DNA of 48,477 bases from Spirochaetales bacterium (GTDB lineage Bacteria > Spirochaetota > Spirochaetia > DSM-2461), in NCBI GenBank assembly GCA_028532905.1, contig JAQQAM010000070.1:1-48477 (forward strand), read 5' to 3'. The notes below the pieces were generated by a model, which made no database searches, was not told the origin of the DNA, and saw only the letters and a program-made list of their open reading frames with translations. Below are positions 1-48,477 of this stretch, piece after piece (the first letter of the stretch is position 1; each line of letters opens with the position of its first letter). A program made the translations under genes and the position numbers.

Positions 1-126
1 CCCTTTTCCTGAGGGATAGCCTCCTCCGGCAAATCCCCGTACTCCAAGCTGCAGATCTGCCGCCTGCAGAGTTGAGAGGGCTATACAAAAGAGAAAGAAC
101 AGGGAGTAGGCGGCTTTGTTACTGAT
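1..126 (-). CDS. N-terminal fragment of an exported protein, cut by the window edge
   Basis: Reading leftwards, an open frame encodes a typical signal peptide: a short polar start (SNKAAYS), a hydrophobic stretch (LFFLFCIALSTL) and a cleavage-like site near QAAD. A Gly-rich segment (VRGFAGGGYPSGKG) follows and leaves the window. The frame is open from a TGA just upstream, but has no ATG, GTG or TTG before the signal peptide. The best start is ATC at 126, about 7 bases after a GGAGAG ribosome-binding-like sequence. An ATG lies 6 bases upstream of that ATC, in a different frame that stops at once. Either a rare start or a small indel is possible. The gene sits about 100 bases downstream of the caspase gene, after a terminator. 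The product is probably periplasmic or outer-membrane; its function is unknown. Confidence 0.5.
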   Translation of the reverse strand, partial: MSNKAAYSLFFLFCIALSTLQAADLQLGVRGFAGGGYPSGKG

Positions 127-174
127 GGTACATCTCTCCGATCCGGGATTTTTTCAACAGTATAACCGCAATCT

Positions 175-205
175 GAAAAAATTACCCGGCTTTTTTACAG
201 CCGGG
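175..205 (-). terminator. Rho-independent terminator after the caspase operon
   Basis: On the minus strand a 7-bp perfect GC-rich stem (CCCGGCT/AGCCGGG) is followed by TAATTTTTTC. It lies just past the stop codon of the caspase-like gene and separates it from the next exported-protein gene. Confidence 0.75.
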
Positions 206-226
206 CAGGGGATATCGGGTTTTGAA

Positions 227-2455
227 TCAGATCCGTATGCCGAATACGTAGTTGTAATAGGCTCGGGATTCACTGTCGGAACCAACCTTGAAGGAATCTC
301 CTGTAAACAGGGACGATCCCGGGTGTCCGGGATAGCTGAAGTCCATGGTCACACCCCAGAAAATACCAATTCGCTTGAGGGCAACCAGAGCCCTAGCAGA
401 AGGAACAACAAAGCATTCGTCACTGTTGCTGTAGGTCTGCATATCCTTGTAGCTCTGCTTGATACCGGCATCCAGATCAAACTCCAGGAATCCCAGAGGA
501 ATACGGCTTCCGATATGCATTCCCCAGGCCATATTATCAGGTTTTTCAAAAAAGCCGTTGGTGGAGTTTCCCCAGTAGAAGAGGGTATACAGGTAGTTGG
601 TACCCGACTGGAAGCTCATATAAAGACGATAGTCATCACTGTATTCGTACCAGGTGCCCACATCCACAATACCGTTCCGGCTGATATTCACAAGGCCGAT
701 GGGCATTCCGTGGATCTCTCTGGAGACATTGATCAGACCGATCTGCAGTCCGTACATGGAGCCGGCCACATTGACCAGTGATCCCTGCACCCCTTTCATA
801 TAGGAGGCATGGTTGAAGATTCCCGAAACCTGTACACCGTGAATCTCATCAGCCATATTGAATATCCCGGCTCCCTGAATCCCCGATGAGGGCATTCCCG
901 CCATATTGAAGATGCCGGCTCCCTGGATACCCTGCATGGCTCCCCCGGTCATATTGAAAATACCGGCACCCTGAATTCCCTGCATTTCTCCATCGGTCAT
1001 ATTGAAGATGCCTGCTCCCTGAACACCCTGGGTCATGCCGTCCACCATATTGAAGATCATGGAACCCTGAGCCCCCCGGAGGTTGCCTTCGGTCATATTG
1101 AATCCGTAGTAGGCGAACTGAATCCCGTCGGTATTTCCTTCACTGATATTGAAGATAAAAGAGCCCTGTCCGCCGGTTACATTCCCTTCGCTTATATTGA
1201 AAACTGTGGCGATCTGGGCGCCTTCCACTTCCGGAGCTATGGCTCCGATCAGTCCCGCCTGCAGATGAACCCGGTCATCCTCTTCCAGTTCAGGAAGGTT
1301 GACTCCCGGGACAGGTGCAAAGACATATTTCCCCGGTTTTTCAGGAGCTTCGGGCTGTTCATCTCCCCGATAGCGGGTGTATTCAGCATAAGAAGAGCTG
1401 AAGTGTCTCTGGGTCAGGTACAGCTGGGTGTTTCTGTTCAGGCTGACCGCCGCGGTGAGGATCTCTTCCTGCTGCATGTCATATTCGTTTCTGCTTTCGG
1501 TCATCCGGATGGTATAGCTGCCCGCGGGGAGCGCCAGTTTCAGAGTGTCTCCCTGGGGCTTGCTGAATTCTGCTATCAGTCTGTCATCGCTGTTGCGGAC
1601 AGAAAATCGGCCTGCCAGTTCTCCTGAGAGCTGGAGTGCCGAAGTGGGAACCGTCAGGTCGGTCAGAACCAGATCTCCGGTTCCCGTCAGCTGGATCTCG
1701 TAGGCCGGATGCTGTGGGCCGCCGATGGTGGATTCAGTCTGGGAGAGGGTTTCGTCAAAGGTATGCTGATAGATCTCGTTCAGGGTGACTCTGCCGTCTC
1801 CTGTGCTGTCTGCCGCTCCCCGGAGTCCGGAGATCAGATAATGAGTAAAAAAGGAGGCTCCGATCCGGTCAGATTCCTGGGACAGTTCATCTTCCGAACT
1901 GGAGGTCAGAAATGCATGCCCCTCCATAGAGGAGGAGTCGTCTATCAGGAAGGGGGAACGCCGCTGTCCTCCCTTCATACGGGTAATGGCTCCTGATGAG
2001 CAGGAGTCCAGTACAGCGATAACCACATCCGCCCCGGCCTGATCCAGCTGGGTGCGAATCTCTTTATACAGAATTTGATCTTCCTTGACGAGAATCCCGT
2101 TCTCATCGGAGTGGCCCGAATAATAGAACATGACTTCCGTGCGTCTGGCGAAATTGGCCACGCGGCTGATTTTTCCGCTCACTTCCTTCAGTTCTTCTCT
2201 GATCTCTTCGGCTGTGGGATTCAGGAGCAGAATGCTGTCGGTTTCAGCAATGCCGCCCACATCCTGCATAGTCTGGGCCATCTTCCTGGCATCGTCGCCG
2301 GCATACATCAGCCTCTGACGTCCTTTTCCGCCGTCATTGGCACCGATAAAGATCCCGAAACGCTTCACTTCCATGGGCGCCCCAAAGGCATTTATGCTTA
2401 TGAAAAGCAGGACCGCTGCTGCCAGTCCTCTGATTCTCTTATTCATCGTTAACAT
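227..2455 (-). CDS. Exported caspase-like (peptidase C14) protein with a 16-residue surface-repeat region
   Basis: The product has 742 residues. A signal peptide spans about residues 1-25. A caspase fold (about 28-260) carries the catalytic pair His115 (YYSGHSDENG) and Cys152 (VLDSCSSGA). A beta-rich linker with a PEGA-like 'LPAGSYTIRM' segment covers about 270-350. Residues 413-592 hold tandem repeats of the type GIFNMTDGEMQGIQGA, and the C-terminus is aromatic and barrel-like. The repeats resemble the LA_2272-type surface repeats of spirochaetes. The caspase catalytic dyad looks intact, so peptidase activity after Arg, Lys or Asp is plausible, but the substrate is unknown. The gene overlaps the anti-sigma-like gene by 17 bases, so it is translationally coupled. 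Met4 is an alternative start. The operon context suggests envelope-stress or surface signalling, which is inference. Confidence 0.85.
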   Translation of the reverse strand: MLTMNKRIRGLAAAVLLFISINAFGAPMEVKRFGIFIGANDGGKGRQRLMYAGDDARKMAQTMQDVGGIAETDSILLLNPTAEEIREELKEVSGKISRVANFARRTEVMFYYSGHSDENGILVKEDQILYKEIRTQLDQAGADVVIAVLDSCSSGAITRMKGGQRRSPFLIDDSSSMEGHAFLTSSSEDELSQESDRIGASFFTHYLISGLRGAADSTGDGRVTLNEIYQHTFDETLSQTESTIGGPQHPAYEIQLTGTGDLVLTDLTVPTSALQLSGELAGRFSVRNSDDRLIAEFSKPQGDTLKLALPAGSYTIRMTESRNEYDMQQEEILTAAVSLNRNTQLYLTQRHFSSSYAEYTRYRGDEQPEAPEKPGKYVFAPVPGVNLPELEEDDRVHLQAGLIGAIAPEVEGAQIATVFNISEGNVTGGQGSFIFNISEGNTDGIQFAYYGFNMTEGNLRGAQGSMIFNMVDGMTQGVQGAGIFNMTDGEMQGIQGAGIFNMTGGAMQGIQGAGIFNMAGMPSSGIQGAGIFNMADEIHGVQVSGIFNHASYMKGVQGSLVNVAGSMYGLQIGLINVSREIHGMPIGLVNISRNGIVDVGTWYEYSDDYRLYMSFQSGTNYLYTLFYWGNSTNGFFEKPDNMAWGMHIGSRIPLGFLEFDLDAGIKQSYKDMQTYSNSDECFVVPSARALVALKRIGIFWGVTMDFSYPGHPGSSLFTGDSFKVGSDSESRAYYNYVFGIRI
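680..1219 (-). repeat. Coding tandem repeats, about 48 bases (16 residues), in the caspase-like protein
   Basis: About eleven units of the form (G/S)xIFN(M/I)-x(4-6)-(G)(I/V)Q(G)A are visible. Those at about residues 482-530 are nearly identical in protein and DNA. Later units shorten to 14-15 residues and drift to LVNV and LINV. The regular spacing suggests a stacked beta-solenoid or beta-sheet surface. Confidence 0.8.
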
Positions 2456-3266
2456 CTTTCCTTATAGGTACAGCATATTGCTCGATTTTTCCGGAGAAGT
2501 GGGCTCCCTGTTTCTTAAAAAGCAGGGGAATATCCAGAACCTGTTCTCCTCCGGCTGCCGCTGATGCAGCAACATCCATAACATCCTCTGTAGAAAAGGG
2601 ACGGTCCGAAGTGATTAGGTAAAAGGTCTCAAAGTAGGGAGCGTCATCCAGTTCATAGGCGAAGGGGAGGTACTGCTCTCCCCCGGTTGTCAGCCGGGGA
2701 GCCTGGTCTGAATCTTCGGGGAAATGTTTTGTGACAACACCCCGGCCGTCTACAGAAATAATCAGACCGAAAGTCGGCCCGGTGACTCTATAGGTCAGCT
2801 GCAGCAGATCGTAACTGCTGGCAATGCTGTTCTCTTTGAGAAGCTCTGCATCCGACTGGCTTTGCCGGTACACCTTCAGAGTCGGCATTTCCGCCCCTTT
2901 GACTCTGGTGATTTCAAGGGGAGATTCTTCCCGGGAGCCCATGGTCAGAGGCAGGAGAACGGCCAGAATAAGGGCCGCCGCTGCGGCTGCGGGAACAAGA
3001 TAGCGGACATTGAACTTCCGGCTGAAGGGGATAATCCTATCCTTTTCCATTCCCTTATCTGAATCAGGGATAGCTGCCGATTCTTCGGCTCTTGCTTTGA
3101 TTCTGGCGGCCATATCGGAGGGGGTGTACCGGGCCAGTATCTCTTTGTCGGAAGCTTTCAGTTCTTCTGCGGCTTCCTCCCAGTCTTTTTTATTTCCGTC
3201 GGGAGTCCAGTGCTCGGGAAGTTCTCCCAGTTTATACAGTTCCAGTTTTAAATCATCTTTTTTCAT
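2439..3266 (-). CDS. Single-span membrane protein, probable anti-sigma factor
   Basis: The product has 275 residues. The N-terminal half is charged, soluble and presumably cytoplasmic (about 1-90). One transmembrane segment (about 93-112, VPAAAAAALILAVLLPLTMG) precedes a C-terminal domain of about 160 residues that would be outside the membrane. The C-terminal part (FGLIISVDGRGVVTKHFPED, then YLPFAYELDD and FYLITSDRPFS) resembles the DUF4384-type domains often found with bacterial caspases. No zinc-finger CxxC anti-sigma motif is present. The gene starts inside the sigma-factor stop region (4-base overlap) and ends inside the caspase start, so the three are tightly coupled. Position and topology support an anti-sigma role; sequence alone does not prove it. 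Confidence 0.6.
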   Translation of the reverse strand: MKKDDLKLELYKLGELPEHWTPDGNKKDWEEAAEELKASDKEILARYTPSDMAARIKARAEESAAIPDSDKGMEKDRIIPFSRKFNVRYLVPAAAAAALILAVLLPLTMGSREESPLEITRVKGAEMPTLKVYRQSQSDAELLKENSIASSYDLLQLTYRVTGPTFGLIISVDGRGVVTKHFPEDSDQAPRLTTGGEQYLPFAYELDDAPYFETFYLITSDRPFSTEDVMDVAASAAAGGEQVLDIPLLFKKQGAHFSGKIEQYAVPIRKDVNDE

Positions 3267-3742
3267 ATCTGTCTTCCTTCCATTGAGAATCCTGCTTCCC
3301 GCAGTTTTCTCAATCTTCGTCTGACCCCGGAAACAGACATGGAGGTCATCTCAGCAGTCTCTTCCAGTGTCAGTCCGTCTCTGTAATGAAGAACAGCAAT
3401 GGTTCGGGTGGAGGCCTTCTGGCTGCTGAACAGCTGATCCAGGAACATTCTGTTGACAGCCTGCTCTTCAAGAATCTCAGCACTGACTATTCTGTCCAGA
3501 ATTTCATCACCCGTTGTCATTCTTTTCTCCCTCCTGATTATATTCAGGCAGTGGTTGGTGGCTATGGTGTAGAGCAGGCTGGATGGATACTTGTCTTTTA
3601 GACTGTCCTGTTTGTTCAACACCTTGACGAAAACATCCTGCATGGCATCCAGTGCCGATTCCTCATCCTTCAGAAGACTTCTGCAGCGTCTTAATACCAT
3701 GGGGCCGTACTTTGTGTATAATTCTTCGATATTAATCGCCAG
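3263..3742 (-). CDS. ECF-type RNA polymerase sigma factor, probable CTG start
   Basis: This is a sigma-70 family protein of about 159 residues. Region 2 is seen as LDAMQDVFVKVLNK and YTIATNHCLNIIRREKR. Region 4 is seen as VLHYRDGLTLEETAEMTSMS followed by a helix-turn-helix ending VRRRLRKLREAGF. The first ATG (3700) would delete the conserved start of region 2, because the codons upstream read EELYTKYGP before MVLRRCR. The frame upstream contains no ATG, GTG or TTG before the TAG of the preceding gene. A CTG at 3742 lies 8 bases after a GGAGG, so I choose it. The gene follows the outer-membrane-type gene by 30 bases and overlaps the anti-sigma-like gene by 4. It probably controls its own operon, but I could not identify its promoter. 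Confidence 0.75.
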   Translation of the reverse strand: MAINIEELYTKYGPMVLRRCRSLLKDEESALDAMQDVFVKVLNKQDSLKDKYPSSLLYTIATNHCLNIIRREKRMTTGDEILDRIVSAEILEEQAVNRMFLDQLFSSQKASTRTIAVLHYRDGLTLEETAEMTSMSVSGVRRRLRKLREAGFSMEGRQI

Positions 3743-3772
3743 GTAAATACCCTCCGGGGTTTCTTTGCGGGC

Positions 3773-4387
3773 CTAATCAAAATGGTAGTGATAATGATTC
3801 TCTCTGCCATTATAGCGCCGGTGCCAGTCCCATCCGTAGGAGACCCCCACGGTCAGTGACATCTGAAAACGGTTTATATCGGGGACCTCAAAACTGGTTC
3901 CGGGAATCTGCCACTCATCCATTCTGTAGGACCAGCGGCTTCCCATATAGAATCCTTCGGAAAACACCAGGTTGAGTCCTGCGGCAAGGTAGGGGTAGAG
4001 GCTCAGCTTCAGCTCGTCTCCGTCCGTCAGCTGAACTGTCCCGGCATTACCGATTCCCGCCTCCCCGAAGGGGTCCAGAAAGCTTTGAGTTCCAAACAAA
4101 TGATAGCGCATAAACAGCTGTCCCTGCCAGTCCAGCAGGGAGCGATGCATGTGATCATCCCGGAAATTAACCAGGGCATCCATACCGGAGCCGAGGCGGG
4201 AGTGGATATATTCGGACTGAAAACCGAAAAAATGGGTATCCTCTTCGCTTAAATCACGGATTCTGTCTTTCCCGTTGTCCCATTCCCAGGTATAGACACC
4301 GGCAGTACGGATGGCATCCTGAGCACAAAGCACAGCAGTACTGAGGGTCAGAAGTAATATGGAAAGGGTTATTGTTTTCTTATTCAT
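3773..4387 (-). CDS. Exported outer-membrane-type beta-barrel protein of unknown function
   Basis: The product has 204 residues with a clear signal peptide (MNKKTITLSILLLTLSTAVLCAQ). The mature part is rich in aromatic residues and alternating polar/hydrophobic strands (FFGFQSEYIHSRLG, GQLFMRYHLFG, LSLYPYLAAGLNLVFSEGFYMGSRWSYRM, FQMSLTVGVSYGWDW), typical of a small barrel. The tail is His/Tyr-rich (NHYHYHFD). A good ribosome binding site (GAGAGGTGATGCA) precedes the ATG. As first gene of the sigma, anti-sigma and caspase operon it may be the envelope component sensed or controlled by that system. I recognise no specific family. Confidence 0.65.
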   Translation of the reverse strand: MNKKTITLSILLLTLSTAVLCAQDAIRTAGVYTWEWDNGKDRIRDLSEEDTHFFGFQSEYIHSRLGSGMDALVNFRDDHMHRSLLDWQGQLFMRYHLFGTQSFLDPFGEAGIGNAGTVQLTDGDELKLSLYPYLAAGLNLVFSEGFYMGSRWSYRMDEWQIPGTSFEVPDINRFQMSLTVGVSYGWDWHRRYNGRENHYHYHFD

Positions 4388-4497
4388 TGCATCACCTCTC
4401 GTTAAGGTTGTTTATCTGTTAAACAGAAGAGGCGAGGGGATCTGTCACTTTATTTTTATAAGTTTTTCGGGAGAGTTATTTTTACCTGCGGGAGCAG

Positions 4498-4604
4498 GGG
4501 CTAGCCCGGAGAGGGGCTTTTATACCGGGGAGAGCAGTGTCTTCTCCCCGGCCAGGGGGGCATAATGCTGGGAGCAGAACCTCCTCCCTGGCCAGGAGGA
4601 GGTT
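4498..4604. repeat. Two strong GC-rich hairpins in the 4388-4614 intergenic gap
   Basis: The first hairpin pairs CCGGGGAGA (4525-4533) with TCTCCCCGG (4543-4551). The second pairs AACCTCCTCC (4578-4587) with GGAGGAGGTT (4595-4604). Neither is followed by a good T-tract on either strand. They may be a transcription barrier or mRNA-stabilising ends; the permease gene ends just to the right. I see no gene in this gap and no convincing promoter for the outer-membrane gene, apart from an AT-rich tract at 4449-4465. Confidence 0.5.
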
Positions 4605-4614
4605 CCTGTATCAA

Positions 4615-6438
4615 TCAGGAATCGTGACTCATCTCGGTGAGCCAGAGTCTGAGTTCTTCACAGTCACTGCTCTGTGCCCATTTCTTTTCGAAATCTTCAC
4701 GGGTTATGATTCTGGCAAGGGCTGCCAGGCTGTGGAGGTGGTGTGACCTCTGTCCTTCGTTACCGATAAGGGCGAAAACAGCCTTCACAGCCGGTCTCTC
4801 CTCATTAAAGAAGATACCCTTTTCACTGCGGTACATCAGCATCTGCAGGGGCTTATCTCCTTTGATGACCATATGGGGAATGGCTGTAAAGGGTGTGAGG
4901 GCAGTGGAAAAACTCTTTTCCCTTTCCTCAAGACCCTGCAGAACCTCTGCCCGGTCATACCCCAGTGCGGCTGTATCGTCGGCGATTCGCTCAAACAGCT
5001 GCTGCGAGCTTATCTTTTCCGTAAGTTCGAAGTTCTTCATTTCGGAGAAAATCTTCCGAACGTTGGCGTTCAGGTCTCTGTGATGGATAATATCCATCAG
5101 CTCTTCTTCCAGCCCTTCTTCCTGCCACCTTTTATCAACCACATTTTTAAGGAGGTGGATCAGAGCGAAGTCATGAGAGGCTTTGTTCTTACCGTAAAAA
5201 AGGTAAATCAGGACACTGAAGGCCATGAAAATACCGGCGCCCGCCATGGCGCTCCAGCCCATATCGGCAATAAGAAAGATATAGATCAGAACAGAGATTA
5301 TCTGAAGGGCCGGATAAAAGGGCGCCTTGTAAAGAGGCTTGTAATTGGAAAGCCCGCTCTGTCTGAGTACCATGACCGCAATATTGCTCATGATGTAGGT
5401 CAGCATAATAACGGCAGAGGCTGATTTTACAAGAATATCGATGTTGAGCTGCAGAGCCAGGGCAATGACAACTCCTGTGAGGATGATGGAATAATAGGGT
5501 GCTCCCGACCTCCGGGATATTTTGCCCACCCATCCGGGAAGAAGGTTATCTCTGGAGAGGGCCAGGGGGTAGCGGGAGGCCGACAGCAGGCCGGCTATGG
5601 ATGTTGTGACAAATGCCAGAGCGGCGGCGACACTGATAATAATAAATCCGGGACGGCCCAGCACGATCTGGGCGGCATCGGCAACAGGGGTCATGGAACC
5701 GGTGAAGTTTTGGGCAGGAAGGAGTCCTGTTGTCACCAGAATGATACCACCGTACAGCAGGGTAACCACAACGATGGACAGGATTGTTCCCCTTTGTATG
5801 TTTTTCTGGGGATTCCTCACCTCTTCGGCTATGGTGGCCACCTGGAGAAGGCCTCCGAAAGAGACGAACACAAAGGCTGCTGTGGACAGAGATCCGTTTA
5901 TACCATTGCTGAAAAAGGGTGTAAAGTAATCTCTTCTGACTGCCGGAGCCCCGGCGATAATAAAGCCTGCCATTATAAGGAGAAGACCGGCCACAAGGAT
6001 GACTTCCAGTGTTACCGTCTCTTTCACTCCCTTGATATTGATCAGCACAAAAACTGCTGTGAGTACCAGAGCCGCAATGGACGAGGGTATGCCCGAAAGG
6101 GCAAAGATAATTTCTGAGAGACCGAAGATGGCAAAGGCCGTCTTCAGAGAGAGAGCCAGCCAGCTGAGGGTTCCTGTTACAGTTCCCGCCAGAGGACCGA
6201 AGGTCCTTCCGATAAAGAAATAGTCTCCTCCGGCACGGGGCATGGCTGTAGCCAGTTCAATGATGCTCAAGGCACCCACCATAGCCACGAATCCGGCCAG
6301 AATATAGGACAGAAACAGCGAGGGGCCTGTCATATTGAAGGCAATCCCGGGAAGTATGAAGATACCAGAGCTGATCATGGCTCCCGAGGCAATGCTGAAT
6401 ACATGTACCAGTTTTAAGTTCTGTTTTAAAGCAGGCAT
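4615..6438 (-). CDS. APC-superfamily amino-acid permease fused to a PTS EIIA (fructose/mannitol-type) domain
   Basis: The product has 607 residues. Residues 1-420 form a 12-helix APC transporter; the signature IASGAMISSGIFILPG at about 17-32 is the unwound substrate-binding helix 1. After a soluble linker (about 420-480), residues 480-600 match an EIIA-2 domain: ALTPFTAIPH with His522 in the phosphorylation position, then AVKAVFALIG and HHLHSLAALARII. The permease moves amino acids across the inner membrane. The EIIA part probably acts as a sensor or regulator because no sugar-PTS membrane subunit is encoded nearby. Start is supported by GGAGG 8 bases upstream. The gene lies 125 bases after hpt on the same strand and may be co-transcribed. 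Confidence 0.85.
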   Translation of the reverse strand: MPALKQNLKLVHVFSIASGAMISSGIFILPGIAFNMTGPSLFLSYILAGFVAMVGALSIIELATAMPRAGGDYFFIGRTFGPLAGTVTGTLSWLALSLKTAFAIFGLSEIIFALSGIPSSIAALVLTAVFVLINIKGVKETVTLEVILVAGLLLIMAGFIIAGAPAVRRDYFTPFFSNGINGSLSTAAFVFVSFGGLLQVATIAEEVRNPQKNIQRGTILSIVVVTLLYGGIILVTTGLLPAQNFTGSMTPVADAAQIVLGRPGFIIISVAAALAFVTTSIAGLLSASRYPLALSRDNLLPGWVGKISRRSGAPYYSIILTGVVIALALQLNIDILVKSASAVIMLTYIMSNIAVMVLRQSGLSNYKPLYKAPFYPALQIISVLIYIFLIADMGWSAMAGAGIFMAFSVLIYLFYGKNKASHDFALIHLLKNVVDKRWQEEGLEEELMDIIHHRDLNANVRKIFSEMKNFELTEKISSQQLFERIADDTAALGYDRAEVLQGLEEREKSFSTALTPFTAIPHMVIKGDKPLQMLMYRSEKGIFFNEERPAVKAVFALIGNEGQRSHHLHSLAALARIITREDFEKKWAQSSDCEELRLWLTEMSHDS

Positions 6439-6563
6439 TCTATAATCCTCCGTTTTCAGATGGCGAACATCATAAACGAGGATTTGCAGTTCAGCCAGTC
6501 TTTTTGGTTAAAATACAGGGAATCTTCAAGTTTTGAACACAAAGGAGCCTGTCCGGAAATAAA

Positions 6564-7094
6564 TCAGTCCAGGGGGATGACTTTACCCACATAGGGCAGG
6601 TTTCTGTGTTTCTGGGCATAATCAATGCCGTAACCGATGACAAATACATCGGGAATGGTAAATCCCACATAATCAACGGGTACTTCCACTTCCCGTCTGT
6701 CCGGTTTGTCCAGAAGAGTACAGATTTTCAGTGAAGCCGGTTCTCTGAGCTCAAGAAATTCCTTCACCCGCTCCAGGGTGTACCCTGTATCGATAATATC
6801 TTCTACTATGATGATGTGACGGTCCCGGATTTCTTCTTCCAGGTCCTTCTTGATCTGTACATCCCGGGATGAGTCCATGGAGTTGCCGTAACTGGAAACA
6901 ACCATAAAATCAAAGCGGGCATCAAGATTGATATGCCGGGCCAGGTCAGATAAAAAAACTGTGGATCCCCGGAGGAGACCAACCAGGATCACTTCATCGG
7001 CATTGCCGTAGTCCTTTTCAATCCTTTTTCCCAGCTCTTCCACCTTTTCCGCCAGGGTTTTCTCATCAATAAGTACATCAATTCTATATTCCAT
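6564..7094 (-). CDS. hpt: Hypoxanthine phosphoribosyltransferase
   Basis: The product has 176 residues, standard for this enzyme. It converts hypoxanthine or guanine plus PRPP to IMP or GMP in cytoplasmic purine salvage. Diagnostic features are the PRPP loop VEDIIDTGYTL (about 97-107), the LLRGSTVFLSDL loop (about 40-51), the flexible-loop region SSYGNSM, and the C-terminal VGFTIPDVFVIGYGIDY purine pocket. The xanthine/uracil-type permease at 8.9-10.3 kb would supply substrate. It is divergent from the chemoreceptor gene. Confidence 0.95.
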   Translation of the reverse strand: MEYRIDVLIDEKTLAEKVEELGKRIEKDYGNADEVILVGLLRGSTVFLSDLARHINLDARFDFMVVSSYGNSMDSSRDVQIKKDLEEEIRDRHIIIVEDIIDTGYTLERVKEFLELREPASLKICTLLDKPDRREVEVPVDYVGFTIPDVFVIGYGIDYAQKHRNLPYVGKVIPLD

Positions 7095-7134
7095 GAGATT
7101 TTAGAACTCCTTTCAATTCTATATTACAGGATTC

Positions 7135-7147
7135 TGTAACAGTTACA
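7135..7147. promoter_or_regulatory. Perfect 13-bp palindrome between hpt and a chemoreceptor gene
   Basis: TGTAACAGTTACA is two perfect 6-base arms around a central A, in the 137-base divergent promoter region. Such symmetry fits an operator for a dimeric regulator. No cognate regulator is adjacent. Confidence 0.4.
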
Positions 7148-7231
7148 AAGAGCAAAGTGAAAAAATATATATTAGAATAAGAATAGTAATACTCTTTTTT
7201 AAATTGATTTTTCTGAAAGGAGAAGTTCTAT

Positions 7232-8800
7232 ATGTTCAGAATCAAATATAAAATTCTTGTTCTCGTTATTTCCAGCCTCTTCATTCTGGGCTCTGTAATA
7301 GGGGTGCTGGCTGTCTTTCAGGTGAACCAGCTGGGAAAGGAAAGTATTGAACAGCTGGATCAGGTCCTGAGGCATGATTTTGATCTTCTGGCAAAAAGTC
7401 AGATTGAAAGCGCCTACTCCATTGCCCAGTTTTACTACGACCGGAGAGGGGAGCTGGGAGAGAATCAGGCCCGGGCAATGGCTCGGGATGTGATTGATGC
7501 CATGCGCTACGGTGAAAGCGGCTATGTGTTTATCTATAACTCCAAAGGAATCACCCTGGCTCTGCCGGATGACAGCAAAGAGGGAGACAACCGCTGGGAT
7601 CTTCAGGATGCCAACGGAGCCTATATTGTCAGGGATCTGGTAAAAGCTGCCAAAGACGGGACAGGCTTCACTACCTACTGGTATCCCAAACCCGGAGAGG
7701 AAGTTGCTTCTCCCAAACGTTCCTACAATGGCTATTTTGAGCCTTGGGACTGGATTATGGGTACGGGAAACTATGTGGACGATATCGATAAACTGGTTCA
7801 TGAGGAAGAGGTCCATCTGAATAATACCATCAGAAATATTATGTTCACCGTACTCCTTGTGGATATTGCCATGCTCCTGATTTTTTCCGCTCTGGCCTGG
7901 CTGATGGGCAGCAGGATTTCAAAACCTGTTGAATCTCTTGCCAGGGATGTGGAGAAGGTGGCCGAAGGAGACCTGACCGTGGATATTCAGGTGACCACCA
8001 AAGATGAAACCATGATTTTGGCCAGAGCTGTCAAGGATATGACAGACCGCCTGAATCGTACGGTGGCCGGTATTATCGAAGCCTCCCAGATGATCAATAA
8101 CAGAGCCATCAGTGTGGCTGCATCGTCTCAGCAGGTGGCAACCGGAGCCAGTGAACAGGCTTCCAGTGCCGAGGAAATTTCAGCCTCCATGGAAGAGCTG
8201 TCGGCCAATATTCAGCAGAACACGGAAAACTCCCGCATGTCCAATACCATTATTTCCAAGGCCGCAACGGATTCAGACAGCAGCGGCAAGGCTGTTGAGG
8301 AGACTGTAAACTCCATGAAGTTTATCTCTGAAAAAATCAGCATTATCGAGGAGATTGCGAGAAACACCAATCTCCTGGCGTTGAATGCCGCCATAGAAGC
8401 CGCACGGGCCGGAGAGGCGGGCAAGGGATTTGCCGTTGTAGCTTCGGAAGTCCGGAAGCTGGCAGAGAACAGTCAGAATGCAGCCAATGATATAACCCAG
8501 GTCTCTATGGATTCTGTGAAAAAAGCGGATGATACTCTGGAACTGATGAGAAGCATTGTCCCCTCCATCAAAAAGTCTGCCGAGATAGCAGAGGAGATCT
8601 TTGAAGGCAGTAATGAACAGGCCAAGGGAGCGGAGCAGATCAATACAGCTCTGCTGCAGATGGATGAAGTCATTCAGTCCAACGCGGCTTCCAGTGAGGA
8701 AATTGCCTCCATGGCAGATGAGCTGAAACAGAATGCCGACGTATTGGCGGATCTGGTGAGCTTCTTCACTATAAGCGGTACGGATCTGATCGAAACCTGA
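7232..8800 (+). CDS. Methyl-accepting chemotaxis protein with a single Cache sensor domain
   Basis: The product has 522 residues. Transmembrane helix 1 spans about 8-30. The periplasmic sCache_2-type domain (about 35-195) has the family pattern [14 protein letters not shown], then [10 protein letters not shown], then [15 protein letters not shown]. Helix 2 is at about 203-226, followed by HAMP at about 227-280 and the signalling coiled coil with the conserved tip at about 372-400 ([27 protein letters not shown]). It senses a small ligand outside the membrane and controls CheA; sCache_2 ligands are often organic or fatty acids, but the ligand here is unknown. AAAGGAG lies 9 bases before the ATG. 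A strong terminator follows directly, so it is monocistronic. Confidence 0.93.
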
Positions 8801-8821
8801 TTCCATACAGCCCTTCTGAAT

Positions 8822-8877
8822 AAAAAAGCCGCATCGGCCATCCGGGTTATGTCCCGAAGTCCTGATGCGGCTTTTTT
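8822..8877. terminator. Bidirectional Rho-independent terminator
   Basis: AAAAAAGCCGCATC (8822-8835) pairs fully with GATGCGGCTTTTTT (8864-8877), and an internal CGGG/CCCG stem extends it. It serves the chemoreceptor on the plus strand and the nucleobase permease on the minus strand. Confidence 0.9.
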
Positions 8878-8921
8878 CATTAATCCTGTTTACTTCATAA
8901 AAGAATTAAAGCCTTAGTAAA

Positions 8922-10319
8922 TCAGACCATATCCTTCATGGGCTCATCCACTTTCTGTTTCCCCAGACTTCTGGGAAGAATAATATTCAGGAAGATGGCA
9001 GTCAGACCGCCGGTTGTGATGGCTGATCCGAATACTGACTTCAGGAAGGGCGGGAAGTGGTTCAGAATCTGGGGAACAAATACAACACCCAGTCCCAGAC
9101 CGAAGGAGAGAGCCATGATTATGACGCCCCGTCTGTCGATAATACTGGACGCTATGATTCTGATACCTGAAGCGGCAACCGTACCGAACATGATGATGGT
9201 GGCTCCTCCCAGAACAGAATTGGGAATAATGGAGAACAGTCCACCCACGATGGGGAAGAGTCCGAAGAGGGCCAGGAGGCCGGCAATCCAGTATCCCACA
9301 TAGCGGCTGGCAACACCGGTCATCTGAATAACACCGTTGTTCTGGCTGAATGTTGTGTTGGGGAAGGAGTTGAACACTGCGGCAATCGCGGAGTTTACAC
9401 CGTCACCGAATACACCACCGGAGATTCTCTTCATATAGACTTCGCCTTCAACAGGCTCGCCGGAAACCATGGAGGTGGCTGTAAGGTCCCCGATGGATTC
9501 TACTGTGGTGATCAGGTAGAGGAGAGCCATGGGAATGACATGTGCCCAGCTGATGCTGAATCCGTAGCGGAAGGGGATGGGAGCGGCAATAATTTTCAGA
9601 GAGGATATTTTACCAAACTGAACGACTCCCAGGATGGAGGCTACGATGTAACCGGCCACCAGACCGAAGACGATGGAACCCATGCGCAGCCATTTATTGG
9701 AGCTTCTGTTGAAGATAATAATGGTTACAAGGACGATGGCTGCCAGCATCAGATTCTGGGGATTAGCAAAAATATCGGGTTTGTTGGCCAGAAGCCAGGC
9801 TCCGCCGCCGATATCTGTGATTCCCACCTTGATCAGGGACATACCGATGAGGGTTACAACAATTCCGCTGACAAGGGGTGTAATGATCTTCTTGAGAAGG
9901 GGGATAAAGCGGCTGAAGATCATCTCTACAGGAGAGGCAATCAGACAGGTTCCGAATATTGCGGCTACCATTTCCGCTTCGCTTCCTCCGCCGTTTTTAA
10001 CGGCAAAACCGATTCCGATACACAGGGAGAGAAAGGTGAAACTGGTTCCCTGAATGCTCAGGAGTCCGGAACCGATGGGGCCGATTTTTCTGATCTGGAT
10101 GAAGGTGGCCACACCTGATACAAACAGGGACATGCTCACCAGATAGGACGAGAGCTCTGTACTCAGTCCCAGGGCACCGCTGATGACAATCGCAGGGGTC
10201 ACGATTCCGATAAAAATGGCCATCATGTGCTGCAGGGCTGCCAGGAATGCCTGACCTACAGGCGGTTTGTCTTCCAGGCTGTAGATCATGTCAACCTGAA
10301 TCTTGCTTCCATCACTCAT
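8922..10319 (-). CDS. Nucleobase:cation symporter-2 (xanthine/uracil family) permease
   Basis: The product has 465 residues and about 12-14 hydrophobic helices. The N-terminal AFLAALQHMMAIFIGIVTPA matches the NCS2 helix with the conserved Q-H pair. Later features are ISWAHVIPMALLYLITTVESIGDLTA (family signature with TxE.xGD) and NTTFSQNNGVIQMTGVASR (NCS2 signature motif). The family imports xanthine, uric acid or uracil with protons or sodium. The Q-H pair and nearby hpt favour purines such as xanthine, but pbuX-, pucJ- and uraA-type members cannot be separated by eye. AAAGGAG lies 7 bases before the ATG. Confidence 0.88.
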   Translation of the reverse strand: MSDGSKIQVDMIYSLEDKPPVGQAFLAALQHMMAIFIGIVTPAIVISGALGLSTELSSYLVSMSLFVSGVATFIQIRKIGPIGSGLLSIQGTSFTFLSLCIGIGFAVKNGGGSEAEMVAAIFGTCLIASPVEMIFSRFIPLLKKIITPLVSGIVVTLIGMSLIKVGITDIGGGAWLLANKPDIFANPQNLMLAAIVLVTIIIFNRSSNKWLRMGSIVFGLVAGYIVASILGVVQFGKISSLKIIAAPIPFRYGFSISWAHVIPMALLYLITTVESIGDLTATSMVSGEPVEGEVYMKRISGGVFGDGVNSAIAAVFNSFPNTTFSQNNGVIQMTGVASRYVGYWIAGLLALFGLFPIVGGLFSIIPNSVLGGATIIMFGTVAASGIRIIASSIIDRRGVIIMALSFGLGLGVVFVPQILNHFPPFLKSVFGSAITTGGLTAIFLNIILPRSLGKQKVDEPMKDMV

Positions 10320-10455
10320 TAAATAGCTCCTTTAATGTTTTATCCTGCCGGAGCCCGTTGGGCGGCTCAGGCTTCAATCTATCCCAGACTCTAAAGCTCT
10401 GTTTATGGAATAGCTGAATTGTTTACTATTGTAACGGTGAAACGGAGAAGGGCAA
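10320..10455 (-). promoter_or_regulatory. Promoter and about 100-base structured leader of the nucleobase permease
   Basis: On the minus strand, TTGCCC (10455-10450) and TACAAT (10433-10428) are 16 bases apart and form a plausible promoter. The resulting leader is about 100 bases and holds a hairpin at 10347-10372, GCCTGAGCC pairing with GGCTCCGGC around an 8-base loop, just before the ribosome binding site. Canonical purine-riboswitch loop sequences are absent. I cannot assign it to a known riboswitch class. Confidence 0.4.
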
Positions 10456-10560
10456 AGTAATTTTTGATTAATTGGTCAGACAAGGCCGAATTTCACCTTA
10501 TTCCTACAAAAATGAAGAAAAGAGAGGCTTCCTGAGAGGGGTTAACTGGTTCTTTTATAG

Positions 10561-10586
10561 AAAAAAAGCCGCTCACAGGGAGCGGC
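10561..10586 (-). terminator. Rho-independent terminator of the leuCD-type operon
   Basis: Minus-strand GCCGCTC/GAGCGGC stem with a 5-base loop is followed by seven T. It is 35 bases past the small-subunit stop codon. Nothing else is evident in the 10456-10560 gap. Confidence 0.85.
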
Positions 10587-10621
10587 AATTCATAATTCTT
10601 ATGGATTTACTGTTTTATTTT

Positions 10622-11158
10622 TTAGTATTTTTTATCGGCGTATCCGACCCAGCCCCCGTGATCCACCAGGGTTCTGTCGAACCCGGAAATGGCGAACTTA
10701 AGGGTTTTGCTCTTACCGGACACACTTTCAATGGTAAAGCTCCCGCCTTCCAGATCTGTGGTCAGAGTGGCTTCTTCAGATGAGAATTCGCTGAACAGAG
10801 TATCAATGTCCTCTTTGCTCATCTCTACAGCCATCATTCCGCAGTTATACATGTTCTGTCTGAAGATCCGGGCAAAGTTTTCGGCGATAACCAGATTGAT
10901 ATCATTCACTTCCAGTGCCCAGGGGGCATGCTCTCTGGACGAACCGCAGCCGAAATTGCTTCTGGTAATGATAACACTCTTGTCTTCCAGATCTGTTGCA
11001 GGGTTGAATCCCTCCATGCTCAGGTCTTCCAGAAGGTTGGGCTTTAAGGCCTCTTTGGTAATCTCTGTGAGATACTTGGCCGGAATAATCTCATCTGTAT
11101 TGATATCCGAGCGGTCCAGAAACAGAACCTTTCCGTTAAAATCTTTTACTGCTGACAT
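10622..11158 (-). CDS. leuD: 3-isopropylmalate dehydratase-type small subunit
   Basis: The product has 178 residues, matching the swivelling small subunit of the aconitase superfamily. Key motifs are LFLDRSDINTDEIIPAKYL at the N-terminus and NFGCGSSREHAPWAL at about 69-83, the substrate-recognition loop. With the large subunit it would isomerise 2- and 3-isopropylmalate in leucine synthesis. The family also includes citraconate/methylmalate, homoaconitate and dimethylmalate isomerases, and leuA and leuB are absent from this window, so the substrate is not certain. The gene begins 4 bases after the large-subunit stop. Confidence 0.82.
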   Translation of the reverse strand: MSAVKDFNGKVLFLDRSDINTDEIIPAKYLTEITKEALKPNLLEDLSMEGFNPATDLEDKSVIITRSNFGCGSSREHAPWALEVNDINLVIAENFARIFRQNMYNCGMMAVEMSKEDIDTLFSEFSSEEATLTTDLEGGSFTIESVSGKSKTLKFAISGFDRTLVDHGGWVGYADKKY

Positions 11159-11162
11159 CGTC

Positions 11163-12449
11163 TTACCCCTTGTACAGTGCTGAGTTTGTGATATAACCGC
11201 TCACTGCTGCGGCTGCCGCGGAAGCGGGGCTCATCAGGTGGACGGTTCCCCCCTTGCCCATTCTTCCGTTGAAGTTTCTGTTGGTTGTGGAGGCGCACAC
11301 TTCGCCGTCTGCAAGGACGCCGTTGCTCATGCCCAGACAGGCGCCACAGGTCGGATTTGTGAGGCAGACTCCCGCATCCATAAAAATATCGATCAGCCCT
11401 TCCTTCAGGGCCTGTTTGAAAATAGCTGGTGTGGCAGGAGACAGAACCACTCTCACTGAATCGGCCACTTTCTGATCTTTCAATACCTTGGCGGCTTCTC
11501 TCAGGTCTTCTATTCTTCCGTTGGTGCAGCTGCCGATATACACCTGGTCTACAGGAGTTTTTTCCATCTCTTTGATGGTCTTGACCTGATCGGGTTTGAA
11601 GCCGTAGGTTACAACAGGTTCCAGTTCGCTCACATCGAACTCGATGACTTCGGCATAGGAGGCATCCGCATCGGAGTTCCATTTGCTGTAGTCTGCCAGA
11701 GCCGCGGTCTTGTCGGAATAGTCCTCTTTGATAAAGTCCCAAAGGTAATCCACTGTTGTCTGATCAGGAGGGCAGATGCCGCAGGTTCCGCCGGCTTCGA
11801 TGGCCATGTTGCAGATGGTCATTCTCTCTTCCATAGAGAAGCTTTCAATAACAGGTCCGCAGAACTCGATCACCTTGTTGGTGGCCCCGTTGACTCCAAT
11901 CTTTGAAATGATAGAGAGGATCACATCCTTGGCGTAGACGCCCTCTTTCAGGGCACCGGTCACATTAATCTTGATGGACTCGGGCGTTTTGAAGCTGCAG
12001 ACTCCTTTTAAGATTCCTACTTCCAGGTCTGTGGTTCCCACTCCGGCGGCAAAGGCTCCGAAGGCGCCGTGGGTACAGGTATGGGAGTCTCCCATAATCA
12101 CAGTAAATCCGGGGCGGACAAATCCCTTTTCCGGGAAAATAGCATGGCAGACTCCGTTTTCACCGATGTCAAAGAAATCCTTGATGCCGTGGCGTCGGGC
12201 CCAGTCTCTCATTATCTTTCCCTGCTCGGCGGTTTTTGAATCCTTGGCAGGGGTGACATGGTCAATGACCGCCTTGATCTTGTCGGGATCAAAGACCCTG
12301 TCCATTCCACGGCTCACCAGATCGTTGATGGCGATGGGGGTTGTGATTTCATGGCAGAAGACTCTGTCCAGGTTAAGGACAAATGTTCCCTCTTCCGGGC
12401 TGTCTACCATATGGGCGTCAAAAATTTTCTCTGCAATGGTTTTTCCCAT
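11163..12449 (-). CDS. leuC: 3-isopropylmalate dehydratase-type large subunit ([4Fe-4S])
   Basis: The product has 428 residues when started at the ATG at 12449, which has AGGAG 8 bases upstream; an upstream in-frame codon at 12488 would add 13 residues without support. The three cluster-binding cysteines are Cys308 (YIGSCTNGR), Cys368 and Cys371 (NPTCGACLG). GDSHTCTHGAFGA at about 120-132 is the aconitase signature. The length near 420 and domain order fit the HacA/LeuC2-type subfamily rather than the 466-residue E. coli form. It dehydrates and rehydrates its substrate in the cytoplasm together with the small subunit. Confidence 0.87.
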   Translation of the reverse strand: MGKTIAEKIFDAHMVDSPEEGTFVLNLDRVFCHEITTPIAINDLVSRGMDRVFDPDKIKAVIDHVTPAKDSKTAEQGKIMRDWARRHGIKDFFDIGENGVCHAIFPEKGFVRPGFTVIMGDSHTCTHGAFGAFAAGVGTTDLEVGILKGVCSFKTPESIKINVTGALKEGVYAKDVILSIISKIGVNGATNKVIEFCGPVIESFSMEERMTICNMAIEAGGTCGICPPDQTTVDYLWDFIKEDYSDKTAALADYSKWNSDADASYAEVIEFDVSELEPVVTYGFKPDQVKTIKEMEKTPVDQVYIGSCTNGRIEDLREAAKVLKDQKVADSVRVVLSPATPAIFKQALKEGLIDIFMDAGVCLTNPTCGACLGMSNGVLADGEVCASTTNRNFNGRMGKGGTVHLMSPASAAAAAVSGYITNSALYKG

Positions 12450-12513
12450 TTTTCTGCTCCTGTCTTTTTTTATTGGATTGAGCGGCATGCACTCTTTCTT
12501 CTTTTTGTTTTTT

Positions 12514-13086
12514 TCAGCTGAACAGTCTGGGGGGCGTTATTATCCAGATGGCCTTCAGCTCCGTTTTTCCGGGATTGATCAGTTTATGGGGTACGGCGGA
12601 TGAGAAAGAGAGGCTGTCCCCCTCATTCAGACTGTAGGTCTCCGTACCGTACTGGAGTTCTCCCGTTCCGGAAATAATTATGCCTGTCTCCCTGCCGGGG
12701 TGGCCGTAGTCCTGGCTGCCCTTCTCTCCCCCCGGCCGGATGGTCAGCTCCATGGTTTCCAGGGCATAGTCTTCGTCCGCCGCCGAGGGTGTGGTGAGCA
12801 GTTCATATTGAACCGATCCCTTGCTCAGGCGGTTCCGTTCTCCGGCTCTGACAATTCTGACTTTCCGTTTCTTACGGAAGTCTCTGAACAGGTACTCCGG
12901 ATCTATATCCAGAATATCAGCAAGGTTCAGCAGGGTGTCTATGGACGGGGAGACCTTGTTGTTCTCGATCTGGGAAATCAGGCTGGCGCTCACATTCATC
13001 TGCTGTGCCAGCTGTTTCAGAGTAATCTTCTGACTTTCTCTGACATTCCTGATCTTTTCTCCGAAACGGTACTCGGGTCTGTCCAA
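12514..13086 (-). CDS. XRE-family regulator with a C-terminal cupin domain
   Basis: The product has 190 residues. A helix-turn-helix occupies about 8-65 (KITLKQLAQQMNVSASLISQIENNKVSPS). The cupin sensor covers about 105-188 (GHPGRETGIIISGTGELQYG, then LNEGDSLSFSSAVPHKLINPG). It sits 64 bases upstream of the leuC-type gene on the same strand and is probably co-transcribed, so it is a candidate local regulator responding to a small metabolite. This architecture is common for regulators of amino-acid and polyamine metabolism; the ligand is not predictable. The upstream 13120-13200 stretch is very AT-rich and probably holds the promoter. Confidence 0.85.
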   Translation of the reverse strand: MDRPEYRFGEKIRNVRESQKITLKQLAQQMNVSASLISQIENNKVSPSIDTLLNLADILDIDPEYLFRDFRKKRKVRIVRAGERNRLSKGSVQYELLTTPSAADEDYALETMELTIRPGGEKGSQDYGHPGRETGIIISGTGELQYGTETYSLNEGDSLSFSSAVPHKLINPGKTELKAIWIITPPRLFS

Positions 13087-13213
13087 AGAAATCCTCCCTC
13101 AGCTTTTCTGAATGTTGTTCAGTAAAACTTAACTTATACCAGTATATTTAAATTAATTTAATTATTTGTCAACTGTTTTTACTTATACTTAAATCAATTC
13201 CAGATCAAAATAC

Positions 13214-13243
13214 AAAAAAACCGGCACCAGAGTTGGCGCCGGT
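13214..13243 (-). terminator. Rho-independent terminator of lon
   Basis: On the minus strand ACCGGCGCCA pairs with TGGTGCCGGT (one G-T pair) around a 4-base loop and is followed by a run of seven T. It lies 22 bases past the lon stop codon. Confidence 0.9.
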
Positions 13244-13265
13244 CTGCTTGCTTCCAGTGAACAGA

Positions 13266-15641
13266 TCAGTGTTCTGTGCTGCTGGAGTTAAATCGGGGAA
13301 GGTCAGGTACGGGAATATCCGGAACATCCAGATTCAAAGCTTCCTTCAGTACTTCCTGAATGGTCTCAACAGGAATTACAGTCAGTTCTTCCCGGATGTC
13401 TTCGGGCAGTTCTCTTAAGTCCTTTACATTGTCAGCAGGCAGAATGACCCGTCTGACTCCTGCCCTGTGAGCGGCAAGAACCTTTTCCTTCACACCTCCT
13501 ACGGGGGTGACTGCCCCCCTTAAGGTGACTTCTCCGGTCATGGCCAGCTCGGGATTCACCGGTGCCCCTGTAATCAGAGACGCCAGAGAGGTGAGCATGG
13601 TGACACCCGCAGAAGGTCCGTCTTTAGGTACGGCTCCCGATGGGACATGAATATGGATATCCTGTTCCTTGAAGGCGAAGTGGCCTGTATACATGGAGAG
13701 TCGGGAACGGATCAGGCTCAGGGAAATCCTGGCCGATTCCTTCATCACATCCCCCAGCTGCCCTGTTATGGTCAGGCCGCCGGAACCGGGCATGCTTGTG
13801 GATTCCACAAAGAGAATCTCTCCTCCCAGGGCGGTCCAGGCCATACCTGTTACGACTCCCGGAGGATTCAGCTTTCCGATCATTTCATGCCGTACTTTCT
13901 GATGGTCCAGGTACTCTTCAATCTCCTCCTGTTTCACCACAACAGGAAGATCCTGATTGTCTGAAACCACTTTTTCGGAGACGGCTCTGGCTATTTCGGC
14001 AATTTTCCGTTTCAGGCTCCGGACTCCCGCCTCTCTGGTGTAGTTTTCAATAACCTCTGACAGAGCCTCGTCTTCCAGCAGCATCTGTCCGGCGGTCAGG
14101 CCGTGATCTTCCAGTACTGCCGGAAGAAGATGGTTCCGGGCAATATGGAATTTTTCCGGGTTGGTATAACCCGACAGGCTGATCACCTCCATCCTGTCCA
14201 GAAGGGGGGGCGGCACCGTATCCAGGCTGTTGGCAGTGGCCACAAAGAACACCTCTGAAAGGTCATAGGGAACTTCCAGGTAGTGGTCTGAGAAACTGTT
14301 GTTCTGTTCGGGGTCCAGCACTTCCAGCAGAGCCGCAGCAGGATCGCCGCTGTAGGACTGCATCAGCTTGTCAATCTCATCCAGAACAAAGACAGGATTT
14401 CTGGTTCCCGCTTTTTTCATCCCCTGGATAATCCGGCCGGGGAGGGCGCCGATATAGGTTCGTCTGTGCCCTCTTATTTCCGCTTCGTCCCTCATACCGC
14501 CCAGACTGGCCCGGACATATTCTCTGTCCAGAGCCTCGGCAATACTCTTGCCCAGACTGGTTTTTCCGGTTCCCGGAGGTCCCACCAGGAGAAGGATGGA
14601 CCCTTTCTTCTCACTTTTCAGCTTCATGACGGCCAGGTGCTGAATAATTCTTTTTTTCACCTTTTCCAGACCGTAATGCTGGCTGTCCAGTATCTCCCTG
14701 GCCCTGTCCAGGTTGATTTCTATGTCTTCCGCGGGCGCCCAGGGCAGGTCAATCAGAAGATCCAGATAGTTCTGTATAATTCTGGTTTCAGGGCTGTTGG
14801 GGGGCTGCTCTTCCAGTTTCTGCAGCTCCTTCATGGCCACCTTTCTGACCTCTTCGGGCATGGAGGAATTCTCAATCTTAGCCTTGATGCCTTCCTCTTC
14901 TTCCGAGTCCGACTCATTCAGTTCTTTCTGAATGACTTTAAGCTGTTCCCTCAGCACATTTTCTCTGTAGCTCTTGCTGGCTTTTTCGGTCATTTTGCCG
15001 GCTATTTCAGCCTGCAGTTTCAGGGATTCCTTCTGGCTGATCATGGCATCAATCACCCTGAGTCCCCTCTCCTTGAGGGAGGATATTTCCAGAAGTTCCT
15101 GTTTGTCCGCCCGGCTGATGCTGAGATAGGGGATAATATTGTACATCAGGGGGCCGGGGTGATTCATGGCTTCCAGCTGTTTAACAGCATCACCTGTGCC
15201 TTCAAAAAAGGAGGCAATCTCCCGTCCCAGTTCCTTTATGCTGTCCACCATGCTCTGCCGGCTGTCTGAATCCATATCGTCTTTATCGGGCAGGGATTCT
15301 ATCCGTGCAAAATGGATCTTGGACCGTTTCTCCACATGGGTGATTTTTATCCTCTGTATTCCTCTCAGACTGATCTTCAGTTCGCCGTCCTTATGCTCGG
15401 AACTCTGAATGAACGCCAATGTTCCCACTGAGTAAAAATCTTCTTTTTCCAGCTCCGCCAGGTTGAAGTTCTTCTTCAGGGAGACGGCCGCTGCCAGTCC
15501 GCTTGGATTATTTGTACCGAAAAATCCTTCATCTTCCTCAAGACCGCTGATTCGTACAGAGCTGAGCCCTTCAGGAAAGAGTATGGACCCCTTCATGGGG
15601 ACCAGGGGAAGTTCTTCGGGTATTTGTGTCATTTCGTTCAT
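13266..15641 (-). CDS. lon: ATP-dependent protease Lon
   Basis: The product has 791 residues when started at MNEMTQ (15641), which has AGAGG 8 bases upstream; the upstream ATG at 15665 lacks a site. Domains in order are: N-terminal substrate-binding LON domain (about 10-200), coiled helical region (about 210-300), AAA+ module with Walker A GPPGTGKT (354-361) and Walker [11 protein letters not shown], and C-terminal serine protease with the catalytic serine in [12 protein letters not shown] and lysine in [14 protein letters not shown]. It degrades misfolded and regulatory proteins in the cytoplasm. The gene stands alone with its own terminator. I see no CIRCE element upstream. Confidence 0.96.
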
Positions 15642-15865
15642 AATTATACCTCTTAAGACCCTCAAAATACTCAGGCTTACACCCGGGGTAAAGAAAAAAG
15701 TTAATTTCTACAAAAAAACTAGTGATTCTACCTGTAAGAATAAGACCCGGCAGAAGAAATTACCATGTAGATTGTCTGAAGAATCTGTGCCGGGCAGTGG
15801 CAGTTCCTGATTATCCATTCTATAATTAATCGATTATATGAACCTCAGTTCACAGGAGCCTGCCA
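15642..15865. promoter_or_regulatory. Divergent promoter region between lon and the LPP20-like gene
   Basis: This 224-base gap contains an AT-rich stretch (15690-15730) suitable for the lon promoter. A TATAAT at 15821-15826 probably serves the rightward lipoprotein operon, although no strong -35 is paired with it. CAGGAG lies 7 bases before the lipoprotein ATG. No gene is visible here. Confidence 0.4.
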
Positions 15866-16684
15866 ATGTACCGTTTCTCAGGATTATTTATCCTTCTCAC
15901 ACTCTTGTCTCTCATATCCTGTGCCGTATCCACGGTTGATCCGGCAGTCGAAGCGGAGCCTGAGTGGATGAGCACTCCCCCGTCAGATGATGATTTCTAT
16001 TACGGTATAGGCGGTTCCAGTACGGGGAATGAAGCAGAAGACAGGGAGATCGCCATATCCCGTGCCCAGTCCAATCTGGCTGCATCCATATCTGTTGATA
16101 TTATTTCCGAACTGGAACTGAGCAATACGGTGGCCGCCGACGGGAGCAGTAAAGAGACTCTTGAAAGCCGGATACAGCAGTCCGTCTCCCAGAGCCTTGT
16201 CAATCTGGAAGCCGTTGACAACTGGTTTCATCCGGACAGAGGTTACTGGGTACTGTATCGAATGAACAGACAGGACTGGGAAGCCCAGAGGAAGGCCGAC
16301 CGGCGTGTTTCTGTTCCTGTCCCTTCGGGAGTTGCCGAAAACTCGGGGTACAATATTCCCTTCATTGCCATACTGACAACAAAAGATCTGCCCCTTCAGC
16401 TTTTACCGGGGGGAAGAAACACCCCCTATGAAATCACCCTGGACTGGGTTGTGTCTGATTTTCCCGTTCTGGAGGAGTCCGGGGGCATCCATTTTTCCCG
16501 GTTGTCGGGAGTGGTCAGTTTTAAACAGTACGGACTGGTTCTGTTCAGCCGGGAATACGGTCCGGTCAAAGAGGGCGGACTGAACTATGAACAGGCCCGG
16601 GAGAGGGCTGCCCTTAAGGTTCTGGAGGCCTTCAGAGCCGACAGCTCCTTTGATGATGAGATTCAGAAGGTACTGGCAGAATGA
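15866..16684 (+). CDS. LPP20-like lipoprotein
   Basis: The product has 272 residues. A lipobox (LSLISC, Cys19) ends the signal peptide. The region at about 33-140 (PEWMSTPPSDDDFYYGIGG, then EIAISRAQSNLAASISVDI, then GYWVLYRMNRQDWEAQ) fits the LPP20 family: an alpha/beta domain in which a predicted short-chain 'YGIG' strand leads into an Ala-rich helix. The C-terminal part is unassigned. The family is found in outer-membrane lipoproteins and often beside FlgO/FlgP-like flagellar-associated proteins. The stop codon overlaps the ATG of the next gene (ATGA), which itself encodes a FlgO/CsgG-like protein, so the two very likely act together at the outer membrane. Confidence 0.7.
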   Translation: MYRFSGLFILLTLLSLISCAVSTVDPAVEAEPEWMSTPPSDDDFYYGIGGSSTGNEAEDREIAISRAQSNLAASISVDIISELELSNTVAADGSSKETLESRIQQSVSQSLVNLEAVDNWFHPDRGYWVLYRMNRQDWEAQRKADRRVSVPVPSGVAENSGYNIPFIAILTTKDLPLQLLPGGRNTPYEITLDWVVSDFPVLEESGGIHFSRLSGVVSFKQYGLVLFSREYGPVKEGGLNYEQARERAALKVLEAFRADSSFDDEIQKVLAE

Positions 16685-17886
16685 GTATCAGAACTATTGC
16701 AGCAGGACTGGCTCTTTTACTATGTTGCCTGTCTCTTCAGGCTCAGGAGACCGGTACCGGAACCGCAGACTTACAGAACCGGGTTCTTACGGTTTTTCAT
16801 TTTGTGAATACCAGAGCCTCTGAAGAGGATCAGTGGATGAGCCGTGCCTTTGCCGACGGCCTGAATACCCGCCTGGCGTCTTCGGGGATCACTCTGGTGG
16901 AGCGGGAAGATCTGGAAAAGGTGCTTAAAGAACAGAAGCTGGGACTGGCAGGTATTACCGATGATTCTACAGCTTTGGAACTTGGAAAAATCCTGAATGC
17001 CACAGATCTGGTTCAGGGGAGTTATATCGTTCTGGACGGCCGGATCAAGGCCGATGTACGGGTCACGGACAGCGAGAAAGGGGAAATCCTGTTTGCCGTC
17101 AGCAAAGAGGCCACCCTTGCGGAGTACTTTGATCTTGAGAGTTCACTGGCCCTCTCTCTGGGAGGATATTACGGATTTGCCCCCGGGGATAAAGGGGTTT
17201 CCTCCTCCCGGGATGCCCTCAGACTCTACTACAAAGGGCTGGTTTCCCTGGATGAACAGGCCTATGAGAGGGCTTCGGATGCCTTTACCGCGGCTCTGGC
17301 TCTTGACCCCGAGTTTCTGGCTCCCCGGGACAGCCTGGAGGACAGCTACCGCTTTCTGAAGGAATTCAGAAAGGCCCGTTATCAGCGGGAAGTGAACGTT
17401 TTGTACAGAAGGCTGAAGAATCTTCTGGACCGGGCTTATGCGGAGCCTTTTGTGAACTGGGCCGACCAGCTGACCGAGGCCGCCATGGCGGGACACAATG
17501 TTACTGTGATTACCAATATGGCTCAGGAAAATCCCGAGATGACCTGGGGGACGACCAAGGCCGAGGTTCTGTGGCATGCCCAGAATGTGATGCTTGAGAT
17601 TGCCGATTATTCTCTGGAACATTTTGATGATGAGGAAGAAGCATCCCGTATGTTTGACCGGGTCATTGCTGTGTCCAGAACCGCCCAGGTTGAAATGAAG
17701 GACGATCCCTTTCTTCCGGAACTGATTTATCAGGAACTTCTGACCCGGTATTATATGGACGACTGGGACACTATGATTACCCTCTGTGAAACTCTGATGT
17801 TCGGATGGCCGGATTACAGAATGATGTGGGCCATTGAAGATTTTTATGAAACCGCTGTGGAGGAGTTGGAAAACTTTCAGGACTGA
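16681..17886 (+). CDS. Exported FlgO/CsgG-like protein with a TPR-type C-terminus
   Basis: The product has 401 residues with a signal peptide (about 1-21, LQAQE). The N-terminal domain at about 30-160 has the FlgO/TolB-N/CsgG-like pattern: LTVFHFVNT, FADGLNTRLASSGITLVERED, LEKVLKEQKLGLAGI, GKILNATDLVQGSYIVLDGRI. A TPR-like unit follows at about 180-225 (YYKGLVSLDEQAYERASDAF TAALALDP), and the rest is helical. FlgO-domain proteins are periplasmic or outer-membrane and often structural or secretion-associated. It overlaps the lipoprotein gene by 4 bases. Its last 10 bases overlap the convergent flavin-reductase gene. A second FlgO-like protein is encoded at 37.8-39.1 kb. Confidence 0.7.
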   Translation: MSIRTIAAGLALLLCCLSLQAQETGTGTADLQNRVLTVFHFVNTRASEEDQWMSRAFADGLNTRLASSGITLVEREDLEKVLKEQKLGLAGITDDSTALELGKILNATDLVQGSYIVLDGRIKADVRVTDSEKGEILFAVSKEATLAEYFDLESSLALSLGGYYGFAPGDKGVSSSRDALRLYYKGLVSLDEQAYERASDAFTAALALDPEFLAPRDSLEDSYRFLKEFRKARYQREVNVLYRRLKNLLDRAYAEPFVNWADQLTEAAMAGHNVTVITNMAQENPEMTWGTTKAEVLWHAQNVMLEIADYSLEHFDDEEEASRMFDRVIAVSRTAQVEMKDDPFLPELIYQELLTRYYMDDWDTMITLCETLMFGWPDYRMMWAIEDFYETAVEELENFQD

Positions 17887-18482
17887 TTTCTTTTGGGCCT
17901 GGCTTTCTTCTTCTTTTTCTTTTTTCTGATGGAATATCCGAAATGTCCCAGGGGCGGTTTCAGACCGCAGTATTTTCCATGGGAACTGGCAATCAGGCCG
18001 GCTTTATGCATATCAAAGGCTCCGCTTTCACCGTCCAGATAGCGGTCATCCACACTCACGGACAGAACTTCTGCCAGAAACATGTCATGGCTTCCCAGTT
18101 CCTTTATTTCCAGAACCCGGCACTCTATGGCTACGGGGCATTCGGAAACAAGGGGCGCTTTCACAACAGAGGCCTTCAGGGGCGTCAGTCCGCACTCTTT
18201 GAATTTGTTGAAATCCCTCCCTGATTTTACACCGCACCAGTCGGTGGCCCTGGCTGTTTTCTCGGTGCTGAGATTGATGACAAATTCTTTTTCTCTGGAG
18301 ATGATCTGATGGGAGAGTCTCTCTTTTCTCAGGGAGATGTAGCACAGGGGAGGATTGGTGCAGACTGTTCCGGTCCATGAGACGGTTATAAGGTTGTAAT
18401 CTTCTTCCCTGCTGCCGCAGCTCACCAGAGCCGCCGGTACGGGGTAGACCATATTCCCCGCTTTCCAGTTCACCCGTCCCAT
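17877..18482 (-). CDS. Flavin reductase-like / flavoredoxin-family FMN protein
   Basis: The product has 201 residues with the FMN-binding split-barrel pattern: YPVPAALVSCG, NLITVSWTGTVCTNPPLCYI (FMN phosphate region), and EFVINLSTEKTARATDWCGVKSGRDFNKF, which resembles flavoredoxin and desulfoferrodoxin-linked proteins. It probably binds FMN and transfers electrons or reduces flavin. The C-terminus ends in an unusual basic run (seven lysines within RKKKKKKKARPKRN). It starts 1 base after the DtxR-type repressor stop, so the two are one operon, and iron-linked redox chemistry such as ferric reduction is a reasonable inference. Confidence 0.82.
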   Translation of the reverse strand: MGRVNWKAGNMVYPVPAALVSCGSREEDYNLITVSWTGTVCTNPPLCYISLRKERLSHQIISREKEFVINLSTEKTARATDWCGVKSGRDFNKFKECGLTPLKASVVKAPLVSECPVAIECRVLEIKELGSHDMFLAEVLSVSVDDRYLDGESGAFDMHKAGLIASSHGKYCGLKPPLGHFGYSIRKKKKKKKARPKRNQS

Positions 18483-18483
18483 A

Positions 18484-19203
18484 TCAGGCGTCTTTGCAGC
18501 ACAGGTATTCGGCGAAGGCGGCAGGAAGGCTGACTGTTCCTCTGTCTGTCATCAGGATGAGTGTGGTTTCCTCCCTGGCGCTTACTGTCAAAGGGGTTCC
18601 GGGAAGCAGGGCGTTTTCATAGCAGAACGGGAGGAGCCCTACTACTGTTTCTCCCAGCTCTGTAATTCTGATCAGAACAAGGGGCTCGTTCAAAGAGGCT
18701 CCGGAAAGGCGCCGGGCATTCAGCAGTTCCTGTTCAATGGCAGAACCCGGAAAGGGATTGCCGTGGGGACAGGTTTCCGGGCGGTTGAAAAACTCGTACA
18801 GGTACTCGGTAAACTCTTCGGATAAAGAAGCCTGCAGTCTCTGTGCCTCATCATCCGACTTGTCCCAGGGATAGGAGAGCTGGGAGATAAGGAGATGCTC
18901 TATCAGGTAGTGCCGGCGCAGAACGGCAAAGGCAAAGCGTTTCCCTTCAAGGGTCAGGTTGATCCCCCCATAGGGGTTCTGCTCGGCCAGACCCAGTTTT
19001 TTGAGTCTCCCGATGGCCTGATTCGCGGCGGGTTTTGAAACACCCAGCTGGCCTGCCAGTACTGTGTTGCCCACTTTCCCGAACTCTCTCTCAATCACTG
19101 TTATTGTGGTCAGATAGTTCAGGGCGGAGGGGAATTGTTTCTGAAGATCCAGAATTTCTTTGTCTGTGATTGTAAAAGGCATATCTTTCCCGCTTTCTGT
19201 CAT
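18484..19203 (-). CDS. DtxR/MntR-family iron-dependent repressor
   Basis: The product has 239 residues. The winged helix-turn-helix occupies about 25-90 (SALNYLTTITVIEREFGKVGNTVLAGQLGVSKPAANQAIGRLKKLGL). A metal-binding and dimerisation helix region follows (about 95-150, RRHYLIEHLLISQLSYPWDKSDDEA). The C-terminal SH3-like FeoA-type domain is at about 165-235. Family members repress iron or manganese uptake genes when metal is bound. Its position, divergent from feoA-feoB with DtxR-box-like sites between, indicates an iron-sensing repressor of feo. It is co-transcribed with the flavin reductase-like gene. Confidence 0.87.
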   Translation of the reverse strand: MTESGKDMPFTITDKEILDLQKQFPSALNYLTTITVIEREFGKVGNTVLAGQLGVSKPAANQAIGRLKKLGLAEQNPYGGINLTLEGKRFAFAVLRRHYLIEHLLISQLSYPWDKSDDEAQRLQASLSEEFTEYLYEFFNRPETCPHGNPFPGSAIEQELLNARRLSGASLNEPLVLIRITELGETVVGLLPFCYENALLPGTPLTVSAREETTLILMTDRGTVSLPAAFAEYLCCKDA

Positions 19204-19237
19204 CTTTCTCTCATTCGCAATACCGGAAAAACCCCGG

Positions 19238-19312
19238 TTAAGTTAGGTTAACTCCTTGACCATGATTATCTTTTTTGGATAAACTGGGCATACTTTAGTT
19301 AGTCTACCATAA
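19238..19312 (+). promoter_or_regulatory. feo promoter flanked by two DtxR/IdeR-box-like operators
   Basis: Compared with the classic 19-base DtxR/IdeR box, 19238-19256 matches about 13 positions and 19294-19312 matches about 14 by eye. A promoter lies between: TTGACC (19256-19261), 17-base gap, ATAAAC (19279-19284). A repressor on both sites would block polymerase. The left site may also serve the divergent repressor promoter. Confidence 0.6.
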
Positions 19313-19353
19313 TTATGAAAGACAGAACTTTATGACAGGTCAGGAGAAACCCT

Positions 19354-19596
19354 TTGACAACCAGTATAACAAAATTATCAGAGATTCCGAAAGGGAGTCA
19401 GTTCATAATAAAAGGATTTGAAAATCAGGATTCCGAGTATGCCGAAAAGCTCCTGAAAATGGGCTTTGTGGAAGGCACCGTGGTAGAGCGCACCAGTGCG
19501 GATATCAGCGACCCCATGGTTTTCAGCCTGCGCCACTGCCGGGTGGCACTGCGGAAAAAAGAAGCCGCAGAGATCCTGGTCAAGACAGATATGTAA
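19354..19596 (+). CDS. feoA: Ferrous iron transport accessory protein FeoA (TTG start)
   Basis: The product has 80 residues and the SH3-like FeoA fold: LSEIPKGSQFIIKG, AEKLLKMGFVEGTVVER, VFSLRHCRVALRKKEAAEILV. FeoA is a small cytoplasmic partner of FeoB. The start is a TTG at 19354, placed 7 bases after AGGAG; the only nearby ATG (19332) is out of frame. It is separated from feoB by 11 bases and expected to be co-transcribed from the DtxR-controlled promoter. Confidence 0.9.
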   Translation: MTTSITKLSEIPKGSQFIIKGFENQDSEYAEKLLKMGFVEGTVVERTSADISDPMVFSLRHCRVALRKKEAAEILVKTDM

Positions 19597-19607
19597 GGAC
19601 AGATTCA

Positions 19608-21731
19608 GTGAATTTAAATAAGATTGCCATCGCAGGTATTCCCAACTGCGGAAAAACAACCCTCTTTAATGAGTTGACCGGTTCCCGGCAGAAGGTCGGT
19701 AACTGGCCCGGTGTTACAGTTGAAAAAGTAGAAGGCTCCATGACCTTTATGGGAAAGAAAGTCACTGTGATTGACCTTCCCGGTACTAATAATCTCAGCC
19801 CCGATACAGAAGATCAGAAGGTTGCCGAGAAGGCCATCCGGGAGCAGGAGCATGATCTGATTATCAATGTGGTTGATGCTTCGAACCTGTCCAGAAACCT
19901 TTTTCTCACAAAAGACCTTCTGGCCAGAACTCCCCATGTTGTTGTTTTCCTGAACATGGTGGATATGGCGGAACAGGAGGGAATGCGGATTGATAAGGCC
20001 GCTCTGGCAGAAGAGCTGGGTGTACCTGTTATTACGGTCATTTCGGTGGATGCCCAGTCGGTGAAAAATGCGGTCTCTGTTCTGGAAAAGGCCATTGCCA
20101 GAGATCCGGAGTTTCTGCATAACAAAAAGGAAGCCTCTGCCTTCCTGAATTTGTCAGCAAACGATGCCTACTCCCGTATTGATGCAATCTGTGACAAGGT
20201 CATTACCTACTCCACTAAAGAGAAAGAGAGTCTGACCGACCGGATCGACAAGGTGGTAATGAATAAATATGCCTCCATTCCGATCTTTTTCCTGTCCATG
20301 CTTGTCACCTTCTGGCTGGCCATTGGGGTCGGCTCCATATTTATAGATTTCTTTGATATTCTGGCGGGGCTGGTTTTTGTGGATATTCCTTCCCAGCTGC
20401 TGGGGCTTATAGGAGCTCCCGACTGGCTGACCGTTTTTCTGGCCGGTGGTGTGGGGGCAGGTATTCAGACTGTTGCCACCTTTATCCCGGTTGTCTTCTT
20501 TATGTTTTTCACAATTGCCATACTGGAAGATATCGGGTACATGGCCCGGATCGGAGTTGTTGCCGACAGGGTTATGAGAAAAATCGGACTTCCCGGTTCG
20601 GCTTTTATCCCCATGGTTGTCGGGTTTGGATGTACAGTGCCTGCTGTGATGGCCGCCAGAACACTGGGTTCCAAAAGGGACCGGTATATGACCATCTTTA
20701 TGGCTCCTTTTATGTCCTGCGGTGCCAGGCTGCCGGTTTACGCTCTTTTTGCCGCCGCTCTTTATGGAAAATCTTCCGGACTGGTTGTGTTTCTGATCTA
20801 TCTTTCCGGACTGATGATGGCGATTTTTACAGGATTCCTTCTGAAAAACAGTTTGTTCAAAGGAACTCCCTCCTATTTTGTTATGGATCTGCCTTTGTAT
20901 CATACTCCCAAGCTGTCCAATATCCTCAAATCGGCGTGGATCAGGCTCAAGCTCTTTGTGAGAAAGGCCGGAGCTGTTGTAGTTATTGCGGTCTGTATTC
21001 TGGGTGTCTTAAGTTCCATGGGATTCTCCGATGGGAAGCTCACATTCGGGAATGAGGATTCTCAGGAATCTGTTCTGTCCTATGCCGGTAAAGCCCTGTC
21101 TCCTGTCTTTGAGCCCATGGGTGTCAGCAGGGACAACTGGCCTGCTTCTGTGGCTCTCTTTACAGGACTATTTGCCAAGGAAGCCATAGTGGGCACGGTC
21201 AATGCCCTCTACTCTTCCATGGATATGGCTGAATCGGGAGCTGCTGCCGAGAGCGAAGAGGATGAGCTTGATATCTCAGGAGCGGTTGTTGAGGCGTTTA
21301 CTTCGGTAGGAGAAGGGTTTGTGGGAGTATTCGGCACCCTGGATATTCTGGGGGTCGGCCTTGTGACCGAGGAGGAAGAGGTCATAGCCGAAGAGATTGA
21401 ATTGGATACCGCCGTGTTCAGGCATATCTCCCGCAATTTCACACCCGTTTCCGCCTTTGCCTACCTGCTCTTTGTGCTGATGTACTTTCCCTGCCTGGCA
21501 GTTGTGGGTGCGGCCCGTCAGGAGATGGGCGGGTTCTATACGGTAATCCTGGTGAGTTACACGACTCTTCTGGCCTGGGCTGTTTCCACCCTGTTTTATC
21601 AGATTGCAGAAGGACATCATCCTGTTTACGGTATAGCCGCTGCTGCTGTTCTGGGATTCCTTTATCTGGCTCTGGTTCTTCTGGGGAAGAGGGGGCATGA
21701 TATGAAACCCGCCAAAGGCTCTGCGGACTGA
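19608..21731 (+). CDS. feoB: Ferrous iron transporter FeoB (GTG start)
   Basis: The product has 707 residues. The N-terminal G domain has P-loop GIPNCGKTT (about 10-18), switch region NWPGVTVEK, G3 DLPGT (with NNL rather than the usual YSL after it) and G4 NMVD. The membrane domain starts near 218 with Gate-like motifs; GFGCTVPAVMAARTL and FMSCGARLPVYALF carry the conserved cysteines of the transport path. An acidic loop (AAAESEEDELDISG and TEEEEVIAEE) interrupts the C-terminal half. It imports Fe(II) across the inner membrane. The start is GTG at 19608. Its stop abuts the stop of the convergent acyltransferase gene with no spacer. Confidence 0.96.
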   Translation: MNLNKIAIAGIPNCGKTTLFNELTGSRQKVGNWPGVTVEKVEGSMTFMGKKVTVIDLPGTNNLSPDTEDQKVAEKAIREQEHDLIINVVDASNLSRNLFLTKDLLARTPHVVVFLNMVDMAEQEGMRIDKAALAEELGVPVITVISVDAQSVKNAVSVLEKAIARDPEFLHNKKEASAFLNLSANDAYSRIDAICDKVITYSTKEKESLTDRIDKVVMNKYASIPIFFLSMLVTFWLAIGVGSIFIDFFDILAGLVFVDIPSQLLGLIGAPDWLTVFLAGGVGAGIQTVATFIPVVFFMFFTIAILEDIGYMARIGVVADRVMRKIGLPGSAFIPMVVGFGCTVPAVMAARTLGSKRDRYMTIFMAPFMSCGARLPVYALFAAALYGKSSGLVVFLIYLSGLMMAIFTGFLLKNSLFKGTPSYFVMDLPLYHTPKLSNILKSAWIRLKLFVRKAGAVVVIAVCILGVLSSMGFSDGKLTFGNEDSQESVLSYAGKALSPVFEPMGVSRDNWPASVALFTGLFAKEAIVGTVNALYSSMDMAESGAAAESEEDELDISGAVVEAFTSVGEGFVGVFGTLDILGVGLVTEEEEVIAEEIELDTAVFRHISRNFTPVSAFAYLLFVLMYFPCLAVVGAARQEMGGFYTVILVSYTTLLAWAVSTLFYQIAEGHHPVYGIAAAAVLGFLYLALVLLGKRGHDMKPAKGSAD

Positions 21732-22448
21732 TCAGCTGAACAGAGGATCAGTCTCCAGCTCTCTGCTGCCGCCGTTTTCATCGATACAGTTCTGTATCAT
21801 TTCGGCGGCTTTGCTGCACATCAACTCCGCTCTCTTTTTCATAGGTACTGTTTCATCTCCAAAGTCGGCGGGGTAGAGAACCGGCAGGTACTGAATCGTT
21901 ACTCTGGGAAACAGATGGGTGAACCATCTGTGAAGAAACCTTTTATGGAGTATCTGAGCATAGGGCACCACGGGCACATCGTTTTGAATGGCCAGATAAA
22001 AGGCGCCTTTGTGAAAGGGGAGAATGTCCTGGTTTCTGTGCTTCAGCCGTCCTTCGGGAAAAATGGTGACAAAACTGTTCAGTTTCATGGCCTTGGGAAT
22101 GGATGAGGCGATGGACATGGGGTAGCCGTCCCGGATGCCGAAGGCTCCTGTAATCCAGTTGAGCCAGCCCACATCCTTTCTGAGAATATTATTACTCTCC
22201 ACAGCAAACCAGGTCAGCCGGGGCCAGTTGGCTATTCCCGCATAATAGGCATCGATGAACTGGCAGTGGTTTCCCACAATTATGCCCCTTTTTTCATTTT
22301 TCAGATGGGAGAGTCCTCTGATCCGCAGTCCGTAGAGCACTAGGAACAGGGGCCAGGCCAGAATCCAGATGATTGTCTGGGTTATGTGGAGGGTCAGTCT
22401 GTGGGAGAGGCTGTCATCCAGTTCAAAGAGACGGCTGGTATCTTTCAT
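21732..22448 (-). CDS. 1-acyl-sn-glycerol-3-phosphate acyltransferase family protein (PlsC-type)
   Basis: The product has 238 residues. A membrane-associated N-terminus (about 25-42, IIWILAWPLFLVLYGLRI) precedes the acyltransferase core: block I NHCQFID (HX4D, about 80-86) and block III FPEGRLKHR (about 152-160). The family transfers an acyl chain to lysophosphatidic acid or related lysophospholipids at the inner membrane. Exact acceptor is uncertain. It starts directly after the stop of the helical exported protein gene (TAGATG junction), so translation is probably coupled. Confidence 0.85.
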   Translation of the reverse strand: MKDTSRLFELDDSLSHRLTLHITQTIIWILAWPLFLVLYGLRIRGLSHLKNEKRGIIVGNHCQFIDAYYAGIANWPRLTWFAVESNNILRKDVGWLNWITGAFGIRDGYPMSIASSIPKAMKLNSFVTIFPEGRLKHRNQDILPFHKGAFYLAIQNDVPVVPYAQILHKRFLHRWFTHLFPRVTIQYLPVLYPADFGDETVPMKKRAELMCSKAAEMIQNCIDENGGSRELETDPLFS

Positions 22449-23276
22449 CTACTGTCCTTCCGCCGCCAGTTGTTTAAGGCCGTTGAGGTAGATGTTGTGG
22501 GGAAAAATCTCCTCGGCCTTTCCGAGCCAGGAGAGGGCTTCCGATTCCCGCTCGGAGATGATCAGGCCGTAGGCTATTCCCGTATAGATATTGAACAGGT
22601 CTTCTCTGTCGCATCCGGGCCGGGGGATCAGTTCTTCCAGTCTGGCTATGCCCTTGTCCACATTCCCACCGTATGCGGAAGGTGTATATATATCGCTGGC
22701 TCCATCCATAATGATGGACTTGATGTTATCGGGATTAAGCTTGAGGGATTTTTTTAATGTCCGTTTGACGCTCATTCCGTTTTTCAGAGCGTATCCCGGA
22801 GGGCGCATCAGGATCATCTGCCCCTGGACCTCCGAGTACTGCCGGAGCCCCTCGCTGTCGCTGTTTATTTTCAAGTATGCCTCGATGGCCTGCAGGGACC
22901 GGTCATAGTGGTATATTGTTTCATCAATAGCGCTGTAGTGGCGCTTCAGTTTCATATACTTGCCGTTCTGTACGTCGTTATGATGGTTGATAACGGTCTC
23001 CACTTTGTCAAAGGACTGGTAGGCCCGGCCCATCCAGTATTCCAGAAGGGATTCATAGTAGAGGGATTCGCTTTCTTCAAGACTGAGGGTTCTGAACTCT
23101 TTCATCACCTCATCGAATTCGGATTTGATTTCAGAGTCTCCCGTATCCTGGCGGAAGACAATTTCCCTGAAATCCGTAACCAGGGTTTCCGCCTTTTTGA
23201 CTGCTTCAGAGGCATACAGGTGGCTCCCTGCCGTCAGGGTTATCAGCAGGACTGCTGTGCTTAATCTTAAATTCAT
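22449..23276 (-). CDS. Exported helical (TPR-like) protein of unknown function
   Basis: The product has 275 residues with a signal peptide (about 1-23, GSHLYAS). The mature part is almost entirely helical with Tyr-rich helices (SLYYESLLEYWMGRAYQSF, IDETIYHYDRSLQAIEAYLK) and ends in a recognisable tetratricopeptide-like pair (NIYTGIAYGLIISERESEAL, then LGKAEEIFPHN). It presumably mediates protein contacts in the periplasm. It heads an operon with the acyltransferase. Only a weak ribosome-binding sequence precedes the ATG. No named family is recognised. Confidence 0.6.
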   Translation of the reverse strand: MNLRLSTAVLLITLTAGSHLYASEAVKKAETLVTDFREIVFRQDTGDSEIKSEFDEVMKEFRTLSLEESESLYYESLLEYWMGRAYQSFDKVETVINHHNDVQNGKYMKLKRHYSAIDETIYHYDRSLQAIEAYLKINSDSEGLRQYSEVQGQMILMRPPGYALKNGMSVKRTLKKSLKLNPDNIKSIIMDGASDIYTPSAYGGNVDKGIARLEELIPRPGCDREDLFNIYTGIAYGLIISERESEALSWLGKAEEIFPHNIYLNGLKQLAAEGQ

Positions 23277-23478
23277 TTAATTATCCGGTTATTCCTGTTT
23301 TAAAATATTTACCCCTTAAGGGTATATTCAATGGATCAATACTTTTAAATACAACAATGAGAGTAGATGGTTTCATTATACATCCGCAAGTCCCTGCAGC
23401 CGGAAAACAGGGAATTTGAATATTTCCCCTCATCTGATTGTGGTTGGTATAGAGATCAGCCTGAGGGGAGAGGGTTGT
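23277..23478. other. Intergenic stretch without a gene
   Basis: About 200 bases upstream of the exported TPR-like gene. It contains an AT-rich tract and a 10-base palindrome CCCTTAAGGG at about 23313-23323. I see no ORF and no convincing terminator for the broken lipoprotein gene to the right. Confidence 0.4.
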
Positions 23479-23998
23479 TTATTCGTTGACCACTGCCGCT
23501 ATTTCACTGATGTAATAGGTTCCGCTGAATTCGTTGATGCCGTCGATATAGAGGGACGCCGGTTCTTCGGAGACCTGGTAGTTGATGGTTGTTGTGATAT
23601 ATGTACTGTCAGCTTGAGATGTTGCATCAGTTTCACTCAACCCGAAATCCATCAAAGCGCTGATATAATCATTATAATTTAGCCAGCTGCCGTCGTAGTA
23701 TTTGGCTTCCACTTCCATTTCCAGTGTATTGGAGTCCACCTCTGTGATGCTCCCCTGGGTTGTGCCTGTGTAGTCACTGAGATCCGAGCTGCTGCTGAGG
23801 GTTGCCTCTGAAACTTCAAAGGACTGGTCTGAAAGACTCAGTTTCACAATATCCCATGTGGTATCGGCTGTAACTTCTGTGGATCTGAACCAGTCCTGGG
23901 CGTAGGCATATGTTGTATGTGTCTCCTTCAGTCAATTCACAGGATGACAGGATTAGGATTGTCGCAAGCAGTAATGCCGTCAGTATTTTTTTCTTCAT
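23479..23998 (-). pseudogene. Frameshifted lipoprotein gene
   Basis: Starting from ATG at 23998, frame one gives a textbook lipoprotein signal (MKKKILTALLLATILILSSC, Cys20) then ELTEGD, but soon runs into an unrelated tail and a stop at 23816. The adjacent frame reads without a stop from about 23930 (HTTYAYAQDWFRSTEVTAD, then WDIVKLSLSDQSFEVSEA) to 23479. It gives a coherent, acidic Ser/Thr-rich beta-type domain of about 140 residues. The two pieces join if one base is removed (or two added) between about 23915 and 23932. The gene is either a recent pseudogene or carries an assembly error. The function of the intact lipoprotein is unknown. Confidence 0.75.
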
Positions 23999-24110
23999 TA
24001 TATATTCCTCCCGCCGGGTTTACTGAAAGCCGGTCTTTATCTATTAATATATGCAACAATCGGAAGCTTTCCAGTTGTTACTCCGGGATTTTATTTTAGG
24101 AAAATAAAAG

Positions 24111-24139
24111 TGGAAACGTTTGCATTTGTATGCTATAAT
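24111..24139 (+). promoter_or_regulatory. Autoregulated promoter of the LacI-type regulator
   Basis: An operator-like TGGAAACGTTTGCA (24111-24124) covers the -35 position. TATAAT (24134-24139), preceded by TG one base away (extended -10), lies 17 bases downstream. Transcription would begin near 24146, which supports the GTG start at 24176. The operator matches two sites at the ABC-transporter promoter. Confidence 0.65.
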
Positions 24140-24175
24140 TTCCACTTATTGATGGATTTCAAGGCGGATGATAGG

Positions 24176-25147
24176 GTGAGCGGAAAGGTTACAATTAAGG
24201 ATATAGCGGCAAAAGCCGGAGTCGGCATTGGAACAGTTTCCAGAGTTCTGAACAATAGTCCCAATGTCAAGGACAGCACCCGGGAAGAGGTTCTCCGCAT
24301 TGCGAAGGAACTGAACTATGTTCCCAACGGTGCCGCCAGAATGCTTGTCCGCCAGTCCCATTCCACCGCAACAGTCGGCCTTCTGCTGCCGGTTGTGGAG
24401 AACCAGTTCTTCTTTGAGCTGATCAAGCATATTCATGCCTGTCTGAAAAACCATCAATTCAATATTATGATATTCAGTACGGATCACGGACATGAATCTG
24501 TGGTGCACCATATTATAGAGCAGAGGCTGACAGCTGTACTGACTCTGGGGGACCCCCCTCTGACGGCTGCAGAGCAGGAGATCCTGAATTTCCATAAAAT
24601 CCCCTTCCTGTATGTAGATTATCACGATGCCGATTCCAGTTATATAACCTACGACAGTGTGAAGGGAAGCGTTATGGCGGCGGATTATCTTATTTCCAGG
24701 CAGTGTAAGAAAATAATGATGATCGGACTCACCGACAGATCTCAGCAGCAGATTGACCGGTTCCAGGGGTTCCGGAGGCGTGCGGAAGAAACAGGGGGCA
24801 TCCATGTCTCCGAGCTGTGCATCAATTCGGAGGAGGAGTGCTATGATATCAGCCTCTCCCTCCTGAATGATCAGTCTCTGGATGGTATCTTCTACTTCTC
24901 CGATACCCTGGCCTACGGCGGGATACAGGCCCGTATGGAATGCGGACGGGATGTTTCCATAATAGGATACGATGATATCTTCCCCTCGAAATTCATGAAG
25001 CTTTCCACCATCAGGCAGTCTGCGGAGATCCTGGGAACCAGGGCTGCAGAAATGGTTATTGAGATGGTCCGGCAGCGTGAAGACGGTGAAGAGAAGCAGC
25101 TTCTTCAGACTGTTCTTCAGCCGGAGATCATTGACCGAAACAGCTGA
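24176..25147 (+). CDS. LacI-family transcriptional regulator (GTG start)
   Basis: The product has 323 residues from the GTG at 24176. AAGG(CGG) lies 8 bases upstream and a probable transcription start near 24146 argues against the codons at 24110 and 24152. The DNA-binding helix-turn-helix with hinge is at the N-terminus (VTIKDIAAKAGVGIGTVSRVLNN, then LNYVPNGAARMLV). A periplasmic-binding-protein-like effector domain follows (TVGLLLPVVENQFFFELIKH, then ISIIGYDDIFPSKFMKLSTI type ending). It is the likely repressor of itself and the downstream glucoside operon through the shared TGGAAACG operators. The effector is presumably the transported sugar or a product of it. Confidence 0.92.
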   Translation: MSGKVTIKDIAAKAGVGIGTVSRVLNNSPNVKDSTREEVLRIAKELNYVPNGAARMLVRQSHSTATVGLLLPVVENQFFFELIKHIHACLKNHQFNIMIFSTDHGHESVVHHIIEQRLTAVLTLGDPPLTAAEQEILNFHKIPFLYVDYHDADSSYITYDSVKGSVMAADYLISRQCKKIMMIGLTDRSQQQIDRFQGFRRRAEETGGIHVSELCINSEEECYDISLSLLNDQSLDGIFYFSDTLAYGGIQARMECGRDVSIIGYDDIFPSKFMKLSTIRQSAEILGTRAAEMVIEMVRQREDGEEKQLLQTVLQPEIIDRNS

Positions 25148-25246
25148 GTCTGCCTCCTCTCTACAGTCTCTCTTTCCAATTTCATGGAAATTAAATGGAA
25201 TTTCCACAGAACTCTTCCTATACTTTATCCTTGGAGACCGATTTAT

Positions 25247-25332
25247 AATGGAAACGGTTCCGAAAGTTGTAAAAATTCCTTGACATATAAAAAAGTCAGG
25301 GTATTATAGTATTATTGATGGAAACGTTACCA
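25247..25332 (+). promoter_or_regulatory. Promoter of the ABC-transporter operon with two LacI-type operators
   Basis: TTGACA (25280-25285) and TATTAT (25302-25307), 16 bases apart, form a strong promoter. TGGAAACGGTTCCG (25247-25260) lies upstream of it, and TGGAAACGTTACCA (25319-25332) lies at the expected start of the transcript. Both match the operator at the regulator's own promoter. Their centres are 72 bases apart, suitable for cooperative binding or looping. Confidence 0.72.
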
Positions 25333-25364
25333 TTGCGTTCCATTCCAAATCAACGGAGGAAATC

Positions 25365-26639
25365 ATGAAACGAATTCTCACAGTTCTTCTGACTTTATCA
25401 GTGCTTGCCGCACTGGTTGGTTGTTCAAAAAAAGCTGATGCCCCCAAGGCTGCTGAAGAGGTAAAGGGCGGCGGTTCTGTCACTCTTGTTCAGAACAAGC
25501 CCGAAATCGATCCCCAGCTTCAGGCATACGGTGCTCTCTGGGCCGAAAAAACCGGACATGAAGCCATTATGAAATCAGTGGGCGGAAGCTCTTCCATCAC
25601 TCTGGGACAGCAGCTGAGAGCTGATTATGCCGCAGGTGAAATGCCCGATATTTTCATCATTGCCGGTATTGAAGATTACAAAGAATGGGAAAGTATCATT
25701 CTGGATATGTCCGGCGAACCCTGGACAAAAGAAACTTCTGTCGCTTTTACAGTGGACGGAAAAACTGTAGGTTTTCCTGTAGCCGTAGAAGGCTGGGGTA
25801 TGGCCTATAACAAGGATATGCTGGACAAAGCCGGTATCGATCCTGCGTCTCTGACAAACTATGATGCTTACAAAGCTGCTTTTGAAAAGCTTGACGGCAT
25901 GAAGGAAGAGCTGGGTGTGGATTCAGTTGTTTCCATGGCCGCCGGACCCGAAATGGGCTGGGTAACCGCTCACCACAACTTCAACTCCCTCCTTTCCAAC
26001 GGTCTTCCCTACGGCGATCAGTCTGCCGCACAGGATCTTCTGGACGGTAAAGTTGATGCCAAGAGACTCGGCGAGTATGCCGACTGGGTAGAGCTGCTGT
26101 TTATGTATGCTGACCCCGCTGTCCTGACTACAGGGAACTATGACTCTCAGGTTGGTGCTTTTGCTACTTCAAAAGCTGTCTTCCTGCATCAGGGTAACTG
26201 GACTGATCCCAACATGGCTCAGGCCAATGCCACCTTTAAAATGGGATTCGCTCCCCACGGTTCCATGAAAGCAGATACAGAGGGAATCTTTGTTTCCGCT
26301 CCTTCATTCTACGTGATCAACAAAGATTCCAAGAATGTTGAAGCCGCCAAACAGTTCCTGAACGATATGGTTTTCACAGCCGAAGGTCAGAACTTCATGG
26401 TTAATGAGGCCGGAATGATCCCTGCCTATGCTAATGTGAATCTGAATCCTGCCGGTCAGCTTTCCAAGTCCGTACAGGAATGGTCTGCCAAGGGCGGCGT
26501 TTACTCCTGGAATCAGTATCTCTTCTCCGGAGATTTCAGAGACCAGACACTGGCACCCATTTACAACCAGTTTGCCAACGGTGCTATCGATAAAGCTCAG
26601 TTTGTCCAGCTGATGACTGAAGCTTTTCAGAACAGATAA
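25365..26639 (+). CDS. Sugar ABC transporter substrate-binding lipoprotein
   Basis: The product has 424 residues. Lipobox LVGC places Cys20 as the lipidated residue. The mature protein is a family 1 solute-binding protein: YGALWAEKTGHEAIMK, EMPDIFIIAGIEDYKEW, KTVGFPVAVEGWGMAYNKDM, and KSVQEWSAKGG near the C-terminus. It captures a sugar or glucoside outside the inner membrane and delivers it to the two permeases encoded next. GGAGG lies 7 bases before the ATG. A strong hairpin after the stop probably raises the binding-protein transcript over the permease transcript. Confidence 0.93.
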   Translation: MKRILTVLLTLSVLAALVGCSKKADAPKAAEEVKGGGSVTLVQNKPEIDPQLQAYGALWAEKTGHEAIMKSVGGSSSITLGQQLRADYAAGEMPDIFIIAGIEDYKEWESIILDMSGEPWTKETSVAFTVDGKTVGFPVAVEGWGMAYNKDMLDKAGIDPASLTNYDAYKAAFEKLDGMKEELGVDSVVSMAAGPEMGWVTAHHNFNSLLSNGLPYGDQSAAQDLLDGKVDAKRLGEYADWVELLFMYADPAVLTTGNYDSQVGAFATSKAVFLHQGNWTDPNMAQANATFKMGFAPHGSMKADTEGIFVSAPSFYVINKDSKNVEAAKQFLNDMVFTAEGQNFMVNEAGMIPAYANVNLNPAGQLSKSVQEWSAKGGVYSWNQYLFSGDFRDQTLAPIYNQFANGAIDKAQFVQLMTEAFQNR

Positions 26640-26653
26640 TCAATTATGATTGC

Positions 26654-26689
26654 AGGGACGGTTCCCCTGAGGGAGCCGTCCCTTTTTTT
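26654..26689 (+). terminator. Intra-operon terminator/attenuator hairpin
   Basis: A 13-bp stem (AGGGACGGTTCCC with GGGAGCCGTCCCT, one G-T pair) with a CTGA loop is followed by seven T. It sits between the binding-protein and permease genes, a common arrangement giving excess binding protein through partial termination. Confidence 0.85.
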
Positions 26690-26703
26690 CAGGACGAATA
26701 CAA

Positions 26704-27624
26704 ATGACAGATAAACAAGAAAACAGAATCGTTTTCTGGGTATTCCTTTCACCCATATTATTTGCCTTCCTCATGGTTGTGGTGATTCCCTTTTTTATTG
26801 GTGCTTTTTACTCATTTACCAACTGGAGTTCCGCAGCCCGTGCCAATGAGGTTCTGGAATTTGTCGGGTTTAAAAATTTCACCGACAGTTTTAAAGATCC
26901 CTCTTTCAACTATTCATTCATACTGACCGTTGTTTATACGGTACTGAATATGGTGGCTATCAATATTACCGCCTTTCTTCTCGCTGTTTTTGTTACCAGC
27001 AAACTTAAATTCAGAAATATCTACAGGGTCGGGTTCTTCATTCCCAACCTGATCGGAGGACTGATCCTCGGTTATATCTGGCAGTTTATTTTCAATAACG
27101 CCATTCCTTCTCTGGGAGATCTCATCCCGGCTTTCTCTTTCCTCACAGATCCGAAAAATCTGATTCTTGCCAACAGGAACTCAGCGGTGCTGGCACTGAT
27201 TGTTGTGGGAACCTGGCAGTATGCCGGTTATATCATGATGATCTATGTGGCTGCCCTGGAATCTGTTCCGGCGGAACTCCATGAGGCTGCCAGAATTGAC
27301 GGTGCCAGTACAGCTGAACGAATCCGGCACATTACGGTGCCCATGATTGCCCAGGCCTTTACCATTACCATGTTCCTGACTCTGGTGCAGTCCTTCAAGC
27401 AGTTTGATGTGAACGTATCACTCACCGCCGGCGGGCCTTCCACCATGTTTATGGGTAAGCCCCTGTTCGGAACCGAGCTGCTGGCCCTCAATATCTACAA
27501 TACGGCATTTGTGAAACTTCAGATGGCCATGGCTCAGGCTCAGGCTGTTATCTTCTTCCTTGTGCTGATTGTGATTTCTCTTGTACAGGTTTCCATAAAT
27601 AAAAAGAAAGAGGTGGAAATGTGA
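26704..27624 (+). CDS. Sugar ABC transporter permease (MalF-like)
   Basis: The product has 306 residues with six predicted membrane helices. The binding-protein-dependent permease EAA loop reads ELHEAARIDGASTAERIRHITVP at about 196-218, which docks the ATPase. An N-terminal stretch (ENRIVFWVFLSPILFAFLMVVVIP) is the first helix. It forms the inner-membrane channel with the next gene product. Its TGA overlaps the ATG of the second permease (TGATG). Confidence 0.93.
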   Translation: MTDKQENRIVFWVFLSPILFAFLMVVVIPFFIGAFYSFTNWSSAARANEVLEFVGFKNFTDSFKDPSFNYSFILTVVYTVLNMVAINITAFLLAVFVTSKLKFRNIYRVGFFIPNLIGGLILGYIWQFIFNNAIPSLGDLIPAFSFLTDPKNLILANRNSAVLALIVVGTWQYAGYIMMIYVAALESVPAELHEAARIDGASTAERIRHITVPMIAQAFTITMFLTLVQSFKQFDVNVSLTAGGPSTMFMGKPLFGTELLALNIYNTAFVKLQMAMAQAQAVIFFLVLIVISLVQVSINKKKEVEM

Positions 27625-28478
27625 TGAATAAATCCAAGCACCCCATCGTTCTGGAAATATTTACAGCCCTCCTTTTTCTGGCGTTTCTGTTTCCTTTTTT
27701 AATCGTTCTGATGAACTCTGCCAAGGATGCTTTTCAGATTACCGTAGATCCTCTGGGTATGCCCGAGGACTGGACGCAGATCGGCAGAAATATGGTGAGT
27801 ATCTGGACCAACGGCAATATCCGTTATCCCGGTTCTTTCCGTTCTTCCATCATTATTACCGTTGTCTCCCTGCTGGCCATCACCATGCTCTCCAGCCAGG
27901 CCGCCTGGGTTCTGGTGAGGACGAAGACCAGACTGTCCAATACAATCTTTTTTATCTTTGTCGCTGCCATGGTTATCCCCTTTCAGATTGTCATGTTTCC
28001 CCTGCTGTCCTGGTTCAGAACCGTTTATACCCTCACAGGGCTGAAGTTGTTGAGAACCTATTTCGGAATGGTTCTGGCCTATGTGGGATTCGGATGTTCC
28101 CTGTCGGTCTTTCTGTACCACGGCTTTATCAAATCCATCCCCTATGAGCTGGAAGAGGCGGCCAAAATTGACGGATGCAACCGTTTTCAGACCTTCTATA
28201 TCGTAATTGCACCCATCCTCAGACCCATACACGCCACCGTTATGGTTCTCAATGGAATCTGGATCTGGAACGACTATCTGCTGCCTCTCCTTGTTCTGGG
28301 AAAAGGAAACAGGATTCAGACAATTCCCCTGGCTGTTGCCAACTTTGCCGGTGCCTACGTCAAGCAGTGGGACCTGATTATGACGGCAATTCTGATGGCC
28401 ATGGTGCCCATCATCATCTTCTTCCTGGCGGCCCAGAAACATATCATTAAAGGTATGGTGGCAGGCTCCATTAAATAA
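27624..28478 (+). CDS. Sugar ABC transporter permease (MalG-like)
   Basis: The product has 284 residues from the ATG at 27624; a GTG 3 bases earlier is possible. Six membrane helices and the EAA loop ELEEAAKIDGCNRFQTFYIVIAP are clear. It pairs with the preceding permease. No ATP-binding subunit is encoded in this operon, so the transporter must use an ATPase encoded elsewhere, as in MsmK-type systems. Confidence 0.93.
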   Translation: MNKSKHPIVLEIFTALLFLAFLFPFLIVLMNSAKDAFQITVDPLGMPEDWTQIGRNMVSIWTNGNIRYPGSFRSSIIITVVSLLAITMLSSQAAWVLVRTKTRLSNTIFFIFVAAMVIPFQIVMFPLLSWFRTVYTLTGLKLLRTYFGMVLAYVGFGCSLSVFLYHGFIKSIPYELEEAAKIDGCNRFQTFYIVIAPILRPIHATVMVLNGIWIWNDYLLPLLVLGKGNRIQTIPLAVANFAGAYVKQWDLIMTAILMAMVPIIIFFLAAQKHIIKGMVAGSIK

Positions 28479-28549
28479 ACTCAAAACCCGCTCTCTGCAA
28501 TGTCTTTTCAGACCGCAGCAGAGCGGTTTGAGCGAAAGAGGCATTATTT

Positions 28550-29989
28550 ATGAAAAACGGTATACAGCTGATAACCTACCCCGATTCTCTGGGGACGAAT
28601 TTGAAAGAACTTCACGAAGCTCTGGAAGGGCCTTTGAAGGGTTGTGTAAAGGGAGTTCATATTCTCCCTTTTTTCCCGTCTTCCGGAGACCGGGGATTTT
28701 CTCCACTCGGGTACAAAGAGGTGGATTCCGCCTTCGGCGGCTGGGAGGATATCAGACGGATTTCTTCTCAGTATGATCTGGTGGTGGACTTTATGGTCAA
28801 TCATCTTTCCCGGCAGTCTGCCGAGTTTAAAGACTTTGCCGGCAAGGGCGATGACAGTCCCTGGGCCGGGCTCTTTCTTCCTGTGGACCGGGTCAAGCCG
28901 GAAGGGGAGTTTACAACAGAGGAACTTGCCAAAATCTACACCCGGAAACCCCGGGCTCCCTGGATCGAAATAACTCATGATGACGGAACGCCCCGGAAAG
29001 TGTGGTGCACCTTCTCGGAAGAACAGATTGATCTGGATATAAAATCAGAAACCGGAAAGAATTATATTCTCGATTCTCTGAACTTTCTGGCAGATCAGGG
29101 CGCGGCCATGATCCGTCTGGATGCCTTTGCCTATGTTACCAAGAAAGTCGGCACATCCTGTTTCTTCCTGGAACCGGAAATCTGGGAGATCCTGGGAGAG
29201 ATCCGGGATGAAATGGCTAAGAAAAAGGTGGAACTCCTGCCGGAGATCCATGAGCATTATTCCATTCCCATGAAACTGGCGGATAAGGGCTATTCCATCT
29301 ATGATTTTGCCCTCCCCATGCTTGTGCTCCATGCCCTGTACAGCGGCCGTGCCGACAGACTGGGTGAATGGCTTGTGCAGTGTCCGTCCAATCAGTACAC
29401 CACTCTGGATACCCATGACGGCATCGGCGTGGTGGATGTGGCGGATCTTCTGACTCCTGAAGAGGTGGAAATGACCTGCAGTGCCTTGTATGAGAAGGGC
29501 TCCAATGTGAACCGGCGCTACAGCTCGGCTGAGTATAATAATCTGGATATCTATCAGATCAACTGTACCTACTACTCCGCCCTGGGAGAGGATGATCAGG
29601 CCTATCTGCTGGCCAGAGCCATTCAGTTCTTTGCTCCCGGGATTCCTCAGGTGTACTATGTGGGAATGCTGGCCGGTGCCAATGATATTGATCTGGTGGA
29701 AGAGACAAAGAACGGGCGGGACATTAACCGCCACGGGTTTACTCTGGACGAGATCGCCGGGGAAACAGAGCGGCCCGTCGTGGCCGGTCTGATGAGTCTG
29801 ATGAAGCTGCGGAACAGCCATCACGCCTTTGCCGGGGATTTTGAAGTGCTCGCGTCTTCCGCGGAAGGAAAGCTGTCCATTCTCCGGAGTCTGGGGGATC
29901 AGTCGATCCGTCTGGATGCGGATCTGGGGACCAAGGAGTTTTCCATTACCGAAATGAACTCAGAGGGGGAAAGGGTTCTGACTCTGTAG
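28550..29989 (+). CDS. gtfA: Sucrose phosphorylase-family enzyme (GH13 subfamily 18)
   Basis: The product has 479 residues, near the usual 480-505. Catalytic residues fall almost exactly where they do in the Bifidobacterium enzyme: nucleophile Asp191 (IRLDAFAYVTKK), acid/base Glu232 (LLPEIHEHY) and stabiliser Asp290 (TLDTHDGIGVVD). GIPQVYYVGMLAGANDIDL and GRDINRH are also family hallmarks. The reaction is phosphorolysis of sucrose, or a related glucoside, to glucose 1-phosphate. The acceptor loop reads GRDINRHGFT, and relatives act on sucrose 6'-phosphate, glucosylglycerol or glucosylglycerate, so the substrate needs testing. It follows the transporter by about 70 bases with AAAGAGG before the ATG, and is co-regulated by the LacI-type protein. 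Confidence 0.88.
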   Translation: MKNGIQLITYPDSLGTNLKELHEALEGPLKGCVKGVHILPFFPSSGDRGFSPLGYKEVDSAFGGWEDIRRISSQYDLVVDFMVNHLSRQSAEFKDFAGKGDDSPWAGLFLPVDRVKPEGEFTTEELAKIYTRKPRAPWIEITHDDGTPRKVWCTFSEEQIDLDIKSETGKNYILDSLNFLADQGAAMIRLDAFAYVTKKVGTSCFFLEPEIWEILGEIRDEMAKKKVELLPEIHEHYSIPMKLADKGYSIYDFALPMLVLHALYSGRADRLGEWLVQCPSNQYTTLDTHDGIGVVDVADLLTPEEVEMTCSALYEKGSNVNRRYSSAEYNNLDIYQINCTYYSALGEDDQAYLLARAIQFFAPGIPQVYYVGMLAGANDIDLVEETKNGRDINRHGFTLDEIAGETERPVVAGLMSLMKLRNSHHAFAGDFEVLASSAEGKLSILRSLGDQSIRLDADLGTKEFSITEMNSEGERVLTL

Positions 29990-30018
29990 ACTATCTCCGT
30001 AGAGTATCCGTTTTCCTG

Positions 30019-31191
30019 TCAGGGTTTTGATAGCTTCAGATCTTCTGTTTTGAGAAATATCAGAGTCCCCGCCATTCCCATCAGGGGAGCGGCGGAGAGC
30101 ACCTGGAACAGTACTGTATAGCTGCTGTGGTGCAGAATCCATCCCCCCATAAATCCTCCCACAAAGAGTGACAGACCCATGGCCACCGCCGAGAAGAGAG
30201 CCATGGCCAGCCCTCTGCTCCCGGCCGGTACTGTCCGTGTGATGAGAGTCACCATACACAGATGGTTAAAGCCGAATGAGGCGCTGTGCAGAATCTGAAC
30301 CACATACAGAGGCGGAAGAGATCCGGACAGGGAGTAGACCTGCATGCGGATAAAGCCGGCCGCCAGTCCCAGAATCCAGAGTTTTCTGATCCCCAGTTTC
30401 TGCAGCAGACGGGCTGAGAAAAAGAACAGGGGCAGTTCAAACAGGGGGCCTATGGCCCAGAGCCCGCCCACATCGGCCCGGCCGAATTTATTATCCATAA
30501 GCAGAGAGAAAAAGGTGTAATGCCCCGACATACCCAGATGGTTGAAAAAAGCTATACCCAGACCCGCCCAGAATACGGGCGGAAAGGTTTTCATTGTTTT
30601 TAATGGAGATATATGCTCTTTTTCCGTTTGCTGCTGATCCGCTTTGGGAAGGGAGGGGAGGAGGGCCATGGTGAGAGCCATAAAAAAGCAAAATCCTCCG
30701 AACACCGAGTAGGGGCGGTGGGCTTCCACAATTCCGGTGAGCTGTATGGTCATGGCCGTTGCAAAAAAACCAAGACTGCCGTAAAGACGGATTTTCCCGT
30801 AGGAGGTTTCCGCATCCTCAACATTCTGCCCATAATGGGCATCCAGCAGGGACGCGGGTGATTTGATCACAAAGCCCAGGGCCAGGCTGAAGGGAACAAG
30901 CAGAAGGAGGGACTGTTCCCGGGCAATCAGATAGAGAATCAGAATGGAAAGGAGGCAGATAATGAACATTGTCCGCCTGGGAGAGCGGAAGCGGTCATAG
31001 AAATGGCCTATCACCATCAGTCCCATAATGCTGAACATTTCATAGCTGCCCAATAGGTATCCGATCCGGGAAGGCTCGAAACCCTTGCTCTGCAGTATCA
31101 GGGGCAGAAAGGGATAGAGGGCGGCAATGGCGCTGAACATGGTGAAATAGCTCATGCTGTAAAGGGTCTTCTGCTTTCTGAGATTATCCAT
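30019..31191 (-). CDS. MFS transporter (MFS_1-like / HcaT-LacY-related type)
   Basis: The product has 390 residues and 12 predicted helices. Between helices 2 and 3 it has GHFYDRFRSPRRTMF, the MFS motif A region. Segments SYFTMFSAIAALYPFLPLIL and YGKIRLYGSLGFFATAM resemble the 'MFS_1-like' group that includes HcaT, NupG-like and LacY-like proton symporters. Substrate is unknown; a sugar, nucleoside or aromatic acid is possible. It is convergent with the sucrose-phosphorylase-family gene, and only a weak ribosome-binding sequence is seen before the ATG. Confidence 0.8.
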   Translation of the reverse strand: MDNLRKQKTLYSMSYFTMFSAIAALYPFLPLILQSKGFEPSRIGYLLGSYEMFSIMGLMVIGHFYDRFRSPRRTMFIICLLSILILYLIAREQSLLLLVPFSLALGFVIKSPASLLDAHYGQNVEDAETSYGKIRLYGSLGFFATAMTIQLTGIVEAHRPYSVFGGFCFFMALTMALLPSLPKADQQQTEKEHISPLKTMKTFPPVFWAGLGIAFFNHLGMSGHYTFFSLLMDNKFGRADVGGLWAIGPLFELPLFFFSARLLQKLGIRKLWILGLAAGFIRMQVYSLSGSLPPLYVVQILHSASFGFNHLCMVTLITRTVPAGSRGLAMALFSAVAMGLSLFVGGFMGGWILHHSSYTVLFQVLSAAPLMGMAGTLIFLKTEDLKLSKP

Positions 31192-31280
31192 AACTCACTA
31201 TATGCTTCCCGGCAGGGTCAGACAATCCCGTTGTCTTTATTTATGAAGCATTCCGTGTCAGGGATGGGAGGGGCCGAAGG

Positions 31281-31339
31281 GTCCGGCCGGGAAGGCCGGA
31301 CGGAACCCCCGGACAGCCCGCCCGGCCTCCAGGGCCGGG
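31281..31339. repeat. Pair of very GC-rich hairpins between the MFS gene and tdh
   Basis: GTCCGGCC/GGCCGGAC (31281-31288 with 31294-31301) and CCCGGCC/GGCCGGG (31321-31327 with 31333-31339) each close a 5-base loop. The surrounding 31255-31345 is far more GC-rich than its neighbours. The rest of the 31192-31362 gap holds nothing recognisable. They may end the kbl-tdh transcript, although no T-tract follows. Confidence 0.55.
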
Positions 31340-31362
31340 GACACCCGTAAAAAGGGGAGGAA

Positions 31363-32388
31363 TCATTCCCAGTACAGAAGTATCTTTCCGGCCTGTCCGC
31401 CCCTCATAATTTCAAAGCCCCGCTCAAACTCATCCACCGGCATGCGGTGGGTGATAATGCGGGTGATATCCAGGCCCGAACGGATCATGGCGGCCATTTT
31501 ATACCATGTTTCAAACATCTCCCGGCCGTAGATTCCCTTCAGATGAAGGCCCTTGAATATAATCTGGTTCCAGTCTACTGTGCTGTCTCCCGGAGGAATT
31601 CCCAGCAGGGCTACCCGGCCGCCGTTGTTCATCTTTTCGAAGAGCTGAGCCTGGGCAGCCGCATTACCGGACATTTCCAGCCCCACATCAAAACCTTCCA
31701 GCATATGGAGTTCACTCATAATGTCATTCAGATTATCCGTGGCGATATTCACGGCCCGGGTCACACCCATCTGCCGGGCCAGGTTCAGGCGGTAGTCGTT
31801 TACATCGGTGATGATTACATAACGGGCTCCTGCATGGCGGGTTACGGCAGCAGCCATAATTCCGATGGGTCCGGCTCCTGTAATCAGTACATCCTCTCCC
31901 ACCAGATCGAATGAAAGGGCTGTGTGAACGGCATTGCCGAAGGGGTCGAATATGGCTGCCGCTTCATCTGATATAAAATCATCCAGTTTGAAAGCATTGT
32001 CCGCCGGGAGAACCAGATATTCGGCAAAGCAACCGGTCCGGTTGACCCCTATACCCTCGGTGTTCCGGCACAGGTGCCGTTTTCCGGCCCGGCAGTTGCG
32101 GCAGTGTCCGCAGGTCAGATGTCCTTCTCCTGTCACCCTGTCCCCGGCTTTGAATCCGGCCACTTCGCTTCCCACGGCTTCCACAGTACCCACAAACTCG
32201 TGGCCTGTTATCATGGGAACGGGGATGGTGGACTGAGACCACTTGTCCCAGTTGTAGATATGGACATCCGTACCGCAGATGGCGGTAATTTTGATTTTTA
32301 TAAGCAGATCGTTGGGGCCGTATTCGGGTTTGGGGGCATCAATCATCCACAGGCCGGTTTCGGCTTTTGTCTTGGCAAGGGCTTTCAT
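31363..32388 (-). CDS. tdh: L-threonine 3-dehydrogenase
   Basis: The product has 341 residues, exactly the usual length. It oxidises threonine to 2-amino-3-ketobutyrate with NAD+. Catalytic zinc ligands are Cys38 ([15 protein letters not shown]) and His63-Glu64 (GHEFVG). Structural zinc cysteines are 93, 96, 99 and 107 ([15 protein letters not shown]). The nucleotide fold has [12 protein letters not shown]. The gene overlaps kbl by 4 bases (ATGA), giving the classic kbl-tdh operon for threonine to glycine plus acetyl-CoA. Confidence 0.96.
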
Positions 32389-33575
32389 TCAATGACCCCC
32401 AGTTCTGTTCCGGCGGCCCTGATCTGCTTAAGAGCGAACTCAACATCTTCGGTACTGTGGGCGGCGGACATCTGGAACCGGATGCGGGCTTTGTCCATGG
32501 GGACAACAGGGTAGGAGAAACCGATGGCATAAATCCCTTTGTCCAATAGCAGACCGGCCATCTTTCCGGCGAGAGCCGCATCTCCCAGCATCAGGGGAAC
32601 AATGGGATGCTCTCCCTCCACAATGGTGAAACCCGCCTCTTTGAGACCCTGCCGGAAGAGGGTTGTGTTGGCCTTCAGCTGTTCTCTGAGTTCGGAACCG
32701 CTGCCCAGAAGCTCTATGGTTTTCAGGGCTGTTGCTGTCATAACAGGTGCCAGAGAGTTGGAGAAAAGGTAGGGACGGGAGCGCTGCCGCAGCCAGGCGA
32801 TAATCTCCTTCTTTCCCGAGGTATATCCCCCCGAGGCACCTCCCAGAGCCTTTCCCAGGGTTCCGGTTATAATGTCTACCCGGTCCTGAACACCCCGGTA
32901 TTCGGGGGTTCCGGCGCCGCTGGCTCCGATAAATCCCACCGCATGGGAGTCATCCACCATCACAAGGGCATCGTATTTGTCCGCCAGATCACAGATGCCT
33001 TCCAGATCGGCAATCACACCGTCCATGGAAAACACGCCGTCCGTGGCAATCAGACGGAACCGGGCATCGGCGCTTTCTTTGAGGCGGGCTTCCAGGTCGG
33101 CCATATCATTGTTTTTATAACGGTAGCGGCGGGCTTTGCACAGACGGACCCCGTCGATGATGCTGGCATGGTTCAGTTCATCGCTGATGATGGCATCCTC
33201 CGGCCCCAGGAGGGTTTCAAAGAGTCCTCCGTTGGCATCAAAACAGGAAGAGTACAGAATGGTGTCTTCTGTTTTCAGGAAATCCGAAATGGATTTTTCC
33301 AGGTCCTTATGGATGGTCTGGGTCCCGCAGATGAAACGTACCGATGACAGACCGTAGCCGTAGTCCTCCAGGGATTTCTGTGCCGCTGCAATCAACTCGG
33401 GATTGTCTGCCAGTCCCAGGTAGTTGTTGGCACAGAAGTTCAGCACCTCCCGGCCGTCTTGTACGGTAATTCGGGCTCTCTGGGGTGTTGTGATGATTCT
33501 CTCAGCTTTAAAGAGACCTTTTGATTTCAGATCCTCAAGTTCTGAAGACAGGTATTTCAGGATTTTCTGACTCAT
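32385..33575 (-). CDS. kbl: 2-amino-3-ketobutyrate CoA ligase (glycine C-acetyltransferase)
   Basis: The product has 396 residues from the ATG at 33575, which has AGGAG 7 bases upstream; the upstream codon at 33614 adds 13 residues without support. It is a PLP-dependent alpha-oxoamine synthase: Lys242 in [17 protein letters not shown] is the Schiff-base lysine, DDSHAVG holds the cofactor aspartate, and the substrate loop CANNYLGLA is near the N-terminus. It cleaves 2-amino-3-ketobutyrate with CoA to glycine and acetyl-CoA. It is first gene of the kbl-tdh operon. Confidence 0.96.
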
Positions 33576-33722
33576 TTCCAAACTCCTCTTACTTTGAAAG
33601 TATATATCATCCAACAGTCATAAGGACGAATTATGAAGAATAATCAGGCATGGTGTATGGATTTGATATATGATTAAAGAACTAGCAGTTTTTTATTGTG
33701 TGATATAAGGAAGGAATTGATT

Positions 33723-35471
33723 ATGGCGATGTCTCTGAAACTCAAACTGAATCTTCTGTTTCTTCTGGCAGTCCTCATTGTTCTTGTGAGTTCCGTCAGT
33801 GCCGCAGTCTATATTTTCAGGGAAGAGATTGCCTCATTATACAGAAATGATTTGAATGAGCGGCTCAGGCTAGTGGAAACAGATTATTCAGACAGCGATG
33901 CCGTTTCATCAGCTTCTGAAGATGTCAGCGTTATTCAGGAAGAGGTCCTGGAGGCATTGAATGAGAAGTATCTTCAGTTGGGAGAAAATGATCTGTCCCC
34001 CTTTATTGTGAATGGAGATGCACAGATCATTCTGTCTCTTGATGATACTGCCCTGAAGGAGATTCTGGCGGCTGATGGGAAATCCCGGTTGCTGAACGGA
34101 CAATCCGGTGAGTTTCTGATTGATACCTCAGGGGGAACGCAGTGGGTTATCTACAGTTATTTTGAAGACTGGGACTGGTATACAGGATATGTTCTGGAGA
34201 ACAGCCTGCGTCTGGCGTCCCTGTGGCGTTTTACCAGACAGATCACCCTGATCATTCTGGGCCTTTCCCTCTTTCTGTTTCTTATCATAACCCTTATGAC
34301 CGGTTCACTTGTCAAAAGGATGAGACGTATCTCAGATCATACAAACCGGATTCTGACCGGCGACCTTGAACAGAGACTGACCATAGACAGGATGGATGAG
34401 GTGGGGTCTCTTGCGGAGAATTTCAACAGTTTTACCGACCATCTGATGGGAATCATTTCCGGAATCCGCCTGTCCCGTGATGAAAGCAGCAAGATTCATG
34501 AAGAACTGAGCGAGGTCATTTCCAGGACGGCTTCCCTGATGGAAAACATCGACAGTCAGACCAGCGGTATCTCGCAGGGAATGAAAGAACTGAACCAGAA
34601 AATCCATGAATCCGGAGCCTCTCTGGGGAGTATTTCCGGTCAGGTGGATGATCTGAACAGCAAGGCGGACACCCAGGTTTCCACGGTACAGGATTCTTCG
34701 GAGCTGATTAATCAGGTGGGCACAGAACTCAATGAATTAAGCCGGAATTTCAGTGTACAGAAGGAGTATTCTGATTCTCTGATCTCCCTGGCGAAGGATG
34801 GAAAGAGCAATCTTTCGGAAACCAACAGGATTATTCAGGATATGAATGACAATGTCAGCGATATTGTGGGACTGGTCGGAATGATTCAGGACATTGCTGC
34901 ACAAACCAATCTTCTGGCGATGAATGCCGCCATCGAAGCGGCCCACGCCGGTGACGCGGGAAGAGGTTTTGCTGTGGTTGCAGATGAGATACGGAAGCTG
35001 GCCACCCAGTCATCGGAAAGCTCCAAAAGCATAGAAGAGAGGATCAACAGTATTGTCTCCAGGGCGCAGGATGCCAATGATGCCGGTCTCAGAACAGAGG
35101 ATTCCTTCAGTTCCATCCTGACGGGAATTGATGATTTATCAGAATCTCTGGAGAAAGCCGACCGGTCTGCAGAACATATGACAGGCCATTTTAAAAAGCT
35201 GGATAGCAGTATCAGAGATCTCAGTTTATCGGCAGAAGATGTTAAAACGGCCGCAGAAAAAACGGAGAATGAAATTCCTGTTATCAGTGAAGGATTTAAA
35301 AGGCTGGAGCATATCGGAGAGGATGTGATGGCCAGCATTTCACGGATAGATGAAAGCGCCTCCCGGCAGGTTCAGAATATCAGCCTGGCCAGCAGGACTC
35401 TGGATCTTCTTCAGGGCACCATTGATACCCTGAAGAAGCAGATTTCCATTTTTACTGAAGAGAATCACTAA
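33723..35471 (+). CDS. Methyl-accepting chemotaxis protein with a short extracytoplasmic sensor
   Basis: The product has 582 residues from the ATG at 33723; AGGAAGG lies 8 bases upstream, whereas the TTG at 33696 has no site. Helix 1 is at about 9-31. An extracytoplasmic region of about 130 residues ends with [17 protein letters not shown], a Cache-like terminal pattern. Helix 2 is at about 175-200, followed by HAMP and a long coiled coil. The signalling tip is [36 protein letters not shown]. The coiled-coil tail lacks an obvious CheR-binding pentapeptide. Ligand unknown. Confidence 0.92.
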
Positions 35472-35519
35472 CAGGATCTCCGGTACAGATCTCTGCCCGG
35501 AGACCGCAACTGCTAAAGC

Positions 35520-36866
35520 CTAGAGGACGCGGTTCTCTGCCATAACCTGACTGTAATAGCGGGCTGATTCCTTGGGAATCCTTTTCTGAGTGTCATATTC
35601 CACCCGGATCATGCCGAAGCGCTTGCCGTAACCCCAGGCCCACTCAAAGTTGTCCATCAGGGACCAGAGGTAGTATCCTTTCAGATTGGCACCGTCTTCA
35701 ATGGCTCTGTGGCAGGAGCGGAGATGGCTCCTCAGATACTCAATCCGGTCATAGTCGTAAACCCGGCCGTCTTCGCTGATGCTGTCGGCGGCAGCCATTC
35801 CGTTCTCTGTTATATACACGGGCATTTCGGGAAAGAAATCCTTCATGTACATCAGGTTCCAGTACAGGGCATCCGGTGTGACGGGCCAGCCCATATCGGT
35901 GCGGGGGTAGGCTTTGGGGACCTCCACCAGCTCATACCCGGCGGCATTGTCCGCCGCCCTGGCGGGAGCGGCACTGTAGTAGTTGATGCCGAAGTAATCG
36001 GTGGGCTCACTGATGATCTTCATATCTTCAGCCGTATATTCGGGGAGTTTGCCGAACTCCCGGACATAGGCTTCCTCGTCGTATTCTCCGGTCATAATGG
36101 GGAACAGGCGCTGGGCGTTTCTGTCTTTCCAGGCTTTTCGGGCGGCTTTTTTGTGTTCGGGAGTATCCAGAACAGGCCAGCTGGCATCATTATTGTCCAC
36201 CAGACCTATAATCGCTCCGGGTACATTTTTTCTGAGGACACGAGTCGCTAGGCCGTGACCTACCAGGGCGTGGTGGGTGGCCTGGTTGGCCACATCCATT
36301 CCTTCGGCTCCACCGGGGGCATGGACATCATCCCTGTGGGCCAGGGTTGTAAAACAGAGTATTTCGTTTATGGTGGCCCATCGCTTGACCCGGTCTCCCA
36401 GGTGACGGCTGACCACATCGGCATAATCGGCAAAAAGATCTGCGGTTTTCCGGCTTTTCCAGCCGCCGTATTTATCCTGAAGAACCTGGGGCAGGTCCCA
36501 GTGGAACAGGGTGATAAGGGGTTCGATCCCGGCTCCTAAAAGTTCATCCACAAGGCGGCTGTAGAAGTCCAGACCTTTCTGGTTGACGGCACCTTCCCCG
36601 TCGGGGATGATGCGCGGCCAGGCGGTGGACAGGCGGTAGTTTTTCAGACCCAGTTCTTTCATAAGGGCCACATCTTCCTTGTAGAGGTGGTAGTGGTCAC
36701 AGGCATTGTTGCCTGTGTCTCCACCGATTACCTTGCCGGGGCGGCGGCAGAAACGGTCCCATGTACATTCGCTGCGTCCGTCTTCCTGCCAGGCTCCTTC
36801 TATCTGATATGAGGCTGTTGCCGAGCCCCATGTAAAATCAGCTGGAAATTTAAATTCCTTACTCAT
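35520..36866 (-). CDS. Beta-glucosidase, glycoside hydrolase family 1
   Basis: The product has 448 residues from the ATG at 36866; the ATG two codons earlier lies inside the AAGGAAG ribosome binding site. GH1 features include FTWGSATASYQIEGAW (about residues 11-26), CDHYHLYKEDVALMKELGLKNYR-type helix, acid/base region TINEIL, and nucleophile ITENGM near residue 350. The common NEP motif is NEI here, although the catalytic Glu is kept. The protein lacks a signal peptide, so it hydrolyses imported beta-glucosides or cellobiose in the cytoplasm. It is divergent from an AraC-type regulator. Confidence 0.92.
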   Translation of the reverse strand: MSKEFKFPADFTWGSATASYQIEGAWQEDGRSECTWDRFCRRPGKVIGGDTGNNACDHYHLYKEDVALMKELGLKNYRLSTAWPRIIPDGEGAVNQKGLDFYSRLVDELLGAGIEPLITLFHWDLPQVLQDKYGGWKSRKTADLFADYADVVSRHLGDRVKRWATINEILCFTTLAHRDDVHAPGGAEGMDVANQATHHALVGHGLATRVLRKNVPGAIIGLVDNNDASWPVLDTPEHKKAARKAWKDRNAQRLFPIMTGEYDEEAYVREFGKLPEYTAEDMKIISEPTDYFGINYYSAAPARAADNAAGYELVEVPKAYPRTDMGWPVTPDALYWNLMYMKDFFPEMPVYITENGMAAADSISEDGRVYDYDRIEYLRSHLRSCHRAIEDGANLKGYYLWSLMDNFEWAWGYGKRFGMIRVEYDTQKRIPKESARYYSQVMAENRVL

Positions 36867-36930
36867 AATCATCTTCCTTCAGGCATATTATGCCGGTCTC
36901 TATTATAAAACCAATTTTAATGTTATTCAT

Positions 36931-36982
36931 TTGATATATTCTTGATTTTATCTGATATTTTATTATAACTATTTGATATTTT
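36931..36982 (+). promoter_or_regulatory. Direct repeats with 21-base spacing overlapping the AraC promoter
   Basis: TTGATATATT (36931), CTGATATTTT (36952) and TTGATATTTT (36973) recur at exactly 21-base intervals, with a further TTGATTTTAT at 36942. AraC-type proteins bind such helically phased direct repeats. A promoter fits inside: TTGATT (36942-36947), 16-base gap, TATAAC (36964-36969). Its start point would be only a few bases before the ATG at 36983. Confidence 0.55.
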
Positions 36983-37846
36983 ATGGATAAAGACCCGAAA
37001 GATGCCATCACGGTACAGCTGGGAGATATAACTCCCTTTCATTATATCCTCTACAGGGTGCAGTCTCATAAGCTGTGGACCTTTCCCCGGCACAGACACG
37101 AGAAAGTCTTTGAGTTCTACTATCTGTTTGAAGGAGAACTGACTCATCATTTTGATTCGGAGGATCTGATGATGAAAGAGGGAGATCTGCTGTCTATCCG
37201 GGAAGAGGACTTTCACAGCCTCAGCGGCCGGAAGGTGGACTTTTTTAATCTGATTATTCCCGTCTCCCACTGGGAGGCGGTTCTGGGAACTTTGCATCTG
37301 GAAGAGCTGTTTTCCTCATTCCTGAGCAACGGACGGATCGCCGTTCACATGACGGGAGATCAGAATATCCGTATTCTGGAAGATCTGGAGCAGCTCTTCC
37401 TCTATCAGAAAACGGAATACGGTGATATTCTTTTGAACCGCTTCTTTCTGAATATTGCGGCTGAGCTGCTCGGTCCCCCTGACAAGGGTGAACAGAAGCA
37501 CCTTCCTCTTTGGATGAAGTCTCTGATTCTGGAAGTGGAGGGACGGATGGATGAGGCTCTGACTGTTGCCGATCTGTCCCGGATGTCTGATAAGTCTGCA
37601 GAACACCTGTCCCGGTCTTTCCGCCGGTTTCTGGGCATCACCCCTTCTTCCTGGCTTAACAGCCTGAAGATGGAGCGGGCGGCTCTGATGCTGGAACACT
37701 CCAACAAGGCGGTTCTGGATATTGCCCTCTCCCTGGGATTTGACAACCTGGGATATTTTTACAGGTTGTTCCGGGAGCGCTACGGTGTGCCACCGGCAGC
37801 CTACAGGAAGGAGAGTCCCGTTTTTCAGGGATTCCAGGGCTCCTGA
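36983..37846 (+). CDS. AraC-family transcriptional regulator with cupin sensor
   Basis: The product has 287 residues. The N-terminal cupin (about 15-95: FPRHRHEKVFEFYYLFEGEL, then LMMKEGDLLSIREEDFHSL) is a sugar-sensing pocket. The two helix-turn-helix motifs are at about 185-282 (ALTVADLSRMSDKSAEHLSRSFRR and VLDIALSLGFDNLGYFYRLF). It most likely regulates the divergent GH1 beta-glucosidase gene. No ribosome binding site precedes the ATG, and the promoter placement suggests a near-leaderless mRNA. Its last 22 bases overlap the convergent FlgO-like gene. Confidence 0.9.
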   Translation: MDKDPKDAITVQLGDITPFHYILYRVQSHKLWTFPRHRHEKVFEFYYLFEGELTHHFDSEDLMMKEGDLLSIREEDFHSLSGRKVDFFNLIIPVSHWEAVLGTLHLEELFSSFLSNGRIAVHMTGDQNIRILEDLEQLFLYQKTEYGDILLNRFFLNIAAELLGPPDKGEQKHLPLWMKSLILEVEGRMDEALTVADLSRMSDKSAEHLSRSFRRFLGITPSSWLNSLKMERAALMLEHSNKAVLDIALSLGFDNLGYFYRLFRERYGVPPAAYRKESPVFQGFQGS

Positions 37847-39078
37847 TGGGGTTCTTCCCGGTGAAGTCCCTGATAGATGTCCTGCCGCCAGATACTGTAG
37901 TCCATTGTCCAGCGGTATTCTGAATAACAGCTGAGATCAATGCTCAGCTTCACTTTGCCGATGATCTGCTCAAAATCTTCCGACTCCCCCGCCGGGCAGT
38001 CGAACTTCAGATTGTACTCTTCTCCGTCGTATTTCATATGAACCAGGGCGGTGGCGCTTCCGCCGCTTTCATCGTTTCCACCGCTTCCCTCGGCAGGGGG
38101 ATTTTCGAAAAAGCTGATCTGTAGAACTATGGGAACCTCTTTGCCTTCTCTGTCGGTAAATCCGCTGTCATGCTCCACCCTTACCGTGTCCTGAGATCCG
38201 GGCACCAGATCCGTTCTTTTTCTGACAACCTGCTGCATATCATAAAGAATGGAATTGAAGTGAGTCGTTCTGTCTTCCAGCACAAGGGTCTGTCCCGATT
38301 CCAGAGTGAACTCTTCATACCAGTCGGAAAAGAGAACCTCCGGGGCCTGGACCACACCGAAGTCCTTACTCAGGTGAGTTCTGATGCTGTGGTCTCCTGC
38401 CGGCAGGATCAGCTCCTGGGGGGCGGTCATATCTCCCAGAGTATAGGCGGCAAACTCTCCGTCCACATAGACCCGGGCATCAATAAGGGGAGAGAAGAGG
38501 AGAACCCGGCCGGGCTCCTGCTGGCTGACGGCAATGATGGATTTATCTCCGCTGTCCGACTGGAAACTCATTTCTGATCCCGTGAGATGGAGGATCAGTT
38601 TTTCTGTGAGGGCGTGGACCGTATTCTCCTGATAGCCCCGTTCTGAAAAACTGTAGCTCCGGCCTGTTTCGGTGTTGATCAGATCCAGATTGAGAAAAAG
38701 ATCCTGTCCCAGGAAAACATAGCCCCCTTTCAGAATGTATTCCGCTCCCACCAGGCGGCCTGTCTCTATGATGCGTTTGTCATCCATCACCCCTGTGAAC
38801 TGGAGCTTCTGTTCATTGAGCACATCTTCCATGTTGTTTCTGTCCACAAGAAAGACCATTCCCGAAACAGAAAGATCCTGACGGACGATGGAACCGATGA
38901 TCCCCGACAGGTAATCCTGTTCGGGATCCCTGTTCAGATTTTCAAAAGGAAGAACAGCCATGCTGATCTTTCCGTCCCTGGCAAAAATTCCGGTACCCAG
39001 CCCCAGCAGCAGAATCAGAGATACTACCAGAATAAAAAGAGAAATACTCTGTTTTTTTGTGAACTCAATCTTTTTCAT
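37825..39078 (-). CDS. Membrane-anchored FlgO/CsgG-like protein
   Basis: The product has 417 residues from the ATG at 39078. One membrane anchor follows at about 11-31 (SLFILVVSLILLLGLGTGIF). The FlgO-like domain is at about 38-160 (ISMAVLPFENLNRDPEQDYL, MVFLVDRNNMEDVLNEQKLQ, LVGAEYILKGGYVFL) and aligns with the exported protein at 16.7-17.9 kb. A PEGA-like segment (LILPAGDHSIRTHL) lies near residue 240. CTGACA-18-TATAAT ends 6 bases before this ATG, suggesting a leaderless transcript. A longer start at 39120 is the alternative. Function in the envelope is unknown. Confidence 0.65.
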   Translation of the reverse strand: MKKIEFTKKQSISLFILVVSLILLLGLGTGIFARDGKISMAVLPFENLNRDPEQDYLSGIIGSIVRQDLSVSGMVFLVDRNNMEDVLNEQKLQFTGVMDDKRIIETGRLVGAEYILKGGYVFLGQDLFLNLDLINTETGRSYSFSERGYQENTVHALTEKLILHLTGSEMSFQSDSGDKSIIAVSQQEPGRVLLFSPLIDARVYVDGEFAAYTLGDMTAPQELILPAGDHSIRTHLSKDFGVVQAPEVLFSDWYEEFTLESGQTLVLEDRTTHFNSILYDMQQVVRKRTDLVPGSQDTVRVEHDSGFTDREGKEVPIVLQISFFENPPAEGSGGNDESGGSATALVHMKYDGEEYNLKFDCPAGESEDFEQIIGKVKLSIDLSCYSEYRWTMDYSIWRQDIYQGLHREEPHQEPWNP

Positions 39079-39170
39079 GGGGATATTATATCTGTCCTTC
39101 CCGATTTTTGTCAGAAACATTTCATCAACGCTCTTTAAAGCCGGGTCTTTAATGGGAGCTAAAAAAAACA

Positions 39171-39233
39171 TTGACAATTTCAGAAACTCACTCTAACATA
39201 GTTTTTGTAGAAAATATTTTGAATACAAAATAT
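39171..39233 (+). promoter_or_regulatory. Promoter and inverted repeat upstream of the split transketolase operon
   Basis: TTGACA (39171-39176), 17-base gap, TAACAT (39194-39199) is a good promoter. Just downstream lies an 8-bp inverted repeat ATATTTTG-AATA-CAAAATAT (39214-39233), nested with TTTTGTA (39203-39209) and TACAAAA (39224-39230). It sits at the transcription start and could be an operator. Confidence 0.6.
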
Positions 39234-39297
39234 GAAAAACAGCCTATGCCTCCCGTCTCCGGGATTGCATCGGGATTTCAAGGAGACCATTTCCCTT

Positions 39298-40134
39298 ATG
39301 ACCAGAGATGAAAAAGTGGCTTATCTGAAAGAGAAGGCCATAGAGATGCGAAAAACTGCATTGACCATGATTCATACAGCTCAGTCCGGACACCCCGGCG
39401 GTTCACTTTCTGCCGCTGACTTTGTAACAGCCCTTTATTTTGATGAGATGAATGTAAAACCCGAAGACCCCAAGTGGGCTGACCGGGACCGTTTCGTCCT
39501 TTCCAAAGGACATGTCTGCCCCATTCTGTATTCTGCCCTCGCTTTGCGGGAGTACTTCCCCTTTGATACCATTTATACCCTCAGAAAAGAGGGCTCCATC
39601 CTGCAGGGCCACCCCGACATGAAGGTCTGCCCCGGTGTGGATATCAGTACCGGTTCTCTGGGACAGGGCCTTTCCACAGCCGTTGGAATGGCTCTTGCCG
39701 CCAAACGGGACAAGAAAGACTACAGAGTTTTCTGTGTTGTGGGTGACGGTGAATCCCAGGAAGGTCAGATTTGGGAAGCCGTGATGACCGCTGTGAAATA
39801 CCAGCTGGACAACCTGGTGATTTTTGTTGACAACAACAACCTTCAGAATGACAACACCTGTGACGTTGTAATGCCTACGGGAGACCTGAAAGGCAAGTTT
39901 GCCGCCTTCGGTTGTGAAACCCACGGCATTGACGGCCACAAGATGGAAGAGATTGTGGATGTTCTGGATACAATCAGAGACGTGAAAAACGGCATGCCCA
40001 AGGTCGTTGTCGGAAAGACAGTCAAAGGCCGGGGCGTTTCCTTTATGGAAAATGTGGTGATGTGGCATGGTGTGGCTCCCGATAAAGAGCAGTTTGCCCA
40101 GGCTATTGCCGAAGTTGAGGGAGGATTAAAATAA
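39298..40134 (+). CDS. Transketolase, N-terminal (thiamine-diphosphate-binding) subunit
   Basis: The product has 278 residues from the ATG at 39298, preceded by AAGGAG 12 bases away; a start at 39232 has no site. It corresponds to the pyrimidine/diphosphate-binding half of transketolase: IHTAQSGHPGGSLSAADFV, FVLSKGHVCPILYSAL, GSLGQGLSTAVGMALA and the ThDP/Mg motif GDGESQEGQIWEA...NN. With the next gene product it forms a two-subunit transketolase of the non-oxidative pentose phosphate pathway. Its stop overlaps the next ATG by one base (TAATG). Confidence 0.92.
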   Translation: MTRDEKVAYLKEKAIEMRKTALTMIHTAQSGHPGGSLSAADFVTALYFDEMNVKPEDPKWADRDRFVLSKGHVCPILYSALALREYFPFDTIYTLRKEGSILQGHPDMKVCPGVDISTGSLGQGLSTAVGMALAAKRDKKDYRVFCVVGDGESQEGQIWEAVMTAVKYQLDNLVIFVDNNNLQNDNTCDVVMPTGDLKGKFAAFGCETHGIDGHKMEEIVDVLDTIRDVKNGMPKVVVGKTVKGRGVSFMENVVMWHGVAPDKEQFAQAIAEVEGGLK

Positions 40135-41072
40135 TGTCAAAAGCAACAAGAGACGCCTACGGAGAGGCGATACTGGAACTCGGGAAAGCCAATCCCGATA
40201 TATATGTGGTGGATGCGGATATCGGTAAGTCCTGTAAGACCGTCCCCTTTTTCGAGCAGCTGCCTGATCAGCATGTGAATGTGGGTATTGCCGAACAGAA
40301 TGCCGCCGGTGTTGCCGCCGGACTGGCTACCTGCGGAAAAATTCCCTTTGTCACCAGCTATGCCGTATTCGGTTCCATGAGAATGTGCGAGCAGATCCGT
40401 CAGGAAGCCTGTTACCCCAAACTGAATGTGAAAGTAGCCTGTTCCCACGGGGGATTCACCCCTGCCAACGACGGTGCCAGCCATCAGGGTATTGAGGATA
40501 TGGGTATTTACAGAACCATCCCCAATATGACTGTGATTATGCCTGCCGATTATTACTCAGCCAAGAAGCTGGTTAAGGCGGCCGCCGAATACTACGGACC
40601 CGTTTACCTCCGTTTTACAAGAGATCCCATCCCCTTCATCTACGATGAGGATGCGGAGTTTGAAATCGGAAAAGCCGTTACCCTGAAAGAGGGTAATGAC
40701 ATTGCCATTATTGCCAATGGAGACATCATGTCCAGAGCCGTAGCTGCCGCCGAAGAGCTGGAAGCCAAAGGACACTCTGTCCGCCTCCTGGATATGCACA
40801 CCATCAAACCTCTTGATGTGGATGCTGTTACAGCCGCCATTGAAGAGATTGGAAGCATTGTGACTGTAGAAGACCATAATATCCTCAACGGTCTGGGTTC
40901 TGCTGTCTGTGAAATTGCAGCCGAAATGGGCAAGGGTAAAGTCAAGAGAATCGGTATTCAGGACCAGTTCGGTGAATCCGCTCCCTACGATAGACTTCTT
41001 GAGAAAAATGGTGTTACAGTTGAAAATATCGTTGCTTCCGCAGAAGCTGTAATGACTTCAAAATGCTGCTGA
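40134..41072 (+). CDS. Transketolase, C-terminal subunit
   Basis: The product has 312 residues and contains the second half of transketolase: DADIGKSCKTVPFFEQ, VGIAEQNAAGVAAGLA with the catalytic Glu that activates the thiamine ring, and the C-terminal transketolase fold (AIIANGDIMSRAVAAAEELE). It is translationally coupled to the N-terminal subunit. The complex transfers two-carbon units and can also accept hydroxypyruvate as donor, which fits the hydroxyacid dehydrogenase encoded next. Confidence 0.93.
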   Translation: MSKATRDAYGEAILELGKANPDIYVVDADIGKSCKTVPFFEQLPDQHVNVGIAEQNAAGVAAGLATCGKIPFVTSYAVFGSMRMCEQIRQEACYPKLNVKVACSHGGFTPANDGASHQGIEDMGIYRTIPNMTVIMPADYYSAKKLVKAAAEYYGPVYLRFTRDPIPFIYDEDAEFEIGKAVTLKEGNDIAIIANGDIMSRAVAAAEELEAKGHSVRLLDMHTIKPLDVDAVTAAIEEIGSIVTVEDHNILNGLGSAVCEIAAEMGKGKVKRIGIQDQFGESAPYDRLLEKNGVTVENIVASAEAVMTSKCC

Positions 41073-41097
41073 TCACAGAGCAGAAAAGGATTAAAAA

Positions 41098-42054
41098 ATG
41101 AAAATTGTTGTATTGGACGGATATACACTGAACCCCGGCGACCTCTCCTGGGACGGAATGAAAGCTCTTGGAGACTTTACCTGCTATGACAGAACCGATG
41201 CTTCCGAGATTATCAGCAGAATCGGTGATGCTGAAGCGGTTATTACAAACAAGACACCCTTAAGTGCAGAGACCCTGAAAGCCTGTCCCGGTATCAAATA
41301 TATCGGTGTTCTGGCCACAGGTTACAATGTTGTGGATGTGCAGGCTGCATCAGATGCAGGAATCCCTGTGTGCAACATTCCTACTTACGGAACCACAGCT
41401 GTAGCTCAGTTTGCCTTTGCTCAGCTGCTGAACATCTGCCATCATGTGCAGGATCATGCGGACACAGTAAAAGAGGGCAAATGGACCGCCTGTCCTGATT
41501 TCTGCTACTGGGATTTTCCCCTTACAGAGCTGGCGGGCAAGACCATGGGTATTATCGGCTATGGCCGGATCGGTCAGGCCACCGGTAAAATCGCCCAGGC
41601 TTTCGGTATGAAGGTTCTGGCCTTTGACGAGTACAAAAACAAAGATCTGGAATGCGACACCATGGCCTATGCCGAACTGGATGAACTTCTGGCCGCCTCG
41701 GATGTGATTTCCCTGCACTGTCCTCTGTTCCCCTCAACAGAAGGGATCGTAAACAAGGCCAACATCGCCAAAATGAAAGACGGTGTGATCATCATCAACA
41801 CCTCCAGAGGACCTCTTATTGTAGAGGATGATCTGAAGGAAGCTCTGGAGAGCGGCAAGGTAAGAGCTGCCGGTCTGGATGTTGTATCCACCGAGCCCAT
41901 CAAGGCGGACAATGTCCTTCTGAAAGCCCCCAACTGTTTCATCACGCCTCATATTGCCTGGGCTCCCCTGGAATCCAGAAGCAGACTGATGAACATTGCT
42001 GTGGACAACCTGAAAGCCTTCCAGGATGGAAAGGTTCAGAATAAAGTTAACTGA
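41098..42054 (+). CDS. D-2-hydroxyacid dehydrogenase, glycerate dehydrogenase/hydroxypyruvate reductase-like
   Basis: The product has 318 residues. The Rossmann domain has GIIGYGRIGQATGKIAQAFG (about 150-169). Catalytic residues are in NTSRGPLIVEDDL (Arg), VSTEPI (Glu) and CFITPHIAWA (His). YIGVLATGYNVVDV is the substrate-loop region. Family resemblance is closest to NADH-dependent glycerate dehydrogenases that interconvert hydroxypyruvate and D-glycerate. It shares the operon with the split transketolase, 25 bases downstream, and is followed by a strong terminator. Confidence 0.87.
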   Translation: MKIVVLDGYTLNPGDLSWDGMKALGDFTCYDRTDASEIISRIGDAEAVITNKTPLSAETLKACPGIKYIGVLATGYNVVDVQAASDAGIPVCNIPTYGTTAVAQFAFAQLLNICHHVQDHADTVKEGKWTACPDFCYWDFPLTELAGKTMGIIGYGRIGQATGKIAQAFGMKVLAFDEYKNKDLECDTMAYAELDELLAASDVISLHCPLFPSTEGIVNKANIAKMKDGVIIINTSRGPLIVEDDLKEALESGKVRAAGLDVVSTEPIKADNVLLKAPNCFITPHIAWAPLESRSRLMNIAVDNLKAFQDGKVQNKVN

Positions 42055-42074
42055 TCAATGAATTAGACAGGATC

Positions 42075-42116
42075 AGCCTGGAACCGGAACCTCCAACCGG
42101 TTTCAGGCTTTTTTTT
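42075..42116 (+). terminator. Rho-independent terminator of the transketolase operon
   Basis: AGCCTGGAACCGG (42075-42087) pairs with CCGGTTTCAGGCT (42097-42109, one G-T pair), followed by eight T. It overlaps the 3' end of the convergent EamA gene, so it also lies within that coding region. Confidence 0.88.
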
Positions 42117-42993
42117 GCTCCGGGGCAAAGCGGGACAGAACTGAGGCGGAAAGGACCAGAAGGATTCCTGTAACAGTAAAACCCGTTATACTTTCTCCCA
42201 GAAAAACAGCACCGAAGAGGACACCGAAAAAGACTTCCACATAGGTCAGGGCTCCGTACTGGAAGACGGGCAGCCGTTTGAGGGCAATAAAAAAACAGGC
42301 CCAGGCTCCCACACCTACAGACAAACCGTATAGGGACCCCCAGAGAATCTCCGGAAGAGGGGCAGAGGAGGCTTCTATCAGAAGAAAGGGAAGAAACACC
42401 AGGGCTCCCAGGGCATTCTGAAAGTAAACCACTTCTCCTTCACTGTGATCCGCCAGGGCATCTTTGAAGATAAGGGCTGTAAAGGAAAACAGAAAGGCTG
42501 ACAGAGCCATGAACAGGTTGCCGGCCATATGGTCGGGGGAGAAGGAAAACCCTTTTTGAAAATTCAGCAGGACAACTCCGAAAATAGCCAGGAGAATCAG
42601 TCCCAGTTCCCGCAGTTTGAGTTTCTCTTTCTTCATAACCGAATGGAGAATCAGGGCAAACAGGGGCCAGAGGTAGACCAGGACGACCGCATTGGCCAGA
42701 CTGGTCAGCTTGTAGGCAATGACATACAGAAACATTCTGATTCCGTTGAGCAGAGAGGCTGTGATAATCCGTTTTCTCATCCGGGGAGGCCCGAAGACCA
42801 TCTTTTTCCTGATCATACCGGGGAGAAAAAAGAAAAAAGGAATGCACATTCTGAAGCCCGTCAGGGCCAGACTGGAGAAGCCCAGAGATTTGATGTACAG
42901 ACCGCTGGAGGCTCCCAGAGCGGCAGCTAAAATGACGGCCGGAACGGCTATCCGGCTGCCGGTTTGTCCGGGAGAACTCAGGACTTCAGCCAT
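42103..42993 (-). CDS. EamA/DMT-family transporter
   Basis: The product has 296 residues with ten predicted helices in two EamA repeats (for example LGFSSLALTGFRMCIPFFFF and YLWPLFALILHSVMKKEK in the first, YGALTYVEVFFGVLFGAVFLGE in the second). The family exports or imports small metabolites such as amino acids and nucleotide sugars; substrate unknown. Its ATG lies 16 bases inside the upstream thioredoxin-like gene, so the two are coupled. Confidence 0.87.
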   Translation of the reverse strand: MAEVLSSPGQTGSRIAVPAVILAAALGASSGLYIKSLGFSSLALTGFRMCIPFFFFLPGMIRKKMVFGPPRMRKRIITASLLNGIRMFLYVIAYKLTSLANAVVLVYLWPLFALILHSVMKKEKLKLRELGLILLAIFGVVLLNFQKGFSFSPDHMAGNLFMALSAFLFSFTALIFKDALADHSEGEVVYFQNALGALVFLPFLLIEASSAPLPEILWGSLYGLSVGVGAWACFFIALKRLPVFQYGALTYVEVFFGVLFGAVFLGESITGFTVTGILLVLSASVLSRFAPEQKKA

Positions 42994-43334
42994 TTTCGTA
43001 TCTGGCGTCTGCCGCTGTAGTTTGATTCAGAATCCAGAGTTCCCTCTTTATAGTAGCGGAGGTAGGGAATAAGTCCATTCTGAAAGACTGTTTCCTTAAA
43101 GCCCGTAAACTCGGATTTAAAGTCTTTTTTATCATATTCCAGATAATACACCTTCAGATTTGCCGTATCTTCCGTGTCCCGGAATACCCTTTTCTGTACC
43201 CACCAGTCGGGGCACCAGCTTTGAGTCAGAATTATGATTACTCTGGAAGCCGAAGCGAGAATCTTGTCTGAGAATTCGCCGGTTTCCATGGCATATATAC
43301 AATCTTCGTTTGTCAGTTCTTCAATTTTTATCAT
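42978..43334 (-). CDS. Small thioredoxin-fold-like protein with a single active-site cysteine
   Basis: The product has 118 residues. The core reads SRVIIILTQSWCPDWWVQKR, a beta strand followed by WCPDW where thioredoxins have WCxxC, then a beta-alpha region (LKVYYLEYDKKD, GLIPYLRYYKEG) with the cis-Pro-like IPYLRYY position. The second cysteine is replaced by Trp, so disulfide exchange of the normal kind is unlikely; a monothiol or binding role is possible. It overlaps and probably couples to the EamA transporter. Family name not recognised with confidence. Confidence 0.6.
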   Translation of the reverse strand: MIKIEELTNEDCIYAMETGEFSDKILASASRVIIILTQSWCPDWWVQKRVFRDTEDTANLKVYYLEYDKKDFKSEFTGFKETVFQNGLIPYLRYYKEGTLDSESNYSGRRQIRKWLKS

Positions 43335-43502
43335 GCTGCATTATCTCATAAAATAAGAATTTGTAAATGAGTCACGAGTCATGGCAGGGCATAAATCTTA
43401 GTGAATTAGAAGGGATTATGATTCAACGGGGAGCCGGCAGGATCGGAGGGCCGGTGAAAAAGGCATTGACCGATAAACTTTAAAAGAGGAAAATTGAATA
43501 CC
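43335..43502. other. Divergent intergenic region, 43335-43502
   Basis: Between the thioredoxin-like gene and the GntR gene. It contains an imperfect GC-rich hairpin (GCCGGCAGG to GGGCCGG, about 43434-43455) and GACCGATAAA near 43468-43477, which superficially resembles a flagellar-sigma -10 but lacks a matching -35. AAAGAGG (43484-43490) serves the GntR gene. No gene is visible. Confidence 0.35.
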
Positions 43503-44480
43503 ATGAGGCAGAGTACCAAGTACGGCGGCATTATTCAGCATATTCACGGGCTCATTGAACAGGGCCGTCTCCAGCCCGGGGATAAAATCCCTTCCATTTC
43601 GGAAGTAAGCGGTGCCCTTGGTGTTGCCCGGGAGACAGCGGTTAAAGCCTATAAAATACTGAAACAGGAAGGACTGATTGATTCGGTTCCGGGGAAGGGC
43701 TTTTTCCTCCTGACTGACAGAATCAGCAGAGGGGCCAGAATCCTTCTTATTCTCAACAGTTTCAACCCCTATATGCAGGTTCTGTATAATGCCTTTTCTT
43801 CTGCCCTGCCCGAAGGGGTGAGGGCGGATGTTTATTTCCATCACAACAGTTATGACATACTCCGGAGTCTGCTGGAGACCACCCGCAGCCGCTACACCCA
43901 TTGTATCGTGAAACCCTTTCACGGTGATTCTGTCCGGAGGCTTCTGGAAAAACTGGAGCCGGCTAAAACTCTGATCCTGGACCGGGGAGATTACAGACCC
44001 GAAGGCTGTTCCTGGATCTGCCAGGACTTTTCCGAAGGATTCAAAGATGCCCTTTCCGGTCTGGGGAACCGTATTTCTGCCTACGAGAGTTTAAATCTGA
44101 TCAGAGCCCGTAATAATCCCCACCCGGAAGAGTCTTTTGTTGCGTTTAAAGCCTTCTTGTCGGAACAGGCTGTCCCGGGGCAGGTGATAGACGGGTTCAA
44201 TGAGAAGGAAATAAAGAAGGGGGGCGCCTATATCCTTTTGACTGAACAGGATCTGGTATCTCTTCTGTCATTCCTGTCAGAAAAAGGATGGATCCCCGGT
44301 AAGGATGTAGGTATTCTCTCATACAATGATTTTCCCCTCCTCCGGTATGTCTCCGGCGGAATCTCAAGCCTCTCTGTCGATTTCAGACAAATGGGAGAGC
44401 GGGCGGCAGCCTTTCCAGAAGAAAGGGAGGGGATAAAGGATGTTTTGACGCCAGGACTGATCCTCCGCTCATCCTTCTGA
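43503..44480 (+). CDS. GntR-family transcriptional regulator with periplasmic-binding-protein-like effector domain
   Basis: The product has 325 residues from the ATG at 43503; a TTG at 43494 closer to AGAGG is possible. The GntR winged helix is at about 5-70 (IIQHIHGLIEQGRLQPGDKI PSISEV, then ARETAVKAYKILKQEGLI). The C-terminal half is a LacI-type ligand-binding fold rather than the usual UTRA or FadR domain (ARILLILNSFNPYMQVLYNA, then VGILSYNDFPLLRYVSGGI). Such proteins usually respond to sugars. No obvious target operon is adjacent, so it may act at a distance. Confidence 0.82.
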   Translation: MRQSTKYGGIIQHIHGLIEQGRLQPGDKIPSISEVSGALGVARETAVKAYKILKQEGLIDSVPGKGFFLLTDRISRGARILLILNSFNPYMQVLYNAFSSALPEGVRADVYFHHNSYDILRSLLETTRSRYTHCIVKPFHGDSVRRLLEKLEPAKTLILDRGDYRPEGCSWICQDFSEGFKDALSGLGNRISAYESLNLIRARNNPHPEESFVAFKAFLSEQAVPGQVIDGFNEKEIKKGGAYILLTEQDLVSLLSFLSEKGWIPGKDVGILSYNDFPLLRYVSGGISSLSVDFRQMGERAAAFPEEREGIKDVLTPGLILRSSF

Positions 44481-44544
44481 TACCTTCTCTAAAACGGTCT
44501 ATCTTGTTGCTGTTCGGGTATATACTTCCTTAAAAAGCTGGTTT

Positions 44545-44573
44545 TTCACTGGAAAAAGGGTCTATTCTATAGT
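44545..44573 (+). promoter_or_regulatory. Promoter of tsaC
   Basis: TTCACT (44545-44550), 17-base gap, TATAGT (44568-44573), about 30 bases before the tsaC ATG. AAAGGA sits 7 bases upstream of that ATG. Confidence 0.55.
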
Positions 44574-44604
44574 AGTTTGTCTGAGCAGTTTAAAGGACAG
44601 TGAA

Positions 44605-45561
44605 ATGATATACAGCAGCAGCGATGAAAATATAAAAAAAGCCGCAGAGGTGATACTCCAGGGCGGGCTGGTGGCCTTTCCGACGGAGACCGTTTACGGG
44701 CTGGGGGGCAATGCCCTGGACTCCCAGGCTGTGGCACGGATTTTCGAAGCCAAGAAACGCCCCAGCTTTGATCCTCTTATTACCCATATTGCCGACCTGG
44801 AAAAACTGGATGAGCTGGCGGATATCAAGGATCAGCGGATATATGATCTGGCCGAAAAGTTCTGGCCCGGTGCCCTGACCCTCATTGTTCCCAAACGGGA
44901 TATCATTCCCTCTCTTGTGACCTCCGGCCTGGAGACCATGGCAATCCGGATGCCGGACCATCCCATTGCACTGGAACTGATCAGGCTCTCCAGCGGCGCC
45001 GTTGCCGCTCCGTCGGCCAATTCCTTCGGCTACCTGAGTCCCACAGAAGCGAAGCATGTGGAAGAAGATCTGGGTTCACGGATCGATATGGTGCTGGAAG
45101 GGGGCTCCTGCCGGGTCGGTGTAGAATCTACGGTTCTGGATCTGAGCCGGGAGGCTCCTATTATTCTGAGACCCGGCGGTCTGACCCGTAAAGAGATAGA
45201 GGCTGTTCTGGGGCCGGTTGACGTTTTTAACAGAACCACCACATCCCCGACGGCTCCGGGGCAGCTGGAAATGCACTATTCTCCCCGGAAAATCCTCCAT
45301 ATCGTGGATGATCCAGCCCTCGTGAGGGTTCGGCAGAATGCCGGGGCCCTGATCTACAGTGATGCAGTAAAAGGTAACGGGTATGCTGCGGTGGAAGTTC
45401 TGTCACCATCGGCAGATCCCGTTGAAGCGGCCGCCCGGCTGTTTTCAGCTCTCCACTCCCTGGATCAGCAGGATATTGACTGTATCTATGCGGAACGGAT
45501 TCCGGAAGAGGGAATCGGCCGGGCGGTTATGGACAGAATTTACAAAGCTTCAGAGAAGTAG
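44605..45561 (+). CDS. tsaC: L-threonylcarbamoyladenylate synthase (TsaC/Sua5 long form)
   Basis: The product has 318 residues. The N-terminal YrdC-like domain (about 1-205) has GGLVAFPTETVYGLGGNAL, KRPSFDPLITHI, KFWPGALTLIVP and AVAAPSANSFGYLSPT. The C-terminal Sua5 domain ends near residue 318 (GQLEMHYSPRKI), making this the Sua5-type longer enzyme. It makes threonylcarbamoyl-AMP from threonine, bicarbonate and ATP for the universal tRNA t6A37 modification. Cytoplasmic. Confidence 0.93.
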   Translation: MIYSSSDENIKKAAEVILQGGLVAFPTETVYGLGGNALDSQAVARIFEAKKRPSFDPLITHIADLEKLDELADIKDQRIYDLAEKFWPGALTLIVPKRDIIPSLVTSGLETMAIRMPDHPIALELIRLSSGAVAAPSANSFGYLSPTEAKHVEEDLGSRIDMVLEGGSCRVGVESTVLDLSREAPIILRPGGLTRKEIEAVLGPVDVFNRTTTSPTAPGQLEMHYSPRKILHIVDDPALVRVRQNAGALIYSDAVKGNGYAAVEVLSPSADPVEAAARLFSALHSLDQQDIDCIYAERIPEEGIGRAVMDRIYKASEK

Positions 45562-45565
45562 ATCT

Positions 45566-46045
45566 CTAAAGGTCTGCAAGCCAATCCTTTATGCGGGATT
45601 CAGTCAGATCAGACTGGTTGTCCTCATCCAGTGCCAGTCCGATAAACCTGTCGCCCTCCACAGCGGTAGAGCTGTCAAACTCATAGCCTTCAGTGGGCCA
45701 GGCGCCCTTTACTGTTCCCCCGGCTTCTTCTACAGCTGCCTTGAGAGGTGTCATACCGTCTACAAATGAATCGGGATATCCTTCCTGATCACCCAGACCG
45801 AAAATGGCTACTGTCTTTCCGCTGAAGTCCACATCAGACAGAATACTCAGATTTTCTTCCCAGTCATCCTGAAGATCACCGATTCCCCAGGTGGATGTAC
45901 CGAAAATGAGTGTGTCGTACCTATTCAGTTTTTCAGCACTGCAGCCGCTGATGGAAAAAACATCCGCCTCTCCTGCGGCTTTGGCGATCAGCCCGGCGGC
46001 TGCTTCTGTATTTCCTGTGGTGGAACCGAAAATTACTGCTGTCAT
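45566..46045 (-). CDS. Flavodoxin
   Basis: The product has 159 residues. The FMN phosphate loop is GSTTGNTEAAAGLIAKAAG near the N-terminus. Isoalloxazine-binding segments are STWGIGDLQDDW and FGLGDQEGYPDSFVDGM. It is a long-chain-type electron carrier used in place of ferredoxin, often under iron limitation. It is preceded by a DUF2023-like gene on the same strand (21-base gap) that probably belongs to one operon. The 3' end is convergent with tsaC, 4 bases apart. Confidence 0.95.
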   Translation of the reverse strand: MTAVIFGSTTGNTEAAAGLIAKAAGEADVFSISGCSAEKLNRYDTLIFGTSTWGIGDLQDDWEENLSILSDVDFSGKTVAIFGLGDQEGYPDSFVDGMTPLKAAVEEAGGTVKGAWPTEGYEFDSSTAVEGDRFIGLALDEDNQSDLTESRIKDWLADL

Positions 46046-46066
46046 AAAAATCTCCTACTAATAAAT

Positions 46067-46426
46067 CTATATTGCCCTGACGGCATGTTGCCTGTTTAAT
46101 TCCCCGGCGGCTTCCTGGCGTTCCAGAAAACGCAGGCACTGGAGTTTGAGGTCGTATCCCAGGAGGGTTCCCAGTATAAAGTCCTCCTGGTCTGTCAGTT
46201 CGTTCAGTTTTAGAGTGTGGAATCTGTTAAGAACCGAAATGCAGACCTCTTCGCCAAAAAAGACATTGACCTTCTTTGTATTGATTTGATGGAGAATGCA
46301 GGGGATATTTTCCCTTTTCAGTTTCATTTTCACAAACTCAATCTCCTCAACAGGGCAGGTATGAAGGACAAGCCTTCTGAGCCCTTTCTTCAGTTCATAT
46401 ATATGGTGGATAAATACCTGCATCAT
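46067..46426 (-). CDS. DUF2023-like small protein, flavodoxin neighbour
   Basis: The product has 119 residues, predicted alpha/beta (FIHHIYELKKGLRRLVLHT, then VKMKLKRENIPCILHQIN, then VNVFFGEEVCISVLNRF). It resembles the DUF2023 family, which I recall as often encoded beside flavodoxin genes; assignment is from memory and not certain. AGGAG lies 6 bases before the ATG. A role with flavodoxin is suggested by the arrangement only. Confidence 0.6.
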   Translation of the reverse strand: MMQVFIHHIYELKKGLRRLVLHTCPVEEIEFVKMKLKRENIPCILHQINTKKVNVFFGEEVCISVLNRFHTLKLNELTDQEDFILGTLLGYDLKLQCLRFLERQEAAGELNRQHAVRAI

Positions 46427-46455
46427 CCCGGTCTCCTGTATTTTTCTATGGTTGT

Positions 46456-46484
46456 ATTTAACAGTTAGGGATAGCTAATGTCAA
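46456..46484 (-). promoter_or_regulatory. Promoter of the DUF2023-like/flavodoxin operon
   Basis: On the minus strand TTGACA (46484-46479), 17-base gap, TTAAAT (46461-46456). An AT-rich imperfect inverted repeat (about 46484-46502) abuts the -35 and could be an operator for an iron regulator; it does not clearly match a Fur or DtxR box. Confidence 0.55.
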
Positions 46485-46572
46485 TAGTTAATGCGAATTA
46501 ATAGTGAGAAAAATACAGTTCCTGCAGACAGGTATGATATGATGGCTGTACAAAACACCCGGGAGATTCAAT

Positions 46573-47334
46573 ATGACTCTGTATCATCTGATCTTTTTTC
46601 TGACAGCTGTTACGGCTGTATTCATCCAGTCTAAAAGCCGTACCCTTCAGGACCTGCCCGAAGAGCTCATGAACGAAGATCTGCACAACGAGCTGAGCCG
46701 CCTATTAAAGATCCGCCGTTTTATGAGTCCCTTTATTGCCGGTCTGACGGCTCTGCTGATCCTGATGATTACGGCCCGGCATCAACTGTGGAATGAGACC
46801 CTGCCCCGTTTCTTTGTTCCTGTCTGGGCGCTGGCATCCATAGGGGATATCTATATTGAAGGCGCCTATTCCATAGAAGACAAAAAAAAGCAGGAGCGCT
46901 TCTATCTGATCGGTATGATTCTTTTTATGGCCATGACCCTTCTATTAGGCATCGGGCTTATGGTCAATGCCGGTGCTGCCGCTTCGGGACGGATAGCCCG
47001 GATCATCTCCATCGGCCTTCCTGTTCTTCTGGGCATCGGCGCCTTTTTTACAATGAAACTGGATAAGGATACATTGGGACCCATGATTGTCTATGATGTT
47101 GCGGTTTCCGTACTGCTCTGCGGCGGATTGTTTGCCCTGTTTGCCGGACAGTATCAGATGGCCTATATCGGTATGGGATATTTTATTTCCGACTGGCTGG
47201 TGGGGACAAGGGATTTCGGGAAGTGGAAACCTGCCTTTCTGGACAGATGGATCCTGCTGTTTATTCTTCTGATCTACTATTCCATTATGATTCTGTCGGT
47301 GGACGGGGTGCTGAAGCTTGTCCCGGCTGTCTGA
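46573..47334 (+). CDS. YhhN-like integral membrane protein
   Basis: The product has 253 residues with about seven to eight helices. Two family-like signatures, IGDIYIEGAY and YFISDWLVGTRDF, match the duplicated acidic motifs of the YhhN/TMEM86 family, some members of which hydrolyse lysoplasmalogen. GGGAG lies 7 bases before the ATG. The substrate is not known here, and the N-terminal 60 residues are more divergent. Confidence 0.7.
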   Translation: MTLYHLIFFLTAVTAVFIQSKSRTLQDLPEELMNEDLHNELSRLLKIRRFMSPFIAGLTALLILMITARHQLWNETLPRFFVPVWALASIGDIYIEGAYSIEDKKKQERFYLIGMILFMAMTLLLGIGLMVNAGAAASGRIARIISIGLPVLLGIGAFFTMKLDKDTLGPMIVYDVAVSVLLCGGLFALFAGQYQMAYIGMGYFISDWLVGTRDFGKWKPAFLDRWILLFILLIYYSIMILSVDGVLKLVPAV

Positions 47335-47354
47335 TTCCAAGGGGTTGCCTGATT

Positions 47355-48477
47355 CTAATCGGCGGGGCTGAAAATATCCTGTTCCACCCCATCCCAGAAG
47401 ACTCTAATATGTCCGGTTGATTCGGAAATGACTACAGAGGCGACTGGTGCCACCAGAGTTATCCCTAAAGCCGCCGCATGACGGGCTCCCAGACCGGGCT
47501 GCAGTTTTATCTGATGGGGAGGAACCGAGAGGTAGGTTCCTCCTGAATGGATATACCCGTTGTTGCCTATAATGTAGGCGCCGTCAATTTTTGAGAATTC
47601 CTTGATGGTTTCTGACAACCCTGAGTCCAGGATGCTCCTTTCATGCTCCTGCAGGCCTCCGAAGGGATTGATAATCAGCTGCTTGCAGTAGTCTTTTATC
47701 TGTTCATGGTCCCCCACCACAAATATGGTTCCCGCCGGCTTGCCTTCCCGCCCCTGACGGGAGAGTTCGGACGCCAGAGAGATGACCCGGCTGAGTATCT
47801 CCAGGTTTACATCATGGGGTATCCTGTAATTCAGAACACGGGCCTCATCGTACAGATCTTCCGGGATAGAGGATATGGAAATACTGTGGGCCATGGCTTC
47901 AAACTCGAAACCCGAAAGGGCGATAACCACTTCGCCTGTTTCCAGAACTTTCTCGGACCAGAGTTGTTTGAGTATCTCTTTCTGATCCTTGATAAATCCC
48001 TGTACGGGATAAATTTTGTTGAAATAGGGTCTCAGTATATTGGTTCTATCCAGGACTCTGGATTTACTGCTTACCAGTATGGTGTTCCTGTCCTTCAGCC
48101 GCTCCGCCATGGCCATGACCTGAATAAGGGCATTGGAAAACAGAATGATTCTGGCTGCTTTGATCCGGGAGGCCAGCTCTATTGTCTGCTCCAGAAGGGC
48201 ATCGGTGATCATCTCTTTTTCCCGGGAGTGGGTTTTCTCCTTCTGAGACTGGGCGGTCAGAAGAATCTGGGTCATTTCCAGGGCATTTTCCGCTTTGGAC
48301 AGTTTGTCCTGTGTTCCCGGAATCTGCATGATGGAAGCCAGCTCGGACAGAGTGGGAAGGTGCTCTTTCTCATTGCTTACCAGCAGGATGATTATGCTGA
48401 CCCGGTCACCTGCGGTATTCCAGGGAATCCCGTCATGAGAGAAACAGCAGAGGACCTGAGGCGAGACCGCTTCTTTT
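47355..48477 (-). CDS. Diadenylate cyclase (DisA_N domain) with N-terminal PTS EIIA-like segment, cut by the window edge
   Basis: The visible C-terminal part holds a diadenylate-cyclase domain (about 130 residues): DGAYIIGNNGYIHSGGTYL with the DGA motif, and GLGARHAAALGIT where canonical enzymes have RHR. Before it lies a pyruvate-kinase-like alpha/beta domain (RIILFSNALIQVMAMAERL, then VLETGEVVIALSGFE), the arrangement described for DacZ-type cyclases. The first ATG is at 48329, but the frame stays open to the window end. That upstream stretch reads like an EIIA-2 C-terminus (CFSHDGIPWNTAGD, VSIIILLVSN, HLPTLSELASIM). So the gene probably encodes EIIA-like + PK-like + cyclase. c-di-AMP controls potassium and turgor. 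Its stop lies 20 bases from the convergent YhhN-like gene. Confidence 0.85.
   Translation of the reverse strand, partial: KEAVSPQVLCCFSHDGIPWNTAGDRVSIIILLVSNEKEHLPTLSELASIMQIPGTQDKLSKAENALEMTQILLTAQSQKEKTHSREKEMITDALLEQTIELASRIKAARIILFSNALIQVMAMAERLKDRNTILVSSKSRVLDRTNILRPYFNKIYPVQGFIKDQKEILKQLWSEKVLETGEVVIALSGFEFEAMAHSISISSIPEDLYDEARVLNYRIPHDVNLEILSRVISLASELSRQGREGKPAGTIFVVGDHEQIKDYCKQLIINPFGGLQEHERSILDSGLSETIKEFSKIDGAYIIGNNGYIHSGGTYLSVPPHQIKLQPGLGARHAAALGITLVAPVASVVISESTGHIRVFWDGVEQDIFSPAD

Follow-up and report, generated by a model that had tools for sequence, protein, structure and literature searches.

A predicted diadenylate cyclase carrying a PTS EIIA domain in Spirochaetota

Among described diadenylate cyclases, the closest counterparts of the protein analysed here are the archaeal DacZ/CdaZ (DacY) enzymes, which are soluble and in which a domain resembling the pyruvate-kinase C-terminal domain (PK_C) is followed directly by a C-terminal DAC domain (PMC6741144). 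The spirochaete protein has the same arrangement but differs from these enzymes in being bacterial (Spirochaetota), in carrying an additional N-terminal EIIA domain and in falling short of the cut-off of the DacZ family NF041371. Control of a cyclic-dinucleotide enzyme by the phosphorylation state of the PTS, which we propose for the fusion, has been described for EIIA-Glc and PdeS of Vibrio cholerae; in that case, however, the two partners are separate proteins, the EIIA is of type 1, and the enzyme is a phosphodiesterase concerned with c-di-GMP (PMC8846402). Our literature search found no description of an EIIA-DAC fusion. The survey 'All DACs in a row' (Galperin 2023), reportedly a catalogue of DAC architectures that also introduced the sensor domains of DacZ_N type since adopted by Pfam, may list this one, in which case the architecture of the fusion, though not its function, may already have been catalogued.

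Architecture of a gene divided between two contigs

The window, i.e. the whole stretch of DNA that was analysed, is the entire contig C70 (48,477 bases) of a genome of 4.98 Mb in 296 contigs. On its minus strand, a frame of 373 aa (47355-48476) is open to the last base of the window without a stop, with its first ATG at 48329. The first-pass annotation had seen the same stop-free frame, and had suggested that the extra residues resemble the C-terminal part of an EIIA-2 domain. The missing 5' half was located in this genome by a search that used the N-terminal part of a same-genus homologue (G004). It lies on contig C146, whose last 20 bases match exactly the first 20 of the window's reverse complement (about 5e-10 such end overlaps are expected by chance). 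Once C146 and C70 are joined, the ORF comprises 437 aa, begins MIDLSRSMETT after a GGAG-type ribosome-binding sequence and includes GSGIAFPHSVIKEAVSPQ; its EIIA half is complete, His motif included. The codons of this active-site motif, GIAFPH (His61), are on C146, four codons past the window edge. No start or stop codon just past the edge removes the motif, the outcome that the first-pass annotation had named as a refutation.

The gene order resulting from the join agrees with that of the same-genus genomes G001 and G003, and with that of G004 on the upstream side. Indeed, the Rrf2-type regulator and DUF1858/solute-binding genes of C146 and the membrane-protein gene of C70 also flank the dac gene in G001 and G003. 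An assembly chimera was rejected because independent genomes carry the same uninterrupted fusion, including the single-contig assemblies G003, G168 and G403. The nearest named record is the MAG Spirochaeta sp. UBA5339 (76% identity across the whole query); its full-length homologue (L033) comprises 436 aa, with His60 as the counterpart of His61.

Table 1. Coordinates of the fusion gene, of its domains and active-site codons, and of EIIA-less relatives (window positions unless a contig or locus is named)
Feature	Position	Strand	Remarks
eiia-PK_C-dac gene, 3' part	47355..48477	-	residues 65-437 of the joined protein, plus stop
eiia-PK_C-dac gene, 5' part	C146 5768-5978		residues 1-70; very end of a contig of the same genome
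PTS EIIA type 2 domain, C-terminal half	48258..48464	-	PF00359 positions 71-142, 37 bits
Second EIIA histidine codon, His103 of the joined protein	48360..48362	-	alignment of fusions
Middle domain, pyruvate-kinase C-terminal (PK_C / DacZ_N-like) fold	47898..48203	-	fold match; PK_C 16.5 bits, sub-threshold
DAC (DisA_N) diadenylate cyclase domain, PF02457	47388..47759	-	66-67 bits vs cut-off 27
Catalytic Asp362 codon, DGA motif	47583..47585	-	alignment of fusions
Arg396-His397 codons, G-x-R-H motif	47478..47483	-	alignment of fusions
Ser415-Glu416 codons, VISES, equivalent of the (V/I)SEE motif	47421..47426	-	alignment of fusions
EIIA-less PK_C-like + DAC cyclase, other Spirochaetota	L115:5680-6609		matches Pfam DacZ_P over cut-off
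EIIA-less PK_C-like + DAC cyclase, other Spirochaetota	L116:5861-6754		
EIIA-less PK_C-like + DAC cyclase, other Spirochaetota	L117:4965-5843		

The EIIA domain occupies residues 1-136 of the joined protein. Residues 6-73 of the window protein match positions 72-142 of the PTS_EIIA_2 profile, its C-terminal half (33.8 bits, E 4e-8), with a score above the Pfam cut-off of 27, and a chance resemblance could therefore be rejected; the N-terminal half, encoded on C146, matches PF00359 positions 11-67 (29.5 bits). The first-pass annotation had staked its reading on an EIIA match in the N-terminal part of the protein, and the match is clear. The undivided EIIA of an intact homologue scores 71.2 bits, and all eight homologues of alignment A1 match the profile. 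The joined protein and its relatives also possess the active-site set Arg45, His61 (in G-I-A-x-P-H) and His103, so that the profile along the domain and the Arg/His/His motif both place the domain in EIIA type 2. When the intact homologue was modelled with AlphaFold2 (mean pLDDT 78.5; pTM 0.41, the relative domain placement being uncertain), the structures that best match the EIIA are those of EIIA-Ntr (1a6j, 3urr; E 4e-9 to 7e-9), while the C-terminus matches the CdaA/DacA/CdaM structures. The fold, the Arg/His/His active site and the GIAxPH motif are thus common to the fusion protein, PtsN (EIIA-Ntr) and the EIIA of FruA/MtlA. By contrast with the latter two, the spirochaete EIIA is joined to a cyclase and, according to NCBIfam, that of the intact homologue is near the FruA and PtsN types but below both cut-offs (39.7 vs 138.7 bits for the PtsN equivalog TIGR01419).

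At the opposite end of the protein, the PF02457 score (66.3 bits) and the DGA, RH and Ser motifs (Asp362, Arg396, His397 and Ser415) identify a DAC (DisA_N) domain. The best NCBIfam match of the window protein is DacZ (NF041371), at 94.6 bits for an equivalog cut-off of 430; since this family is named for haloarchaeal DacZ, the score is a sign of kinship, not of orthology. The cut-off of the CdaA family TIGR00159 is missed as well (28.2 vs 188.8 bits). The genome has a second DAC gene, a canonical CdaA-like one on C44, whose product has the DAC catalytic domain in common with the fused protein but is a separate open frame of ~276 aa and fits the DAC model far better (143 bits).

The middle domain was modelled separately (pLDDT 81.6, pTM 0.72), and the best 50 PDB matches of this model are all pyruvate kinases (about 120 aligned columns, best E 4e-6). 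The PK-like domain that the first-pass annotation associated with DacZ-type cyclases, ahead of DisA_N, is therefore recognised by its fold, whereas its sequence similarity is weak, the PK_C score being below the cut-off. The position of this fold, directly before the DAC domain, is that of the DacZ/CdaZ class, and the model is consistent with the published description of the DacY/CdaZ and DacZ cyclases as carrying a PK_C-like domain (PMC6741144). The Pfam search gave no match of the window protein to DacZ_P (PF21755), and the protein lies below the cut-offs of all three families DacZ_P, DacZ_A and DacZ_T (PF21755, PF21754, PF21756). The middle domain of several relatives, however, matches DacZ_P: five of the eight A1 members do so at E<=1, with a best E of 1.7e-15 over the middle domain. 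In the phylum sample, a single Spirochaetota protein (from G043) exceeds the DacZ_P cut-off, and it is devoid of EIIA. The best reading is that the EIIA-PK_C-DAC protein belongs with the DacZ/CdaZ-class cyclases, as a variant carrying an added EIIA.

Distribution, conservation and surroundings of the fusion

Uninterrupted three-part homologues are found in the same genus (G001, G003 and G004) and in at least 13 further family-level groups of Spirochaetota (two classes, one group lying outside the class); because the phylum alignment search scored the best four candidates per genome, these counts are lower bounds. As judged from these sequences, the gene is predicted to encode a c-di-AMP cyclase with an intact EIIA domain at the opposite end, a design conserved in many spirochaetes. 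None of the 18 fusions compared departs from the EIIA active-site His or from the DAC Asp, Arg, His and Ser; the second EIIA His is retained in 17 (Asn in G410) and the conserved EIIA Arg in 16 (Lys in G047 and G060). Outside the genus, by comparison, the DAC domains share a mean pairwise identity of 55%, against about 29% in EIIA and 20% in the middle domain. The chief argument for a role of phosphorylation is the preservation of the phosphotransfer residues in an otherwise divergent EIIA, and the residue pattern across the 18 fusions is as expected if phosphotransfer were under selection.

The middle and DAC domains occur without EIIA in the relatives G043, G081 and G145, so the core enzyme can do without EIIA; this domain would be either an input module added to an existing core or a domain lost in these three genomes. 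The same-genus homologue of G002 (L006:1309-2133) is broken by one in-frame TAA in the middle domain, reflecting a sequencing error or a decaying copy. The fusion of G288 (L118:5186-7018) is 610 aa long and has two long Pro/Ser/Ala-rich insertions, probably disordered, flanking the start of the middle domain.

Within the genus, the dac fusion gene stands alone, with a divergent neighbour on one side and a convergent one on the other; beyond the genus, its context is not conserved. The convergent gene in G000, G001 and G003 (46573-47334 in the window, plus strand) encodes a 253-aa multi-spanning membrane protein with no Pfam match. In G403, the EIIA-DAC gene and the end of an SbcC-like gene overlap by 4 bases (L102:2071-5115 and 5112-6446), with an SbcD-like gene ahead, and in G168 (L101) an SbcCD-like pair adjoins the EIIA-DAC gene in convergent orientation; a link between the cyclase and DNA-break processing is possible. 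The window holds another case of an EIIA joined to a non-PTS protein: the 607-aa APC-type amino acid permease encoded at 4615-6438 (minus strand) has a C-terminal EIIA_2 domain (68.9 bits) with an A-I-P-H motif, and a similar open frame is found in G005 (L017). Three further readings of the fusion were rejected: a phage origin (no match in phages), a plasmid origin (the plasmid matches were separate DacZ or EIIA-bearing PtsP proteins only) and a role in anti-phage defence (no PADLOC match).

Possible role of the EIIA domain

The genome contains four EI-type (PEP-utilisers_N) matches and about a dozen EIIA_2 domains. Of its two HPr genes, one belongs to an hprK-HPr-hpf-rpoN cluster and the other adjoins an EI gene and an operon for a sugar EII (the remaining genes of these clusters were named from their sequences, without profile search). 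The phosphorylatable His, HPr and EI that the first-pass annotation had suggested looking for were thus all found, and the PTS of this organism could, in principle, supply phosphate to the EIIA of the fusion. Of the 16 other fusion-bearing genomes tested, 15 also have HPr, as does G003; the exception, G060, is 81% complete. With respect to c-di-AMP, 7TMR-HDED, a domain of PgpH-type c-di-AMP phosphodiesterases, matches at two contig positions, and no c-di-AMP riboswitch (RF00379) was found in the genome.

We propose that the protein is probably a soluble DacZ/CdaZ-class cyclase, consisting of an N-terminal PtsN/FruA-like EIIA, a PK_C-like middle domain and a C-terminal DAC domain, whose output is controlled by PTS phosphorylation. 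HPr~P would phosphorylate His61 of EIIA, and the phosphorylation state of EIIA would alter the way in which EIIA and the PK_C-like domain allow the DAC domains to pair face to face. The c-di-AMP output would as a result track the cell's PEP/sugar (PTS) state, and the PK_C-like domain might provide a second input by binding a metabolite. The sign of the effect (phosphorylated form on or off) is not readable from the sequence. A more specific version, namely a direct PTS-to-c-di-AMP link in which EIIA-PK_C-DAC integrates PTS phosphorylation and a glycolytic metabolite so that c-di-AMP, and perhaps K+/osmotic balance, is set by the carbon state, is put forward tentatively, as possible rather than probable.

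EIIA could instead be mainly an interaction or scaffold module, the unphosphorylated form of which would bind a partner (a transporter or a kinase) and place the cyclase, DAC catalysis itself not being regulated. Regulatory EIIA proteins such as the EIIA-Ntr of PTS-Ntr do work by binding partners, and the unequal divergence of the three domains speaks for such a role; the phosphotransfer His is, however, strictly kept despite the low identity of the EIIA domains, and we consider this explanation rather unlikely. That the main signal is a metabolite ligand of the PK_C-like domain, with EIIA accessory or vestigial, would fit the presence of this domain both in archaeal DacZ/CdaZ (PMC6741144) and in the EIIA-less spirochaete relatives, but seems quite improbable given that conservation is lowest in the middle domain while the EIIA active-site residues are nearly invariant. 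It is more improbable still, and by far, that EIIA is a working transport part passing phosphate to EIIB, the fusion having no signalling meaning: although its active-site residues are intact and the genome has about a dozen EIIA_2 domains, no PTS EIIB or EIIC gene was recognised beside the dac fusion gene in the neighbourhoods inspected, which makes a regulatory role likelier than transport.

To our knowledge, few of the inputs that determine c-di-AMP levels have been established. The fusion of a cyclase to a phosphorylatable PTS domain provides a defined candidate input, the PEP/sugar state, which is testable with purified proteins. Both PTS-Ntr (PMC9239096, PMC3665714) and c-di-AMP (PMC6488665) have been linked to potassium homeostasis; if the proposed control by PTS phosphorylation is true, the fusion would join these two systems.
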